A DNA stretch of 64,000 nt from Aquimarina aquimarini (GTDB lineage: Bacteria > Bacteroidota > Bacteroidia > Flavobacteriales > Flavobacteriaceae), in contig NZ_OMKE01000007.1 of assembly GCF_900299535.1 (NCBI RefSeq), forward strand, positions 69,501 through 133,500, given 5' to 3'. Each line of letters starts with the position of its first letter. Position 1 is the first letter of the stretch. A model generated the notes under the pieces. The model did no database searches. It was given only the letters and a program-made list of their open reading frames with translations, and was not told where the DNA came from. The translations under genes and the position numbers were made by a program. Below are positions 1 to 64,000 of this stretch, piece by piece.

Positions 1-242
1 AAAATCAATATGAAATTCTTTTAGATGAATTACGTAGATATAATCCTGATCTGCTAGATAAAGAACGCCTAGTTGCTATTTCTAAATGTGATATGTTGGA
101 TGATGAGCTAAAAGGAGAATTAAAAAAAGAATTGGATCAACAAATGGATGCTCCTTATTTGTTTATTTCTTCGGTTGCTCAGCAAGGATTACAAGAACTA
201 AAAGATACATTATGGAAAATGTTGAATCAATCTATTGATTGA
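1..242 (+). CDS. obg: GTPase Obg/CgtA, C-terminal end (partial)
   Basis: The 5' part lies outside the window; the reading frame starts at base 3 and encodes the last 79 residues. SKCDML fits the G4 (NKxD-like) guanine-specificity motif and ISSVAQQGL fits the G5 motif of Obg-type GTPases. Obg is a ribosome-associated GTPase involved in 50S assembly and the stringent response. The protein stops soon after the G domain, as expected for Obg proteins without a C-terminal OCT domain. A hairpin terminator follows 22 nt after the stop. The call rests on the G4/G5 spacing and the C-terminal pattern, since the Obg fold itself is not visible. Confidence 0.8.
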
Positions 243-264
243 TTTTTCTAATTAGTATAATTTA

Positions 265-303
265 AAATCAGTATAGGTGTATATCTATGCTGATTTTTTT
301 TGT
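265..303 (+). terminator. Rho-independent terminator of obg
   Basis: AAATCAG-ATAG pairs with CTAT-CTGATTT around a short AT loop and is followed by a run of eight T residues. It lies just after the obg stop codon. Confidence 0.8.
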
Positions 304-693
304 TTCTTATAAGAGGGGAAGTATTTATTATAATTCCCTATTAAAACTGTTTCTTTTTACTCCATACTTCAAAATTAAATACATGGATGAAGGTATTATC
401 CTTGAATTTCCTTTTTTATCTAAACCAAAAATAATTCAATTCAAGTTACGGTCATTTTAATTGAGAATTGATGTTATTTTGTGATGGCAAATTTTTTTAA
501 ATGAATGCTTAATAATTGTTTTTTTGTGATTAGTAGTGTTTTTAATTAACCATATGCTAACTTTTTTCAACCTGTTTTTACCAAAGCAAAATCAACTTAA
601 AGCATTTCTAAGTCAACTTAAAATCTAAATTTCCCCCTAGAAGATGAAAACTAAATATGAAGAAAATATTAATAAGATTTTTGGGCTATAGAT
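304..693. other. Non-coding gap between convergent genes
   Basis: About 390 AT-rich bases between the obg terminator and the end of the minus-strand DUF2459-like gene. I saw no credible ORF, tRNA or repeat. Confidence 0.5.
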
Positions 694-1350
694 CTATTTA
701 TCTTGTTGATGCATATTGAGAACACCAAAATCATAAGGAGTCCATAGACATGCTTTTATATTACTTTTTTTTAAGCCACTATTTACCCAACTATTACATG
801 TTTTGAAACAGGAATAACTACCTTTTGCTTCATAAAAATCATCATTTATATAATACCCCAGACCAGGTAATAATACTTTTTTTTGATCAGAATCTAGTTG
901 GAAGGTTTTGTAGATGTATTCATTGATTTTTTTTAGTTGTTTCTTATCTACTTTTAGTTCAATCCAATCATTTTGAATAGAAGAGTATCTTGTTACATGT
1001 AATAATGTAGGGGATTCCAGAAATAAGGCTTTGAACCCATTGGTAATAGTAAGGTCTGCCCAGTTAGGGGTTTCTACATAAAAACTTTTATCACCCCATC
1101 CAAATGAGAAGTATTGAGCTTTGGAGGTATATATTTGATCTTTTAAAACAGCAGAGATTAAGTCATCTTTCTGAATAATAATATCTAAATGTACACCGTT
1201 GGAGCTTAAATATATGGGGTGAGGTTTATTATGATCATTTTTGGTGTTGTTTACTGGAATGTGAGTTAAAACTAATGACGTTATAAGATATAGAAGAGGT
1301 GGGGTTAAAATGATTGTAAGATATTTTAGTATTCTTTTAATTAATCTCAT
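694..1350 (-). CDS. DUF2459 / TIGR02117 family membrane-anchored protein
   Basis: 218 residues with one N-terminal hydrophobic segment (about residues 8-30), then a soluble domain probably facing the periplasm. Family-type motifs are SNGVHLDI (His54), FGWGDKSFY (83-91), TCNSW (184-188, Cys185) and CLWTPYDFGVL near the C-terminus. These match my memory of the TIGR02117/DUF2459 family, first noted near urease genes and of unknown function. The invariant His and Cys may suggest a cysteine-hydrolase-like fold, but that is inference. No urease genes are visible here. The gene follows the macroglobulin gene on the same strand, separated by a hairpin, so it may be transcribed separately. Confidence 0.75.
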   Translation of the reverse strand: MRLIKRILKYLTIILTPPLLYLITSLVLTHIPVNNTKNDHNKPHPIYLSSNGVHLDIIIQKDDLISAVLKDQIYTSKAQYFSFGWGDKSFYVETPNWADLTITNGFKALFLESPTLLHVTRYSSIQNDWIELKVDKKQLKKINEYIYKTFQLDSDQKKVLLPGLGYYINDDFYEAKGSYSCFKTCNSWVNSGLKKSNIKACLWTPYDFGVLNMHQQDK

Positions 1351-1377
1351 GTCAACTGTTTCTGTCTCAAAATAACT

Positions 1378-1416
1378 TCACAGGGTATTGTTATATTTTT
1401 ATACAATACCCTGTGA
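1378..1416 (-). terminator. Hairpin after the macroglobulin gene
   Basis: A 14-bp perfect inverted repeat, TCACAGGGTATTGT with its complement, around a short AT loop. It lies between the stop of the macroglobulin gene and the start of the DUF2459-like gene on the minus strand. The U-run after the stem is short, so it may terminate only partially or protect the transcript end. Confidence 0.6.
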
Positions 1417-1445
1417 GAGCTAAAATAATCAAAAGAATTTACCAT

Positions 1446-4400
1446 CTATTTGATTTGTACTCTAATCCCTTCTGAGTGACTAGAGAACTCAGGAGCATAC
1501 ATACTCTGTATGGTAGTGATACCATTAGAGAAATCACCTTTATTATTTACCCGTAAATCGTATTCAAAAACATAAACACCTTTTGGTAAGTAATCAAAAA
1601 AGAAATTGGTCGATGCATCTTTGGTGCTCTCATAGTACCCTAATCCATCTTGCCATTTATATTGAGATATAACGTTGATTGGTTCCATCCCAGATGCTCG
1701 CATATCTTTCATATGCACAAACTCCATAGCACGGTCAGACCTTAATTCGATTCGTACTCTTACAAGATCACCCAGTTCTAATTTTGTATTAGAAGTTATT
1801 TCTGTAATTTTTTCACCTGTATCAGTATTTGTTTTTAGGAATAGTTTTTTCTTTAATGACAATGGCGTTTTGGCTGTAGTAATCTTGTCTAGATCTTCAA
1901 AGTATTGCCAGTACAATGCTCCCCATGCAATTCCTTTTCCTTTTTTAGAAATTTTGGCTGTAGCCATATCAGGTTTGATCTCATTTGTGTTCCACGAGGT
2001 TTTGAAATATCCTGTTCCAGCCTCAACTTGAATATCCTTCATTGTACTTGGATCAATTTTTTGATCTCCTAATACGATATCTACCATATCTGTTACCGAT
2101 AACCAATCACTACCATTTAATAATAGTGCATATACGGCATCAGAAGTTGCTTTGGTGGTTTGCCAACGATTGGTTTGTTTGTTTTTGAGCAACCAGATTT
2201 TTAGATTATCAACAATCTGTGTCTTTTTGGGTTCAGTTTCTATTTCAGAAAATACCTCGATCATTAATGATTGAGTTTCAATTGGTGCTTGATACCAGAA
2301 CCAACTAGCAGTATTTGATTTCCAGTACATACCTAATTCTTCACTAGAGATGCTTTTTTCATCTAACGATCTAATGATTTTATTGGCAGTAGTATCTTTT
2401 GCTCGATGTAAAATCAAGGCCAACATTCCTTGTGAATATAGACTCTGGCTTAGCCAGTACTTCTTAGATTGACCTAGATAGTAATTCCACGCCTCGTTGG
2501 TGTTGTTAGGTCTTTTGATATCAGTAAAGAAACTACGCATATATAGATAATGAACCTGCGTATAGCTTAAATGGTTTTCATTAATGTCGATTTTGTTCTT
2601 TTTACAATATCGTTTCAATTCTTCATATTCTTTTACAAAAGCAGCATCTAGAAAACGAACTGATTTTTGAAGCATATTGGTTGTGCTTTGATCAAATTGA
2701 GTAACTCCTAATTTTCTTAGGTGACCAAAACCAGTTGCGATATGTTGTGTGATAAATCGATTTTCTCGCCCTCCTTTGAACCAAGGGAATCCACCAGAAT
2801 TATATTGCATTTGTTGCAACTTACGTAGCGCCATCTGTAATTCATTATTCATTTTGTTTAGATCAAAAAGTAGAGCAATTCTTTTCTTTTGCTCAGTTTC
2901 ACTTTGTGCATCACGTAACCATGGAGTTTCTTGAATGATTAATGATTTTAGTTCTTGATTTTTTTCAAGATTACTTACAAGTGCATCACTGGATTTCCAT
3001 TGATTAAACACTTCCTGAATTCTAGGGTTTGAATTAGCAATATGACTGGCTAGTGTATTTGCATAATATCGAGAAAATGTCTGTTCTGCACATTCATAAG
3101 GATACTCCATGAGATAAGGGAGTGCCTGTACTGCATACCATGCAGGATTGGAGGTCATCTCTAAGGTAAGTTTATGGTGTTTTAATGTGCTTGAGGTATT
3201 GTTTTTTAACTTATTTAGTGTAAAAGTTTTTGTTTGATCAGATCGAATCCACATTGGTAATGTCTCTGTAACAAGCATTCTATTGCTTAAGACAGGTAAT
3301 ACATTTTGCTCGCCATCAGAAAATTCTCCAGCTTTGGCTATAATTTTATATTGTACCGTTTGTATATTGTCTGGTATAGTAAGCTCCCAAGAAGCATTTG
3401 TATTGCCTTTTGCTTTGATATTAAAATTTTGAGAAGCGTTATTATTATGGAGCGCTACATCTATTGCTTTATTTGTTAATGCATCAAATAATTGTAATTC
3501 AACAGTGCCATTAAGCTCTTTGTTTGCAAGATTAGAAATTTTAGAACTCAATACAATTTTATCTCCTTGACGTAAGAACCTTGGTGGATTAGGAAGTACC
3601 ATTAGTTCTTTTTGAGTTACAGTTTCTAGAGTGGTGGTGGTAGCTTTTAAGTCTTTGGTATGTGCCAGAAGTTGTAATTTCCATTTAGTTAACGCTTCTG
3701 GAGCGGTAAAATTAAAGCTAACATTACCTTCTGCATCAGTAGATAACTGTGGAAAGAAAAAAGCGGTTTCTTGCAGGTTTTTTCGAATCTTTACTCCTTC
3801 AGTAGATGATTGTGTTTGTTCTTTCTTGCTATTTTCTTCATTAGAACGATCAGTGATTCTTGCAGTTGTATCTTCTTCTTTTGCCTCCATCTCATCATCC
3901 ATAACGGCTGCGGTTTCCATAGGCATAGATCTTTTTTTTGATTTTGGTGCTCGCATCATTTCCATTGGAGCAGGAGAACCACTCTCCATAATATCACGCA
4001 TCTTATTTCTTCCACCAAAATATACTTGTCCAAAATATAATCCAAACCAATTTAATTGATCATAGTGTTGATTACTGCTATGATAATCAGGGTTACTTCG
4101 GTTTTGTAATCTGAATGGTTGTATGCCAAAACTTTGTGTTGCGTTTCTGGTACTTTGTGTATGGTATGGCGGACGATTGATGGGATTAAAATACCATTGA
4201 TGTGGTTTGAATTGATCTAGAGAGGCATCATACATGCCAGCAAGTAACTCAGCACTTACCTTGTCTCCTTTATCTCCTTTGATTACAAAACTCCATGTTT
4301 CTTGTTGACCTGGGAGTAGCTTATCTCTAAATGTTTTGGTTTCTATACTCAGATCTGTAGATTCGTATGGTACAGGAATTATGATTGCTCCACTCTCATA

Positions 4401-7400
4401 GCCATTATAGTTTAGATAACTGTAATTTATAGAAAAACCACCCATATCATCTTTGTCAACAGGAATTTTGATCGTTTTACTATTATTAGATAATTTGATA
4501 AGCTGGGTTTTGATAATCTTATGATCTTTTTCTATATCTACGGTAATCGTAATATCTTCTGAGGCAGACCCAAATTTGATTATTGCTTCGTCTCCTGGTT
4601 GATATGTATCTTTATTGGTAGAGATTTCAAATAATTGTTTGTCGCTAATAGTTTTATCATCATGACTATAGATGGTAATATATTGTATGTCTTTTACGTC
4701 TTGTCCAAATCGATCTTTGGCTTTCAGCTCAATAACATATTTTCCTGATTCCCATTTTTTGATATTTCCTAAAGGTAGGTCTTGTGTTCCTTTTTCATTT
4801 TCTTTTACAGCAGAAGTATTAAAAGAACTATCAAATACTAATTTTCCTTTATTCCATTTTCGGTAATCATGTTCATTTTTAAAAGCATCATGAGGGAATA
4901 TTTTTTTGAATTCTTCTTCTTTGAAGCCATTGTAATCTGGTGCTTTCCATGGGCGAATACGCATAGGCTTTTCTGGAGCTAGTAATTTGTAGACTTTGAT
5001 AGATCCAGATACAGCAACAGGTTCATTATTAAGATTAATGGAACTTATTATAAGTTCGTGATCTTTTTGAGTTTTATCAAGTTTTTCTTTGATAGAAATA
5101 TTGGCAGTAAGTGCATGGTAACCTACATTCACAATAGTTGTTGTACTACGGGTTTCACCATTGATATCGATTACATCTGCAGTAATCTCATAATTAAATA
5201 TAGGTAGATTTTCTCTAGATACTCCTAGGTCTGGTAGGGCTTTAAAATCAATAAAATACTCTCCTTTGTCATTGGTTTTGGTTTCTCCATGTGTGATTTC
5301 TTGAGGTTCTACTGTGTGTGCGGGATACCAATAGCACCAACGAGGATATTGTACTTTGCGATGTACTCTATATATTACTTTGGCATCTGTAATCATACTA
5401 CCAGCATAAGCAGTTGCAATACCAGTAAGTTTTATCTTATCATTTACTTTATAAACCTCGGTAACGGGGTTGAATTTGGTTTCAAATTTTGGTCTTTTAT
5501 ATTCTTCAACAGAAAAAGAAGTGCTGTTGTAACTATTGGTTTGTATGGTGTATATACCTGTAAGTCCCGATGAAGGTATTATGAACTCTCCGCTAAAAGA
5601 ACCGTACTCATTGGTTGTAAAATTTAATGTTTTTACATTTTGACCATTTACATCTTTTAGAGAAGCAAACGTAGGTTGGTTAGCAGATACTTTATAATCT
5701 TCATCTCCATTAGAAGACATCATAATCCCTTTAAAAAATACAGTTTGCCCTGGCCTATATATACTGCGATCGGTAAATAGAAATGTAGTACTACGATGGG
5801 TTTTGTCGTTTTCTGAAGTGTAGGATTGATTTAGGTAATATCCTTGGAATCTAGTATTGTCTTTTTGGTATGAAACGGTAATATCTACATCATAGTAATA
5901 TTTATTTACAGATAGATATACTTGTCCTTTTTCATCTGTTGTTGTGGTTTTGTCTAATCGATCACCATACCCTCTTCGACTATCTGTTTTGAAATGTACT
6001 TTTGCATTTGGAATAGGATTTCCATTGTGACGATCTAAGACTTGAAATATTGATTTTTCAGGAGTTTTGTTTTCTATTAATGCAAGGTTACTAATCTGGG
6101 TATTACCATAGGAGAACATACTATTTTGGGTAAGGTCTTTTGCGGTTGAGGCAAGGATAAGATAAGAGCCTTGCTCTAACTCTGGCACTAATACTTCTGT
6201 AGTATGTCTTTGGTAATCATATTCATTACAAATCTCAGATTTCCATTCTTTACTTATTTGTAGAGCGTTTAAAAATTTAATTTGTTCTTCAGTTTTATAG
6301 AGTCGATTTAAACTATTGAGCTGTTTAGGGGTAATTTTTAATGCCTTAAAGTATAGTTTGTCTAGGTTTTTATATGTGATCAATAATCTACCTAAGGTTT
6401 GTATGGGGAGATATTTTTCTGTTTTGATATCTAGTTCAGGATTTAAAATCTGACTTTTTAAAGCTTTACAGTGATCTGCCCCTCTGGAGTTAGGGAATCT
6501 TTTGATCGTTGTATCGCATATTCCCAATGCGTCTTTTAGTTTCCAACGATGAGTTTTGTTTTTTTCAGGGATATAAGTAGCAGCATATTCGTTATATAAA
6601 CTTGCGATTTCATAATCATATAGTGCAGAAGCTTCTTGAGTCGCATACTTCTTTTTTTCTGATTGTAGACATTCTAGTAAAACTGTTTTTACGTTATCAA
6701 AGACTGCATTTTCTGCTACAAATTTGATACGTTCTATATTTACTTCTGTTAATGCATCAGGAGTTTTGTCTCTAGAATGAAACTTGATTAAGTCTTGGAA
6801 TAGTTTTAAAGCGTTAAACTGTAATGACAGAGAGTCTTTGGTGTTAATTTTTAAAGATGAAAAAATAGAGTGATCCTGTAAATATTTTTTGTCGTTTATA
6901 GAAAAAGCATAGGATGGTTTGGTGATAGAGGTCTCAGAGGTTTTGTGAAAATCCAATGCATTGTGGACTAAAAAGTCATATAATGTAGGACGGTATTTTT
7001 TTGAATCTGAAGCTACTTGTAAAATTTCATCAAATTTATCAAGGCTTGTTTGTTGTGCTAAGACTCCGTTTTGAAGTGATTTTTGGTAATATAAGTGGAC
7101 CTCTGAAAATAGTGTTTCGAGATCCCATGTTCTAAAATCTTCCTGATCTACTTTTTGAGCAGTTTGTGTTCTATTATAGAATTTCCATCTGTTTTGTTGA
7201 AAATACTGCCAGTATAAATTAGCTAAGATACTTTGTAGGATATTTTTTTTAGGAAATTTACTGTTGCCGATATCCTTTTTTAAATTTTTTATAATGGTGA
7301 GTTGTGCATTTTCTTCAAGGGTAAGCATGTATTTTGCTTTATGAAGCATCGCTTTTATAACCTGATTGTCATTTTTTTCTTTTTGAGCCCTTTCATATAT

Positions 7401-7550
7401 CGATTCTACAACTTCTAAGGCAGATTTTGGTAACCCTTTTTGATTAAAAGTTTCAACTTTTTTCCAGTCGTTTTGATATTCGTTTTGCCCTTTCATTATA
7501 TACAGGTTTGATATACAGATTATAATAAGGATGATATGCTTTTTCATCAT
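1446..7550 (-). CDS. Alpha-2-macroglobulin family protein
   Basis: 2034 residues with a signal peptide (MMKKHIILIIICISNLYIMKGQ) and no lipobox. An N-terminal helical region (about 25-380) precedes macroglobulin-type beta domains, including MG2-like segments (DRSIYRPGQTVFFKG) and an Ig-like insertion (GNPIPNAKVHF). RKNLQETAFFFPQL opens the A2M core (PF00207-like) and LTKWKLQLLAH follows. ECAEQ carries the thioester pair Cys1487 and Gln1490, so the covalent trap looks intact. A Met/Glu/Lys-rich segment at about 1178-1245 sits where the bait region would be. Known bacterial A2Ms trap foreign proteases at the cell envelope. The usual partner pbpC is absent; the divergent neighbour is a peptidoglycan-recycling ligase. 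Confidence 0.92.
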   Translation of the reverse strand: MMKKHIILIIICISNLYIMKGQNEYQNDWKKVETFNQKGLPKSALEVVESIYERAQKEKNDNQVIKAMLHKAKYMLTLEENAQLTIIKNLKKDIGNSKFPKKNILQSILANLYWQYFQQNRWKFYNRTQTAQKVDQEDFRTWDLETLFSEVHLYYQKSLQNGVLAQQTSLDKFDEILQVASDSKKYRPTLYDFLVHNALDFHKTSETSITKPSYAFSINDKKYLQDHSIFSSLKINTKDSLSLQFNALKLFQDLIKFHSRDKTPDALTEVNIERIKFVAENAVFDNVKTVLLECLQSEKKKYATQEASALYDYEIASLYNEYAATYIPEKNKTHRWKLKDALGICDTTIKRFPNSRGADHCKALKSQILNPELDIKTEKYLPIQTLGRLLITYKNLDKLYFKALKITPKQLNSLNRLYKTEEQIKFLNALQISKEWKSEICNEYDYQRHTTEVLVPELEQGSYLILASTAKDLTQNSMFSYGNTQISNLALIENKTPEKSIFQVLDRHNGNPIPNAKVHFKTDSRRGYGDRLDKTTTTDEKGQVYLSVNKYYYDVDITVSYQKDNTRFQGYYLNQSYTSENDKTHRSTTFLFTDRSIYRPGQTVFFKGIMMSSNGDEDYKVSANQPTFASLKDVNGQNVKTLNFTTNEYGSFSGEFIIPSSGLTGIYTIQTNSYNSTSFSVEEYKRPKFETKFNPVTEVYKVNDKIKLTGIATAYAGSMITDAKVIYRVHRKVQYPRWCYWYPAHTVEPQEITHGETKTNDKGEYFIDFKALPDLGVSRENLPIFNYEITADVIDINGETRSTTTIVNVGYHALTANISIKEKLDKTQKDHELIISSINLNNEPVAVSGSIKVYKLLAPEKPMRIRPWKAPDYNGFKEEEFKKIFPHDAFKNEHDYRKWNKGKLVFDSSFNTSAVKENEKGTQDLPLGNIKKWESGKYVIELKAKDRFGQDVKDIQYITIYSHDDKTISDKQLFEISTNKDTYQPGDEAIIKFGSASEDITITVDIEKDHKIIKTQLIKLSNNSKTIKIPVDKDDMGGFSINYSYLNYNGYESGAIIIPVPYESTDLSIETKTFRDKLLPGQQETWSFVIKGDKGDKVSAELLAGMYDASLDQFKPHQWYFNPINRPPYHTQSTRNATQSFGIQPFRLQNRSNPDYHSSNQHYDQLNWFGLYFGQVYFGGRNKMRDIMESGSPAPMEMMRAPKSKKRSMPMETAAVMDDEMEAKEEDTTARITDRSNEENSKKEQTQSSTEGVKIRKNLQETAFFFPQLSTDAEGNVSFNFTAPEALTKWKLQLLAHTKDLKATTTTLETVTQKELMVLPNPPRFLRQGDKIVLSSKISNLANKELNGTVELQLFDALTNKAIDVALHNNNASQNFNIKAKGNTNASWELTIPDNIQTVQYKIIAKAGEFSDGEQNVLPVLSNRMLVTETLPMWIRSDQTKTFTLNKLKNNTSSTLKHHKLTLEMTSNPAWYAVQALPYLMEYPYECAEQTFSRYYANTLASHIANSNPRIQEVFNQWKSSDALVSNLEKNQELKSLIIQETPWLRDAQSETEQKKRIALLFDLNKMNNELQMALRKLQQMQYNSGGFPWFKGGRENRFITQHIATGFGHLRKLGVTQFDQSTTNMLQKSVRFLDAAFVKEYEELKRYCKKNKIDINENHLSYTQVHYLYMRSFFTDIKRPNNTNEAWNYYLGQSKKYWLSQSLYSQGMLALILHRAKDTTANKIIRSLDEKSISSEELGMYWKSNTASWFWYQAPIETQSLMIEVFSEIETEPKKTQIVDNLKIWLLKNKQTNRWQTTKATSDAVYALLLNGSDWLSVTDMVDIVLGDQKIDPSTMKDIQVEAGTGYFKTSWNTNEIKPDMATAKISKKGKGIAWGALYWQYFEDLDKITTAKTPLSLKKKLFLKTNTDTGEKITEITSNTKLELGDLVRVRIELRSDRAMEFVHMKDMRASGMEPINVISQYKWQDGLGYYESTKDASTNFFFDYLPKGVYVFEYDLRVNNKGDFSNGITTIQSMYAPEFSSHSEGIRVQIK

Positions 7551-7898
7551 TTGTGTTTTAAGTTGTGAAACAAACGTAAAGACGAGTTGTATTATTTTAT
7601 TATAACTGCATCTTGTGATTTGTAAATAACATTATAAAGCTACGTATTTGTCATGAGTCGTGGCTATTTTGTTTATAGAAATAAAAAATTATGCCAAATC
7701 TATTTAAGCGAGTAAGAAACAACTAAAAACGAATAGATAAAATGATAAATGAGTGAAATGCCTGTTTTGTTTAGCAAACTGTTGGATTTTAGAAGGAAAC
7801 GATTAGAGATGCTAGGGTGTTTGTATTTTTTCATGATATCATTGTTTTGAGAGCAGATTGTTAATTGTATATTTACTCTCTGATTTTAAGAGTTTATT
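7551..7898. promoter_or_regulatory. Divergent promoter region, macroglobulin / mpl
   Basis: 348 AT-rich bases between two divergent starts. On the minus strand TACGTTTG (7571-7578) fits the Bacteroidota -7 box TAnnTTTG just upstream of the macroglobulin start, but I see no TTG at the right distance for a -33 box. No box was recognised for mpl. Confidence 0.35.
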
Positions 7899-9260
7899 AT
7901 GCGTATACATTTTATAGCTATAGGAGGTAGTGCCATGCATAACCTAGCAATTGCATTACATCAAAAAGGATATGAGGTTACAGGGAGTGATGATACTATT
8001 TTTGAACCCTCTAAGTCGAGGTTGGAACGTTATGAATTACTGCCAAATCAATTTGGTTGGTTTGCAGATAAAATCACTTCTGATTTAGATGCTGTTATTT
8101 TGGGTATGCATGCCAAAAAAGATAATGAAGAACTTCTTAAAGCTCAGGAATTAGGGGTAAAGATATATTCTTATCCTGAGTTTTTGTATGAACAATCAAA
8201 AAATAAAACAAGAGTAGTTATTGGGGGGTCTCATGGAAAAACTACTATTACTTCTATGATTTTACATGTTTTGCATTATCATGACAAAGAAGTAGATTAT
8301 ATGGTTGGAGCTCAATTAGAAGGTTTTGATACAATGGTACATCTTACAGAAGAAAATGATTTTATCATTTTGGAAGGAGATGAGTACTTGTCATCACCAA
8401 TTGATAGAAGGCCAAAATTTCATTTGTATCAACCAAATATTGCTTTGATAAGTGGTATTGCATGGGATCACATTAATGTGTTTCCAACATTTGATAATTA
8501 TGTAGATCAATTTCGTGTTTTTATTGAGTCGATAGTTAATGGGGGAGCTTTGGTATACAATGAAGAGGACTCAGAAGTGAAAAAAATGGCTGAGCTGACA
8601 GAAAACCCAATTCGTAAGTTTCCATATTTTACACCAGAGTATAGGATAGAACACGGCGAGACTTTATTAAATACTCCAGAAGGAGAAATGCCTGTTGAGA
8701 TCTTTGGAGCACATAATCTGAGTAATCTTGCAGGTGCCAAATGGATTTGTCAACATATGGGGATTGATGAAGATGATTTTTATGAAGCAATAGCTTCTTT
8801 TAAAGGAGCATCAAAACGATTAGAGAAAATTGTAGAACATAATAATACAGTAGCATTTAAGGATTTTGCGCATAGCCCATCCAAGGTGAGAGCAACTACC
8901 AGAGCTGTAAAAGAACAATATAAAGACAGAAAAGTTATTGCCTGCCTTGAGTTACATACATATAGTAGTCTTGATGCATCGTTTTTGAAAGAATATGAAG
9001 GGGCATTAAATACAGCAGACGAAGCAGTTGTATTCTACTCTCCCCATGCTGTGAAAATTAAGCAACTAGAAGAAGTTTCTGCTGTGCAAATTGAAACAGC
9101 TTTTAATAGAGATGACCTGATTATTTATACTGAGCCAAGAGATTTTAAAGAATATTTAGCACAAAAAGATTTAGATAATTCTGTGTTACTATTAATGAGT
9201 AGTGGTAATTATGGGGGATTAGATTTTGATGAAGTTAAAAAATGGATAATTAGAGAGTAA
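7899..9260 (+). CDS. mpl: UDP-N-acetylmuramate:tripeptide ligase (Mpl-type)
   Basis: 453 residues, the usual size for Mur ligases. The N-terminal Rossmann part MRIHFIAIGGSAMHNLA resembles MurC/Mpl, GGSHGKTT (109-116) is the ATP-binding P-loop, and KDFAHSPSKV matches the C-terminal DFAHxP motif of Mpl. Mpl ligates recycled murein tripeptide (L-Ala-gamma-D-Glu-meso-DAP) to UDP-MurNAc in the cytoplasm. MurC itself adds only L-Ala and sits in the dcw cluster, so the isolated location here supports Mpl. The ATG is preceded by no strong Shine-Dalgarno sequence. It converges with the DUF1569 gene 38 nt away. Confidence 0.85.
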   Translation: MRIHFIAIGGSAMHNLAIALHQKGYEVTGSDDTIFEPSKSRLERYELLPNQFGWFADKITSDLDAVILGMHAKKDNEELLKAQELGVKIYSYPEFLYEQSKNKTRVVIGGSHGKTTITSMILHVLHYHDKEVDYMVGAQLEGFDTMVHLTEENDFIILEGDEYLSSPIDRRPKFHLYQPNIALISGIAWDHINVFPTFDNYVDQFRVFIESIVNGGALVYNEEDSEVKKMAELTENPIRKFPYFTPEYRIEHGETLLNTPEGEMPVEIFGAHNLSNLAGAKWICQHMGIDEDDFYEAIASFKGASKRLEKIVEHNNTVAFKDFAHSPSKVRATTRAVKEQYKDRKVIACLELHTYSSLDASFLKEYEGALNTADEAVVFYSPHAVKIKQLEEVSAVQIETAFNRDDLIIYTEPRDFKEYLAQKDLDNSVLLLMSSGNYGGLDFDEVKKWIIRE

Positions 9261-9298
9261 ATATTGTGCACGAAGTACAACAATGCTAACTTCTTGTT

Positions 9299-9742
9299 TT
9301 AGACATCGAATTGCTGAAGATGGTGATCTAAATGTTTATATTGTAATTGCCCCCATTGCTCGTTTGTGAATTTACCAAAGATTGGATGGGGTTCCCATTC
9401 TTTTTTATCCCTTTGATTTGAGAATTTAGCAACAAGCTCCAAAAGTATTTCTTTTTCAGGGATAAACTCTTTAGTTTCTACTACTTTTAGTTTAGAGTGA
9501 GTTGGTAAATTTTTTCTCCACGGCTTATCATTATACATAGATTTTTTAAAAAATAATTTAGCTAGAAAATTAGGTTTAAGCGTAAGAGGATTTTTTCTCA
9601 GGGCTGTTTTTAATGGAAATTGACAATGATGTAGCATTTGTGAAACATTCATTTTACCCCATGCAGCAGAACTATCAGTAGAGAGTTTATTGATTCGACT
9701 TTCTATTTCATTTAAGACTAATGGATCAAATAAAGACTTCAT
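9299..9742 (-). CDS. DUF1569 family protein
   Basis: 147 residues when started at the ATG of MKSLFDPLV; an in-frame extension of 12 codons (to 9778) is possible but runs into the upstream terminator stem, so the shorter form is preferred. AAWGKMNVSQMLHHCQ near the start, HPIFGKFTNEQWGQLQYKH and a final HLDHHLQQF give the His pattern of the DUF1569/DinB-like four-helix fold, where three His often bind a metal. Cytoplasmic, function unknown. Upstream hairpin 9761-9796 separates it from the next minus-strand gene. Confidence 0.75.
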   Translation of the reverse strand: MKSLFDPLVLNEIESRINKLSTDSSAAWGKMNVSQMLHHCQFPLKTALRKNPLTLKPNFLAKLFFKKSMYNDKPWRKNLPTHSKLKVVETKEFIPEKEILLELVAKFSNQRDKKEWEPHPIFGKFTNEQWGQLQYKHLDHHLQQFDV

Positions 9743-9760
9743 GATGTTAGTTTTATTAAA

Positions 9761-9796
9761 AAACAAAAGGCTAATCAATTGATTAGCCTTTTGTTT
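9761..9796 (-). terminator. Strong terminator of the 9815-10258 gene
   Basis: An uninterrupted 18-bp palindrome built on AAACAAAAGGCTAATCAA and its complement. On the minus strand it ends in a T-rich tract. It would terminate the small secreted-protein gene before the DUF1569 start. Confidence 0.8.
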
Positions 9797-9814
9797 AATT
9801 TATATATGATTTTT

Positions 9815-10258
9815 TTAACTTACTTCATCAAAAAATAGACTAAGAAACCCATCTAGATCATCGTTACTACCAATATCTTTTGGTGTACCTAGATTAATCA
9901 TTAAAGGTTGGTCTTTTATTGTTCCCCTTAAAAAATACTGAAAGGTTGTTCCCATCTTAAATTTATATCCTTTTAGTTGAGAACCGAATGAAGTAAATAC
10001 TACTTCTGTTTTTGAAGTGTTACTCTCTGCAAATGCACTTATTGTAGCATCAAATACTGCAGATAACATGTCATCAGTATAATAATCCCACTTTATAGAT
10101 GTTCCATCACAAGCTTGCATTTCATATTCAGATTGTGCTTGACATCCTTTAGGTACTTGTATGTTATTTCCTACTAAATTAAGAAATGATATCTTTTTAT
10201 CTTGCCCATAAAAACTAATGGTTGCAAGAAGTAAAACGAAAGTAAAAATATTCTTCAT
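9815..10258 (-). CDS. Small secreted protein of unknown function
   Basis: 147 residues. MKNIFTFVLLLATISFYGQ is a signal peptide of the flavobacterial type ending in GQ. The mature protein has two Cys (in KGCQAQ and QACDG), which could form a disulfide, and a C-terminal acidic tail. I do not recognise the family. It has its own terminator and stands alone, with divergent radC beyond a 229-bp gap, so no pathway is suggested. Confidence 0.6.
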   Translation of the reverse strand: MKNIFTFVLLLATISFYGQDKKISFLNLVGNNIQVPKGCQAQSEYEMQACDGTSIKWDYYTDDMLSAVFDATISAFAESNTSKTEVVFTSFGSQLKGYKFKMGTTFQYFLRGTIKDQPLMINLGTPKDIGSNDDLDGFLSLFFDEVS

Positions 10259-10487
10259 AAATAGGTTAATTTGAAGGTGTTAAAATATTCATTTTTGGAT
10301 TAAGGGTGCTCAAATATAGTAAAACTTTCATTTTCAAACAAATATATGTGATAAAATAATGGCTTAGGATAACAATTCTTGTACTATTGTTGATATATTT
10401 ATAGTGTAATAAGTAGTTGTTTTTGAGGTGAATAGTTTGCTCTTATTGCTTTGATATTTTAATTATTTTTAATTGTAAATTAGTTGT

Positions 10488-11186
10488 ATGAGTGAGATAA
10501 GTGCTTCGTTTTCGATCAAGGAATGGGATGAAAATGATCGTCCAAGAGAGAAATTAGACGCTAAAGGGAAGAATACACTTACCGATGCAGAGTTGTTGGC
10601 TATATTAATAGGTTCAGGTAATCGAGAAGAGAGTGCAGTAGCATTAAGCAAGCGTATGTTAGCTAGTGTAGATCATAAGATTAATAGATTAGGTAAATTA
10701 TCGGTCAAACAGCTAATGCGTTTCAAAGGAATTGGTAAAGCAAAAGCTATAACCATTGTAGCTGGATTAGAATTAGGAAGAAGAAGAAGAGATGAGATCT
10801 CTATGACGATACCAAAAATTACTTGTAGTAAAGATGCGTTTAATCTTTTAAGACCTGTTATAGGAGATCTTCAGCATGAAGAATTTTGGGTGTTGTTTCT
10901 AAATAATGCAAACAAAGTAATTCAGAAAAAACAAATCAGTATAGGTGGTAAGACAGAAACCTCTGTAGATTTAAGAATTGTTTATAAATTAGCATTAGAA
11001 TGTGGAGCTGTAGGAATTATAATTGGTCATAATCATCCTAGTGGAGTACTGCACCCAAGTCAATCAGATAAAATTTTAACCCAAAGGCTAAAGCTGGCAG
11101 GGCAAACTTTGGATATCAAATTATTTGATCACCTTGTTATTACAGAAAATAGTTATTTTAGCTTTGCAGATGAATCTATATTATAG
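10488..11186 (+). CDS. radC: RadC family protein (JAB/MPN metalloprotein)
   Basis: 232 residues. A helix-hairpin-helix (FKGIGKAKAITIVAG, 79-93) precedes the MPN/JAB1 domain with HNHPSG (181-186) and SQSD (Asp194), giving the HxH...D zinc-ligand set. RadC was once linked to DNA repair, but its real role is unsettled. The ATG at 10488 follows an AT-rich leader with no clear ribosome-binding site. The next gene starts 70 nt later on the same strand and may be cotranscribed. Confidence 0.92.
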   Translation: MSEISASFSIKEWDENDRPREKLDAKGKNTLTDAELLAILIGSGNREESAVALSKRMLASVDHKINRLGKLSVKQLMRFKGIGKAKAITIVAGLELGRRRRDEISMTIPKITCSKDAFNLLRPVIGDLQHEEFWVLFLNNANKVIQKKQISIGGKTETSVDLRIVYKLALECGAVGIIIGHNHPSGVLHPSQSDKILTQRLKLAGQTLDIKLFDHLVITENSYFSFADESIL

Positions 11187-11256
11187 TATCTATATTCCTG
11201 TTTTGATTAATAAAATGAGAAATAGAAGCTATAAGATGTAATCCTAGAACACAAAT

Positions 11257-12567
11257 ATGCTATTAGTTCATGTACAAAAAGTTACTCCCAGAGTATTATA
11301 TACCTTTAAACAAATTTGCAAACGTATTTTAGGGTTAGATGTAGATTTGGTTTCAAAAATAGAACCGTTTATTGCCCATGATGGTCCTAAGTTTTCTTAT
11401 GGTAAGCAACCATTAGGAAAGGAACTTTATTTTCAAAGTGTAGAATTGCTTTTTGAGCATGGGTTAAATGATGTAGATATAGAAGTGACTCAATGGGAAG
11501 ATACAAAATGCTTTTTTGATGTTAAACATACTGAATCAGCATTGCCTTTTGATATTTTTGCGGCGACCTTTTATCTATTAACAAGATATGAAGAGTACCT
11601 GCCTCATGTAAAAGATACTATAGGTCGTTTTCCTGCAATAGAGAGTATTGCTTATACTCATGATTTCTTAAAAGATCCTGTAGTAGATATATGGGCTCAT
11701 AAATTCAAAAAAGTACTTTTAGAGAAATACCCAGGTCTTAAATTTCAAGAAAAAAAATTCTCGATAAAACCAGTTATTTCAGTAAGCCAAACCTTTGCTT
11801 ATAGAAATAAAGGGATCCTAAGGTCAATAGGAGGAGGGTTTAGAGATTTATGGAAACTACAGTTTGAAGAACTTACAGATAGAATAAAAGTAATTATAGG
11901 GTTGCAAAAAGATCCGTATGACACATTTGATTTTATAATTGGGCTACAAAAAAAAAGAAAAAGAAAAACCAAAGTCTTAATTGGGCTAGGTGATTATTCT
12001 AAGTATGATAAAAATGTAGGATACAACCGTTTGCAGCATCATAAGATTATAAAGCATATAGCTGATTATCTTGATGTAGGACTAAAAGTTTCCTATGCGG
12101 CTATTTCTGATATGGTTCTGCTGAAAAAGGAAAAGCTGCGAATAGAGAATATTGTGAATCGACGGCTACAATATTCCCTGTGTTCTTTTTTCAAAATAAA
12201 ACTACCAGAAGCGTATCGTAATTTTATAGAATTAGAAATTGGAGAAGATTACTCAATGGGGTATGCTGGATATGCTGGATTTCGTGCAGGTACCTGTTCA
12301 CCTTTTATGTTTTATGATTTGGATTACGAAGTACAAACTCCATTAATAGTATATTCTTTTTGTTATGCATATTTGGGGGAAGAAGACAGAGAAGATGTAG
12401 GGGATGAGATATCAGTAAAAAAAGAAATAGGCGACTATATAAAAAAGATTAAAAAGGTAAATGGTACCTTTATTCCTGTTTTTAGTAATACCTTATATAG
12501 CGATTCACATAATGAATCTTTTTGGAAATCAATTTTAGAATTTATTTGGACTATAGAAGATGAGTAA
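11257..12567 (+). CDS. Polysaccharide-deacetylase-like protein, probably degenerate
   Basis: 436 residues. The overall pattern fits the flavobacterial polysaccharide deacetylase group with a DUF7033-like N-terminal region: FDIFAATFYLLTRYEEYL (98-115), GGGFRDLWK (192-200), LIGLGDYSKYDKN (241-253), YRNFIELEIGEDYSMGYA (320-337), GFRAGTCSPF (341-350). At the places where I recall metal-binding or catalytic residues in active relatives (DID, GLHPSY, LWHN), this protein has SVSQ (175-178), GLKVSY (275-280) and PVFSN (407-411). It may be a pseudoenzyme. No signal peptide is visible. It overlaps the next gene by 8 nt, so the two are translationally coupled. Confidence 0.6.
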   Translation: MLLVHVQKVTPRVLYTFKQICKRILGLDVDLVSKIEPFIAHDGPKFSYGKQPLGKELYFQSVELLFEHGLNDVDIEVTQWEDTKCFFDVKHTESALPFDIFAATFYLLTRYEEYLPHVKDTIGRFPAIESIAYTHDFLKDPVVDIWAHKFKKVLLEKYPGLKFQEKKFSIKPVISVSQTFAYRNKGILRSIGGGFRDLWKLQFEELTDRIKVIIGLQKDPYDTFDFIIGLQKKRKRKTKVLIGLGDYSKYDKNVGYNRLQHHKIIKHIADYLDVGLKVSYAAISDMVLLKKEKLRIENIVNRRLQYSLCSFFKIKLPEAYRNFIELEIGEDYSMGYAGYAGFRAGTCSPFMFYDLDYEVQTPLIVYSFCYAYLGEEDREDVGDEISVKKEIGDYIKKIKKVNGTFIPVFSNTLYSDSHNESFWKSILEFIWTIEDE

Positions 12568-13246
12568 TATAATCAAACATGTTTTTTTTGATCTAGATCA
12601 TACACTTTGGGACTTTGATAAGAATTCTTCCCTAGCATTTCAAATGATTTTTGAAAAATTTAATATTGATATTCAGTTAGGAGATTTTTTAAAAGTTTAT
12701 CAACCTATTAATATGCAGTATTGGAAATTGTATAGAGAAGAAAAGGTTAATCAACAAGAGCTTAGAAGAGGTCGCCTTTCTGAAACGTTTTCCTTTTTTG
12801 AAAAAAAATATCCTGTAGAGACCATAGATGCAATGTCTAGTGGTTATATTGATTTTTTGCCACTTCATAATTATTTGATAGATGGAGCAAAAGATTTATT
12901 AGATTATCTTACTCCAAGATATGATTTACATATTATTACCAATGGATTTAAAGAAGTTCAGAATAAGAAATTATTAAACTCTGGGATTTTACATTTTTTT
13001 AAAACAGTGACAGATAGCGAAGAGGCAGGGGTGAAAAAGCCAAATCCTTTTATTTTTGAAAAAGCAATATTAAAATCTGGAGCAGTATCTAATCATAGTG
13101 TAATGATAGGAGATAATTATGAAGCAGATATATTGGGAGCAGAAGCGGTTGGATTAAAAACAATATGTTTTAATTATCATAAAGAAAAATTACCTTCACA
13201 AAATATTCAAGTTGCTACATTAGAAGATATTAAAAATTACCTTTGA
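12560..13246 (+). CDS. YjjG-type HAD pyrimidine nucleotidase
   Basis: 228 residues. HVFFDLDHTLWDFD gives the HAD nucleophile motif DxD (Asp11, Asp13); IITNGF is motif II; GVKKPNPFIF supplies the motif III Lys; MIGDNYEADILGA is motif IV. The DHTLWDF variant and length fit the YjjG group, which dephosphorylates non-canonical pyrimidine nucleotides in the cytoplasm. The start codon lies inside the end of the preceding gene. Substrate assignment is by family resemblance only. Confidence 0.85.
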   Translation: MSNIIKHVFFDLDHTLWDFDKNSSLAFQMIFEKFNIDIQLGDFLKVYQPINMQYWKLYREEKVNQQELRRGRLSETFSFFEKKYPVETIDAMSSGYIDFLPLHNYLIDGAKDLLDYLTPRYDLHIITNGFKEVQNKKLLNSGILHFFKTVTDSEEAGVKKPNPFIFEKAILKSGAVSNHSVMIGDNYEADILGAEAVGLKTICFNYHKEKLPSQNIQVATLEDIKNYL

Positions 13247-13474
13247 TTTTTATATGACTACCTACCTTTTTTGTGATGATTTATAGAGGTGTATTTTGTG
13301 ACACCTTTTAGTATGACAAAATTAATTTTTATATTTCGACTTATATTTTAATAGAAAATACTAATCTTGCATAGGTAGTAATGCTAGTTCTTATTTTGAA
13401 CTTTAATAAATTCAAATGAAGAAATGATATAAGAGTATAACTACGGTTTGATTTTAATGATATAAAATGATTGT

Positions 13475-14251
13475 ATGTTACGTAATTTGTTTTTAGGGGT
13501 TGTTTTTATTTCAACATTGAGTAGTAGTGCTCAAAAAAGTATTAATGAGTATGAATATATTGTTGTACCAGAGAGTTATAGTTTTCTTAAAAAGAATGAT
13601 CAGTATCAGCTAAATTCATTGACCAAATTTTTATTTGAGAAATATGGTTTTAAAGCTTTTATGAATATGGCAGAATATCCTGAGGATTTAAAAAATAATG
13701 GATGTAAAGCATTGCGAGCGAATGTAGTAAAAAAACCAAGTGTATTTCAGACTAGGCTTATTGTAGAATTGATTGATTGTAATGGTGCAGTTGTGTTTGC
13801 TTCTACAGAAGGTAAAAGTAGAGAAAAAGAGTTTAAACCAGCATATCATCAGGCACTTAGGAATGCTTTTAAAGATGTAAAAACATTAAATTATACTTTT
13901 GTGCAGAGTAAGCAGGAAGAGGTGTCAAAGAAAGAACCTATAACTGTATCAGAGGGTAAAGTAAAAGAAGCGGTGCAATTATCTACACCAACAAATAAGT
14001 CGATCGAATATTTGTTTAACGAAGTCAATTTCATCTTTGAAAAACAAGAATATGGATATGAGATGTTTAAAAAAGAACAAGAAAAGATGTCTGTAGGTAA
14101 AATCTATAAATCGACTAGTGGAAAAAGTTATATCGTAAAAGCTGGAGAATTAAGTGGTAATGGCTATTTTGATGGATACGGTAATTTTGTCCTAGAGCGC
14201 ATCAATCCTGTAACTAATAAGTTGGTTACAGATACATTTGCTAGGCAGTAA
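13475..14251 (+). CDS. Secreted hypothetical protein
   Basis: 258 residues with a signal peptide (MLRNLFLGVVFISTLSSSAQ). The N-terminal domain (about 20-150) mixes alpha and beta segments; a Lys/Glu/Ser linker follows; the C-terminal 80 residues (GKIYKSTSGKSYIVKAG, GYFDGYGNFVLERIN) look like a small beta domain. I do not recognise a named family, although similar proteins seem common in flavobacteria. It is flanked by a 228-bp gap upstream and convergent rarA downstream, so it is probably monocistronic. Confidence 0.6.
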   Translation: MLRNLFLGVVFISTLSSSAQKSINEYEYIVVPESYSFLKKNDQYQLNSLTKFLFEKYGFKAFMNMAEYPEDLKNNGCKALRANVVKKPSVFQTRLIVELIDCNGAVVFASTEGKSREKEFKPAYHQALRNAFKDVKTLNYTFVQSKQEEVSKKEPITVSEGKVKEAVQLSTPTNKSIEYLFNEVNFIFEKQEYGYEMFKKEQEKMSVGKIYKSTSGKSYIVKAGELSGNGYFDGYGNFVLERINPVTNKLVTDTFARQ

Positions 14252-14283
14252 TAAAGTTATGGCTGTCTGTATAATTAAACTAA

Positions 14284-15567
14284 TTAATAGCCGTATTTGT
14301 CACCCCATCTGGATTTAAGAAAAGTTCTTAACGAATGCTCGCGCTGATTATCTCCTGGGTCAAATAGTTTAGTGTTTATGATTTCATCAGGAAGAAACTC
14401 CTGTTTTGCAAAATTATCCTTATGATTATGTGCATATTTGTAATCTTCACCATACCCTAATTCTTTCATCAGTTTAGTAGGAGCATTTCTTATATGTAAT
14501 GGCACAGATAAATCCCCAGTTTGTTTTACTAATTGTTGTGCATGATTAATAGCCATGTAAGAAGCATTGCTCTTAGGTGAAGAGGCAAGATAAACAGCAC
14601 ATTGGCTCAATATGATTCTAGCTTCTGGGTATCCAATAGTATTAACTGCCTGAAAAGAATTATTGGCTAAGATCAACGCTGTAGGGTTTGCATTTCCGAT
14701 ATCTTCAGAGGCTAATATAATTAATCTTCTGGCTATAAATTTTAGATCTTCACCGCCTTCAATCATTCTGGCAAGCCAATAAACAGCAGCATTAGGGTCG
14801 CTACCTCTAATTGATTTGATAAATGCAGAAATAATATCATAATGTTGTTCTCCAGTTTTGTCATATCGCACAGTGTTTTGCTGTACTAGTTTTGTCACCA
14901 CATCATTGGTTATGACTATAGGCTCTTGATCGTGGCTAGAAACGATCAATTCAAAAATATTAAGCAGTTTACGCGCATCTCCACCACTTAGTTTTAATAT
15001 AGATTCAGTTTCTTTTAGTTCTATTTTTTTTGATTTCAGAAATTCATCTTCTTGCATTGCTCTTTCTAACAAAGCTTCTAGCTCCTTTTTGCCAAAAGGG
15101 TTAAGTGTGTATACTTGACAACGCGATAATAATGCAGGGATAACTTCAAAACTAGGATTTTCTGTAGTTGCACCAATAAGAGTAACCCAACCTTTTTCTA
15201 CGGCACCTAATAGCGAATCTTGTTGTGATTTACTAAAACGATGAATTTCATCAATAAACAAAATAGGATTTTTGGTAGTAAATAAACCTCCGCTTTGTTT
15301 GGCCTTATCAATAACCTCTCTTACATCTTTTACACCGCTATTGATGGCGCTTAGCGTATAGAAAGGTCTTCCTGATTCGGTAGCAATGATATTTGCCAGT
15401 GTTGTTTTTCCTACCCCAGGAGGGCCCCAAAGTATAAGAGAAGGAATAATCCCTTTTTTGATTTGCTGTGTTAATGATCCATTAGTGCCAATAAGGTGCT
15501 CCTGACTCAAGTACTGCTCCAAAGATAATGGGCGAATTCTTTCTGCTAAAGGCTTGTTTGTATTCAT
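14284..15567 (-). CDS. rarA: Replication-associated recombination protein A (RarA/MgsA)
   Basis: 427 residues, normal length. Cytoplasmic AAA+ ATPase acting at stalled replication forks. GPPGVGKTT (48-56) is Walker [10 protein letters not shown] (103-111) is Walker [12 protein letters not shown] is sensor 1, and GGDARKLLN is the sensor 2 region. The C-terminal helical tetramerisation domain includes [20 protein letters not shown] and [18 protein letters not shown], both typical of RarA and absent from clamp-loader subunits. Convergent with the upstream secreted protein 32 nt away. The 257-bp gap on its 5' side is shared with the divergent rhomboid gene. Confidence 0.95.
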
Positions 15568-15824
15568 TTACAATTGTTATTTTAATTTGATTAGTATTAT
15601 AGGAGCTATAAGTAATCAAAAGATTGTACAAGATTATTTTGTAAATGTAAAGTTACAAAGCTTCATTGAATTTATTTGTAGGAAATAAATCAATCATAAA
15701 AGAAGTTATTATGAGTGTATAGTTACGACTATTAGTTTTAAAGATCCAGTTTATAAATGATAACAACCTGTCATTTTAGCTGAACTTTATATTTTGGACT
15801 TTTTTTTGATATGATTTTGATGTT

Positions 15825-16571
15825 ATGCAAGAAGAAAATACTCATTTTGAATTTAGTACAGGTGTAGTAGGATACCCATTATTATTCGTTTTATTAATTT
15901 GGGTAGTCTTTTGGTTTGAGATTAGATTTGGTGTTGATTTTAATAGTTTTGGGGTATATCCAAGAACAGTGGTGGGGATGAGAGGTATTATTTTGTCTCC
16001 TTTTATTCATTCAGATATAACACATTTATGGCATAATACATTGCCACTTTTAATATTATCAGCTGCATTATTCTTTTTTTATCAAAAGAATGCATGGAAA
16101 GTTATTTTGATAGGTTTTGTTATGACAGGTTTTTTAACCTGGTTGTTGGGGAGACCTGCAAATCATATAGGAGCTAGTGGTATCATTTATATGCTATTTG
16201 GATTTCTTTTTTTTAAAGGGATATTGGCTAAGCACTTTCGGTTGATAGCATTGTCTTTTGTAGTAGTGTTTGTGTATGGTAGTATGGTTATGTATGTACT
16301 GCCAATTGATCCTAAGATTTCTTGGGAAGGACACTTATCGGGACTTATATCTGGTATCGTATTAGCCTTTGTGATTAAAAAAGGAGTGGTTCAACCTGAG
16401 CGATACACATGGGAATCTGAAAATTATAACCCTGAAGATGATGAGTTTTTAAAACACTTTGATGAGAATGGTAATTTTATTGAAAACGTCACGCAAGAAA
16501 ATCCAGAGGAACAAATTACAGTAGTGTATGAATATAAACCGATAGATAAAGAAAGTAAAGATAATGAGTAG
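15825..16571 (+). CDS. Rhomboid family intramembrane serine protease
   Basis: 248 residues with about six hydrophobic segments. HLWHNTLPLLIL is the conserved HxxxN segment of TM2, GASGIIYML holds the catalytic Ser118, and GHLSGLISG holds His170, so the Ser-His dyad is complete. The last 60 residues are acidic, Glu/Asn/Asp-rich and probably cytoplasmic. It cleaves membrane-spanning substrates; which ones is unknown. It converges with rlmB; a short palindrome (16567-16584) covers both stop codons. Confidence 0.9.
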   Translation: MQEENTHFEFSTGVVGYPLLFVLLIWVVFWFEIRFGVDFNSFGVYPRTVVGMRGIILSPFIHSDITHLWHNTLPLLILSAALFFFYQKNAWKVILIGFVMTGFLTWLLGRPANHIGASGIIYMLFGFLFFKGILAKHFRLIALSFVVVFVYGSMVMYVLPIDPKISWEGHLSGLISGIVLAFVIKKGVVQPERYTWESENYNPEDDEFLKHFDENGNFIENVTQENPEEQITVVYEYKPIDKESKDNE

Positions 16572-16579
16572 TCAAAAAA

Positions 16580-17314
16580 CTACTGTCTTTGCCTTGTAGT
16601 TTCATACAGGAATACGCCACAAGCAACAGACACATTTAGAGAACCAATATCGCCAAACATTGGTAGTTTTGCTTGATGATCAACTAGTTTTAGTACCGAT
16701 TGGGATACGCCTTTGCCTTCACTTCCCATAATAATTGCAGTAGGGGGAGTTAGATTCGTCTCATAAATAGTACTGCTCGTCTTTTCTGTAGCTGCCACCA
16801 CTTGTATGCCAGAACCTTGTAGATAAAATATAGCATCTTTGATATGATCAACTTTACAGATAGGGATTTTGTAAATGGCCCCTGCAGAAGTTTTGACTGT
16901 ATCTGCACTTACTGGAGCACCCCCTTTTTTCTGAATAATAATACCATGCACTCCTGTGCATTCTGCGGTTCTTATAATAGCACCAAAATTACGAACATCG
17001 GATAGTTGGTCTAGCACCAAAAACAAAGGAGTTTCTCCTGATTCTGTAACCTTTATAACAAGATTTTCTAAATCATAGAAATCAATAGGAGAGATGTAGG
17101 CAACAGCTCCTTGGTGATTTTTTCTTGTTAAGCGATTTAATTTCTCAATAGGGACATGAGTAATGGTGATGTTTTGTTTTCTTACCAAAGTTACTAATTC
17201 CTTAGATAGATCACCTTGTAACCCTTTCTGAAGAAACAATTTGTCAATAGTTTTGCCTGCAGTAATTGCTTCTATTATTGATCTAATACCAAAAATCAAG
17301 GATTCATTTTTCAT
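16580..17314 (-). CDS. rlmB: 23S rRNA (guanosine-2'-O)-methyltransferase RlmB
   Basis: 244 residues from the ATG of MKNESLIFGI; the frame is open three codons further to a TTG at 17323, less likely. An N-terminal L30e-like substrate domain is followed by a SPOUT/TrmH fold with motif 1 (LDQLSDVRNFGAIIRTAE), motif 2 (IIMGSEGKGVS) and motif 3 (IGSLNVSVACGVFLYE). RlmB methylates G2251 in the peptidyl-transferase P loop of 23S rRNA. Other SpoU methylases cannot be fully excluded. Confidence 0.88.
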   Translation of the reverse strand: MKNESLIFGIRSIIEAITAGKTIDKLFLQKGLQGDLSKELVTLVRKQNITITHVPIEKLNRLTRKNHQGAVAYISPIDFYDLENLVIKVTESGETPLFLVLDQLSDVRNFGAIIRTAECTGVHGIIIQKKGGAPVSADTVKTSAGAIYKIPICKVDHIKDAIFYLQGSGIQVVAATEKTSSTIYETNLTPPTAIIMGSEGKGVSQSVLKLVDHQAKLPMFGDIGSLNVSVACGVFLYETTRQRQ

Positions 17315-17363
17315 AGTTGGCAAAGATAATGTATTAGGAGTTAGTTCTAGTAGTTGATTTTAT

Positions 17364-17400
17364 AAAAAAAAATGAGGCTATCATTTTTGATAGCCTCATT
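17364..17400 (-). terminator. Terminator of the SusC-SusD-lipoprotein operon
   Basis: AATGAGGCTATCA and its complement form a 13-bp stem around a 4-base loop, followed on the minus strand by a long T-run. It lies 27 nt past the lipoprotein stop codon and insulates rlmB from the operon. Confidence 0.88.
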
Positions 17401-17426
17401 AATAATTCAAGTATATAGATTGTTGA

Positions 17427-18641
17427 TTACTCTATAATGCTGTTTTCTTTAGCAGATAATGCAATGCTAGTAGCAGTTCCTCCATTTACAAGAGTTACGT
17501 CTCCTACTAAGATCACACCATAAATATCTTTAAGTACAGGGCTAGCTTCGGTTCCAATGTTTCTAACTAGCTTGTATACATATATCTCATCTTTAACCAC
17601 TTGAGCAGTAGTAACCGCTGCTCCAGCATCAAAGTCTGCTTTTGTTTGCTCTACATCATTGTAAGCATCATATGCTGCAGCTCCTGTGATAGGAGCAGCT
17701 AGCTTAACAAATTGAATGTCTACAGTGTAACCAGTATTAGCAATTGCTTTAAATCCTTGTGTACCATCAAATTCAATATCTCCAGAAGGGGCATCATCGA
17801 TAGAAGTTTCACCTGTCAATAAGCTTAGCTGATTTGTAGTAAGGTCATTACTTATAGTCCCACCAACAGCTGCGTTATGTGGTTGTGGGTCAATAGGGAT
17901 AACTACTTCTGCAGTATCACTAAGTGTTCCACTAGTAACTGTAAATGTGTAGATCAACGTATCACCAACAGCAAGACCATAATCATTGATATATGCTCTG
18001 TCTTTTAAATCAATTTCTCCAGATGCTATAGCAAATTCTGAAGAGATATCTGTTTCTGCACCTGCAGAACCATTCTTCCAAGTTACTGTGATGCCATCTA
18101 TAGTAGCACCTGCTGTCTTAGCAACATATTTAATAATGTTATCAGAAGCAGTATCCTTATGCTTTATAGCAGAAACTTCTTCGGTTATATTAATAACCTT
18201 ATTAACAGTCAAAATTTGCTCAGCTACCGCTGGAGAAATAGAACCTCCCTCATATAAGAAATCAAGGGGGAAACTACCAGAGGAAGCTGTTGTTCCGTCT
18301 GTTTTTCCAGGGAATACAAAAGGCAATAATGAAGAAGTGTTAAAAGTTGCAACATCTCCAGACACGGTTGCATTTCCAATACTTTCGTCACTTGAAAACG
18401 GTGCGTTGTCATCTGGGTGATTTTGCCCTTTTTTAACAATAGAGATAGTAGTGATTTGAGCATCACCAGTTAAATTCAATGTTAATTCTTCATTTATATC
18501 AAATGTTGAGATTTCTGTTTCTGCAAGCCTTACAGTTGCTCCCACAGTTGTTCCAGTTGCTCCTGGATCTTCATCATCAGCACACGACACCATTGATAAA
18601 ATCAATGAGGTGGCAAATATACTTTTTATTAATGTTTTCAT
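17427..18641 (-). CDS. Surface lipoprotein encoded with SusC/SusD
   Basis: 404 residues. The lipobox is LSMVSC (Cys20), followed by ADDEDPG, an acidic stretch that could act as a Bacteroidota lipoprotein surface-export signal. The rest is Thr/Ala/Ser/Asp-rich and looks beta-rich: repeated Ig-like strands such as DTLIYTFTVTSGTLSDTAEVVIP. I do not recognise a named domain; it is not clearly SusE or SusF. Being third after SusC and SusD, a cell-surface ligand-binding role is a reasonable inference. The gap to susD is 75 nt and contains a small GCAGT/ACTGC hairpin. Confidence 0.7.
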   Translation of the reverse strand: MKTLIKSIFATSLILSMVSCADDEDPGATGTTVGATVRLAETEISTFDINEELTLNLTGDAQITTISIVKKGQNHPDDNAPFSSDESIGNATVSGDVATFNTSSLLPFVFPGKTDGTTASSGSFPLDFLYEGGSISPAVAEQILTVNKVINITEEVSAIKHKDTASDNIIKYVAKTAGATIDGITVTWKNGSAGAETDISSEFAIASGEIDLKDRAYINDYGLAVGDTLIYTFTVTSGTLSDTAEVVIPIDPQPHNAAVGGTISNDLTTNQLSLLTGETSIDDAPSGDIEFDGTQGFKAIANTGYTVDIQFVKLAAPITGAAAYDAYNDVEQTKADFDAGAAVTTAQVVKDEIYVYKLVRNIGTEASPVLKDIYGVILVGDVTLVNGGTATSIALSAKENSIIE

Positions 18642-18663
18642 TTATTTTATTTTTTATTACTGA

Positions 18664-18677
18664 GCAGTTAACACTGC
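18664..18677 (-). promoter_or_regulatory. Small intercistronic hairpin in the Sus-like operon
   Basis: GCAGT-TAAC-ACTGC forms a short 5-bp stem in the AT-rich 75-nt spacer between susD and the third gene. It could set relative expression by processing, but a stem this short may be chance. Confidence 0.25.
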
Positions 18678-18716
18678 ATTTATTTATTTTGTTATGGATG
18701 AACTATAATTGTTTTT

Positions 18717-20105
18717 TTATTGAAAAACAGTAGTCTTACCATCTAATAAATGACTTCCTTGTCTAGTTATCGCTTCTTGATATGAATCAGGATTAGATAC
18801 TCTTTCAGAAATAGGGTATAAGAACCTTCTAGGAATTACTCCTGATGGGTTAAGACCATTTGAACCTTCTGAGTTAGGAGTTAGATTTGGATATCCAGTT
18901 CTTTTATAATCATTCCATACTTCTATAGGAGTATTACCATACAAAGCTTTATACTTCTCAATAATTATTGCTTCGATATCAGCAGCTTCAGAACCTCCTA
19001 AAGTTATACCACTAGTGTAAACTGCTATAGATGGAGCAGAAACACCAATATATTCCATGTTAGCCTCAACTGCTGCTTTTAAGGCAGAAGTACCATCTTG
19101 ACCTTTACGTTCAAGAGCTTCAGCTTCTATAAACTTTAATTCTGCATAAGTCATAAGAAGACTTGGAGATTCAAAACGACCCCAGAATAAATCTTGATTA
19201 TCATTTTGATAAAATAAATCAGTAGTTCCTGATTTTACCATGTATTTACTTTTTCTTGGATCTCCATCCATAAAAGTAGAAAACTTAGGGTCAATCACCA
19301 TTGTTTCTGGTCTGTCTACACCAAAAAGAGCTAATGGGTTACCGCCATTTACTGTAGCTTCAAAATTAAATTGAGCTTGGTCGGCATTGCTTGACATTGC
19401 TTTAGCTATGGCAGCTAATGCTTTGTTATGAGCATCAGTGTCTACTTTAGTACGTTGGATATAATAACGAGCTTTTAATGCATAGGCAACTTTTGCCCAT
19501 TGATCATTAGTTAAGGTAACAAGACTTCCCTGAATTGGTAGTGCATCTTCAGCCTCTAAATCAACCACAGCTTCATCAAGTAATCTAAAAATTGATTCAA
19601 AAATCGATTCTTGAGTGTCATATTTAGGGAATAAGTTTTCTTCACCTTTAAATGCTTCAGTAAAAGGAGCATCACCCCAGCAATCTGTTACCATTCCTAG
19701 ATTAGCTGCTAAGTATATTTTAGCAATACCTCTACTATTTACACCTTCTATGTCAGAAGTCTTTTCTATGATCTGAACACAATCCCTCATAGAACCAGTA
19801 TAAATACCAGTATCCCAAAAGGCATCTGAATCACTTTCGTCTATTACATAGGTGGTATAACCAGCCTGTTGCGCATCTGCTCCTATCCATTGTTGCGTAA
19901 TAATACCAGATAGACGACCTAGTCCAGCAGTAATATTTCTATGAGATTGGGTTTGCATAATTGGCATAATCGCCTTTACAGGAACTATATCTTCTGTAGG
20001 ACGTGACGGATCATTATTTGTGTCGCCATATTCACATGATACTAGCATAGCTGCAGTAGCCATCATGAGAATAAAAACCTTGTTGATTTTATATGATATT
20101 TTCAT
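18717..20105 (-). CDS. susD: SusD/RagB-like outer-membrane lipoprotein (SusD-like_2 type)
   Basis: 462 residues with lipobox LVSC (Cys24). QSHRNITAGLGRLSGIITQQWIG and YTTYVIDESDSDAFWD fit the SusD-like_2 (PF12771) group rather than classical SusD. TPR-like helices include WAKVAYALKARYYIQR; the C-terminal region has YAELKFIEAEAL and a conserved PRRFLYPISE motif. The partner lid protein captures ligand above the SusC channel. It follows susC by 10 nt, so the two are cotranscribed. No glycoside hydrolase, peptidase or regulator lies beside it, so the substrate cannot be guessed. Confidence 0.92.
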   Translation of the reverse strand: MKISYKINKVFILMMATAAMLVSCEYGDTNNDPSRPTEDIVPVKAIMPIMQTQSHRNITAGLGRLSGIITQQWIGADAQQAGYTTYVIDESDSDAFWDTGIYTGSMRDCVQIIEKTSDIEGVNSRGIAKIYLAANLGMVTDCWGDAPFTEAFKGEENLFPKYDTQESIFESIFRLLDEAVVDLEAEDALPIQGSLVTLTNDQWAKVAYALKARYYIQRTKVDTDAHNKALAAIAKAMSSNADQAQFNFEATVNGGNPLALFGVDRPETMVIDPKFSTFMDGDPRKSKYMVKSGTTDLFYQNDNQDLFWGRFESPSLLMTYAELKFIEAEALERKGQDGTSALKAAVEANMEYIGVSAPSIAVYTSGITLGGSEAADIEAIIIEKYKALYGNTPIEVWNDYKRTGYPNLTPNSEGSNGLNPSGVIPRRFLYPISERVSNPDSYQEAITRQGSHLLDGKTTVFQ

Positions 20106-20115
20106 TTTTTACTTT

Positions 20116-23100
20116 TTAAAAGTTAAGTTTAAGTGAAACAGCATAACTTCTTGTATTAGGCTGGTTGAAGTATTCTAAACCAATACCATTAGAATCTCCT
20201 GTTAAGTTGGTTTCAGGGTCAACTCCAGGATAAGCAGTGTCTACCCATAAGTTTCTTCCAGACACTGTTAATGAACCAGAAGTAATAGGAGTTCCATTTA
20301 ATAATTTATCTCCAAAATTATAAGATAATGAAGCTTCTCTTAAACGTACCCATGAACCATCATATACATTATCTTCTGATACACCACCAAAACCATATTT
20401 AGTCCATCTGTTTACTCCTGTAGCATTATCTGCTAGAGCAACAGCACGAGTATTTGGTTGCCCAGTTGATTGTACAACACCATCAAATACATAATCAGTA
20501 ATTTCTCTTTGATCAGCGGTTTCTTGAGAAACTCCAAAGAAATCTAAGATACCACAAGTACCACACCAGATATCTCCACCTTCTCTAATATCAAATAAGA
20601 AAGATAAAGATAAGTTTTTATAAGATACAGTGTTTCTTATACCCGCTTGCCAATCTGGGATTGGATCTCCAATTACACCTGATTGTGGATCAACAATAGG
20701 GAAACCTTTGTCATCAATTTGGATATTACCACTATCATCTCTTAACCATTTGTTACCAAAAATAGCACCATAAGATTCTCCTGGTAATACTCTAGAAGAT
20801 GTAGATGTAAATCCAGCAAGGGTAAATGATTCTACTCCAGGAGCTAATTCAACTACCTCAGTAGTATATGAGGTCCAGTTTACATCAATATTCCATGAGA
20901 AATCATCTGTACGAACAGGGTTAAAGTTGGCGCCTATTTCAAAACCTTTGTTTTCAATCTTACCAACATTAGTGTTTCGCCCGTTAAATCCTGAAGATGG
21001 AGCAACGTCTACTGCAAAAACTTGCCCTGTTGTCTCTTTGGTATAGTAAGTTAAATCTAAACCTACTCTTGAATTAAAAAATTTCAATTCTCCACCAACT
21101 TCTAATTCAGTTGTTTCTTCAGGTTGAATTTGATTACTTCCAGATTCTCCATCTCTTTCTAAAGCAACAGCTCCAAATAGAGGGAAGGTGTTAGGACTAC
21201 CATTTATAAAACCATCACCTCCAGCTTCACCAGCTTCAAAAAACGTTTTTGATGCATAGATAGGAGCGTCATTACCAGTTTTACCATAAGAAGCTCTTAA
21301 CTTACTATAGTTTACTATGTCACTTTCATAAAGCTCACTAAGTACAAAACTTGCACCCACACTATATGATAAGAAGTCATTGCTGTCTACAGGAAGTGTA
21401 GAAGACCAGTCATTTCTAGCTCTACCCGTAACAAAGAAAGTGTCATTGTAACCAAACTTAAGTTCTCCAAAAACAGCATCTGTTTTCTTTCTGAAAATAT
21501 CTACATCATTTATTTGAGTAGATGAGTTTGATACATCAAAGAATCCAGGGATAGTAAGACCATCAGCCTGTACATTTCTTCTAAGGTAATCATTAGAATA
21601 GTTTTCATATCCTAATAAACCATTGAATGTTAGTTTTTCTGAAATATCTTTATTGAATAAAGCTAAAAAGTTAGCTGTGATATCTTCGTTGAAAACAGCA
21701 TCGTCAAATACACGACCTGTACGGTTAGAAGCAGAATTTAAATCAAATGCTGATTTTCTTACGTCACTATATCTGTCATAAGCATATCTACCTTGTAGTG
21801 TTAACCAATCCATTGGTCTGTACTCAAAAGAAAATCTACCTGTAAACCTATTAACATCATCAGTAGCAGGGTTTTTAGAAACAGTCCAGTATGGGTTGTC
21901 ATATACACCAGCTCTATAACTTCTTTGTGAACCATCACTAAGTTCGTAAACATCAGTAACTCCAACAGCACTTCTTCCTGTTAATCCATTACCATTGTCA
22001 AAAGTTGGTGTAGTTCTTAATAAACCTAGCATAATACCAGATATATTAGAACCTCTTTGTACTCTTACACCACCTGAATTTACAAATGAACCACTTGCAG
22101 ATATTTCAAATTTATCAGAAAGATCAGCAGTTATGTCAGCTCTAAAAGAGTTTTTTCCAAACTCTTCTGTTGGAGCAACTCCTGTTTGATCAAGTTTTCC
22201 AGCAGATAGATAATATCTTACACTTTCTGTTCCACCTCTTACAGATACGTTCAGATCAGTTAATAAACCTTTTACAAAGAAATCATAATGATCATATGTT
22301 TCGGCAGCTCTTCCATTACCATCTCCAGTAGGAACAAGTGCACCAAATCTGTGGAAAGGATAGCTAGAATCTCCATCATACTCTAAAGTAGAAACTCTAG
22401 GTCCCCAACTAGGGCCGTTAAAAGATTCAGGTCCTCTATATACTCCATTTGCACCTTGCGCAAATTCTCTTTGAAGTTCTGGGACTTGTGTTATTTCACT
22501 CATCTGAACAGTAGAACTAACCGATACAGTTGGAGCTCCTGTTTTACCTTTCTTAGTAGTAATGATTACAACACCATTTGCAGCTCTTAGACCATAAAGG
22601 GTTTGTGCAGCAATACCTTTAAGTATAGATATGCTTGCAATATCATTTTGGTTAATATCAATAGCTCTATTTGATTGGTCAACACCATTTGTTGCATTAC
22701 CAACACTAGAGTTATCAATAGGAACACCATCAACAATGAAAAGAGGAGAGTTACTTCTTGTGATAGAAGTATTTCCTCGAATTCTGATGTTTGCAGATGC
22801 ACCAACAGAACCAGAAGAACTAACTACAGAAACCCCTGGGGCTTTTGCTGTAAGAGAGCTTACAAGGTTTACTTCTCCTGAGTTTTCAATTTCATCATCT
22901 GCCACTGTTGCGATAGCGTAACTTAGGGATTTTGGTTTTGCCTTTATCCCTTGTGCAGTAACGACAACTTCTTCCAATTCAGAAGCTGAAGCTGCTAATC
23001 GAATGTTTATTGAGGTGTTATCCCCAATAACGACATCTTTTGTCTCAAAACCAACATAACTAAATGATAATACAGCTCCTCTGTTCGCAGTAAGAGTATA

Positions 23101-23280
23101 GTTACCATCAAAATCGGTTTGAGTTCCGTTTGCTGTAGATTTTACAACAACATTAACTCCAGGAAGAGGTAACCCTTTATCATCGGTTACAGTTCCTGAA
23201 ATCGTTTTTTCTTGTGCAAAAGTGAATTGCACAACAAACGCTAGTAGTAGCGTTAGAATTCCACTAAACTTTGTTCTCAT
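20116..23280 (-). CDS. susC: SusC/RagA family TonB-linked outer-membrane transporter
   Basis: 1054 residues. A signal peptide (to about AQ23) is followed by a carboxypeptidase-regulatory-like domain (TISGTVTDDKGLPLPGVNV, about 24-110), then the plug (about 120-230) with LTAKAPGVSVVSSSG, IRIRGNTSI, PLFIVDGVPI and LYGLRAANGVVIITTKKG. The remaining residues form the beta-barrel, ending in YAVSLKLNF with the C-terminal aromatic residue that outer-membrane barrels use for BAM insertion. It imports a ligand with SusD using TonB energy. No anti-sigma or sigma gene precedes it. The 611-bp upstream gap is shared with rpsL. Confidence 0.95.
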   Translation of the reverse strand: MRTKFSGILTLLLAFVVQFTFAQEKTISGTVTDDKGLPLPGVNVVVKSTANGTQTDFDGNYTLTANRGAVLSFSYVGFETKDVVIGDNTSINIRLAASASELEEVVVTAQGIKAKPKSLSYAIATVADDEIENSGEVNLVSSLTAKAPGVSVVSSSGSVGASANIRIRGNTSITRSNSPLFIVDGVPIDNSSVGNATNGVDQSNRAIDINQNDIASISILKGIAAQTLYGLRAANGVVIITTKKGKTGAPTVSVSSTVQMSEITQVPELQREFAQGANGVYRGPESFNGPSWGPRVSTLEYDGDSSYPFHRFGALVPTGDGNGRAAETYDHYDFFVKGLLTDLNVSVRGGTESVRYYLSAGKLDQTGVAPTEEFGKNSFRADITADLSDKFEISASGSFVNSGGVRVQRGSNISGIMLGLLRTTPTFDNGNGLTGRSAVGVTDVYELSDGSQRSYRAGVYDNPYWTVSKNPATDDVNRFTGRFSFEYRPMDWLTLQGRYAYDRYSDVRKSAFDLNSASNRTGRVFDDAVFNEDITANFLALFNKDISEKLTFNGLLGYENYSNDYLRRNVQADGLTIPGFFDVSNSSTQINDVDIFRKKTDAVFGELKFGYNDTFFVTGRARNDWSSTLPVDSNDFLSYSVGASFVLSELYESDIVNYSKLRASYGKTGNDAPIYASKTFFEAGEAGGDGFINGSPNTFPLFGAVALERDGESGSNQIQPEETTELEVGGELKFFNSRVGLDLTYYTKETTGQVFAVDVAPSSGFNGRNTNVGKIENKGFEIGANFNPVRTDDFSWNIDVNWTSYTTEVVELAPGVESFTLAGFTSTSSRVLPGESYGAIFGNKWLRDDSGNIQIDDKGFPIVDPQSGVIGDPIPDWQAGIRNTVSYKNLSLSFLFDIREGGDIWCGTCGILDFFGVSQETADQREITDYVFDGVVQSTGQPNTRAVALADNATGVNRWTKYGFGGVSEDNVYDGSWVRLREASLSYNFGDKLLNGTPITSGSLTVSGRNLWVDTAYPGVDPETNLTGDSNGIGLEYFNQPNTRSYAVSLKLNF

Positions 23281-23804
23281 TTTACAATTTATTTGAATTA
23301 GCCAGTTCCAAAAATCATAATAATATCTTTATAAAACAACTTTTTACCATTAAAATTTAAAATTGAAGCATAGCTCTGTGCTTAAATTATATGGTGTTAA
23401 AATATGGATTAGAGGGTTGTGTTTTTATTGCTTGAATAAAAGGTAAGTGTCAGATAGTGAATTGTTTCTTTAATGTTTCTTTTGAGATTTTTTTATCACT
23501 GATAATAGAGAGAGTTTATGATTGATTATAGCTACAAAAAAAATATTTTTTTCTTGTGAATTTTATGTTAAATTAATGAAGTGTTGTTTTTAGGTTATTG
23601 TTTTGGGGTGATTTAGTGTTTAAGTTTAGTGTCTTTGTTAGGTGGTGCATGTGTCTAAGTTTTCATGAGAAGGTAATGGTTCGAAGTTGTTTTTATTGAA
23701 ATGTGTTTTAGTGTTTTTTTTGAATTTTTTATGATAAATAAATGTCTTTTGGTCTAGTTGATTTAAAGCTGTTGTTTAAATATATAAAAATTAATCTCTT
23801 AGGA
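23281..23804. other. Long AT-rich gap between divergent susC and rpsL
   Basis: Mostly AT-rich DNA with T-runs. I found no exact TAnnTTTG box on the minus strand for susC and no convincing ORF. The reading frame that runs into rpsL from 23742 is an artefact of an open frame. Confidence 0.4.
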
Positions 23805-23835
23805 TTTGATTTGCTGGAAAATATTTCTACCTTTG
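23805..23835 (+). promoter_or_regulatory. Promoter of the ribosomal superoperon
   Basis: TTTG at 23805-23808, exactly 19 bp, then TACCTTTG at 23828-23835 match the Bacteroidota housekeeping consensus (TTTG, about 19-21 bp, TAnnTTTG). Transcription would start near 23842, giving a 5' UTR of about 50 nt before rpsL. Confidence 0.8.
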
Positions 23836-23891
23836 CACCCCCTTTAAAATGGGAAAATTTAAAATTTTTAATATATAGTGTAAAGCAAATT

Positions 23892-24266
23892 ATGCCAACA
23901 ATTTCACAATTAGTAAGAAAAGGTAGAGCCAAAATAACTAAGAAGAGTAAATCGGCTGCTTTGGATTCGTGCCCGCAACGCCGCGGTGTTTGTACGCGTG
24001 TTTATACCACTACACCAAAAAAACCTAACTCAGCTATGCGTAAAGTAGCTCGTGTTAGATTAACAAATGGTAAAGAGGTAAATGCGTATATCGGTGGTGA
24101 AGGTCACAATCTCCAGGAGCACTCGATAGTATTAGTTAGAGGTGGAAGGGTAAAAGATTTACCAGGAGTTAGATATCACATTGTTCGTGGAGCCTTAGAC
24201 ACCGCTGGTGTTGAAGGAAGAACGCAGCGTAGATCTAAGTATGGTGCAAAACGCCCTAAGAAGTAA
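23892..24266 (+). CDS. rpsL: 30S ribosomal protein S12
   Basis: 124 residues from the ATG of [12 protein letters not shown]. An in-frame extension of 50 codons exists but would begin upstream of the predicted promoter, so it is rejected. The decoding-centre loop [13 protein letters not shown] has the Lys linked to streptomycin response, and [24 protein letters not shown] is the second conserved loop. First gene of the superoperon; rpsG follows after 24 nt. Confidence 0.98.
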
Positions 24267-24290
24267 TTAAAAAAACTTTAAGAATAAGAC

Positions 24291-24767
24291 ATGAGAAAAA
24301 GAAAGGCTAAAAAAAGACCGATTTTGCCAGATCCACGTTTTAACGATCAATTAGTGACTCGTTTTGTAAACATGATGATGTGGGATGGTAAAAAATCGAC
24401 TGCTTTCAGAATATTCTATGATGCTATAGATATTGTAGAAGAGAAAAAACAAAATGAAGAGAAAACAGCTTTAGAAATGTGGAAAGACGCATTGTCTAAT
24501 GTGATGCCTCACGTAGAAGTACGAAGTCGTCGTGTTGGAGGAGCTACTTTTCAGATTCCTAACCCAATCAGGCCAGATCGTAAAATATCTACTGCTATGA
24601 AGTGGTTGATTCAGTTTTCACGAAAAAGAAATGAGAAGTCCATGGCTCAAAAACTTGCTGCAGAAATTATAGCTGCAGAAAAAGAAGAAGGAGCTGCTGT
24701 TAAGAAAAGAGTAGACACTCATAAGATGGCTGAAGCAAATAAAGCATTCTCACACTTTAGATTTTAA
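24291..24767 (+). CDS. rpsG: 30S ribosomal protein S7
   Basis: 158 residues. Primary binder that organises the 30S head. Conserved [15 protein letters not shown] start, [15 protein letters not shown], the [14 protein letters not shown] beta-hairpin and the final [15 protein letters not shown] are visible. It lies between rpsL and fusA as in the classical str operon; fusA starts 10 nt after its stop. In E. coli S7 represses this operon by binding between rpsL and rpsG, but the 24-nt spacer here has no visible structure. Confidence 0.98.
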
Positions 24768-24777
24768 TCATTAAGAA

Positions 24778-26904
24778 ATGGCTAGAGATTTAAAATATAC
24801 TAGAAATATAGGTATTGCTGCACATATTGATGCAGGAAAAACTACAACTACAGAGCGTATTCTTTATTATACGGGAGTAAGTCATAAAATTGGAGAAGTG
24901 CATGATGGTGCTGCTACAATGGACTGGATGGAGCAAGAGCAAGAACGTGGTATTACTATTACTTCTGCTGCTACAACTTGTGAGTGGAAATTCCCAACTG
25001 AGAATGGTAAGCCTGTAGATGATACAAAAGGATATCACTTTAATATTATTGATACACCAGGTCACGTTGATTTTACTGTAGAGGTAAATCGTTCGTTGAG
25101 AGTGTTAGATGGGTTGGTTTTCTTGTTTAGTGCTGTTGATGGGGTAGAACCGCAATCAGAGACTAACTGGAGGCTTGCTGATAACTATAAAGTGCCAAGA
25201 ATTGGATTTGTTAATAAAATGGACCGTCAAGGATCTAATTTTATGGCAGTATGCCAACAGGTAAAAGATATGTTAGGGTCTAATGCGGTTCCTATCGTTA
25301 TGAATATAGGTGATGAAGCAGACTTTAAAGGAATTGTAGATTTAGTTAAGAATCGTGCTATAGTTTGGCATGATGAAACACAAGGGTCTACTTTTGATAT
25401 TGTTGATATTCCTGAAGAACTTAAGGAAGAGGCAAAAGAACTACGTGGTAAACTTATTGAAGAGGTTGCTGCCTATGATGAGAATTTGCTTGAAAAATTC
25501 ATGGAAGATGAGGATTCTATTACTGAAGAAGAAGTGCATGCTGCTCTTCGTGCTGCTGTAATGGATATGTCTATTATTCCTATGATATGTGGTTCTGCGT
25601 TTAAGAATAAAGGAGTTCAGTTTCTGTTAGATGCTGTATGTCGTTATTTACCTTCACCAACTGATAAAGATGGTATTGTAGGGATAAACCCAAATACAGA
25701 TGAGGAAGAATTGCGTAAACCAGATGTGAAAGAACCGTTTTCGGCATTAGCATTTAAGATTGCAACAGATCCTTTTGTAGGAAGGTTGGCTTTCTTTAGA
25801 GCATATTCTGGTCGTTTAAATGCAGGTTCTTATATTTTGAATAACCGTTCAGGGAAAAAAGAACGTATTTCTCGTATTTATCAGATGCATTCTAATAAGC
25901 AAAATGCAATAGAATATATAGAGGCTGGTGATATTGGTGCAGCTGTTGGTTTTAAGGATATTAAAACTGGAGACACCATGACTGATGAAAAGAATCCTAT
26001 TGTTTTAGAATCAATGGATTTCCCTGATCCAGTAATTGGTATTGCGGTGGAGCCAAAAACTAAAGCTGATGTAGATAAATTAGGGATGTCTTTGGCTAAA
26101 TTGGCAGAAGAAGATCCAACATTTACTGTTAGAACAGATGAATCTTCTGGGCAAACTATTATATCAGGAATGGGAGAGCTTCACTTAGATATTATTGTAG
26201 ATCGTTTAAGGCGTGAGTTTAAGGTAGAAGTTAATCAAGGTCAGCCACAGGTTGAGTATAAAGAAGCTATTACTGCTGTAGCAGATCACAGAGAGGTTTA
26301 TAAGAAGCAATCTGGTGGTCGTGGTAAGTTCGCGGATATCGTGTTTACTATTGAGCCTGCAGATGAAGGACATGAAGGGCTTCAATTTGAATCTACAATC
26401 AAAGGAGGTAATGTACCTAAGGAATTTATACCTTCTATTGAGAAAGGATTTAAAATGGCAATGCAAAATGGTCCATTAGCTGGATACGAAGTTGATTCTG
26501 TAAAAGTAACTTTGAAAGATGGTTCTTATCACGATGTGGATTCGGATCAATTATCTTTCGAATTAGCTGCTAAATTAGGTTTTAAGAATTCAGCAAAAGC
26601 TGCTAAAGCCGTGATTATGGAGCCGATTATGAAGTTAGAAGTTATCACTCCTGAGGAAAATATGGGTGATATCGTAGGTGATCTTAATCGACGTAGAGGG
26701 CAAGTAAGTGATATGGGTGACCGTGCAGGTGCAAAGACTGTTAAGGCAACCGTTCCGCTTTCTGAAATGTTTGGATATGTAACAACATTGAGAACATTGT
26801 CATCTGGTAGAGCAACGTCTACAATGGAATTCTCTCACTATGCAGAAACTCCTTCTAATATTTCAGAAGAAGTAATTGCTGCTGCTAAAGGAGTTAACGC
26901 TTAA
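24778..26904 (+). CDS. fusA: Elongation factor G
   Basis: 708 residues. G1 AHIDAGKT (15-22), G2 region [12 protein letters not shown]3 DTPGHVDFT and G4 NKMDRQG are intact, followed by domains II-V with [18 protein letters not shown] and the C-terminal [13 protein letters not shown]. It catalyses ribosomal translocation and, with RRF, recycling. The absence of tuf after fusA and direct linkage to rpsJ is the usual Bacteroidota arrangement. Confidence 0.98.
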
Positions 26905-26915
26905 TTATTACAGAA

Positions 26916-27221
26916 ATGAGTCAAAAAATTAGAATAAAACTAAAATCTTACGATCATAACTTGGTAGATAAGTCTGCTGAGAAAATTGTAAAGACTGTAA
27001 AGAGTACTGGTGCTGTAGTAACTGGGCCAATTCCTTTACCAACACATAAGAAGATTTTTACTGTGCTACGTTCTCCGCACGTAAATAAGAAGTCTAGAGA
27101 GCAATTTCAATTGAGTTCTTATAAAAGGCTATTGGATATATATAGCTCGTCTTCAAAAACGATTGATGCGTTGATGAAGCTTGAGTTACCAAGTGGAGTT
27201 GAAGTGGAGATCAAAGTTTGA
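26916..27221 (+). CDS. rpsJ: 30S ribosomal protein S10
   Basis: 101 residues, normal length. [21 protein letters not shown] and [28 protein letters not shown] are diagnostic. S10 (NusE) also takes part in antitermination. It sits 11 nt after fusA, so it belongs to the str block, and is separated from rplC by the longest spacer in the superoperon. Confidence 0.98.
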
Positions 27222-27233
27222 TATGACTTTGAG

Positions 27234-27336
27234 GTAAGCAGTAAAACTTACGATAAAATGTCCTGCGCTGTATGCAAAGGAAAAACGGCAAAAAAATACA
27301 TTCAGGGTTGAACGTGTTTTGACCCTGTTTTTTTGC
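27234..27336 (+). promoter_or_regulatory. Structured spacer before rplC (possible r-protein leader)
   Basis: Two elements in the 187-nt spacer. First, a small GTAAG/CTTAC hairpin at 27234-27251. Second, a nested hairpin: outer arms GC-A7 (27288-27296) and T7-GC (27328-27336), inner arms CAGGGT (27303-27308) and ACCCTG (27322-27327). The T7 could act as the U-run of a terminator when the inner stem forms alone, so an attenuator is possible. No promoter box is obvious in the spacer. Confidence 0.55.
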
Positions 27337-27408
27337 AAATAAATTAAAGTGTGTTGAAAAGTTAATGTTTCAATACAGAATTAGTAAATCATTAATAAAT
27401 AATTAAAT

Positions 27409-28026
27409 ATGTCTGGGTTAATAGGAAAAAAGATCGGTATGACCAGCATCTTCGATGAGAATGGAAAAAACATTCCATGTACAGTAATCGAAGCTGGACC
27501 ATGCGTGGTTACCCAAGTCAGAACTAAAGAAGTTGACGGCTATGAAGCTATTCAGCTTGGTTTCGATGACAAAGCGGACAAAAATGCTACTAAAGCGGCT
27601 TTAGGTCACTTTAAGAAAGCAGGAACTGTTGCAAAACGTAAAGTTGTTGAATTCAAAAGTTTTGATGAGGAGCACAAATTAGGAGATACAGTAACAGTAG
27701 AGTATTTTGCTGAAGGAGAATTTGTTGATGTGTCAGCAACTTCAAAAGGTAAAGGTTTTCAAGGGGTTGTAAAGAGACATAACTTTGGTGGTGTGGGTCA
27801 AGCAACTCATGGTCAGCATAACCGTTTAAGAGCTCCTGGTTCTATAGGTGCTGCATCTTATCCTGCAAGAGTTTTCAAAGGAATGAAAATGGCAGGAAGA
27901 ATGGGTGGAGAAAAAGTAAAAATTCAAAACTTAAGAGTATTAAAAGTAGTTCCTGAAAAGAATTTACTTGTTGTGAAAGGGTGTGTTCCTGGACATAAAA
28001 ACGCTTATGTAACTATTCAGAAGTAA
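27409..28026 (+). CDS. rplC: 50S ribosomal protein L3
   Basis: 205 residues. [20 protein letters not shown] start and the loop [27 protein letters not shown] reaching toward the peptidyl-transferase centre are typical. First gene of the S10-type block. Its stop overlaps the rplD start (TAATG), giving translational coupling. Confidence 0.98.
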
Positions 28027-28655
28027 TGAAAGTAGCGGTAATTGATATAAACGGAAAAGAAACAGGAAGAAAGGCAGACCTTTCTGAAGCTGTTTTTGGT
28101 ATAGAACCAAATGATCATGCTGTGTACTTAGATGTGAAGCAATACTTGGCAAATCAACGTCAAGGAACTCACAAGGCTAAGGAGCGTGCAGAGATTACAG
28201 GTAGTACTAGAAAGATAAAAAAACAAAAAGGAACAGGTACTGCCAGAGCAGGTAGTATTAAGTCTCCTGTGTTTAAAGGTGGAGGTAGAATTTTTGGTCC
28301 TAGACCACGTAGCTACTCTTTTAAATTAAACAAGAACTTAAAAAGATTGGCTAGAAAATCTGCTTTAAGTATCAAGGCAAATGATAAGGCAATTACGGTT
28401 GTTGAAGATTTTAGTTTTGACACGATAAAGACAAAGAATTTTACAGCTATTTTGAAGTCTTTAGGGCTAGAAAACAAAAAATCTTTGTTTGTGTTGGCAG
28501 AGTCGAATAAAAATGTATATTTGTCGTCACGCAATTTGAAAAGTTCAGAAGTTATAACTAGCTCAGAATTAAGTACTTATAAAATTCTTAATGCAGGTAG
28601 TTTAGTGCTTTTGGAAAGTTCTTTGAAAGGAATTGAAACGAATTTAAGTAAATAG
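28026..28655 (+). CDS. rplD: 50S ribosomal protein L4
   Basis: 209 residues. [33 protein letters not shown] is the tunnel-lining loop and [13 protein letters not shown] follows. In E. coli L4 also represses the S10 operon by binding its leader; the structured spacer before rplC would be the equivalent place here, which is inference. One-base overlap with rplC. Confidence 0.97.
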
Positions 28656-28660
28656 AAGCC

Positions 28661-28951
28661 ATGAGTATCTTAATAAAACCTATTATTACAGAAAAGGCTA
28701 CTACAGATAGTGAGGTGTTTAATCGCTATGGATTTGTAGTAGATAAAAAAGCGAATAAGGTAGAGATCAAAAAAGCAGTTGAAGCTGCTTATGGTGTATC
28801 TGTTACTAAAGTTCGAACAATAAATGTCCGCCCAGACCGTAATACTCGTTATACAAAAACAGGTATGGTTACTGGTAAAACGAATGCTTATAAGAAAGCA
28901 ATTGTACAGGTGGCGGAAGGTGAAGTAATTGATTTATATAGTAATCTTTAA
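28661..28951 (+). CDS. rplW: 50S ribosomal protein L23
   Basis: 96 residues. IIKPIITEKAT-type start (ILIKPIITEKATTDSE), NRYGFVVDKKANKVEIKKAVE and the C-terminal KKAIVQVAEG are typical. L23 sits at the tunnel exit and docks trigger factor and SRP. It starts 5 nt after rplD. Confidence 0.97.
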   Translation: MSILIKPIITEKATTDSEVFNRYGFVVDKKANKVEIKKAVEAAYGVSVTKVRTINVRPDRNTRYTKTGMVTGKTNAYKKAIVQVAEGEVIDLYSNL

Positions 28952-28960
28952 GACTAAAAA

Positions 28961-29785
28961 ATGTCAGTAAGAAAATTAAAGCCAATTACCCCAGGTCAGC
29001 GTTTTAGAGTAGTGAATGGATTTGACGCCATAACTGCTGATAAGCCGGAAAAAAGCCTATTGGCTCCGAAAAAAAGATCTGGAGGTAGAAACAGTCAAGG
29101 TAAAATGACTATACGCTACAAAGGTGGTGGTCATAAAAGAAGGTATCGTATCATTGATTTCAAACGTGATAAGCAGGGGATTCCTGCTACCGTTGCTACA
29201 ATAGAGTATGATCCAAACAGAACTGCGTTTATAGCGCTTTTGAACTACCAAGATGGAGAAAAGCGTTATGTTATTGCCCAAAATGGTTTGCAAGTAGGTC
29301 AGAATATCGTTTCTGGTAGTAATGTAGCTCCAGAGATAGGTAATGCAATGCCGCTTAGCGATATCCCATTGGGAACAATCATTTCTTGTATAGAATTACA
29401 CCCTGGACAAGGAGCTGTTATGGCTCGTAGTGCAGGATCATTTGCTCAGCTTATGGCTAGAGATGGTAAGTTTGCTACGGTAAAGTTACCTTCTGGTGAA
29501 GTTAGGCTTGTGTTGGCTAATTGTGTAGCTACTATCGGAGCAGTATCTAATAGTGATCATCAATTGATCGTTGGAGGTAAGGCAGGTAGAACTAGATGGT
29601 TAGGTCGTCGTCCACGTACGAGACCAGTAGCAATGAACCCTGTCGATCACCCAATGGGTGGTGGTGAAGGACGTTCTTCTGGAGGTCACCCTCGTTCTAG
29701 AAAAGGTCTTCCTGCAAAAGGATTTAGAACCCGTTCTAAAACGAAAGCGAGTAATAAGTATATTGTAGAACGTAGAAAGAAATAA
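28961..29785 (+). CDS. rplB: 50S ribosomal protein L2
   Basis: 274 residues. [26 protein letters not shown] and the active-centre segment [19 protein letters not shown], with the conserved His in the GGHP loop, are present. L2 is essential for subunit association and peptidyl-transferase assembly. rpsS follows after 6 nt. Confidence 0.98.
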
Positions 29786-29791
29786 TAAGAT

Positions 29792-30070
29792 ATGGCACGT
29801 TCATTAAAAAAAGGACCTTACGTTCACTATAAGTTAGAGAAAAAAGTAGCTGCAAATGTAGAAGCTAATAAGAAGTCTGTTATCAAGACTTGGTCTAGAG
29901 CATCTATGATTACTCCTGACTTTGTAGGGCAAACAATTGCAGTTCATAATGGTCGCCAGTTTGTACCGGTATATGTTACCGAGAACATGGTAGGTCATAA
30001 ATTAGGAGAATTTTCGCCAACACGTTCTTTTAGAGGACATGCAGGTGCTAAAAATAAAGGTAAAAAATAA
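29792..30070 (+). CDS. rpsS: 30S ribosomal protein S19
   Basis: 92 residues. [15 protein letters not shown] start, [30 protein letters not shown] and [16 protein letters not shown] are diagnostic. It forms a head complex with S13. rplV starts 8 nt later. Confidence 0.98.
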
Positions 30071-30078
30071 TTTAAGTC

Positions 30079-30486
30079 ATGGGAGTTCGTAAAAGAGAAA
30101 TGGCAGATAGAATTAAGGAGGAGAAAAAGCAGATCGCTTTTGCTAAACTTAATAACTGCCCTACGTCACCTCGAAAAATGCGTTTAGTTGCGGATTTAGT
30201 ACGTGGTGAAAAAGTTGAAAAAGCGCTTCAGATTCTTAGATTTAGCCCTAAAGAAGCATCTCGTCGTTTAGAAAAACTATTGCTTTCTGCAATAGCTAAC
30301 TGGCAGGCGAAAAATGAAGACGCTAGCATCGAAGATGCTGATCTTTTTGTAAAAGAGATCCGTGTTGATGGAGGAAGTATGTTAAAAAGACTTCGTCCAG
30401 CTCCACAAGGTCGCGCACACAGAATAAGAAAACGCTCTAACCACGTTACAATAGTGGTTGCAGCAAACAATAATACACAAAGCTAA
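30079..30486 (+). CDS. rplV: 50S ribosomal protein L22
   Basis: 135 residues, longer than the 110 of E. coli because of a charged N-terminal extension (about 20 residues, [18 protein letters not shown]). The core has [17 protein letters not shown] and the tunnel hairpin [29 protein letters not shown] downstream ATG (MADRI) is possible as start. Confidence 0.96.
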
Positions 30487-30494
30487 TATAAACT

Positions 30495-31223
30495 ATGGGA
30501 CAGAAGACAAATCCAATCGGAAATCGCCTTGGTATCATCAGAGGTTGGGAATCCAACTGGTATGGAGGTAATGACTACGGTGATAAACTTGCCGAAGACG
30601 ATAAGATTAGAAAGTATGTACACGCACGTTTATCAAAAGCTAGTGTATCAAGAGTGATTATTGAGCGTACGCTTAAACTTGTAACCGTTACTATCACTAC
30701 TGCTAGACCTGGTATCATTATCGGAAAAGGCGGTCAAGAGGTAGACAAGTTGAAAGAAGAGCTTAAGAAGATTACTGAAAAAGAAGTACAGATCAATATT
30801 TTTGAAATCAAGAGACCTGAATTAGATGCATTTTTGGTTGGTTCTAGTGTAGCTAGACAGATCGAAAGTCGTATTTCATATCGTCGTGCTATCAAAATGG
30901 CTATTGCAGCAGCGATTAGAATGAATGCAGAAGGAATCAAGATTCAAATTTCAGGACGTTTGAACGGGGCAGAAATGGCACGTACAGAGTCTTACAAAGA
31001 AGGTCGTATTCCTTTATCAACATTTAGAGCTGACATAGATTATGCTTTGGTAGAAGCACACACTACTTATGGTAGATTGGGTGTGAAAGTATGGATCATG
31101 AAAGGCGAAGTATATGGTAAAAGAGAACTTTCTCCTTTAGTTGGTTTATCCAAAAAACAAGGAAAAGGTGACAGAGGTGGACGTGGTGGTTCAGGAAACA
31201 ATAAATCACGTCGTAGAAAGTAA
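30495..31223 (+). CDS. rpsC: 30S ribosomal protein S3
   Basis: 242 residues. [22 protein letters not shown] start, type II KH motif [14 protein letters not shown], and the C-terminal domain with [12 protein letters not shown] and [24 protein letters not shown]. The tail ([23 protein letters not shown]) is a basic Gly-rich extension. It sits at the mRNA entry channel. Confidence 0.98.
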
Positions 31224-31243
31224 TTTTTTAAAGTAAATTAACA

Positions 31244-31663
31244 ATGTTACAGCCTAAAAGAACAAAATTCCGTAAACAACAAAAAGGACGTATGAAAGGT
31301 CTTTCTCAAAGAGGACATACACTTTCTAACGGTACTTTCGGAATCAAATCATTAGATTCAAGTTTTATTACAGCTAGACAAATAGAAGCAGCTCGTATTT
31401 CAGCTACTCGTTATATGAAGAGAGAAGGATCTCTGTGGATTAAAATATTCCCAGATAAGCCTATTACAAAAAAGCCTCTCGAAGTACGTATGGGTAAAGG
31501 AAAAGGTGCTGTTGAGTATTGGGCAGCAGTAGTAAAACCAGGAAGAATATTATTCGAAATAAGTGGAGTGCCTTATGATGTTGCTAAAGAAGCATTACGT
31601 CTGGCAGCTCAAAAACTTCCTGTAAAAACTAAGTTTATCGTAGCTAGAGATTATCAAGCTTAA
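31244..31663 (+). CDS. rplP: 50S ribosomal protein L16
   Basis: 139 residues. [19 protein letters not shown] start, [19 protein letters not shown] and [20 protein letters not shown] are diagnostic. It contacts the A-site tRNA. It starts 20 nt after rpsC. Confidence 0.98.
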
Positions 31664-31676
31664 TATTTGAGAGATT

Positions 31677-31871
31677 ATGAAACAATCAGAAGTAAAAGAA
31701 TTATCTACAGCTGAATTACAAGAGGAACTTGGTAAATCTCAAAAAGAGTATTCAGATTTAAGAATGGCTCACGCTATGTCTCCATTAGAGAATCCTTTAC
31801 AATTGCGTAAAGTAAGAAGATCTATAGCGAGAATGGCTACAGAGCTAACAAAAAGAGAATTAAACGGTTAA
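31677..31871 (+). CDS. rpmC: 50S ribosomal protein L29
   Basis: 64 residues, two predicted helices. MKQSEVKELSTAELQEEL and NPLQLRKVRRSIARMATELTKREL match L29. Located at the tunnel exit next to L23; placed between rplP and rpsQ as expected. Confidence 0.96.
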   Translation: MKQSEVKELSTAELQEELGKSQKEYSDLRMAHAMSPLENPLQLRKVRRSIARMATELTKRELNG

Positions 31872-31883
31872 TTCTGCTGAAAG

Positions 31884-32141
31884 ATGGAAAAAAGAAATTT
31901 AAGAAAAGAACGTATAGGAGTTGTTACTAGTAACAAAATGCAGAAATCAATTGTGGTTTCTGAAGTTAAAAAAGTAAAACACCCGATGTACGGAAAGTTC
32001 GTGTTAAAAACGAAAAAATACGTTGCACACGACGAGAAAAACGATTGCAATATTGGTGATACTGTAAAGATCATGGAAACAAGACCTATGAGTAAAACCA
32101 AATGCTGGAGATTAGTAGAAGTAATTGAAAGAGCTAAGTAA
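31884..32141 (+). CDS. rpsQ: 30S ribosomal protein S17
   Basis: 85 residues with an OB fold. [39 protein letters not shown] and [23 protein letters not shown] are typical. It starts 12 nt after rpmC; rplN follows 2 nt after its stop. Confidence 0.97.
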
Positions 32142-32143
32142 TT

Positions 32144-32512
32144 ATGGTACAACAAGAGTCTAGATTAAAAGTAGCCGATAACACAGGTGGAAAAGAAGTT
32201 TTAGTCATTCGTGTTTTAGGCGGTACAAAAAGAAGATACGCCTCTGTAGGAGACAAAATAGTTGTCAGTGTAAAAGAAGCAACTCCAAATGGAAACATTA
32301 AAAAAGGAGCCGTTTCTACTGCAGTTGTAGTTCGTACCAAAAAAGAAGTGCGTAGACCTGACGGTTCTTACATTCGTTTCGATGACAATGCATGTGTTCT
32401 TTTGAACCCTACAGGAGAAATGAGAGGAACCCGTGTTTTTGGTCCAGTTGCAAGAGAACTTCGTGATAAGCAATTCATGAAGATTGTTTCACTAGCGCCA
32501 GAAGTGCTTTAA
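32144..32512 (+). CDS. rplN: 50S ribosomal protein L14
   Basis: 122 residues. [27 protein letters not shown] start, [10 protein letters not shown] and [28 protein letters not shown] are diagnostic. L14 lies at the intersubunit interface. Confidence 0.98.
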
Positions 32513-32526
32513 TAATAGTTGTGAAA

Positions 32527-32838
32527 ATGACAAAGCTAAAAATAAAATCAGGAGATACAGTAAGAGTTATCGCTGGAGACAATAAAGGTCAAGAAGGGGT
32601 AGTTCAAAAAGTATTGAAAGATAAAAATAAGGCGATTGTAGAAGGTATCAATTTAGTATCTAAACACAAAAAGCCTAGTGCAGCAAACCCACAAGGAGGT
32701 ATTGTAAAGCAAGAAGCTCCTATTCATATTTCTAACCTATCGTTGTTAACTTCAAAAGGAGAAACTACTAGAGTTGGATATAGAGTAGAAGGAGATAAGA
32801 AAGTAAGATTTTCTAAAAAATCTAATGAAGTAATATAG
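32527..32838 (+). CDS. rplX: 50S ribosomal protein L24
   Basis: 103 residues from the ATG of [14 protein letters not shown] two codons earlier (32521) is open in frame but the ATG form matches relatives better. The KOW motif is [21 protein letters not shown]. Assembly initiator of the 50S subunit. Confidence 0.96.
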
Positions 32839-32840
32839 TT

Positions 32841-33392
32841 ATGGCTTATATCCCAAGATTAAAACAAGAGTATAAAGACAAAGTAGTGTCAACTCTTACA
32901 GAAGAATTCAGCTATGATAATGTAATGCAAGTGCCTAAACTTAAGAAAATAGTTTTAAGTAGAGGTGTAGGAGCAGCAGTAGCTGATAAAAAGTTAATTG
33001 ACTACGCGGTAGATGAATTGACAACAATCACTGGTCAGAAAGCTATAGCTACGATTTCTAAAAAAGACGTTGCAACTTTTAAATTACGTAAAGGAATGCC
33101 AATAGGTGCAAAAGTTACGTTAAGAGGAGAAAGAATGTATGAATTTTTAGATCGTTTAATTACTTCTGCATTACCACGTGTTAGAGATTTTAGTGGAATT
33201 AAAGCTACAGGATTTGATGGTAGAGGTAATTACTCTTTAGGAATTACTGAACAAATAATTTTTCCAGAAATTGATATTGATAAAGTAAATAAAATTTCAG
33301 GAATGAATATTACATTTGAAACTTCAGCTAAGACTGATAAAGAAGCAAAATCATTGTTAACCGAACTAGGATTACCTTTTAAAAAGAATTAA
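32841..33392 (+). CDS. rplE: 50S ribosomal protein L5
   Basis: 183 residues. [47 protein letters not shown] and [21 protein letters not shown] match L5, which binds 5S rRNA and contacts P-site tRNA. 2 nt after rplX and 2 nt before rpsN. Confidence 0.98.
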
Positions 33393-33394
33393 TT

Positions 33395-33664
33395 ATGGCT
33401 AAAGAATCAATGAAAGCCCGTGAGGTGAAAAGAGCTAAAACTGTAGAAAAATATGCTGAAAAACGAAAAGCTTTAAAAGAAGCTGGAGATTATGAAGCTT
33501 TACAGAAATTGCCAAAAAACGCATCACCAGTTCGTAAGCATAATAGATGTAAGTTAACAGGGAGACCAAAAGGATATATGCGTCAGTTTGGAATTTCTCG
33601 TGTTACATTTAGAGAAATGGCTAATAAAGGGCTAATACCTGGAGTAACAAAAGCTAGTTGGTAA
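33395..33664 (+). CDS. rpsN: 30S ribosomal protein S14, zinc-free form
   Basis: 89 residues. [47 protein letters not shown] is the S14 core. Only one Cys is present, so the CxxC zinc ribbon of the short form is missing; the 89-residue length fits the longer zinc-independent type. It is followed by a structured 68-nt spacer. Confidence 0.97.
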
Positions 33665-33681
33665 TAATAAAGTAAATTAAT

Positions 33682-33719
33682 TGATATAAGGTTCGGACTA
33701 TTTTCGAAAACCAATATCA
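33682..33719 (+). promoter_or_regulatory. Nested hairpin before rpsH
   Basis: TGATAT (33682-33687) pairs with ATATCA (33714-33719); GGTT (33690-33693) pairs with AACC (33709-33712); a CG/CG pair lies further in. The internal loops are asymmetric, as in r-protein binding sites. It ends 13 nt before the rpsH start, so S8 or 30S binding could be affected. Confidence 0.5.
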
Positions 33720-33732
33720 TAAATTATAGATA

Positions 33733-34131
33733 ATGAATACAGATCCTATAGCAGATTATTTAACCAGAATACGTAATGCAAATAGTGCTCAACACAGAGT
33801 TGTTGAGATACCAGCATCAAAGGTTAAAAAAGAGATCACTAAAATATTATTCGATCAAGGATATATTTTAAGTTATAAATTTGAAGATAATACAACACAA
33901 GGTAGTATCAAAATAGCACTTAAATACGATAAGATAACCAAAGAACCGGTTATTAAAGAATTGCAGAGAATCAGTAAGCCAGGTTTACGTAAGTATGCTG
34001 GATCTTCTGAAATTCCTAGAATTCTTAACGGATTAGGAATTGCAATAGTATCTACTTCTCATGGAGTAATGACTGGTAAAAAAGCTAGGCAAGAGAATGT
34101 AGGTGGTGAAGTACTTTGTTACGTATATTAA
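33733..34131 (+). CDS. rpsH: 30S ribosomal protein S8
   Basis: 132 residues. [24 protein letters not shown] start, [14 protein letters not shown] and the C-terminal [30 protein letters not shown] are diagnostic. S8 binds 16S helix 21 and, in E. coli, represses the spc operon through an mRNA mimic. The hairpin directly upstream is a candidate for such a mimic. Confidence 0.98.
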
Positions 34132-34151
34132 CAGTATAAAAGACAAAAGAA

Positions 34152-34694
34152 ATGTCAAGAATAGGAAAAAATCCAGTAACTATTCCGTCTGGTGTCACTG
34201 TAGAAGTGAAAGGTAATGTTGTTACTGTTAAAGGAAAATTAGGAGAACTTTCTCAAGAGATCGATAGTATCGAAGTGAAAGTAGAAGAAAGCCAAGTAGT
34301 TTTAGAAAGGCCTAGTGAAGTTAAAGATCATAAAGCGAAGCACGGATTGTATAGAGCTTTGATCAATAATATGATTATAGGTGTTTCTGAAGGTTTTACC
34401 AAAGAATTAGAATTGGTAGGAGTAGGTTATAGAGCTTCTAATCAAGGTCAAAAACTAGATTTGGCCTTAGGATTCTCTCATAACATAGTATTAGACTTAG
34501 CTCCAGAAGTGAAAGTTGAAACTATTTCAGAAAAAGGTAAAAACCCTATCGTAAAATTAAGTTCTCATGATAAGCAATTGGTTGGTCAGATAGCTGCTAA
34601 AATTAGAAGCTTCCGTAAGCCAGAGCCTTATAAAGGGAAAGGAATCAAATTCGTAGGAGAACAATTAAGAAGAAAAGCAGGTAAATCTGCATAA
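34152..34694 (+). CDS. rplF: 50S ribosomal protein L6
   Basis: 180 residues, two similar alpha/beta domains. [19 protein letters not shown] start, [24 protein letters not shown] and the signature [25 protein letters not shown]. Located near the factor-binding site. Confidence 0.98.
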
Positions 34695-34704
34695 TACGTA
34701 CGTT

Positions 34705-35061
34705 ATGGCATTCTCAAAAGATTTAAGAAGATTAAAGATAAGAAAGCGTATCCGTGGTAGTGTAAACGGAACAGAACAACGTCCTAGATTATCTGTTTTT
34801 AGAAGTAACAAAGAAATCTATGCGCAAATCATAGATGATGTATCTGGTAAAACTATCGGTGCAGCTTCTTCAAGAGATAAAGACATTGCTTCAGCAGCAG
34901 GAAATAAAATAGAAAAAGCAAACTTGGTTGGAAAAGCGCTTGCAGAAAAAGCTAAGAAAGCTGGTGTAGAAACGGTATCCTTTGATAGAGGAGGATATTT
35001 GTATCACGGTAGAATAAAATCATTAGCAGACGGTGCTAGAGAAGCAGGACTTAAATTCTAA
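34705..35061 (+). CDS. rplR: 50S ribosomal protein L18
   Basis: 118 residues. [38 protein letters not shown] and [27 protein letters not shown] are typical. Binds 5S rRNA with L5. 6 nt to rpsE. Confidence 0.98.
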
Positions 35062-35067
35062 GAAATT

Positions 35068-35592
35068 ATGTATCAAAAATATAAAAACGCAGAATTAGTA
35101 AAACCAAGCGGGCTTGAACTTAAAGATCGTTTAGTAGGAGTACAACGTGTAACTAAAGTAACTAAAGGTGGTAGAGCCTTTGGATTTTCTGCGATAGTTG
35201 TTGTAGGTGACGAAAACGGAGTAGTAGGTCACGGTTTAGGTAAGTCTAAAGAAGTAGCAGAAGCTATTGCAAAAGCAGTAGAAGATGCAAAAAAGAATTT
35301 GGTTCGTATACCATTGCATAAAGGGACATTACCACATGAGCAAAAAGGTAAATATGGAGGAGCACGTGTATTGTTAATGCCCGCTGCTACTGGTACAGGA
35401 GTGATTGCAGGTGGTGCAATACGTGCGGTACTAGAAGCGGTAGGAGTACATGACGTACTTTCTAAAAACCAAGGATCGTCTAACCCTCACAATGTAGTAA
35501 AAGCAACATTTGATGCATTGTTACAATTGCGTAGTGCGCAACAAGTAGCAGTTCAACGTGGTGTTTCATTGGAGAAAGTGTTTAAAGGATAA
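35068..35592 (+). CDS. rpsE: 30S ribosomal protein S5
   Basis: 174 residues. [34 protein letters not shown] is the double-stranded RNA-binding part and [37 protein letters not shown] the C-terminal half. It affects decoding accuracy near S4. Confidence 0.98.
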
Positions 35593-35603
35593 ATTCAGGA
35601 ACG

Positions 35604-35783
35604 ATGGCAAAGATTAAAATTACAAAAGTAAAAAGTGCGATTAACCGTACTCAAAGACAAAAGAGAACCTTAGAGGCTCTTGGTCTTAAGAAGATCGGCC
35701 AGGTTGTGGAGCATGATGATACTCCTAATATCCTTGGGATGGTAAATAAAGTTAAACATTTAGTTTCGATAGAAACAAAATAA
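35604..35783 (+). CDS. rpmD: 50S ribosomal protein L30
   Basis: 59 residues, found by reading the gap between rpsE and rplO: MAKIKITKVKSAINRTQRQK at the start, EALGLKKIGQVVEHDDTPN in the middle and a final VKHLVSIETK. This is the full L30 pattern, and the position between S5 and L15 is the conserved one. The start lies 11 nt after rpsE and the stop 9 nt before rplO. Confidence 0.97.
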   Translation: MAKIKITKVKSAINRTQRQKRTLEALGLKKIGQVVEHDDTPNILGMVNKVKHLVSIETK

Positions 35784-35792
35784 TATAAGCAC

Positions 35793-36245
35793 ATGGATTT
35801 AAGTAACTTAAAACCTGCTGCAGGTTCAGTAAAAAACAATACTAAGCGAGTAGGTCGTGGACAAGGTTCTGGAAAAGGAGGAACTGCCACTCGTGGTCAC
35901 AAAGGAGCAAAGTCACGTTCTGGATATTCTAAAAAGATTGGTTTTGAAGGTGGGCAAATGCCACTTCAGAGACGTGTGCCAAAATTTGGTTTTAAGAACA
36001 TTAACAGGAAAGAGTATCAGGGGATTAATTTAGACACACTACAAAAATTAGTAGATGATGGAAAAATTACTGATACTGTTGACTTAGATGTGATTTTAGC
36101 TACACGTCTTGCGGGGAAAAATGATTTGGTTAAAATATTGGGAAGAGGTGAACTGAAGGCAAAATTAAAAGTCTCAGCTCATAAATTTACATCCACTGCA
36201 AAAGCTGCTATAGAAGCAGCAGGTGGTGAAGCAGTAACCTTATAA
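35793..36245 (+). CDS. rplO: 50S ribosomal protein L15
   Basis: 150 residues. LKPAAGSVKNNTKRVGRGQGSGKGGTATRGHKGAKSRSGYSKKIGFEGGQMPLQRRVPKFGF is the Gly/Arg-rich N-terminal half; in the C-terminal half KLKVSAHKFTSTAKAAIEAAGG is typical. Late 50S assembly protein. secY follows 10 nt later. Confidence 0.97.
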   Translation: MDLSNLKPAAGSVKNNTKRVGRGQGSGKGGTATRGHKGAKSRSGYSKKIGFEGGQMPLQRRVPKFGFKNINRKEYQGINLDTLQKLVDDGKITDTVDLDVILATRLAGKNDLVKILGRGELKAKLKVSAHKFTSTAKAAIEAAGGEAVTL

Positions 36246-36255
36246 TTGACGATTC

Positions 36256-37596
36256 ATGAAATTTATTGATACAATAAAAAACATTTGGAAAATCGAAGAA
36301 CTAAAAAATAGAATCTTAGTAACACTTGGATTGCTATTGGTATATCGATTAGGAGCACAAGTTGTACTTCCAGGAATAGATGCTTCGAAGTTAGCAAGTT
36401 TAGGATCTCAAACCCAAGATGGTTTGTTGGGATTACTTAATGCATTTACAGGAGGAGCGTTTGCTAATGCTTCTGTGTTTGCACTAGGTATTATGCCGTA
36501 TATATCTGCATCCATTGTGGTGCAGTTGATGGGTATCGCAATTCCTTATTTGCAAAAACTACAAAAAGAAGGAGAAAGTGGTAGAAAAAAGATCAACCAA
36601 ATTACGCGTTGGTTAACTATTGCTATTACCTTGATTCAAGGTCCTGGATATATCTATAATTTGTTTGCAACACTTCCTGCATCGGCATTTAGTACTGAGA
36701 TAAGTCAAACTGTTTTTGTTGTATCTTCTGTAATCATTATATCTACAGGTTGTATTTTTGCAATGTGGTTAGGTGAAAAAATTACGGATAAAGGTATTGG
36801 TAACGGTATATCTCTATTAATTATGGTAGGTATTATAGCAACGTTGCCACAATCATTCGTACAAAACTTTTCTTCTAGAGTATCAGGAGAAGGGGGAGAT
36901 ATGATTATGGTATTGATAGAATTAGTAATATGGTTTGTTATAATATTAGCATCGGTATTATTAGTTATGGCAGTGCGCCAAATACCAGTACAATATGCTA
37001 GACGAACTGCAGGTGGAGGATACGAAAAAAATGTTTTCGGTTCTCGCCAGTATATTCCATTAAAACTAAATGCTTCAGGTGTTATGCCAATTATTTTTGC
37101 GCAAGCAATAATGTTTGTACCAGTAGCAGTTGCAGGTCTTTCAGATTCTGAAACTTCTCAAGGAGTAGTGGCAGCATTTAGTGATATTTTTGGATTTTGG
37201 TATAATTTGGTATTTGCTTTGTTGATTATCATATTTACTTATTTCTATACTGCAATTACGGTGCCTACAAATAAAATGGCAGACGATTTAAAACGTAGTG
37301 GAGGTTTTATTCCAGGAATTCGTCCAGGAAGTGAAACATCTGAATATTTGGATAAAATAATGTCTCAGATTACATTGCCAGGATCTATTTTCTTGGCCTT
37401 AATAGCTATATTTCCTGCAATTGCAGTAAAGCTATTAAATGTTCAGCAAGGTTGGGCATTGTTCTTTGGTGGAACTTCTCTGCTAATTATGGTAGGAGTT
37501 GCTATCGATACAATGCAGCAAGTTAATTCTTACCTTCTAAACAGACATTACGACGGATTAATGAAAACGGGTAAAAACCGAAAAGCAGTAGCATAA
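36256..37596 (+). CDS. secY: Preprotein translocase subunit SecY
   Basis: 446 residues with about ten transmembrane segments. [19 protein letters not shown] is TM1 and start of the plug region, [17 protein letters not shown] is TM2, [13 protein letters not shown] is in a cytoplasmic loop, [15 protein letters not shown] is TM7, and [10 protein letters not shown] is the loop before TM9. Forms the membrane channel with SecE and SecG. Its stop overlaps the infA start by one base. No adk or map gene follows it. Confidence 0.98.
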
Positions 37597-37811
37597 TGGC
37601 AAAACAACCAGCAATAGAACAAGACGGAAGTATAATTGAAGCATTATCAAATGCAATGTTCCGTGTAGAACTAGAAAATGGTCACGTAGTGACAGCACAT
37701 ATATCTGGTAAAATGCGTATGCATTACATCAAATTATTGCCAGGAGATAAGGTGAAGTTAGAAATGAGTCCTTATGATTTGACCAAGGCTCGTATAACAT
37801 ATAGATACTAA
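37596..37811 (+). CDS. infA: Translation initiation factor IF-1
   Basis: 71 residues, single OB fold. [41 protein letters not shown] and [24 protein letters not shown] are diagnostic. Coupled to secY by a one-base overlap. The 119-nt spacer after it contains a second promoter. Confidence 0.98.
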
Positions 37812-37825
37812 ATAAATTAAGAATA

Positions 37826-37855
37826 TTGTATTTTAAGATTTTTTGTGTACTTTTG
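37826..37855 (+). promoter_or_regulatory. Internal promoter before rpmJ
   Basis: TTG at 37826-37828, a 19-bp spacer and TACTTTTG at 37848-37855 give the same spacing as the rpsL promoter. It would drive rpmJ-rpsM-rpsK-rpsD-rpoA-rplQ separately from the upstream genes. A 9-bp inverted repeat AAGATTTTT (37835-37843) / AAAAATCTT (37863-37871) brackets the -7 box and could be an operator. Confidence 0.7.
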
Positions 37856-37886
37856 CAGGCCGAAAAATCTTGTTACTGATTTCGTT

Positions 37887-37912
37887 CATAAAGCACAAAA
37901 ATGTGTTTTATG
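37887..37912 (+). promoter_or_regulatory. 11-bp hairpin in the rpmJ leader
   Basis: CATAAAGCACA (37887-37897) pairs with TGTGTTTTATG (37902-37912) around an AAAA tetraloop, with one G-U pair. It would lie about 25 nt into a transcript from the internal promoter and ends 18 nt before the rpmJ start codon. Confidence 0.55.
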
Positions 37913-37930
37913 GATATAAAAAACAAAAAG

Positions 37931-38047
37931 ATGAAAGTTAGAGCATCAATAAAAAAGAGAAGTGCCGAGTGCAAGATTGTGCGTAGAAAAGGCCGTCTTT
38001 ACGTAATTAATAAAAAGAATCCTAGATTTAAACAAAGACAAGGGTAA
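37931..38047 (+). CDS. rpmJ: 50S ribosomal protein L36, zinc-free form
   Basis: 38 residues, read directly from the spacer: [20 protein letters not shown] followed by [18 protein letters not shown]. Zinc-binding L36 has three Cys and a His; here only one Cys remains, so this is the zinc-independent type. The stop is 2 nt before rpsM, and the order infA-rpmJ-rpsM is conserved in bacteria. Confidence 0.97.
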
Positions 38048-38049
38048 TT

Positions 38050-38424
38050 ATGGCAAGAATTGCAGGGGTAGATATACCTAAACAAAAGCGAGGAGTTATA
38101 GCGTTAACCTATATCTTCGGAATTGGTAGAAGTAGAGCTAAAGAAATTTTAGAAACTGCCAAAGTAGATGATAGTATAAAAGTTTCTGATTGGGATGATG
38201 ACCAAATTGGTCGCATTCGTGAAGCCGTTGGAGCCTATACCATTGAAGGAGAATTACGTTCTGAAGTACAGTTAAATATTAAGCGTCTTATGGATATAGG
38301 ATGCTATAGAGGTATACGTCACAGAGCTGGTTTACCGCTAAGAGGACAACGTACTAAGAATAACTCTAGAACACGTAAAGGAAGAAGAAAAACAGTTGCT
38401 AACAAGAAAAAAGCGACTAAATAA
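38050..38424 (+). CDS. rpsM: 30S ribosomal protein S13
   Basis: 124 residues. [26 protein letters not shown] with the helix-two-turn-helix, [28 protein letters not shown] and a Lys-rich tail. It contacts the P-site tRNA and the 50S subunit. Confidence 0.98.
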
Positions 38425-38432
38425 TAAGTAGT

Positions 38433-38816
38433 ATGGCAAAGTCAACTTCAAAAAAACGTAAAGTAATTGTTGAATCTGTAGGAGAAGCGCATGTAACTGC
38501 TTCTTTTAACAACATTATTGTGTCGTTAACAAACAAAAAAGGAGACGTTATTTCTTGGTCTTCTGCTGGTAAAATGGGATTTAGAGGTTCTAAAAAGAAC
38601 ACTCCTTATGCTGCCCAATTAGCTGCAGAAGATGCTGCTAAGGTTGCAATCGAAGCAGGTCTTAAGAAAGTAAAAGTATACGTTAAAGGTCCTGGTAACG
38701 GTAGAGAATCAGCGATACGTTCTATTCACAATTCTGGAATAGAAGTTTCTGAAATCATCGATGTTACGCCAATGCCGCATAATGGATGTCGTCCTCCAAA
38801 AAGACGTAGAGTTTAA
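38433..38816 (+). CDS. rpsK: 30S ribosomal protein S11
   Basis: 127 residues. ATFNNTIVSLTN-type segment ([40 protein letters not shown]) and [42 protein letters not shown] are diagnostic. Platform protein near the mRNA exit. A hairpin with a T5 tract follows 5 nt after the stop. Confidence 0.98.
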
Positions 38817-38821
38817 TTCTA

Positions 38822-38848
38822 ATCCTGAACTTGTTTCAGGATCTTTTT
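38822..38848 (+). terminator. Terminator-like hairpin between rpsK and rpsD
   Basis: ATCCTGAA (38822-38829) pairs perfectly with TTCAGGAT (38835-38842) over a 5-base loop, followed by CTTTTT. It could partially stop transcription or mark a processed 3' end before rpsD. Confidence 0.55.
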
Positions 38849-38874
38849 ACATATAATAAGTAAATCTAATTGAT

Positions 38875-38924
38875 GAGAGATTAAGATTATCGAAGGAAAG
38901 AGACCTTAATTCATAATCACTCTC
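38875..38924 (+). promoter_or_regulatory. Three-tier nested stem before rpsD
   Basis: GAGAG (38875-38879) pairs with CTCTC (38920-38924), GATTAT (38885-38890) with ATAATC (38913-38918), and AAGG (38893-38896) with CCTT (38904-38907). All three are perfect and coaxially nested, with asymmetric internal loops. It ends 19 nt before the rpsD start and could be an S4-binding leader; S4 is a known autogenous repressor in other phyla. Confidence 0.55.
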
Positions 38925-38943
38925 AGTAACTAAATTATTAATA

Positions 38944-39549
38944 ATGGCAAGATATACTGGTCCAAAAACTAAAATCGCTCGTAAATTTGGTGAAGCGATA
39001 TTCGGAGATGATAAATCATTCGAAAAAAGAAATTACCCTCCAGGTCAACATGGAAACAATAGACGTAGAGGGAAAAAAAGTGAGTACGCTATCCAGTTAA
39101 TGGAAAAGCAAAAAGCAAAATATACATATGGTGTTCTTGAGCGTCAGTTCCGTAATATGTTTGAAAAGGCAACTCGTGCACAGGGTATTACTGGTGAGGT
39201 GTTACTTCAGCTTTGTGAATCTCGTTTAGATAACGTGGTTTTCAGAATGGGATTGTCTAATTCTCGTAGAGGTGCAAGACAATTAGTTTCTCATAGACAT
39301 ATAACTGTAAATGGAGAGCAAGTAAATATTCCTTCATATCAGTTAAGAGCAGGAGATGTTGTTGGAGTAAGAGAGAAATCAAAATCATTAGAAGTAATTC
39401 AAAATTCATTGGCTAACAATAGTAAGGTATATGAATGGATTACATTTAATAATGATACAAAACAGGGGACATTTGTTTCTGTTCCGGCTAGAATTCAAAT
39501 TCCGGAAAATATTAATGAACAATTCATTGTCGAATTATACTCTAAGTAA
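38944..39549 (+). CDS. rpsD: 30S ribosomal protein S4
   Basis: 201 residues. [20 protein letters not shown] start, [41 protein letters not shown], and the S4 domain [49 protein letters not shown]. The N-terminus lacks a Cys zinc cluster. Primary binder of the 16S 5' domain. Confidence 0.98.
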
Positions 39550-39573
39550 TAACGCTAAAGAAGAAACAATAAC

Positions 39574-40566
39574 ATGGCAATATTAAATTTTCAGAAGCCC
39601 GATAAAGTTATCATGATTGACTCTACAGAGTTCAATGGTAAATTTGAGTTTAGACCATTAGAACCTGGATATGGATTAACAGTGGGTAACGCTTTACGAA
39701 GAGTTTTGCTATCTTCTTTAGAGGGATTTGCTATAACTTCTCTTAGAATAGAAGGTGTAGATCACGAGTTCTCTGCAATATCTGGTGTAGTAGAGGATGT
39801 AACAGAAATTATCTTAAATCTTAAGCAAGTACGTTTCAAGCGTCAGATTGAAGATATAGATAATGAGTCTGTGACAATTTCTATTTCTGGACAGGAGCAA
39901 TTAACAGCTGGAGATTTTCAGAAATTTATTTCTGGATTTCAAGTGTTAAATCCTGATCTGGTTATCTGTAATATGGATAAAAAAGTAGCACTTAATCTTG
40001 AGGTTACCATAGAAAAAGGTAGAGGTTATGTTCCTGCTGAGGAAAACAAAAAAGCGAATGCTCCTATTGGTACCATTTTTACAGATTCTATTTACACTCC
40101 TATTAAGAATGTAAAGTATAGTATAGAGAATTATCGTGTAGAGCAAAAAACAGATTACGAAAAATTAGTTTTCGAAATTGTAACTGATGGATCAATTCAT
40201 CCAAAAGATGCATTGACAGAAGCAGCTAAGATTTTAATACATCACTTTATGTTATTCTCTGATGAGCGTATTACGCTTGAAGCTGATGAAATAGCACAGA
40301 CTGAGACTTATGATGAAGAATCACTTCATATGAGACAGTTGTTGAAAACAAAGTTGATCGACATGGATCTTTCTGTAAGAGCGTTGAACTGTTTAAAAGC
40401 TGCAGAAGTAGATACATTAGGAGACCTTGTATCTTACAATAAAAATGATTTGATGAAGTTCCGTAATTTTGGTAAGAAATCTTTGACAGAGCTAGAAGAA
40501 TTAGTGAACGTTAAAGGGCTTAACTTTGGAATGGATCTTTCAAAATACAAATTAGATAAAGACTAA
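39574..40566 (+). CDS. rpoA: RNA polymerase alpha subunit
   Basis: 330 residues. The N-terminal domain (about 1-235) has [44 protein letters not shown] and [20 protein letters not shown]; a linker precedes the C-terminal domain with [25 protein letters not shown]-type sequence and [15 protein letters not shown]. Forms the dimer that scaffolds polymerase assembly. It starts 24 nt after rpsD. Confidence 0.98.
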
Positions 40567-40569
40567 TTT

Positions 40570-40611
40570 CATCATAATTTGCTCCCCAAAGTGGGTAGAT
40601 GCAAGATGATG
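40570..40611 (+). promoter_or_regulatory. Three-tier nested stem before rplQ
   Basis: CATCAT (40570-40575) pairs with ATGATG (40606-40611), TTGC (40579-40582) with GCAA (40601-40604), and CCCA (40585-40588) with TGGG (40592-40595) over an AAG loop. All arms are perfect and nested. The element fills most of the 61-nt spacer between rpoA and rplQ and has no U-run, so it is not a simple terminator. Confidence 0.55.
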
Positions 40612-40627
40612 ATTAAATTAAAATGTC

Positions 40628-41107
40628 ATGAGACACGGAAAAAAAGTAAATCACCTAGGTAGAAAAACAGCTCATCGTAAAGCAATGCTTGCGAATATGG
40701 CTTGTTCCCTAATTGAGCACAAAAGAATTAATACAACTGTAGCAAAGGCAAAAGCTCTTAAGCAGTTTGTTGAACCTTTGGTGACAAAATCTAAAGATGA
40801 TACAACTCATAATAGACGAATTGTATTCAGTAAATTGCGTAATAAATATGCAGTAACTGAATTGTTTAGAGAAGTAGCATCTAAGGTTGGTGATAGACCA
40901 GGTGGGTACACTAGAATTATAAAGCTAGGTAATCGACTAGGAGATAATGCTGATATGGCAATGATCGAATTAGTAGATTATAATGAATTATATAACGCTG
41001 GTAAGCCTGCTAAGAAAAAAGCAAGGAGAAGAGGTAAAGGAGGAAAGAAAACTGAATCTGCACCTGTTGCGCCAGCAGCTGAAACCACTAGTTCTGAAGA
41101 AGAATAA
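40628..41107 (+). CDS. rplQ: 50S ribosomal protein L17
   Basis: 159 residues. [37 protein letters not shown] and [31 protein letters not shown] are diagnostic. The last 40 residues are a basic then Ala/Pro/Glu-rich tail ([20 protein letters not shown]), so the protein is about 30 residues longer than in E. coli. Last gene of the superoperon, followed by a terminator. Confidence 0.97.
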
Positions 41108-41140
41108 ATGGGAAATGCGAATCGCACATAATAATGTAAA

Positions 41141-41172
41141 GGATAGACGTTCATCGTTTATCCTTTTTTTTT
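41141..41172 (+). terminator. Terminator of the ribosomal superoperon
   Basis: GGATAGACG (41141-41149) pairs with CGTTTATCC (41155-41163), one G-U pair, followed by nine T residues. Placed 33 nt after the rplQ stop. Confidence 0.88.
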
Positions 41173-41223
41173 GATAGATTTTAAAAAAAATCTAGATTAA
41201 AAGACTTTAAAAAAATAAATATC

Positions 41224-41270
41224 AAATTGAAAAAGGGGAGGTGGATATAGCGGGGCTATTATATCAATTT
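41224..41270 (+). promoter_or_regulatory. Possible structured leader of carA
   Basis: AAATT (41224-41228) pairs with AATTT (41266-41270), and GATATAG (41244-41250) with CTAT-T-ATATC (41256-41265, one bulged T). The 5' side of the internal loop is the purine tract GAAAAAGGGGAGGTG. It lies between the rplQ terminator and the carA start. No pyrimidine-responsive motif was recognised. Confidence 0.35.
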
Positions 41271-41303
41271 CGCCAAATTATAACAAACAATTATTTAAAA
41301 CAG

Positions 41304-42413
41304 ATGAAATATCAATCTCGGAAAAAAGCAATTCTTTTATTGGCAGATGGTACAATTTTCCATGGCAAAGCTGTAGGAAGAGAAGGGAGCGCCTTTGGTG
41401 AAGTGTGTTTTAATACCGGTATGACAGGGTATCAAGAAATCTTTACTGACCCATCATATTATGGTCAGTTAATGGTAACAACAAATGCTCATATTGGTAA
41501 CTATGGAACCAATAAGCATGAAATAGAATCAGACTCTATAAAAATAGCAGGTTTGATAGTCAAAAATTTTAGTTATGACTATTCTAGAGATCTTGCAGAT
41601 AGTTCTCTGCAAGAGTTTTTAGAAAAACATAATCTTCTTGCAATTTCTGATGTTGATACTAGGGCATTGGTAAGTTATATTAGAGATAATGGAGCCATGA
41701 ATGCTGTTATCTCAACAGAAATTGACGATATCGATAAATTAAAAGAAAAATTGGCTGCTGTACCTGATATGAATGGTTTGGAATTGGCATCAAAAGTATC
41801 TACTAAAGAGCCATATTTTGTAGGAGATCCTAATGCAACCTATAAAATTTCAGCTTTAGATATCGGAATTAAGAAAAATATTTTGCGCAATCTGGCAAAA
41901 AGAGATGCTTATATAAAAGTGTTTCCTTATGATACTACTTTTGCAGAGATGAGCGAATGGAATCCTGATGGTTACTTCTTGTCAAATGGACCTGGAGACC
42001 CAGAGCCTTTAACACAAGCTATTGCAACAGCAAAAGAAATTATAGCAAAAGATTTACCATTATTCGGTATTTGTTTAGGGCATCAGGTGGTAGCATTGGC
42101 TAACGGGATTGGTACTTATAAAATGCATAATGGGCATAGAGGGATTAATCACCCGGTTAAAAATCTGATAACTCAAAAAGGAGAGATAACATCGCAGAAT
42201 CATGGTTTTGCTATACGAAGAGAAGAAACAGAAAAACATCCAGATGTAGAGATTACCCATGTACATCTTAATGATGATACAGTTGCAGGTATAAAAATGA
42301 AAAATAAGAACTGTTTTTCTGTGCAATATCACCCAGAAGCAAGCCCAGGTCCAAATGATTCGACATATCTTTTTGATCAATTTATAGAAAATATAAAAAA
42401 AGCAAAAGCTTAA
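41304..42413 (+). CDS. carA: Carbamoyl-phosphate synthase small subunit
   Basis: 369 residues from the ATG of MKYQSRKKAILLLADG; an in-frame GTG at 41241 would add 21 unrelated residues and lies inside the predicted hairpin. The N-terminal domain has TGMTGYQEIFTDPSYYGQ; the class I amidotransferase domain has SNGPGDPEP, nucleophile Cys257 in GICLGHQ, and His343/Glu345 in QYHPEASPGP. Supplies ammonia from glutamine for carbamoyl phosphate in pyrimidine and arginine synthesis. carB is not nearby. Confidence 0.96.
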   Translation: MKYQSRKKAILLLADGTIFHGKAVGREGSAFGEVCFNTGMTGYQEIFTDPSYYGQLMVTTNAHIGNYGTNKHEIESDSIKIAGLIVKNFSYDYSRDLADSSLQEFLEKHNLLAISDVDTRALVSYIRDNGAMNAVISTEIDDIDKLKEKLAAVPDMNGLELASKVSTKEPYFVGDPNATYKISALDIGIKKNILRNLAKRDAYIKVFPYDTTFAEMSEWNPDGYFLSNGPGDPEPLTQAIATAKEIIAKDLPLFGICLGHQVVALANGIGTYKMHNGHRGINHPVKNLITQKGEITSQNHGFAIRREETEKHPDVEITHVHLNDDTVAGIKMKNKNCFSVQYHPEASPGPNDSTYLFDQFIENIKKAKA

Positions 42414-42513
42414 GGAGGTGCCAGTAGTGTAGTTGTAGAAATTAGAAATGTCTTTTGGTAAGGTTTTGATCTATAACGTTGTAGTTAATAACTTGTTGAG
42501 GATACTGTCATTT

Positions 42514-42535
42514 CTATACTAAATTATAGTTTTTT
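42514..42535 (+). terminator. Weak AT-rich terminator between carA and eno
   Basis: CTATA pairs with TATAG over a 6-base loop, followed by six T residues. The stem has little GC, so read-through is likely. A larger inverted repeat TAGAAATG (42443-42450) / CATTTCTA (42509-42516) partly overlaps it. Confidence 0.3.
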
Positions 42536-42598
42536 GAAAGACGCTAAAAATTACTGGTTTTGTATATTGCAGAGAATTAAAATTATCCAACAAAATAA

Positions 42599-43897
<1,299 letters not shown>

Positions 43898-43920
43898 ATA
43901 CCTTGTAGGAAAAGTATAAA

Positions 43921-43957
43921 AAAGGAGGTGTCTTGTACAAGGCACCTCCTTTTTTTT
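43921..43957 (+). terminator. Terminator of eno
   Basis: A 13-14 bp GC-rich stem (AAAGGAGGTG with CACCTCCTTT plus inner pairs around TGTACA) followed by a run of more than seven T residues. Confidence 0.92.
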
Positions 43958-44073
43958 GACTACGATAAAAATCAATTTTAACCCCAAAATTGATCCTCTC
44001 ATTAATACTATTTTAACACTATATTTCGTACTTTAGCATTTCTACAATAACAGCAAAATTCTAAAATAATCAA

Positions 44074-45360
44074 ATGTCAAAAAAAGCTACGTTAGAAATC
44101 GACGGTAATAAGTACGAGTTTCCAATTATAGAAGGAACAGAGAACGAATTAGGAATTGATATTAAGACACTTAGAGGCGCAACTGGAGGGGTTACTACAA
44201 TTGATCCTGGGTATAAAAATACTGGAAGTTGTGAGAGTGGTGTCACTTTTCTCGATGGAGAAAAAGGAATCCTGAGATACCGAGGATATTCTATAGAAGA
44301 ATTAGCAGAAAAAGCTGATTTCTTAGAAGTTGCTTATTTGTTAATTTTTGGAGAATTACCAACAGCAGCAGAATTAGAAAAATTTGATAGCGATATAAAA
44401 GAAGAATCTCATGTAGATGAAGACATGAAGAAAATCCTTGATGGGTTTCCTAAAAGTGCGCATCCAATGGGAGTATTGTCATCATTAACCAGTGCATTAA
44501 TTGCTTTTAACCCTGGATCTGTAGATGTTGATTCTGAAGAAGAAATGTACGGAGCTATTGTGAAAATATTAGCAAAATTCCCTGTACTTGCAGCTTGGAC
44601 GATGAGAAAACGAAAAAGTCTTCCTTTGGATTACGGAGATAACTCATTGGGCTATGTAGAGAATTTACATAAAATGATGTTTGCTAGACCAAACAAGTCA
44701 TATGAGGCTAATAAGATTGTTAATGATGCATTGGATAAATTATTAATACTTCATGCGGATCATGAGCAAAACTGTTCTACTTCAACAGTGAGAATAGTAG
44801 GTTCTTCTCATGCGGGACTATTTGCATCGTTATCAGCAGGGATTTCTGCATTGTGGGGGCCACTTCACGGTGGAGCTAATCAAGCGGTTATAGAGATGCT
44901 TGAGGCAATTAAAGAAGATGGAGGTGATACCGCTAAATATATAGCTAAAGCAAAAGATAAGAATGATCCGTTCCGTTTAATGGGGTTTGGGCATAGAGTA
45001 TACAAGAACTTTGACCCAAGAGCTAAGATTATAAAAAAATCGGCAGAAGAAGTATTAGGAAACTTAGGGATAGAAGATCCAGTTCTTGATATAGCAAAAG
45101 GGTTAGCAAAAGTGGCACTCGAGGATGAGTATTTTGTACAAAGAAAATTATACCCGAATGTTGATTTCTATTCTGGTATTATATATAGAGCTTTAGGCAT
45201 TCCTACAGAAATGTTTACTGTGATGTTTGCTTTAGGTAGATTACCAGGATGGATTGCTCAATGGAGAGAAATGAGGCTTCGTAAAGAACCAATAGGAAGA
45301 CCAAGACAAATATATATTGGAGAAAACGAAAGATCTTTTGTAACAGTAGAAAAGAGATAA
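44074..45360 (+). CDS. gltA: Citrate synthase
   Basis: 428 residues, the hexameric type II length with a beta-strand N-terminal domain (ATLEIDGNKYEFPIIEGT). TSTVRIVGSS-preceding LHADHEQNCS, GPLHGGANQAV and GFGHRVYKNFDPRA carry the two catalytic His, and VDFYSGIIYRALGIP the catalytic Asp. Condenses acetyl-CoA and oxaloacetate. Type II enzymes are usually inhibited by NADH; whether this one is cannot be read here. Confidence 0.97.
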   Translation: MSKKATLEIDGNKYEFPIIEGTENELGIDIKTLRGATGGVTTIDPGYKNTGSCESGVTFLDGEKGILRYRGYSIEELAEKADFLEVAYLLIFGELPTAAELEKFDSDIKEESHVDEDMKKILDGFPKSAHPMGVLSSLTSALIAFNPGSVDVDSEEEMYGAIVKILAKFPVLAAWTMRKRKSLPLDYGDNSLGYVENLHKMMFARPNKSYEANKIVNDALDKLLILHADHEQNCSTSTVRIVGSSHAGLFASLSAGISALWGPLHGGANQAVIEMLEAIKEDGGDTAKYIAKAKDKNDPFRLMGFGHRVYKNFDPRAKIIKKSAEEVLGNLGIEDPVLDIAKGLAKVALEDEYFVQRKLYPNVDFYSGIIYRALGIPTEMFTVMFALGRLPGWIAQWREMRLRKEPIGRPRQIYIGENERSFVTVEKR

Positions 45361-45378
45361 AAGATTCAAGTATAAAAT

Positions 45379-45416
45379 AAAAGCCTTACATTATAAAAAA
45401 TAGTAGTAAGGCTTTT
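45379..45416 (+). terminator. Terminator of gltA
   Basis: AAAAGCCTTAC pairs with GTAAGGCTTTT (11 bp) over a 16-base AT-rich loop, 18 nt after the stop codon. Confidence 0.8.
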
Positions 45417-45552
45417 GTTGTTTTATTACCATACATTTCAAAATGTAGATTGATAAAACAAGGTAGAAGAAGAACAGAATAGAGTAAGTAAATAGAGTAA
45501 AAGTTGTTTTGCTTGTTTGTTATTTTTTAAGCAATTAAAACAGGAGTACACA

Positions 45553-46515
45553 ATGAAAGAAATAAAATTAGTAAAAAACAGATCAGATATTGGTGCGGGA
45601 ACCAGAGGTTCTGATATGGGGATTGATGCAATAGAAATTGCAGCAATAAATCATAAAGATGATTATTTTAATCTTTATGATTTTGAAGATGTAGAAACAG
45701 AGAATGAAACTATATACAATAAAGTAAATAATTCATTTGCTAAACGAATAGGTAGCGTATTAAAAGTTTGTACTAGATTAAGTGATAGTGTGTCTACTAA
45801 TCTTAAAAACAATGCGTACCCTATTGTTTTGTCAGGAGACCATTCTTCTGCTTTAGGAACAATAAGTGGAATAAAAGCAGCGTATCCAACAAAAACATTA
45901 GGAGTTGTTTGGATAGATGCTCATGCAGATATACACTCACCATATACGTCTCCATCTGGAAACATACACGGTATGCCTTTGGCTGCTGCATTAGCTACTG
46001 ATAATATAGATTTGAAAACAAATCAAGTATTAGAAGAGACAGCAGATTTGTGGAATAAAATGAAAAATATAGGTATTGATGGTCAAAAAGTAGCACATCA
46101 ACATGTAGTATATTTTGGGGTAAGAGATACAGAGGAAGCAGAAGAAAAGATAATAGCAGATAATGATATCAAAAATTATACTGTAGAAGAAATGCGCTAT
46201 CGCGGTTTTGATAAGTGTCTTGAAGAAGCTGTTCAAAGATTAGAATCTTGTGATATTATTTATGTGTCATTTGATGTGGATAGCATGGATTGTGATTTGA
46301 TATCAAAAGGAACAGGTACTCCTGTGTCCAGAGGATTTGATATTGATGAAGCTATTCGTATAATTAAGACATTTATAGAAACTGAAAAAACAGTATGTTT
46401 TGAAGTTGTAGAGGTTAATCCTACTTTAGATAATAAGGGGAATAAGATGGCAGAAGCAGCTTTTGAAGTACTAAAGGCAACAACAGCAACGATTTCTCAA
46501 AAAATGATAAATTAA
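45553..46515 (+). CDS. rocF: Arginase
   Basis: 320 residues from the ATG preceded by AGGAG at good spacing; a 12-codon upstream extension is less likely. Ureohydrolase metal ligands are all present: SGDHS (His97), IDAHADIHS (Asp122, His124, Asp126) and SFDVDSMD (Asp241, Asp243). The enzyme would convert arginine to ornithine and urea in the cytoplasm with two Mn ions. Agmatinase or formiminoglutamase are alternatives, but the adjoining citrulline-type hydrolase favours arginase. The gene 5 nt downstream is surely cotranscribed. Confidence 0.85.
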   Translation: MKEIKLVKNRSDIGAGTRGSDMGIDAIEIAAINHKDDYFNLYDFEDVETENETIYNKVNNSFAKRIGSVLKVCTRLSDSVSTNLKNNAYPIVLSGDHSSALGTISGIKAAYPTKTLGVVWIDAHADIHSPYTSPSGNIHGMPLAAALATDNIDLKTNQVLEETADLWNKMKNIGIDGQKVAHQHVVYFGVRDTEEAEEKIIADNDIKNYTVEEMRYRGFDKCLEEAVQRLESCDIIYVSFDVDSMDCDLISKGTGTPVSRGFDIDEAIRIIKTFIETEKTVCFEVVEVNPTLDNKGNKMAEAAFEVLKATTATISQKMIN

Positions 46516-46519
46516 TTAT

Positions 46520-47458
46520 TTGAAAACACAAGTAACTAATACTGTAGTAATGATTCGTCCAGTAGAATTTAGGATGAATGAACAAACTGCTGTAAATAAT
46601 TATTATCAAAAAGCAGTAAGCTTATCCCCTCATGATATTCTGGAAAAAGCCATACAAGAGTTTGATACTTTTGTAGCAGTGCTAAAAGAGAAAGGAGTGC
46701 AAGTGATTGTGATTGAAGGTGATATAGGAAAAGATACGCCAGATGCAGTCTTTCCTAATAATTGGGTGTCATTTCATCAAAATGGAAATGTTGCATTGTA
46801 TCCTATGTTTGCCGTAAATCGAAGAAAAGAACGTAGGCCAGAAGTTTTGGATTATATTGAAACTTCTGGTTTTGATATACAGAATATAATAGATTATACA
46901 GAAGCCGAAAACGAAGAGCTTTTTCTAGAAGGCACTGGGAGCTTGGTGTTAGATAGGGTGAATAGAAAAGCATATTGTGCTCTTTCTTCAAGGGCAGATG
47001 AAGACTTGCTTATCGAGTTTTGTGAAGATTTTGAATATTTACCTGTTATATTTACGGCTTATCAAACAGTTGACTCAAAAAGGTTACCAATATATCATAC
47101 TAATGTCATGATGGGAGTGGGAGAAACATTTGCGATAGTATGTCTAGAGTGTATTGATGATAAAAAAGAAAGGAAAAACCTTATTAATCATTTAAAAAAT
47201 GATGGTAAAGAGATACTATCAATTACAGAAGATCAAGTGGTTGGATTTGCAGGTAATGTGTTACAGGTTGTAGGATTAAAAGATAAACGTTATCTTGTAA
47301 TGTCATCATCAGCATTTAAAAGCTTTACAGGGGATCAAATTACCAAAATACAACAGCATTGTGAAATTCTTTATAGTGACCTTACTACTATCGAAACATT
47401 AGGAGGTGGGAGTGCACGTTGTATGATGGCAGAAATTTTTCTTCCTAAAAAGGGGTAA
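46520..47458 (+). CDS. ctlX: CtlX-type amidinotransferase-family hydrolase
   Basis: 312 residues from a TTG start, chosen because the sequence TNTVVMIRPVEFRMNEQTAVNNY begins where relatives begin; the next ATG would cut off ten residues. Guanidino-group-modifying fold: PDAVFPNNWVSFH (74-86), EGTGSLVLDR (137-146), His193 in YHTNVMMGVG and Cys301 in GGGSARCMMAEI form the expected catalytic set. CtlX proteins are annotated as citrulline-utilisation hydrolases related to arginine deiminase. With arginase next door, both could feed ornithine; this is inference. Confidence 0.82.
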   Translation: MKTQVTNTVVMIRPVEFRMNEQTAVNNYYQKAVSLSPHDILEKAIQEFDTFVAVLKEKGVQVIVIEGDIGKDTPDAVFPNNWVSFHQNGNVALYPMFAVNRRKERRPEVLDYIETSGFDIQNIIDYTEAENEELFLEGTGSLVLDRVNRKAYCALSSRADEDLLIEFCEDFEYLPVIFTAYQTVDSKRLPIYHTNVMMGVGETFAIVCLECIDDKKERKNLINHLKNDGKEILSITEDQVVGFAGNVLQVVGLKDKRYLVMSSSAFKSFTGDQITKIQQHCEILYSDLTTIETLGGGSARCMMAEIFLPKKG

Positions 47459-47516
47459 GTGAATTTTGAATCACAAGGGATAATACAAAAACGGTAGGAT
47501 TGTAATCAATTAGAAT

Positions 47517-47927
47517 ATGCTTTCAAAAAAAACGAAATATGGCTTAAAAGCACTTACTTATATTGCAAGAAAGAAATGTAATGAACCAGTATTGATTTCT
47601 GAAATAGCAAAAAGTGAGAATATTTCTCAGAAATTTTTAGAAAGCATTCTTTTAACTTTAAAGAAAACGGGATTTCTAGGATCCAAGAAAGGAAAAGGAG
47701 GAGGGTATTATCTTATTAAAGAACCAATAGATATTACAATGGCATCTGTAATAAGAGTGCTAGAAGGCCCCATAGCTATGGTTCCTTGTGTAAGTCTTAA
47801 TTTTTATGAAAAATGTGATGATTGCCCCGATGAAGCTTTGTGCGCAGTACATAGTGTTATGATAGAGGTAAGAGATAGTACTTTGAAGGTTTTGGAGAAT
47901 AAAACACTAGCTGATTTTATAGTATAA
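47517..47927 (+). CDS. Rrf2 family transcriptional regulator
   Basis: 136 residues. The N-terminal winged helix has MLSKKTKYGLKALTYIA, ISEIAKSENISQKFLESIL and SKKGKGGGYYLIK, the Rrf2 hallmark. Four Cys (91, 100, 103, 109; spacing 8-2-5) sit where Rrf2 sensors bind a Fe-S cluster, so it may sense iron, NO or redox state. It lies 58 nt after ctlX on the same strand and may regulate it, but no operator was identified. Confidence 0.88.
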   Translation: MLSKKTKYGLKALTYIARKKCNEPVLISEIAKSENISQKFLESILLTLKKTGFLGSKKGKGGGYYLIKEPIDITMASVIRVLEGPIAMVPCVSLNFYEKCDDCPDEALCAVHSVMIEVRDSTLKVLENKTLADFIV

Positions 47928-47948
47928 CCCAATTTCAAACAAAAGAAA

Positions 47949-48599
47949 TTAATTGTCTACGATTTTTTTGTATTTAAAAGGTCCTTTTATATTTCCCCAA
48001 ACTTGCTTTCCTTTTTTATTGTATCCTTTGGTCCAAATAGATATTTTGTCCCTGCTTACTACATATGAACTGGTAGAATAATTAAGCTGCTCTGGACTGC
48101 AATAACATGATTTTTTACTTGTTTTTCCAGAGTATATTGTAGAAGTTTTTTTCTTAAAATAGACATGACACCCAGTTTCTAATTTAAGGCGTTCAATGGA
48201 TAGGTTATCAAAGAACTCAAGATTATTAATCATTGATTTTTTACCTTCTTTAGGAGTATCGTCCTTATGATTTTTTATGTTTGAAATTTTATAAATTGTT
48301 TTCTTAAAAGTAGAAGAATCCATTCGTTCATAATGAGATATTGTTTGATTATGGATTTTTTGGTTTTCTTTAGCACTATAAACCTCAGAGTATACCCAAT
48401 AACCAGGTCTGTCTTCCCAGATTCTAATATTTACTAGATTAAGGTGAGAAAAACTCGTGTCGTTTTCAACTTGTTCTTTATTAGAAAACTTGCCAATTAA
48501 TAGTGTTACCAAGTTATGCAATTCAGCATCTTTTACAGGCTTAGAATTACACGAAGTAAATAGTGTTGGTAGAAAAATAATTAGCAAAAGTTGCCTCAT
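47949..48599 (-). CDS. CpcT/CpeT-family lipoprotein
   Basis: 216 residues. MRQLLLIIFLPTLFTSC is a lipoprotein signal (Cys17). The mature part follows the CpcT/CpeT (DUF1001) pattern: LIGKFSNKEQ, VNIRIWEDRPGYWVYSEV, LKLETGCHVYFKK, SYCYC-like SCYCSPEQL, SSYVVSRDKISIWTKGYNKKGKQVWGNIKGPF. In cyanobacteria this family attaches bilins to phycobiliproteins, but non-phototrophic Bacteroidota carry exported homologues of unknown role. The beta-barrel may bind another small hydrophobic ligand. Convergent with the Rrf2 gene. Confidence 0.78.
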   Translation of the reverse strand: MRQLLLIIFLPTLFTSCNSKPVKDAELHNLVTLLIGKFSNKEQVENDTSFSHLNLVNIRIWEDRPGYWVYSEVYSAKENQKIHNQTISHYERMDSSTFKKTIYKISNIKNHKDDTPKEGKKSMINNLEFFDNLSIERLKLETGCHVYFKKKTSTIYSGKTSKKSCYCSPEQLNYSTSSYVVSRDKISIWTKGYNKKGKQVWGNIKGPFKYKKIVDN

Positions 48600-48680
48600 A
48601 CAGTAATTTTAATAAATATATAAAAAAAACTAAAAAAAAAGCGATTTATCGATAAAACTTAGCGTTTTGTCCTAGTATAA

Positions 48681-50108
48681 TTAGTTTATTAACGTAATTT
48701 TACGAACCATACCTCTGAAAATAAAGTAATGAAAAGGAATCATTAAATACCAATATAATCTACCCCAGATTCCTTTTGGTCTAAATGTAGCAGTAAGATG
48801 TAAGATGTTTTCCTTATCGATAATGAATTCTAGCCAAGCTTCACCAGGAATACGCATTTCAGCAAATAATAATAAACGCATATCATTTTTATCAGCAACC
48901 AATACTCTCCAGAAATCTAGAGAATCACCAGAAAAAATTTGATCAGTATGTGTTCTACCTCTTCGTAAACCAACTCCCCCCATAAGTTTATCAAAATCAC
49001 CTCTTATTTTCCACATCCAATTTCCGTAATACCAACCAGTATCTCCTCCAATTGACCAAATACGATTAAGTGTTTTTTGTGTGTCTATAACTCGCGTCTT
49101 TTTCTTATCTGTAAAACAACCACGTTTAGGAACACTAATGTGTTTTTGAATACTTTTTTTAAAACGACCACTTACCATAGAATCTTTCCAACTAGAAACC
49201 ACTTGATTTTGTTCAATTTTCAAGAAAGCTAGATCAAGTGCTTTACCATAAGTTATAGGAGTGATTTTTAATATTTGTTGTAAGCGATTGTCGTTTGCAA
49301 TCACAGGAATGCGCATGCTATCTACAAGATTTAGTGCTAATTTGTATGATGTAGACGTTACAAAGTACAACCAGTAAGATGATAAGCGGGGAGTCATAAT
49401 TGGTAAGGTGATTATAGATAGCTTAATCCCTCTCTTTTTTGCATATAGTTTTAGCATTTCTCCATATGTAAGAATATCAGGGCCGCTAATATCATATGAT
49501 TGGTTGTAGCAAATCGATTTGCCCAATACACCAGTCATAAAATGAAGAACATCTCTTATAGCAATAGGTTGCGTTTTTGTATTCACCCATTTTGGAGTGA
49601 TCATAAGAGGGAGTTTTTCACATAAATCTCTAATGATTTCAAACGAAGAGCTGCCAGAGCCAACAATAATACCAGATCTTAACACAGTAAGATTATAGTT
49701 GCCTTGATATAAAATTTTTTCTACGTTTTTCCGAGACCATAAATGTTTTGATAAATTTTTTTCATTAACAATACCGCTTAGATAAATCACCTGTTTAAAA
49801 GAGGTATGTTTTGCATAGAGATTAAAGTTTTGAGCAGATAATTCTTCTTTTTTATCAAAATCTGTAGTAGAAGAACTCATAGAATGAATGAGGTAATATG
49901 CTATATCAATGTTTGAAGGAAGAATAGAAGAGTCTGGGGGGGTTAGAAAATCTATTTCTACTACTGATACTTTTTTTTGAAGCTCCTTATCTATAGATAG
50001 CCTATTTTTATCTCTTACACAACATATAATTTCATGACCAAAACTTAGAAGTAAAGGGAGTAACCGCATTCCAATATATCCATTAGCACCAGTAAGAAGG
50101 ATTTTCAT
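48681..50108 (-). CDS. SDR-type NAD(P)-binding protein with DUF2867 domain
   Basis: 475 residues. MKILLTGANGYIGMRLLPLLL is an extended-SDR Rossmann motif (TGANGYIG), with YLIHSM and VIYLSGIVNE near the usual catalytic region but no clear YxxxK. The C-terminal 150 residues, including GDTGWYYGNWMWKIRGDFDKLMGGVGLRRGR, DSLDFWRV and GEAWLEFII, match the DUF2867 domain. The substrate is unknown. It stands alone on the minus strand and faces away from argS. Confidence 0.85.
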   Translation of the reverse strand: MKILLTGANGYIGMRLLPLLLSFGHEIICCVRDKNRLSIDKELQKKVSVVEIDFLTPPDSSILPSNIDIAYYLIHSMSSSTTDFDKKEELSAQNFNLYAKHTSFKQVIYLSGIVNEKNLSKHLWSRKNVEKILYQGNYNLTVLRSGIIVGSGSSSFEIIRDLCEKLPLMITPKWVNTKTQPIAIRDVLHFMTGVLGKSICYNQSYDISGPDILTYGEMLKLYAKKRGIKLSIITLPIMTPRLSSYWLYFVTSTSYKLALNLVDSMRIPVIANDNRLQQILKITPITYGKALDLAFLKIEQNQVVSSWKDSMVSGRFKKSIQKHISVPKRGCFTDKKKTRVIDTQKTLNRIWSIGGDTGWYYGNWMWKIRGDFDKLMGGVGLRRGRTHTDQIFSGDSLDFWRVLVADKNDMRLLLFAEMRIPGEAWLEFIIDKENILHLTATFRPKGIWGRLYWYLMIPFHYFIFRGMVRKITLIN

Positions 50109-50346
50109 TTTTAATTATAAGATACAAAGAAATACAATAGAATGCTTGATTATATTGCTTTCTGATTTTATAAAGCATATTGTTAATTAATTGTTGTTAG
50201 GTATAAACCTGATTCTTCATAGATTATTCATCAGAATTGATATGATATTAGCATAAGAATTCTAACTTTCTTATACAATTGCCATGTGTTTTTTTAGAGC
50301 ATGATGAATGATTATAAAACACATAGTACTACAGTGTAAATTCTCT

Positions 50347-50354
50347 TATCTTTG
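50347..50354 (+). promoter_or_regulatory. -7 box of argS
   Basis: TATCTTTG followed by CAG matches TAnnTTTG, 20 nt before the argS start. I see no TTG at 19 bp upstream, so the -33 element is weak or absent. Confidence 0.5.
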
Positions 50355-50374
50355 CAGCTTAAATTTTTAAGAAG

Positions 50375-52153
50375 ATGAGTGTACAAGAAGTCATTTCGGG
50401 AAAAGTAAAAGAAGCAATACAACAATTGTATAGTGCTCAATTAGAATCTGTAGAATTACAAGCTACCCGAAAAGAGTTTGAAGGAGATATTACAGTAGTG
50501 GTATTTCCAATGTTACGAGTAGTAAAAGGAAATCCTGTTCAGATAGGAGAGTCAGTTGGTCAATATTTGGTAGAACACGTAAAGGAAATTGATAATTATA
50601 ATGTGGTAAAAGGCTTTCTGAATCTTGTAATTTCTGACTCGTATTACTTTAGTTTTTTTGCAAAAACTAAAAATGATAAAAAGTATGGATTTGTCACGCC
50701 TTCTGAAAATGATAAAGCAACGATGGTAGAGTATTCTTCGCCAAATACAAACAAACCGTTGCATTTAGGTCATATTAGAAATAACTTATTAGGGTATGCT
50801 GTTGCAGAGATTATAAAAGCGAGTGGAAAAAGAGTATATAAAACTCAGATTATAAATGACAGAGGGATACATATTTGTAAGTCTATGCTAGCATGGCAAA
50901 AATATGGTAATGAAGAAACCCCTGAATCTACTGGTTTAAAAGGAGATAAGTTGGTAGGTAACTACTATGTGAAATTTGATCAGGTGTATAAAGAGCAAAT
51001 AGCTCAACTGATAGGTGAAGGAAAAACAGAGGAAGAAGCAAAAAAAGAAGCACCAGTTATTATAGAGGCTCAGGAGATGCTGAGAAAATGGGAGGCAGGA
51101 GATAAGGACGTAGTGCAATTATGGCAAATGATGAATGGATGGGTGTATGATGGCTTTGATCAAACTTATAAGGCTCTGGGGGTAGATTTTGATAGCTACT
51201 ATTATGAGAGTGATACATACTTGCTAGGTAAAAATAATATTGAAGAAGGGTTGACTAAAGGTGTTTTCTTTAAAAAAGAAGACGGATCTGTGTGGTGTGA
51301 CCTTACAGATGAAGGACTTGATGAGAAATTAGTGTTGCGTAGTGATGGTACAGCAGTATATATGACTCAGGATATTGGAACAGCCATTCAACGAGTAAAA
51401 GATAACCCTGATATAGGGGGGATGATTTATACTGTAGGTAATGAGCAAGATTATCATTTTAAAGTATTGTTTTTGATTTTGAAAAAACTAGGATATGATT
51501 GGGCGCAGTATTTACATCATCTTAGTTACGGTATGGTCGATTTGCCTAGTGGTAAAATGAAAAGTAGAGAAGGAACTGTGGTTGATGCAGATGATCTAAT
51601 CATAGAGATGGCAAAGACAGCAGGTGATATTTCTAAAGACCTTGGTAAACTAGAAGGGTATACTGATGAAGAGAAAAAAGAGGTGTATCGTATTATAGGA
51701 CTAGGAGCTTTAAAATATTATATTTTAAAAGTAGATCCCAAAAAACGTATTCTCTTTAATCCTGAGGAATCTGTAGATTTTCAAGGTAATACAGGGCCTT
51801 TTATACAATACACCTATGCAAGAATTCAAGCGATTTTGCGTAAGGCAGATTTTGATTACAGTAAAGATATTTCTACAATAGTATTGAATCAGAAAGAAAA
51901 GGATGTTGTCAAGTTGTTAGAATCTTACCCAGAAATAATACAAAATGCAGCAGACGACCTTAGCCCTGCAATAATAGCCAATTATACATATGATTTGGTG
52001 AAGGGTTATAATTCTTTCTTTCAAAACGTACCAATATTTGGAGCGGACTCAGATGATGAAAAAATATTTAGAGTACAGCTTTCAGATGTGGTAGGTCGTA
52101 CAATTAAATCTGCATTTAAACTTTTAGGAATTAATGTTCCTGAGCGCATGTAG
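50375..52153 (+). CDS. argS: Arginyl-tRNA synthetase
   Basis: 592 residues. The N-terminal tRNA-recognition domain is followed by the class I signature SSPNTNKPLHLGHIRNNLLG, then QIINDRGIHICKSMLAW and TQDIGTAIQRV. The KMSKS-type loop reads GKMKSREGTVVDADDL, a common ArgRS variant. C-terminal helical domain with TGPFIQYTYARIQAILRKA and the final SAFKLLGINVPERM. Charges tRNA-Arg in the cytoplasm. The terminator right after the stop indicates a single-gene unit. Confidence 0.98.
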   Translation: MSVQEVISGKVKEAIQQLYSAQLESVELQATRKEFEGDITVVVFPMLRVVKGNPVQIGESVGQYLVEHVKEIDNYNVVKGFLNLVISDSYYFSFFAKTKNDKKYGFVTPSENDKATMVEYSSPNTNKPLHLGHIRNNLLGYAVAEIIKASGKRVYKTQIINDRGIHICKSMLAWQKYGNEETPESTGLKGDKLVGNYYVKFDQVYKEQIAQLIGEGKTEEEAKKEAPVIIEAQEMLRKWEAGDKDVVQLWQMMNGWVYDGFDQTYKALGVDFDSYYYESDTYLLGKNNIEEGLTKGVFFKKEDGSVWCDLTDEGLDEKLVLRSDGTAVYMTQDIGTAIQRVKDNPDIGGMIYTVGNEQDYHFKVLFLILKKLGYDWAQYLHHLSYGMVDLPSGKMKSREGTVVDADDLIIEMAKTAGDISKDLGKLEGYTDEEKKEVYRIIGLGALKYYILKVDPKKRILFNPEESVDFQGNTGPFIQYTYARIQAILRKADFDYSKDISTIVLNQKEKDVVKLLESYPEIIQNAADDLSPAIIANYTYDLVKGYNSFFQNVPIFGADSDDEKIFRVQLSDVVGRTIKSAFKLLGINVPERM

Positions 52154-52176
52154 TCTTAAAAGTAAGAAATTCTTTA

Positions 52177-52224
52177 AAATCGATGTTTTTCCTTCAATTA
52201 GTGGAAGAATGTCGATTTTTTTTT
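52177..52224 (+). terminator. Terminator of argS
   Basis: A long stem: AAATCGATGTTTTTCC pairs with GGAAGAATGTCGATTT, including three G-U pairs, followed by about eight T residues. Confidence 0.85.
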
Positions 52225-52299
52225 CCTTTGGTCTAAGTATTACACAAAAATTAAACAGATAAAATGTAATATAGAAGTTGTTTTTTTTATTTTAGTAAT

Positions 52300-52770
52300 A
52301 TGAATTGTGAAATATCAAGAGCAACAAATCAAGATTTACCATTGATGCAACATTTGTTTTACCAAACAGTAATCACCTATGGTGCAATGATATTTACCAA
52401 ATCTGAAATTAAAATATACTCACGATTAGCTGTAAATAAAGCATATTGGCAAAATAAGTTTGAAAAAGACTTTGTGTATAATGCTAAACTAAATGGTGAA
52501 ATCGTAGGGTCTTTCTCAATGGATAAAAAAGGGAATATAGAATATATTTTTGTACATATGAATTATCACGGTAGAGGTATTGCTGCCGAATTGTATAAAA
52601 CTATCGAAGAAATAGCAAAAGACTTAAATATTGTTACTCTTACAGCAAAAGTAAATTTAATGACTCAGCCATTTTTTAAGAAAAAAGGATTTGAAATTGT
52701 TAAGAATGCTGTAAAAGTTGTAGGTGGAGAAGAGGTTGTAAGTTATAGTGGTATCAAGCACCTTCAATAA
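52300..52770 (+). CDS. GNAT family N-acetyltransferase
   Basis: 156 residues. ISRATNQDLPLMQHLFYQTV is a typical GNAT N-terminus, IEYIFVHMNYHGRGIAAELYKTIEE holds the acetyl-CoA loop (Q/RxxGxG/A as HGRGIA), and LTAKVNLMTQPFFKKKGFEIV is the last conserved segment. Substrate unknown. It stands alone between argS and ffh. Confidence 0.88.
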   Translation: MNCEISRATNQDLPLMQHLFYQTVITYGAMIFTKSEIKIYSRLAVNKAYWQNKFEKDFVYNAKLNGEIVGSFSMDKKGNIEYIFVHMNYHGRGIAAELYKTIEEIAKDLNIVTLTAKVNLMTQPFFKKKGFEIVKNAVKVVGGEEVVSYSGIKHLQ

Positions 52771-52953
52771 CCTATAACCATAAATTGAGATTCCTTTTTG
52801 TTAGAGTAACAGTTTTATCATATTTGTTCAAAGATATTTACAACACTACTTTTTTAAGAGATAATAGATTCTCTACATCATAATCAAGAACAAATCATAG
52901 GATTACTTCTATAATTCTATAATTGCATCCTTTATTTATACACTTCAAATTCT

Positions 52954-52961
52954 TAAATTTG
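52954..52961 (+). promoter_or_regulatory. -7 box of ffh
   Basis: TAAATTTG followed by CAC fits TAnnTTTG, 46 nt before the ffh start. The -33 region has no TTG at 19 bp. Confidence 0.45.
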
Positions 52962-53007
52962 CACGATCTATTGATAAAGATAGTGTTTTGAAAATACGAG
53001 AAAATAT

Positions 53008-54336
53008 ATGTTTGATAATTTAAGTGATAAGTTAGATAAGGCCTTACATATTTTAAAAGGGCATGGGCAGATAACAGAAGTAAATGTTGCTGAAACCCTT
53101 AAGGAAGTGAGAAGGGCATTAGTTGATGCTGATGTAAATTATAAAATTGCTAAAGAATTTACGGCAACGGTAAAAGAAAAGGCGTTAGGACAAAATGTTC
53201 TAAAAAGCTTGAAACCGGGGCAGTTAATGGTAAAACTCGTTAAGGATGAATTGACAGAATTAATGGGGGGAGATGTTGCAGGAGTTGATCTGTCTGGAAA
53301 TCCATCGGTAATATTGATGTCTGGATTACAGGGATCTGGTAAAACCACATTTTCTGGTAAACTAGCTAATTTTCTTGCGACTAAAAAAACTAAAAAACCA
53401 CTTCTTGTAGCATGTGACGTTTATAGACCAGCTGCAATTGATCAGTTACATGTAGTTGGTGAGCAAATTAATGTAGAGGTATTTAGTGATAGAGGAAATA
53501 ATGATCCTGTTGCTATTGCCAAAGCGGGAGTTGCTCATGCAAAAGCCAACGGATTTAATGTAGTTATTATTGATACAGCAGGACGTTTGGCAGTTGATGA
53601 AGTCATGATGACAGAGATTGCAAATATTCACAAAGCGATTACACCCAATGAAACGCTATTTGTTGTTGACTCTATGACAGGGCAAGATGCGGTAAATACA
53701 GCAAAAGCTTTTAACGATGTATTGAATTTTGATGGTGTGATTCTTACCAAACTTGATGGAGATACTCGAGGTGGGGCGGCAATATCAATAAAATCTGTAG
53801 TCAATAAGCCGATTAAATTTATAGGTACTGGAGAAAAAATGGAAGCGATAGATGTGTTTTATCCTTCTCGTATGGCTGATCGTATCCTAGGAATGGGAGA
53901 TGTAGTTTCTCTTGTAGAAAGAGCCCAGGAACAATTTGATGAAGAAGAAGCTAGGAAATTACAAAAAAAAATTGCTAAAAACCAGTTTGGGTTTGATGAT
54001 TTCTTGAAACAGATTCAGCAGATCAAAAAAATGGGGAACATGAAAGATCTGATAGGTATGATTCCTGGTGCAGGTAAGATGATGAAAAATATGGATATAG
54101 ATGATGATGCTTTTAAGCATATTGAAGCTATTATTCATTCTATGACTCCAGAAGAGAGATCAAAACCTCAAGTTATCAATTCAAGTAGAAAAAAACGTAT
54201 TGGTAAAGGATCAGGTACATCGATTCAGCAAGTAAATCAATTGCTAAAGCAGTTTGATCAGATGAGCAAAATGATGAAAATGATGCAGGGTAGTGGAGGA
54301 AAGCGAATGATGCAGATGATGGGTAAAATGAAATAA
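53008..54336 (+). CDS. ffh: Signal recognition particle protein Ffh
   Basis: 442 residues. N domain (1-85) with LKEVRRALVDADVNYKI; G domain with GLQGSGKTTFSGKLA, DVYRPAAIDQL, DTAGRLAVDE and TKLDGDTRGGAA; Met-rich M domain (about 300-442) with the helix-loop-helix RKKRIGKGSGTSIQQVNQLLKQF and final MMKMMQGSGGKRMMQMMGKM. Targets nascent membrane proteins to SecYEG. folD follows 43 nt later and may be cotranscribed. Confidence 0.98.
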   Translation: MFDNLSDKLDKALHILKGHGQITEVNVAETLKEVRRALVDADVNYKIAKEFTATVKEKALGQNVLKSLKPGQLMVKLVKDELTELMGGDVAGVDLSGNPSVILMSGLQGSGKTTFSGKLANFLATKKTKKPLLVACDVYRPAAIDQLHVVGEQINVEVFSDRGNNDPVAIAKAGVAHAKANGFNVVIIDTAGRLAVDEVMMTEIANIHKAITPNETLFVVDSMTGQDAVNTAKAFNDVLNFDGVILTKLDGDTRGGAAISIKSVVNKPIKFIGTGEKMEAIDVFYPSRMADRILGMGDVVSLVERAQEQFDEEEARKLQKKIAKNQFGFDDFLKQIQQIKKMGNMKDLIGMIPGAGKMMKNMDIDDDAFKHIEAIIHSMTPEERSKPQVINSSRKKRIGKGSGTSIQQVNQLLKQFDQMSKMMKMMQGSGGKRMMQMMGKMK

Positions 54337-54379
54337 ATATAATTAGTAATCATAAAAACTAAAGGTAACTCTAGGGGGA

Positions 54380-55264
54380 ATGGAAATATTAGACGGAAAA
54401 AAAGTAAGTAACGATATCAAAAATGAAATAGCTGCTGAGGTAGAGAAAATGAAAGAGCGTGGTGAAAAAGTACCACATCTAGCAGCTGTATTAGTAGGTA
54501 ATGATGGAGCTAGTTTAACCTATGTTGGGAGTAAGGTGCGGGCTTGTGAGCGAATAGGTTTTGAGTCTACTTTGGTCAAAATGCCGAGTACTACTAGTGA
54601 AGTAGAATTGTTGGCAAAGATCAAAGAATTAAATGAAAATGATGATATTGATGGTTTTATAGTGCAGTTACCATTGCCGCCACAAATTGATACGCAAAAA
54701 GTATTGCTAGCAGTAGATCCAGATAAAGATGTAGATGGTTTTCACCCTATGAACTTTGGTAAAATGGCATTGGATATGTCTACTTTTATTCCAGCAACTC
54801 CATTTGGTATTCTTGAATTATTAGAACGATATAGTGTTGATACCAAAGGAAAGCATACTGTTGTTATAGGGCGAAGTCATATTGTAGGAAGACCTATGAG
54901 TATCCTAATGGGAAGAAAAGGATGGCCAGGTAATTCAACCGTAACATTGACGCATAGCCATACAAAAAACATTACTCAGATTATTTCTCAGGCAGATATC
55001 GTAATCTCTGCATTAGGAGTGCCTAATTTCTTAAAAGCAGAAATGGTTAAAGACGATGCAGTAGTTATTGATGTAGGTATTACTAGGGTTCCAGATGAAT
55101 CAAAAACAAAAGGATATCGAATTGTTGGAGACGTAGATTTTGAAAATGTAAGTAAAAAATCATCTTTTATTACTCCAGTTCCTGGAGGGGTAGGGCCAAT
55201 GACAATAGCAATGTTGCTTAAAAATACATTGTTGGCAAGAGAAAGGCACCGTAATAACGCGTAG
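54380..55264 (+). CDS. folD: Bifunctional methylenetetrahydrofolate dehydrogenase/cyclohydrolase
   Basis: 294 residues. ILDGKKVSNDIKNEI start, VGNDGASLTYVGSKVRACERIG with the catalytic Tyr-xxx-Lys pair, GFIVQLPLPPQ, DPDKDVDGFHPMNFG, the NADP motif TVVIGRSHIVGRPMS and TPVPGGVGPMTIAMLL. Makes 10-formyl-THF for purines and formyl-Met. A GGGGG tract just upstream may aid initiation. A terminator follows. Confidence 0.98.
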   Translation: MEILDGKKVSNDIKNEIAAEVEKMKERGEKVPHLAAVLVGNDGASLTYVGSKVRACERIGFESTLVKMPSTTSEVELLAKIKELNENDDIDGFIVQLPLPPQIDTQKVLLAVDPDKDVDGFHPMNFGKMALDMSTFIPATPFGILELLERYSVDTKGKHTVVIGRSHIVGRPMSILMGRKGWPGNSTVTLTHSHTKNITQIISQADIVISALGVPNFLKAEMVKDDAVVIDVGITRVPDESKTKGYRIVGDVDFENVSKKSSFITPVPGGVGPMTIAMLLKNTLLARERHRNNA

Positions 55265-55297
55265 TTCGTTTTAAAATATTTTTTTATCATAAAAAGG

Positions 55298-55327
55298 CTC
55301 TGTTATTTATATAGCAGAGTTTTTTTT
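55298..55327 (+). terminator. Terminator of folD
   Basis: CTCTGTTAT pairs with ATAGCAGAG (one G-U) around a TTAT loop, followed by eight T residues, 34 nt after the stop. Confidence 0.85.
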
Positions 55328-55649
55328 GTGCCTTATCGGTGTATGATAAGGCTATATGAAGGTTGTGGGGAGGGGTAGATTTCAATATTGTGGAGATGGC
55401 TGGTAGTATAAGAATATAAATAAGTACAGATATAGTTTTAATGTTCAATTTTTGATAAATGGATTTTAGGCTATTTGTTATAGGAGGCATGTGAGTTTTG
55501 TAAAGAATGGTTTTTAAATAGAATAGTGGAGGTAAAGAGGAGGACGGTCTTTGTTATGTGTAAGAGATGAGTTTTGTTCTATGTTGTAGAATTTGATTTT
55601 GGGAGGGCTTGTCACGAAATTTGAAAAATAGTTTTCAGTTGGATACATC
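55328..55649. other. Non-coding gap after folD
   Basis: About 320 bases with G-rich patches such as GGTTGTGGGGAGGGG. A 67-codon minus-strand open frame passes through it, but runs through the folD terminator and shows no protein family. I see nothing else. Confidence 0.4.
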
Positions 55650-55817
55650 ATGAACTTGTTTGATGATTTAGCTTTGGGATGTATTGCTAAACGAATAATG
55701 AATTATTCTGAAGTATGTGTTGATAAACCTGGAAACTTGTATGGTACGTCTAATATAGAGAAAGAGCGGTTTAAACTGAAAGAAGAAGTAATGAAAAAAA
55801 CGCCAGAACTTATATAA
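55650..55817 (+). CDS. Possible 55-residue small protein
   Basis: An ATG-initiated frame reading MNLFDDLALGCIAKRIMNYS then EVCVDKPGNLYGTSNIEKER and FKLKEEVMKKTPELI. Its composition is protein-like (charged C-terminus, two Cys), and the stop lies inside the stem of the 55798-55834 hairpin, which could terminate it. No Shine-Dalgarno, no promoter box and no family known to me, so it may be chance or a remnant. Confidence 0.35.
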   Translation: MNLFDDLALGCIAKRIMNYSEVCVDKPGNLYGTSNIEKERFKLKEEVMKKTPELI

Positions 55818-55834
55818 TATAAGCCCTGGCGTTT
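55798..55834 (-). terminator. Bidirectional terminator after the SH3 gene
   Basis: AAACGCCAG pairs with CTGGCGTTT, with an inner ACTTATA/TATAAG helix. It has T-runs on both sides and lies 55 nt past the stop of the minus-strand SH3-domain gene. Confidence 0.8.
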
Positions 55835-55888
55835 ATTTGTTACATTTATATTTTGGTGATTATAAAATGTATTGTATTGTTTTAAATT

Positions 55889-57052
55889 TTAGTTATTGAA
55901 AGCATCAGCAGATATACTCTCTTCTTTGTTACCAGTACTATATCCACTTCCGTTAGTAAGAAGGTCAAGTGCTAAGTTATAAGAAGGTACATTGATTCCT
56001 TTAGATGTTTTAACAGTGTTAAAGTCTAAGATTTGCTTACTTTCTTCATATAAAGCATTCTGAGTAAAAGTTCCGTATTTTTTACCATCTTTAGTAGTTT
56101 CTTTCCAGTCTCTACCATAAGCTATTTTAAGGTAATATTCTCCTTCAGGAACGTTTCTTATAAACTGAGTCGTATTTGAGTTGATGTATGTAATACGAAC
56201 TAACTCATCGTCAGATTTGGTTTTACCCATTTTGTACATCTTGATAACCACTTCAGTATTTTTTCCTACTTTAATTTTTAAGTAGTTATCTAACTTGTAG
56301 TCAAACTTCCCTTTGAAATTAAATGATTTTGGAGTAGCACCAGATTTGTATGTCTTTTTCTCCCAGCTAGAGTATTTATTTTCTCTAGATACTTCGATAG
56401 AAGCTGGTTTAGCTGAACTTGTGTTAGAAGAACTATTGCTGCTAGATCCATATGATGGTGTTGTAGATTCGATAGGATTTGAAGCGACATTAGATCCTCT
56501 TGCGGCTCTTTTGTTAGCTTCTTCCACAGCTTTTCTTGTTTCTTCAGTATCAGCAAGAGCTCTTCTTGCTGCAGCGTCTTTAGATCTAGATGCGGCTTCA
56601 GCATCAGCAATAGCTTTTGCTGCAGATGCTTCTGCTTCTCTTTTTAAACGTTCTGCATCAGCGATTGCTCTTCTTGCTGCTTCTTCAGCAGCTCTTTTTG
56701 CTGCTTCAGCTTTGGCAATAGCTTGTGCTGCTGCTTGTTTTGCTGCTTCTCTTTTTGCAGCTGCTTCTTGTGCGGCTCTTTCCGCGTCTGCTATTCGGCT
56801 ATCTTCCGTTAGTAACTTACTAAGTACAAAACCATTCATTTTTTTGAATTGTATTGCACTCCAGTCTCCATAACTAGAACTCATAACGTATACCTGAGTT
56901 CCTTGAGGAACTTCGGCAATAGTGTTAAACTGTAGACCTGGACCACTTCTTACTTCTAGTTTACCAGAAGACATTAAGTATTGCCCATCCTGCGCATGAG
57001 CAGACGAAAAAGTAATCACCAAAAGCAGAATAAATGTAAAAATAGACTTCAT
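55889..57052 (-). CDS. Secreted SH3-domain protein with Ala-rich coiled coil
   Basis: 387 residues. MKSIFTFILLLVITFSSAHA is a signal peptide. Residues 22-80 form a bacterial SH3 domain (LEVRSGPGLQFNTIAEVPQG, GDWSAIQFKKMNGFVLSKLL), a fold that often binds cell-wall peptides. Residues 85-186 are an Ala/Lys/Glu/Arg-rich coiled coil of repeated AxAEAAKRAAEEA type. A Ser/Asn linker leads to a C-terminal beta domain (about 215-387) that I do not recognise. A TolA-like envelope-spanning role is possible but only inferred. The upstream 564-bp gap suggests its own promoter. Confidence 0.75.
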   Translation of the reverse strand: MKSIFTFILLLVITFSSAHAQDGQYLMSSGKLEVRSGPGLQFNTIAEVPQGTQVYVMSSSYGDWSAIQFKKMNGFVLSKLLTEDSRIADAERAAQEAAAKREAAKQAAAQAIAKAEAAKRAAEEAARRAIADAERLKREAEASAAKAIADAEAASRSKDAAARRALADTEETRKAVEEANKRAARGSNVASNPIESTTPSYGSSSNSSSNTSSAKPASIEVSRENKYSSWEKKTYKSGATPKSFNFKGKFDYKLDNYLKIKVGKNTEVVIKMYKMGKTKSDDELVRITYINSNTTQFIRNVPEGEYYLKIAYGRDWKETTKDGKKYGTFTQNALYEESKQILDFNTVKTSKGINVPSYNLALDLLTNGSGYSTGNKEESISADAFNN

Positions 57053-57616
57053 ATTGCTTGTTTTTAAGTAGATTGGGTTATAATTTTCAAATTTTTATAT
57101 TACTGTTTTCTAAAATTTTTATAAAAAAACATAATTTACCGTCAATAATTGAACTTCAAAAAAAATGCCAAAGTTAATTAACTCTTATTTTTTGCTTTAA
57201 TATATCTTGCTGTAAGACGTATAAATAATCATTTTTTTAAAGAACAATTCGTGGTTTAAATAGCTGTTTTTCAGGTTACTAGTGCTTTTTTGTTTTAGTA
57301 AAACTTCAATATTTACTATTAAAATACTGAAAAGAAAACTATTAAATCAGAATCAAAAGTAATGTTTTAATATGAAAAACACAACTTGTTTTCATTTTAT
57401 TTACATAAAAATAACATTTTTTTTTGTTCAAATTGTGTTTTTCAACGATTTTTTTGAGCACTATAACCGATTTAATATTAATATTTTTTTCTTTTTGTCG
57501 GTCTTGTGAGAAATGACTAAACTCTATAGTAAAGTAGCGTTTAAATTTTGTTTTCTTGATTTGTGTATTTGTATTCTTGGTTTAAAGGAAACAATAAAAG
57601 AAAATAAGTTATTAGT
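57053..57616. other. Long AT-rich gap between two minus-strand genes
   Basis: 564 bases with A- and T-runs between the end of msrA and the start of the SH3 gene. It must hold the SH3-gene promoter, but no exact TAnnTTTG box was seen. No ORF, tRNA or repeat was found. Confidence 0.4.
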
Positions 57617-58288
57617 TTAGTGTTTATTTTTTATAAGATTAGGGTATTTTGTCTGAAATTTCTTCAATCTCGGTATAGATATGTTTCTTATGTATGGGTT
57701 GTTAGGGTTTCTTTTTTCGTAATCTTGATGGTATGCTTCTCCTTTCCAGAATTTTTGAAATGGTACTATTTCAGCTGCGATTCTTCTTTTTAATTGTTTT
57801 TTTAAAGCTTCTTTTTTTTCAATGATTATTTTTTTTTGTTTTTCATTTTGATAAAAAATAATCGATCTGTATTGTGGGCCATGATCTGGGCCTTGCCCGT
57901 TGATTTGTGTTGGATTTTGAGATCCAAAATATACATCTACTAATGTTGAGAAAGTTACTGTTTTTGGATCATAAATTATTTCTACAGCTTCTGCATGACC
58001 TGTTCGTCCTGTATTGCTAGACTCATAAGTAGGGTTTTTGGTATGCCCACCTGAGTAGCCTGATATAGATTCTTTTACGCCATGTACGCTTTCGTAAATT
58101 GCTTCTACGCACCAGAAACATCCGCTTGCAAAATAAGCCCTCTCTAAGCCGTTTTTGGGTTGAACCTGAACAGGAGTTATGTTTTGTGTAGGGGTGATTT
58201 CTTTTTGGTTGTTTTTTGATTGGCTATTGCCTTGGCAACTTGATAGTGTTATTGCAAGGATGCATAATATATATGGTATGTTTTTCAT
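57617..58288 (-). CDS. msrA: Peptide-methionine (S)-S-oxide reductase, lipoprotein
   Basis: 223 residues. A lipoprotein signal with lipobox LSSC (Cys18) and a Gln/Asn linker precedes the MsrA domain. AYFASGCFWCVEAIYESVHGV contains the catalytic Cys57 and the nearby Cys60; SGYSGGHTKNPTYE, TGHAEAVEIIYDP and DHGPQYRSIIFY complete the MsrA pattern. It repairs oxidised methionine, here in the periplasm at a membrane. No MsrB is fused or adjacent. The recycling reductant is not encoded nearby. Confidence 0.95.
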   Translation of the reverse strand: MKNIPYILCILAITLSSCQGNSQSKNNQKEITPTQNITPVQVQPKNGLERAYFASGCFWCVEAIYESVHGVKESISGYSGGHTKNPTYESSNTGRTGHAEAVEIIYDPKTVTFSTLVDVYFGSQNPTQINGQGPDHGPQYRSIIFYQNEKQKKIIIEKKEALKKQLKRRIAAEIVPFQKFWKGEAYHQDYEKRNPNNPYIRNISIPRLKKFQTKYPNLIKNKH

Positions 58289-58406
58289 GATAATATGGTT
58301 TTAATGATTGGTCAGGCTCTAGGTGTAAAACTTTCAAAATGGTTGATTAAAAAAATAAAGTTAAGGAGAAGGGGTTTGTTTATTCTTAAAGAATAGATAA
58401 AATATA

Positions 58407-58440
58407 AAAGACGACTATCAATGAAGATAGCCGTCTTTTT
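58407..58440 (-). terminator. Terminator of rho
   Basis: AAAAGACG-A-CTATC pairs with GATAG-C-CGTCTTTT around a short loop, with T-runs on both sides; it follows the minus-strand rho stop by 24 nt. Confidence 0.8.
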
Positions 58441-58463
58441 ATAGTATTTATATATGGTATCTC

Positions 58464-60137
58464 TTACCCGTTCATAGAGATAAGGAACTCATCATTGTTT
58501 CTTGTTTGTTTGAAACGATCATTAATAAACTCCATTGCTTCAACAGGATTCATATCTGCAAGGTATTTACGCATTACCCACATCCTTTGGATGGTTGTTT
58601 CATCTAGTAAGATATCATCTCGACGAGTACTTGATGATGTAAGGTCGATAGCAGGGAATATTCTACGGTTAGAGATTTTACGGTCTAATTGTAGTTCCAT
58701 GTTACCAGTTCCTTTAAACTCTTCAAAAATTACTTCGTCCATTTTAGAGCCTGTTTCTGTTAGTGCTGTTGCGATAATAGTTAACGAGCCTCCGTTTTCT
58801 ATATTACGAGCAGCCCCAAAGAAACGTTTTGGTTTATGCAAGGCATTGGCATCAACACCACCACTTAGTATTTTACCACTAGCTGGTTGTACTGTGTTGT
58901 ATGCACGAGCAAGCCTAGTGATAGAGTCTAATAGTATTACAACATCATGCCCACACTCTACTAATCTTTTTGCTTTTTCAAGTACGATGTTGGCTACTTT
59001 AACATGCTCATTGGCTTCTTTGTCAAAAGTAGAGGCAACAACTTCTCCTTTTACGTTACGTTGCATGTCTGTAACTTCTTCTGGTCTTTCATCTATAAGT
59101 AAAATCATTTGGTATACTTCTGGATGATTGGCTGCAATTGCATTGGCAACATCTTTGAGTAACATGGTCTTACCTGTCTTTGGTTGTGATACAATCATAC
59201 CGCGTTGCCCTTTTCCTATTGGGGCAAAAAGATCCATGATTCGTGTAGAGATCGTACTTTGTCTTTCTGCTAGGTTAAATTTTTCTTGAGGAAATAGAGG
59301 AGTAAGGTGTTCAAAAGAAACTCTATCTCGAACTACTTGTGGATCAAGGCCGTTAATTTTGTTTACTTTGATAAGAGGGAAATATTTTTCTCCTTCTTTA
59401 GGAGGGCGTACTTGTCCTAATACAGTATCTCCTGTTTTGAGTCCAAAAAGTCTTATTTGAGATTGTGATACATAGATATCATCTGGAGATGATAGGTAGT
59501 TGTAGTCACTTGATCTCAAAAACCCGTATCCATCCTGCATAATATCAAGTACACCTTCACTTTCTATAATTGCATCAAATTCAAAATCGGGTTCTTTATA
59601 GCGATTTCTGTTATCGCGATTCCCGTTTTCTTTTTTGTTATTATTATTGTTTCGAGTTTTGTTTTGTTGAGGTTTGTTGTCATTACCTCTGTTTCGATTT
59701 TCTTTTTTGTCTTCTCTGTTTTGTTGCGGTCTGTTTTTTTCGCCTTTGTCATTGTCTTTGACAACAGTTTTCTGAGAAGTAGTCTTTTGAGGTGTAGTTG
59801 TAGCTGGAGCTGGGGTTGTTTCTTCTTTAACCTTGCGCTCTTTTGTTGGTTTTACCTCTTTAGGTGTTGTGTTTTCAGTATTTTCAGTGTTTTCAGACTT
59901 GCGTGTGCGTGGTCTTCTTTGTCTAGTGTTGGGTTTAGGCTTTTCAGAATCTTTCTTTTCTGAAGGTTCCTCAGTAATCACTTGTTTTACTTTGCTAGGG
60001 TTCGTTGCCTGATAATCTAATATCTGATATACTAGATCAAGTTTTTTTAAGGTACGAAATTTAGGTACGTTAAGGTTTTTTGCAATTTCTTGCAATTCAG
60101 GAAGCTTTTTTGCTTTTAGTTCAGAAATTTCTAACAT
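58464..60137 (-). CDS. rho: Transcription termination factor Rho with long insertion
   Basis: 557 residues. Residues 1-45 are the Rho N-terminal helical domain ([19 protein letters not shown]). Residues 46-185 are a low-complexity Lys/Asn/Arg/Gln/Glu-rich insertion with runs such as [20 protein letters not shown]. The RNA-binding cold-shock-like domain follows ([16 protein letters not shown], 194-209), then Walker A SQPKTGKT (317-324), Walker [15 protein letters not shown] and the Q-loop/R-loop segment [22 protein letters not shown]. The hexamer pulls RNA from polymerase. An inverted repeat 75-97 nt upstream of the start could be part of its leader. Confidence 0.97.
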
Positions 60138-60211
60138 TTAAATGTGTTATATAATTTTAGATTTAAATTTTCTAAAGAAGAATTCTAGGAAAATTTTATT
60201 TTCGAAGGTAA

Positions 60212-60234
60212 GTAACCTCATTTGAGAAGGTTAC
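60212..60234 (-). promoter_or_regulatory. Inverted repeat between rho and the DUF4293 gene
   Basis: GTAACCT (60212-60218) and AGGTTAC (60228-60234) are perfect complements separated by 9 bases. It lies between divergent starts. It could be a regulator site or part of the rho leader; Rho is autoregulated in other bacteria. Confidence 0.35.
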
Positions 60235-60329
60235 ATATTTTGAGATGCAAGTATACGACTTTATTTTTAATTATTTACACAATTATAAAAAGAAACTCTT
60301 ATTTTTGCTTTTTAGTTATAAGAAAATTA

Positions 60330-60737
60330 ATGTTACAAAGAATTCAAACCATATACCTTTTATTGGCCACTATAATTTCAGGAGGTCTTTGGGTGTATTT
60401 ACCATATGGATTAGATCAAAATGGACTAGAGCTTTTTGCGATAGGTAATCCATTTCTTTTGGCACTCTTTATAGGGTCGGCGGTCTTATCTTTTATTTCA
60501 ATATTTTTATTTAGAAACAGAAAGCTTCAATTTGTATTGGGGCGTATCAATATCTTATTAAACTTTATTTTACTAGGAGTATTTGTTTATTGGTCTCTAA
60601 CATTACCTGGAGGATCTGATCCTGTGAAGGGTATTGGGAAATTCATACCTATTATTTCTATCGTTTTATTAGTGATGGCCAATAAGGCTATTAAAAAGGA
60701 TGAAGATCTCGTAAAATCTGTAGATCGATTGCGATAA
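60330..60737 (+). CDS. DUF4293 family membrane protein
   Basis: 135 residues from the ATG of MLQRIQTIYLLLATIISGG; a 36-codon upstream extension is open but unrelated to the family. Four hydrophobic segments (about 6-22, 38-60, 68-88, 100-115) form a small integral membrane protein. The MLQRIQTIYLLL start matches DUF4293, common in Bacteroidota and of unknown function. Divergent from rho, an arrangement often seen in relatives (from memory). Confidence 0.8.
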   Translation: MLQRIQTIYLLLATIISGGLWVYLPYGLDQNGLELFAIGNPFLLALFIGSAVLSFISIFLFRNRKLQFVLGRINILLNFILLGVFVYWSLTLPGGSDPVKGIGKFIPIISIVLLVMANKAIKKDEDLVKSVDRLR

Positions 60738-60766
60738 ACCTAAAATCTTAGTAGTATTAGTGCGTT

Positions 60767-60799
60767 AAAACCCAGAGTATGCCAACTCTGGGTTTTTTT
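60767..60799 (+). terminator. Terminator of the DUF4293 gene
   Basis: AAAACCCAGAGT pairs with ACTCTGGGTTTT around a 6-base loop and runs into T7. Confidence 0.9.
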
Positions 60800-60860
60800 A
60801 TGAAATGATTTTGGATATAAATTTGAAAAAGGGGTAATTTGCTATAGATACAAATATGAT

Positions 60861-61907
60861 ATGCTAAGAAGAAAATATATAAAAAGTATCCTGCTGTTGT
60901 TAATAATACAGGTATGTATGTCATGTAATAATTCTTCATCTAATGATATTAGCTTTTATCATTGGAAAACAAATCTTGATCTTACTGATGAAGAAGCTTT
61001 GTTGTTTAAAGAGGTAGGAGCTAGAAAATTGTATTGTAAGTTTTTTGATGTTTCGTGGGTAGCATCAGAAAATGAAGCATATCCCAAAGCCACTATTCAG
61101 TTTCATAAAATAGATACAACCTTAATAAAAGAGATTGTTCCTGTGGTGTATATTACTAATGAGGTGTTTGAGAAGGTGAAAGTTTCTGATGATGTTACAA
61201 AATTGAGCTATCAGGTATTAGAAAAGATAAAGAGGTTGTATGATTCAAATTTGAAAAACGATTTTTTGATTAAAGAAATACAGTTTGATTGTGATTGGAC
61301 ACAAAATACACAAAAAGTATATTTCAATTTTTTAAATCAAATAAAGGAGTTGGATTCCTATAAGGAACTTGAAAAACCTTTAATTTCTGCTACGCTAAGA
61401 CTGCATCAGATAAAATATAAAAACAAAACAGGAATTCCTCCTGTAGATAAAGGAGTGATTATGTTTTATAATACAGGGCGTGTTTTTGATATAAAAGAAG
61501 AAAATTCTCTACTATCTCTTAATGAAGTAGCAAAGTATACTGGTAAATTGGCTGAGTATCCTTTACAGTATGATGTAGCCTTGCCTACTTTTTCGTGGGG
61601 TGTTGTGTTTAGAAATAATTCTTTTTTGGGATTGATTAATGATATAACAAAAAAGGATTTGAATGATGATTTTGAATATAAAAACGGGTATTATGAGGTA
61701 AAAAAGACGACTACTCTCAAATCTACCTTTTTGTCATTAGGAGATAAAGTACGGTTAGAGCAACCTACAGAAAAAGAATTGATTTTATTGGTAAAACAAA
61801 TTAGAAAGTTGTCATCAAGATCTGATTATACAGTGATTTATTATCATATAAATTCTAGTCTTAGTAAGAATTTGGGAGGTAAAACTCTACAAAAAATAAT
61901 AAACTAA
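60861..61907 (+). CDS. Lipoprotein of unknown function
   Basis: 348 residues. The lipoprotein signal ends at CMSC (Cys22), followed by NNSSSND. The body has alternating beta and alpha segments, such as ARKLYCKFFDVSW, IQFHKIDTT, IVPVVYITNEVF, IKEIQFDCDWTQ, LISATLRLHQIKY and GVIMFYNTG, with the look of a TIM barrel; DCDW and FYNTG could be active-site strands. Glycoside-hydrolase-like function (for instance DUF3142-like) is possible but not shown. It abuts the next gene with no gap, so the two probably act together. Confidence 0.6.
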   Translation: MLRRKYIKSILLLLIIQVCMSCNNSSSNDISFYHWKTNLDLTDEEALLFKEVGARKLYCKFFDVSWVASENEAYPKATIQFHKIDTTLIKEIVPVVYITNEVFEKVKVSDDVTKLSYQVLEKIKRLYDSNLKNDFLIKEIQFDCDWTQNTQKVYFNFLNQIKELDSYKELEKPLISATLRLHQIKYKNKTGIPPVDKGVIMFYNTGRVFDIKEENSLLSLNEVAKYTGKLAEYPLQYDVALPTFSWGVVFRNNSFLGLINDITKKDLNDDFEYKNGYYEVKKTTTLKSTFLSLGDKVRLEQPTEKELILLVKQIRKLSSRSDYTVIYYHINSSLSKNLGGKTLQKIIN

Positions 61908-64000
61908 ATGAAAAGTTTTTTTGTTTCTTGGCTACTTGTGTTAGCCTGTGCTTTTAGTTCTAATGCAATGAGAGGTCCAGTGTTTTGTGGAGGGGGAGAG
62001 TGGTATTATGCAGATGAATATTACCAGATTGTAGATAAGCACCTGCTCACAGACCCATCGTTATCTTCATTTTTGTATTGCCCAGAAGATCATTTTTGCG
62101 AAGATAGAGATAAGAAAGGAGAGAATGATAATATTGTAGAATGGAGAGCCTATTTAGAAAATGCTTTTAGTATTAAAGAGCTTATTGCTATAATAAATAA
62201 GTCTACAATTGATCAAATAGTTAAGATTGTTGAGCATAAGGATAAAACATATGATGCTAACTTGAACTTACTAAGCCAGAAGAAGAAAGAAAGCTTCTTG
62301 CGGTATTTGCTTTTTGCAAAAAAAACAGAAAATATTCAATCAGGTTCTTCAAATTACAATTCATGGTACCAAGGTGAAAATGAGAATCCTATAGCTTTTG
62401 ATAAAGAAGAGTTGTTGGAAGAAGCTTTGGAATTGTATAAAAAGAAGAATGATTCTTTTGTAAAAAACCGATTTGCCTTTCAAATTATACGGTTATGTCA
62501 TTATTTAGGGCGGAATCAAGATGCGCTAAATGCTTTTGATTCTTATTTGTCATATGATGTATCTTCTCGTTATATTTTTTACCGTTCATTAGAGCAAAAA
62601 GCGGGAGTATTGTATAATCTTAAGCAAATAAAGGAAAGTGCTACTTCTTTTGCAAAAGTCTATCGCGAATTGCCAGATAGAAGAGAGTATTGCTCATTGA
62701 GTCTTAGGATGTTGATGCAATTAGCAAATGCAGACTCTAGAAACCTTATAGATAATGCATACGATAGAGATAGCGAGATGTTTCGTTTTTTTAATGTGTT
62801 TTATGGAGGAGATAATGATCTTGCTGAAGCTGAAAATTTGATAAAAATCAACCCTAATTCTCCTTATTTAGAAGTGATTGTTATGCGAGTAATAGAGCAA
62901 TTACAGCATGATCTCTTTGAGGTTTTATCTATTACTAGTGAGCATCAATATAGTTTTTATGCTACTACAGAATATGATGCTAAATTTATAAATAAATTAG
63001 AAGGAATAGTAGAGAAGCAATCAGGAACTCATGCTGTAAAGAATAAAGAGTTATGGCAAATATTTTTAGGTTTTGTGAAAATATATGAAGGTAAAACTGG
63101 TGAAGGAAGCGCTGTTCTGCAAGAAATCCCTAAAAGTTCTAAGTACTTCTCTCAAGCACAACAATTGTTATTTGTTTCAAAGGTTTTAAAAATAGATGCG
63201 AAAATTGATAGAAAAGAATTAGATTCTTTATATCAGGAAAGTCAGCATAATTCTCATTTGAATAAGCAATGTTATGACTTTTTTATAAATAGAGTTGCAA
63301 AAGCATATTACACAAATCAAAATACAATCTTAGGTGTTTTGATGACACAAGGAGATATAGAAAAAAGAGATCATTTGTCTGAAATAGCAATAAATGCTTT
63401 TCAGCAGTTTTTGGATATCTCTGATAAAACATCTTTTGAGAAATATCTGTTGACAGTATTGCCTGCAGATCCGCAGAGTTATATTAATGAGATGCGAGGA
63501 ACTTTCTTTTTTAGATCAAATAGATTACCTGAAGCAATTGAGCAATATGAATCTATAAAAAAAACAAGTCCATATTACGGTAAAGGTATAAGAGGAGCAA
63601 TTTTTTCTGGAGCTATACGAGAATACTTTGATAGAGATTTTAGTATACAATCAGATCAAATACATGCACAGTATAAAGACTTGTTTTCAGGAAATGAGAT
63701 TGTAGATGAATATCATAAGGATGATAAACTGGCACTAGCAAAAATGTTACTTAAAATAGAAAAATTGGCAAATGATTACCCAGATAAGGCTGGAGAGTAT
63801 TATTATATGTTGGGCAATGCATGGTATAATCTAAGTGAAAGAGGTTGGTTTCCTTATGCTCTTAACTATTTTTATAATGATGATCGATATGAACTGGAAT
63901 ATAATAGTCCTACTCTTAAAGATTTAGTAAATTATGAAGCTGTGCAACATGCTGATTTTTATTATAAAAAAGCATTACAGACAAGTACGAATAAAGAAAT
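61908..64000 (+). CDS. Large exported helical-repeat protein (partial)
   Basis: At least 697 residues; the 3' end is outside the window. The ATG directly follows the TAA of the upstream lipoprotein gene. MKSFFVSWLLVLACAFSSNA is a signal peptide, with Cys14 as a less certain lipidation site. After a Cys-containing N-terminal part (VFCGGGEWYYADEYY, CPEDHFCED) the protein is mostly helical with TPR-like units, e.g. FQIIRLCHYLGRNQDALNAFDSYL and FRSNRLPEAIEQYESIKK. I do not recognise a named family. A scaffold role with its lipoprotein partner is inferred. Confidence 0.65.
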   Translation, partial: MKSFFVSWLLVLACAFSSNAMRGPVFCGGGEWYYADEYYQIVDKHLLTDPSLSSFLYCPEDHFCEDRDKKGENDNIVEWRAYLENAFSIKELIAIINKSTIDQIVKIVEHKDKTYDANLNLLSQKKKESFLRYLLFAKKTENIQSGSSNYNSWYQGENENPIAFDKEELLEEALELYKKKNDSFVKNRFAFQIIRLCHYLGRNQDALNAFDSYLSYDVSSRYIFYRSLEQKAGVLYNLKQIKESATSFAKVYRELPDRREYCSLSLRMLMQLANADSRNLIDNAYDRDSEMFRFFNVFYGGDNDLAEAENLIKINPNSPYLEVIVMRVIEQLQHDLFEVLSITSEHQYSFYATTEYDAKFINKLEGIVEKQSGTHAVKNKELWQIFLGFVKIYEGKTGEGSAVLQEIPKSSKYFSQAQQLLFVSKVLKIDAKIDRKELDSLYQESQHNSHLNKQCYDFFINRVAKAYYTNQNTILGVLMTQGDIEKRDHLSEIAINAFQQFLDISDKTSFEKYLLTVLPADPQSYINEMRGTFFFRSNRLPEAIEQYESIKKTSPYYGKGIRGAIFSGAIREYFDRDFSIQSDQIHAQYKDLFSGNEIVDEYHKDDKLALAKMLLKIEKLANDYPDKAGEYYYMLGNAWYNLSERGWFPYALNYFYNDDRYELEYNSPTLKDLVNYEAVQHADFYYKKALQTSTNKE

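Follow-up and report, generated by a model that had tools for sequence, protein, structure and literature searches.

An S4-Flavobacteria leader with a probable upstream terminator, and a candidate L17 leader, in the alpha operon of Aquimarina

The stem at 38874–38925, between rpsK and rpsD, is the S4-Flavobacteria ribosomal protein leader, RF03141, a published RNA. Taken as one explanation, an RF03141 leader for S4 feedback and a separate intrinsic terminator upstream of it provide an account of the locus that we hold with considerable confidence. Farther downstream, comparative evidence for a second hairpin (40569–40612) tips the balance slightly toward an alpha operon that, in Flavobacteriaceae, carries two feedback RNAs, the known S4 leader and an undescribed L17 leader.

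The window analyzed here is the whole stretch of 64,000 nt. According to the list of open reading frames, the last base of rpsK is 38816 and the first of rpsD is 38944, which leaves a spacer of 127 nt. The frame upstream of the spacer (38433–38816) is presumably rpsK (S11), as named in the original prediction. The first gene downstream of the leader is rpsD (38944–39549), whose S4 product is 96–98% identical to 11 Aquimarina records. It is followed by the open reading frames 39574–40566 and 40628–41107, which we take, from their sequences, to be rpoA and rplQ (L17), respectively. These four genes, the upstream hairpin, and both leaders lie on the + strand. Past rplQ, a strong terminator-like hairpin with 12 pairs and a T run (41138–41166) is the probable end of the operon. 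Before the gene preceding rpsM, a TACTTTTG box (37848–37855) may serve the upstream unit as a promoter; across the window, such boxes are no commoner than chance.

The stem before rpsD

Both structures of the original prediction, a terminator-like hairpin and a three-tier stem, were located from the sequence and the reading-frame positions where they had been placed (38822–38924). The three tiers, of 5, 6, and 4 bp, are present at 38875–38924: GAGAG/CTCTC pairs 38875–38879 with 38920–38924, GATTAT/ATAATC pairs 38885–38890 with 38913–38918 (P2), and, as originally drawn, AAGG/CCTT pairs 38893–38896 with 38904–38907. The end of the stem, 38924, lies 19 nt before the S4 ATG, exactly as claimed. 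With the outermost T–A pair included, the outer stem P1 has 6 bp (38874–38879 with 38920–38925). Based on folding and covariation, the whole leader (38874–38925) is made up of P1, a 5-nt bulge (38880–38884), and the inner stems. In the register favored below, C38891 is bulged next to P2, 38892–38894 pair with 38910–38912, UUAA is bulged at 38906–38909, and GG (38895–38896) pairs with CC (38904–38905).

Searched against Rfam, the whole window yielded a single match above cut-off, RF03141, at 38885–38918, with 47.9 bits (gathering cut-off, 35.2) and a span of model positions 1–33 of 33. The match stands directly 5' of rpsD, rpoA, and rplQ, and the hairpin covaries: in 127 aligned rows, 7 of 11 pairs show double changes, and pairs of the Rfam structure are held through double changes in 97 cells, compared with 13.9 in shuffles, none of 500 of which reached 97. 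Eckert and Weinberg predicted an S4 motif of Flavobacteria upstream of rpsD, rpoA, and rplQ in 2020, and their Table 1 rates it a “likely candidate” (PMC7247131). From its name, lineage, and genes, we take this motif to be the origin of RF03141. The three-tier stem is therefore already known, being both published and in Rfam. The original prediction had seen in it a possible independent solution, different from the S4 leaders of Firmicutes and gammaproteobacteria. It was right about the kind of element, and the same difference is drawn in PMC7247131, whose account of the motif reports no meaningful similarity to rRNA, to the S4 leader of Bacteroidia, or to those described earlier; it was wrong about novelty, since the leader had been predicted in 2020.

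RF03141 was matched in 119 of 149 genomes of the family, each from a different genus, in 33 of 37 Aquimarina genomes, and in 31 of 196 genomes of a sample of the order (30 of the 31 in the own family), versus 0 of 14 control genomes. Spacers were taken from the 118 matching family genomes other than our own. The family and own-genus sets also hold 34 genomes without a match, 28 of which have an S4 gene (25 from other genera and three from Aquimarina), and addition of the 25 to the 118 gave a genus set of 143 loci. By a sequence-pattern rule, the leader core stands directly before rpsD in 137 of these 143 genera, including 19 of the 25 RF03141-negative ones. Pair 8–27 is A–U instead of G–C in 17 of the 137, all of them among these 19. 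Under the same rule, no core was found in six genera (L272 and L274–L278), with rpsK–rpsD spacers of 14 to 48 nt; their genomes measure 1.3 to 2.2 Mb, and the rplQ hairpin pattern described later is likewise absent from them. One RF03141-negative Aquimarina genome (L269), with a 51-nt spacer devoid of the core, was excluded from the counts. All core counts rest on the final anchoring, in which the anchor of L264 was set by hand owing to a hairpin inserted in the loop. The apical loop of this leader (39 nt) holds the inserted hairpin, and the conserved core is retained.

The Rfam model, with 33 positions, omits the outer tier. Enough upstream sequence to assess this tier was available at 119 of the 137 loci, and in every one of these 119 genera the pairing between the own flanks on the 5' and 3' sides is stronger than the average over 40 swaps, with mean energies of −8.1 (own) versus −4.3 kcal/mol (swapped; Wilcoxon p 3e-21, relatedness being ignored here as in the pair counts). 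The sequence of the outer helix varies widely among lineages. In alignment A1 (127 rows), double changes occur at all five outer pairs, and 77.6% of the cells are paired, a fraction held down by variation of the register between lineages.

The inner tier can be drawn in two registers, the Rfam register, with AAGG paired with CCUU and AAUU bulged, and a shifted one, with UUAA bulged. In A1, 7 of 127 rows disrupt the Rfam pair 9–22, and none shows a two-sided change of it, whereas the alternative pair 9–26 is disrupted in 0 of 127 and shows a two-sided change in two rows. The order sample contributed 26 loci, of which many belong to a single genus and a few overlap with the genomes of the genus set; here, 9–22 is disrupted in 17 and 9–26 in none. 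Some variants, among them five Winogradskyella records, have lost the C bulge, and their helix continues through the alternative pairs. RNAalifold run on A1 picks the Rfam register, and the neighboring A–U pair is nearly invariant in both. Based on these substitution patterns, we clearly favor the shifted register. The 5-bp and 6-bp tiers of the original prediction are supported, and its drawing of the inner 4-bp tier corresponds to the register with less support. Conservation of the stem arms had been named beforehand as one point on which the prediction could fail; the arms are kept and covary in relatives. A model built with the outer stem and the shifted register matches 134 of 149 family genomes, which is no independent test because the same genomes supplied its 127 training rows, without exception.

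AAGTA (about 38860–38864, 5' of the outer stem) and TATACT (38953–38958, rpsD codons 4–5) co-occur: TATACT is found in 64 of 69 genera with AAGTA versus 19 of 68 without, and a tree-based likelihood test on 136 genera favors linked change (LRT 29.3, p 7e-6). Complementary stretches are longer for own partners than for partners drawn from another codon class (p 3e-10), a gain that comes from the TATACT class alone, with none in the TATACA and TACACA classes. Flank–codon energies were no better than those after swapping, being lower in 32 of 76 cases (p 0.09). Long-range pairing of AAGTA with rpsD codons 4–5 is not established; the co-occurrence comes with no compensating change in the other codon classes.

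The hairpin after rpsK and the layout of the spacer

The upstream hairpin starts 5 nt past the rpsK stop and is formed by the arms ATCCTGAA (38822–38829) and TTCAGGAT (38835–38842), with the loop CTTGT (38830–38834) between them and the tail CTTTTT (38843–38848) behind. The perfect 8-bp hairpin with CTTTTT that had been announced between rpsK and rpsD is thus there, at 38822–38848; its distance to the stem, put at some 30 nt, was near the mark, at 32 nt from the end of the hairpin stem and 26 nt from the T run. Folded alone, the hairpin reaches −9.0 kcal/mol (z −3.12), and 4 of 200 shuffles were as good. A consensus scan found five terminator-like sites in 37400–42700, this hairpin included, compared with 2.1 in shuffles. 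It has the makeup of an intrinsic terminator, that is, a hairpin plus T run past a stop codon, and, as judged from sequence, it probably is one.

Conservation within the genus was assessed in 32 of the 37 Aquimarina genomes, namely 30 of the 33 with RF03141 matches (own genome included) and two of the four without. A hairpin with a T tail is present in 26 of the 32 (0.5 expected from shuffles). The kind seen after rpsK occurs in 24 of the 32, in 23 of these no more than 11 nt from the rpsK stop. The stem varies across the genus and the T tail is kept, as in ATCCTGAA/TTCAGGAT, ATCCCGAA/TTCGGGAT, and CCGGAAGCT/AGTTTCCGG. Two genomes (L226 and L262) have T-tailed hairpins of other kinds; in L226, the arms of the post-rpsK hairpin are parted by a longer insert.

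Hairpins of the type TCCYGAA..TTCRGGA occur at seven places in the genome, and the six others have T tracts and lie 25 to 141 nt past an open frame with a length of 80 codons or more. The idea that the hairpin is a dispersed repeat was rejected, the 19-nt core occurring once in the genome, TGAACTWGTTTCA at two places, and the wider type at seven.

Spacers of other genera differ in layout. In 80 of the 137 genera with a core, the spacer is shorter than 110 nt and contains neither hairpin nor promoter box; a terminator is therefore not a general part of the leader system. The box searched for was TAnnTTTG, given as the sigma-A consensus in the account of Flavobacterium psychrophilum in PMC9723704. 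Spacers of at least 150 nt are found in 44 of the 137 genera, and 39 of these contain TAnnTTTG (3.7 expected). A hairpin is present in 14 of the 44 under a stricter rule (1.1 expected) and in 28 of the 44 under a relaxed rule (0.9 expected), the thresholds of which were loosened after the sequences were seen; under the latter, a box lies 3' of the hairpin in 26 of the 44. The 13 genera with intermediate spacers yielded six hairpins and one box under the stricter rule and one of each under the relaxed rule. The shuffles behind these expectations preserve base composition only. As many as 37 of the 40 boxes begin 32 to 41 nt upstream of the assumed start of the outer stem. Since TAnnTTTG occurs 97 times in the whole window versus 96 expected, single boxes prove nothing, and it is the excess in the spacers that counts. 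Many long-spacer genera have the order terminator, promoter box, leader, and a transcript that begins with the leader is probable in many genera. The original idea of a stop signal and a separate leader finds support in these layouts of relatives.

In Aquimarina, TAnnTTTG precedes the leader in 0 of 32 genomes (1.4 expected). This, together with the shortness of the T run, speaks for the foremost alternative, in which the hairpin is a 3'-end stabilizer or processing site within one continuous transcript. We consider that possible, at clearly lower odds than termination: the T tail is conserved though the stem changes, the six other hairpins of the type have T tracts beyond open frames, and long-spacer genera show a hairpin and then a box at the same place. 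If the hairpin is a separate terminator, the leader belongs to the downstream unit. The transcript ending with rpsK would then stop, in part or entirely, at 38822–38848. As the own genus has no canonical box, transcription of rpsD there probably relies on polymerases that read through a leaky terminator or on a noncanonical promoter.

Feedback by S4 and its alternatives

Position, Rfam membership, conservation, covariation, and the layouts in relatives are what the sequences show; a role in translation, like S4 binding, termination, and readthrough, is inferred. Most likely, free S4 that accumulates would bind the bulged stem, and bound S4 would block ribosome loading at the unstructured start region, 19 nt downstream. 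Such a block would repress rpsD and perhaps rpoA and rplQ as well. Because Bacteroidia ribosomes, as described in PMC9976891, do not recognize Shine–Dalgarno sequences, covering an unstructured start region is a plausible route.

That S4 is the ligand is a prediction by analogy. In Table 1 of PMC7247131, S4 is assigned as “Prior,” the authors stress that confidence in such ligand predictions varies, and, by their description, the motif does not resemble the rRNA site of S4. The stem might thus respond to a different product encoded in the operon, or to no protein, which seems unlikely considering that the core stands directly before rpsD throughout most of the genus set (137 of 143) and that, in other phyla, leaders with S4 as their proven ligand exist (PMC7247131). 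Even less probable is that the S4 leader acts on transcription, by attenuation or antitermination, instead of translation. S4 is described as an antitermination factor of E. coli in PMC10931766, but the spacer sequence contains neither a T run nor a terminator hairpin between the leader and rpsD, and its sole terminator-like site is 5' of the leader and thus transcribed first. Finally, a chance fold can be dismissed: folding energies are unremarkable for the stem alone (z −1.45, 16 of 200 shuffles as good) and for the whole rpsK–rpsD spacer (z −1.09, 27 of 200), yet the leader is placed beyond chance by its Rfam score, its covariation in relatives, and its place before rpsD, not by folding energy.

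A candidate leader before rplQ and comparison with known systems

The second hairpin (40569–40612) ends 15 nt before the rplQ ATG. Its outer stem pairs 40569–40575 with 40606–40612, its inner stem pairs 40578–40582 with 40601–40605, and the tip is variable. Among relatives, it is characterized by nearly invariant inner arms, TTTGC/GCAAG, by two bulged nucleotides on the 5' side, and by covariation of the outer stem. This pattern was found in 87 of 108 loci, and two of the 21 pattern-negative loci (L266 and L267) show a close variant. In 62 rows, there are 40 double-change cells versus 12.9 in shuffles (0 of 500 reached 40) and at most 19 when the arms were slid; the inner pairs are uninformative either way because they are nearly invariant. 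A model from the 62 rows matches 87 of 149 family genomes, some of which are sources of training rows, with one match each. On the same strand and contig, 83 of these 87 matches lie 1,680 to 1,860 nt downstream of the S4 leader; of the others, one is found on a different contig, and for three there is no S4-leader match as a reference. In a sample of the class, 10 of 395 genomes were matched, nine of them in the family. The hairpin stands directly before rplQ in 38 of 39 loci, the exception being a marginal match outside the family. The Rfam search of 40480–40720 gave seven weak matches, all under the cut-offs, and among 20 related loci only RF03141 reached its cut-off, in 15. As a conserved, covarying RNA directly 5' of rplQ, the hairpin is of the L17-leader kind, and we regard it as a candidate new L17 leader.

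A likeness of the rplQ hairpin to rRNA was considered and is not supported: TTTGCTC and GCAAGAT are absent from E. coli 23S rRNA, which also offered no close helix and was the sole rRNA compared, the own assembly having yielded no 23S match. In five Salegentibacter records (L156, L159, L160, L162, and L177), another hairpin, TTTTCC...GGGAAAA, occupies the same place before rplQ.

The L17 leader is listed for Actino- and Proteobacteria only in the tabulation of PMC7247131, and the L17 downstream element is reported from Lactobacillales and Listeria (PMC2864571). A Bacteroidota L17 leader did not appear among the literature matches listed for rplQ, which are in part dominated by eukaryotic RPL17 papers and leave subscription journals mostly outside, so that absence from print is not proven. 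The 64 structured 5' regions described for F. psychrophilum (PMC9723704) could include the S4 and rplQ leaders. S4 stays a possible ligand of the rplQ hairpin, since a second S4 site before rplQ has been proposed for E. coli, without strong evidence according to PMC10931766.

If both feedback RNAs are real, the operon would be cut into modules, each with its own protein sensor, and the break between rpsK and rpsD would be a terminator, in many genera accompanied by a promoter. The stem, as a published leader, answers no open question. What is gained is an improved RF03141 structure, with outer stem and shifted register, and evidence that, of the sampled genera without an Rfam match, most nevertheless carry the leader. 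To this are added a comparative view of one operon gaining or losing a terminator and promoter before its leader and, in the same family, a second leader for which the evidence is strong but which is still a candidate, with L17 as its presumed partner.

The stem shares sequence, core structure, place before rpsD–rpoA–rplQ, and lineage with RF03141 as presented in PMC7247131. It differs from the 33-position Rfam model, with which it was compared, in that the model lacks the outer stem and pairs AAGG with CCUU, whereas the present comparison of relatives supports the outer stem and favors the shifted register. The gammaproteobacterial S4 leader is a pseudoknot at rpsM, and that of Bacillus lies before rpsD. 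Feedback of S4 on its own operon, described for both in PMC10931766 and PMC7247131 and predicted here, is the shared trait; the structures differ, and no Rfam family besides RF03141 exceeds its cut-off in the window. The rplQ hairpin matches no Rfam family at that family's cut-off. As reported, the L17 downstream element (RF01708), which lies 3' of the gene, and the L17 leader listed for Actino- and Proteobacteria belong to other lineages; like the rplQ hairpin, both are structured RNAs beside rplQ.
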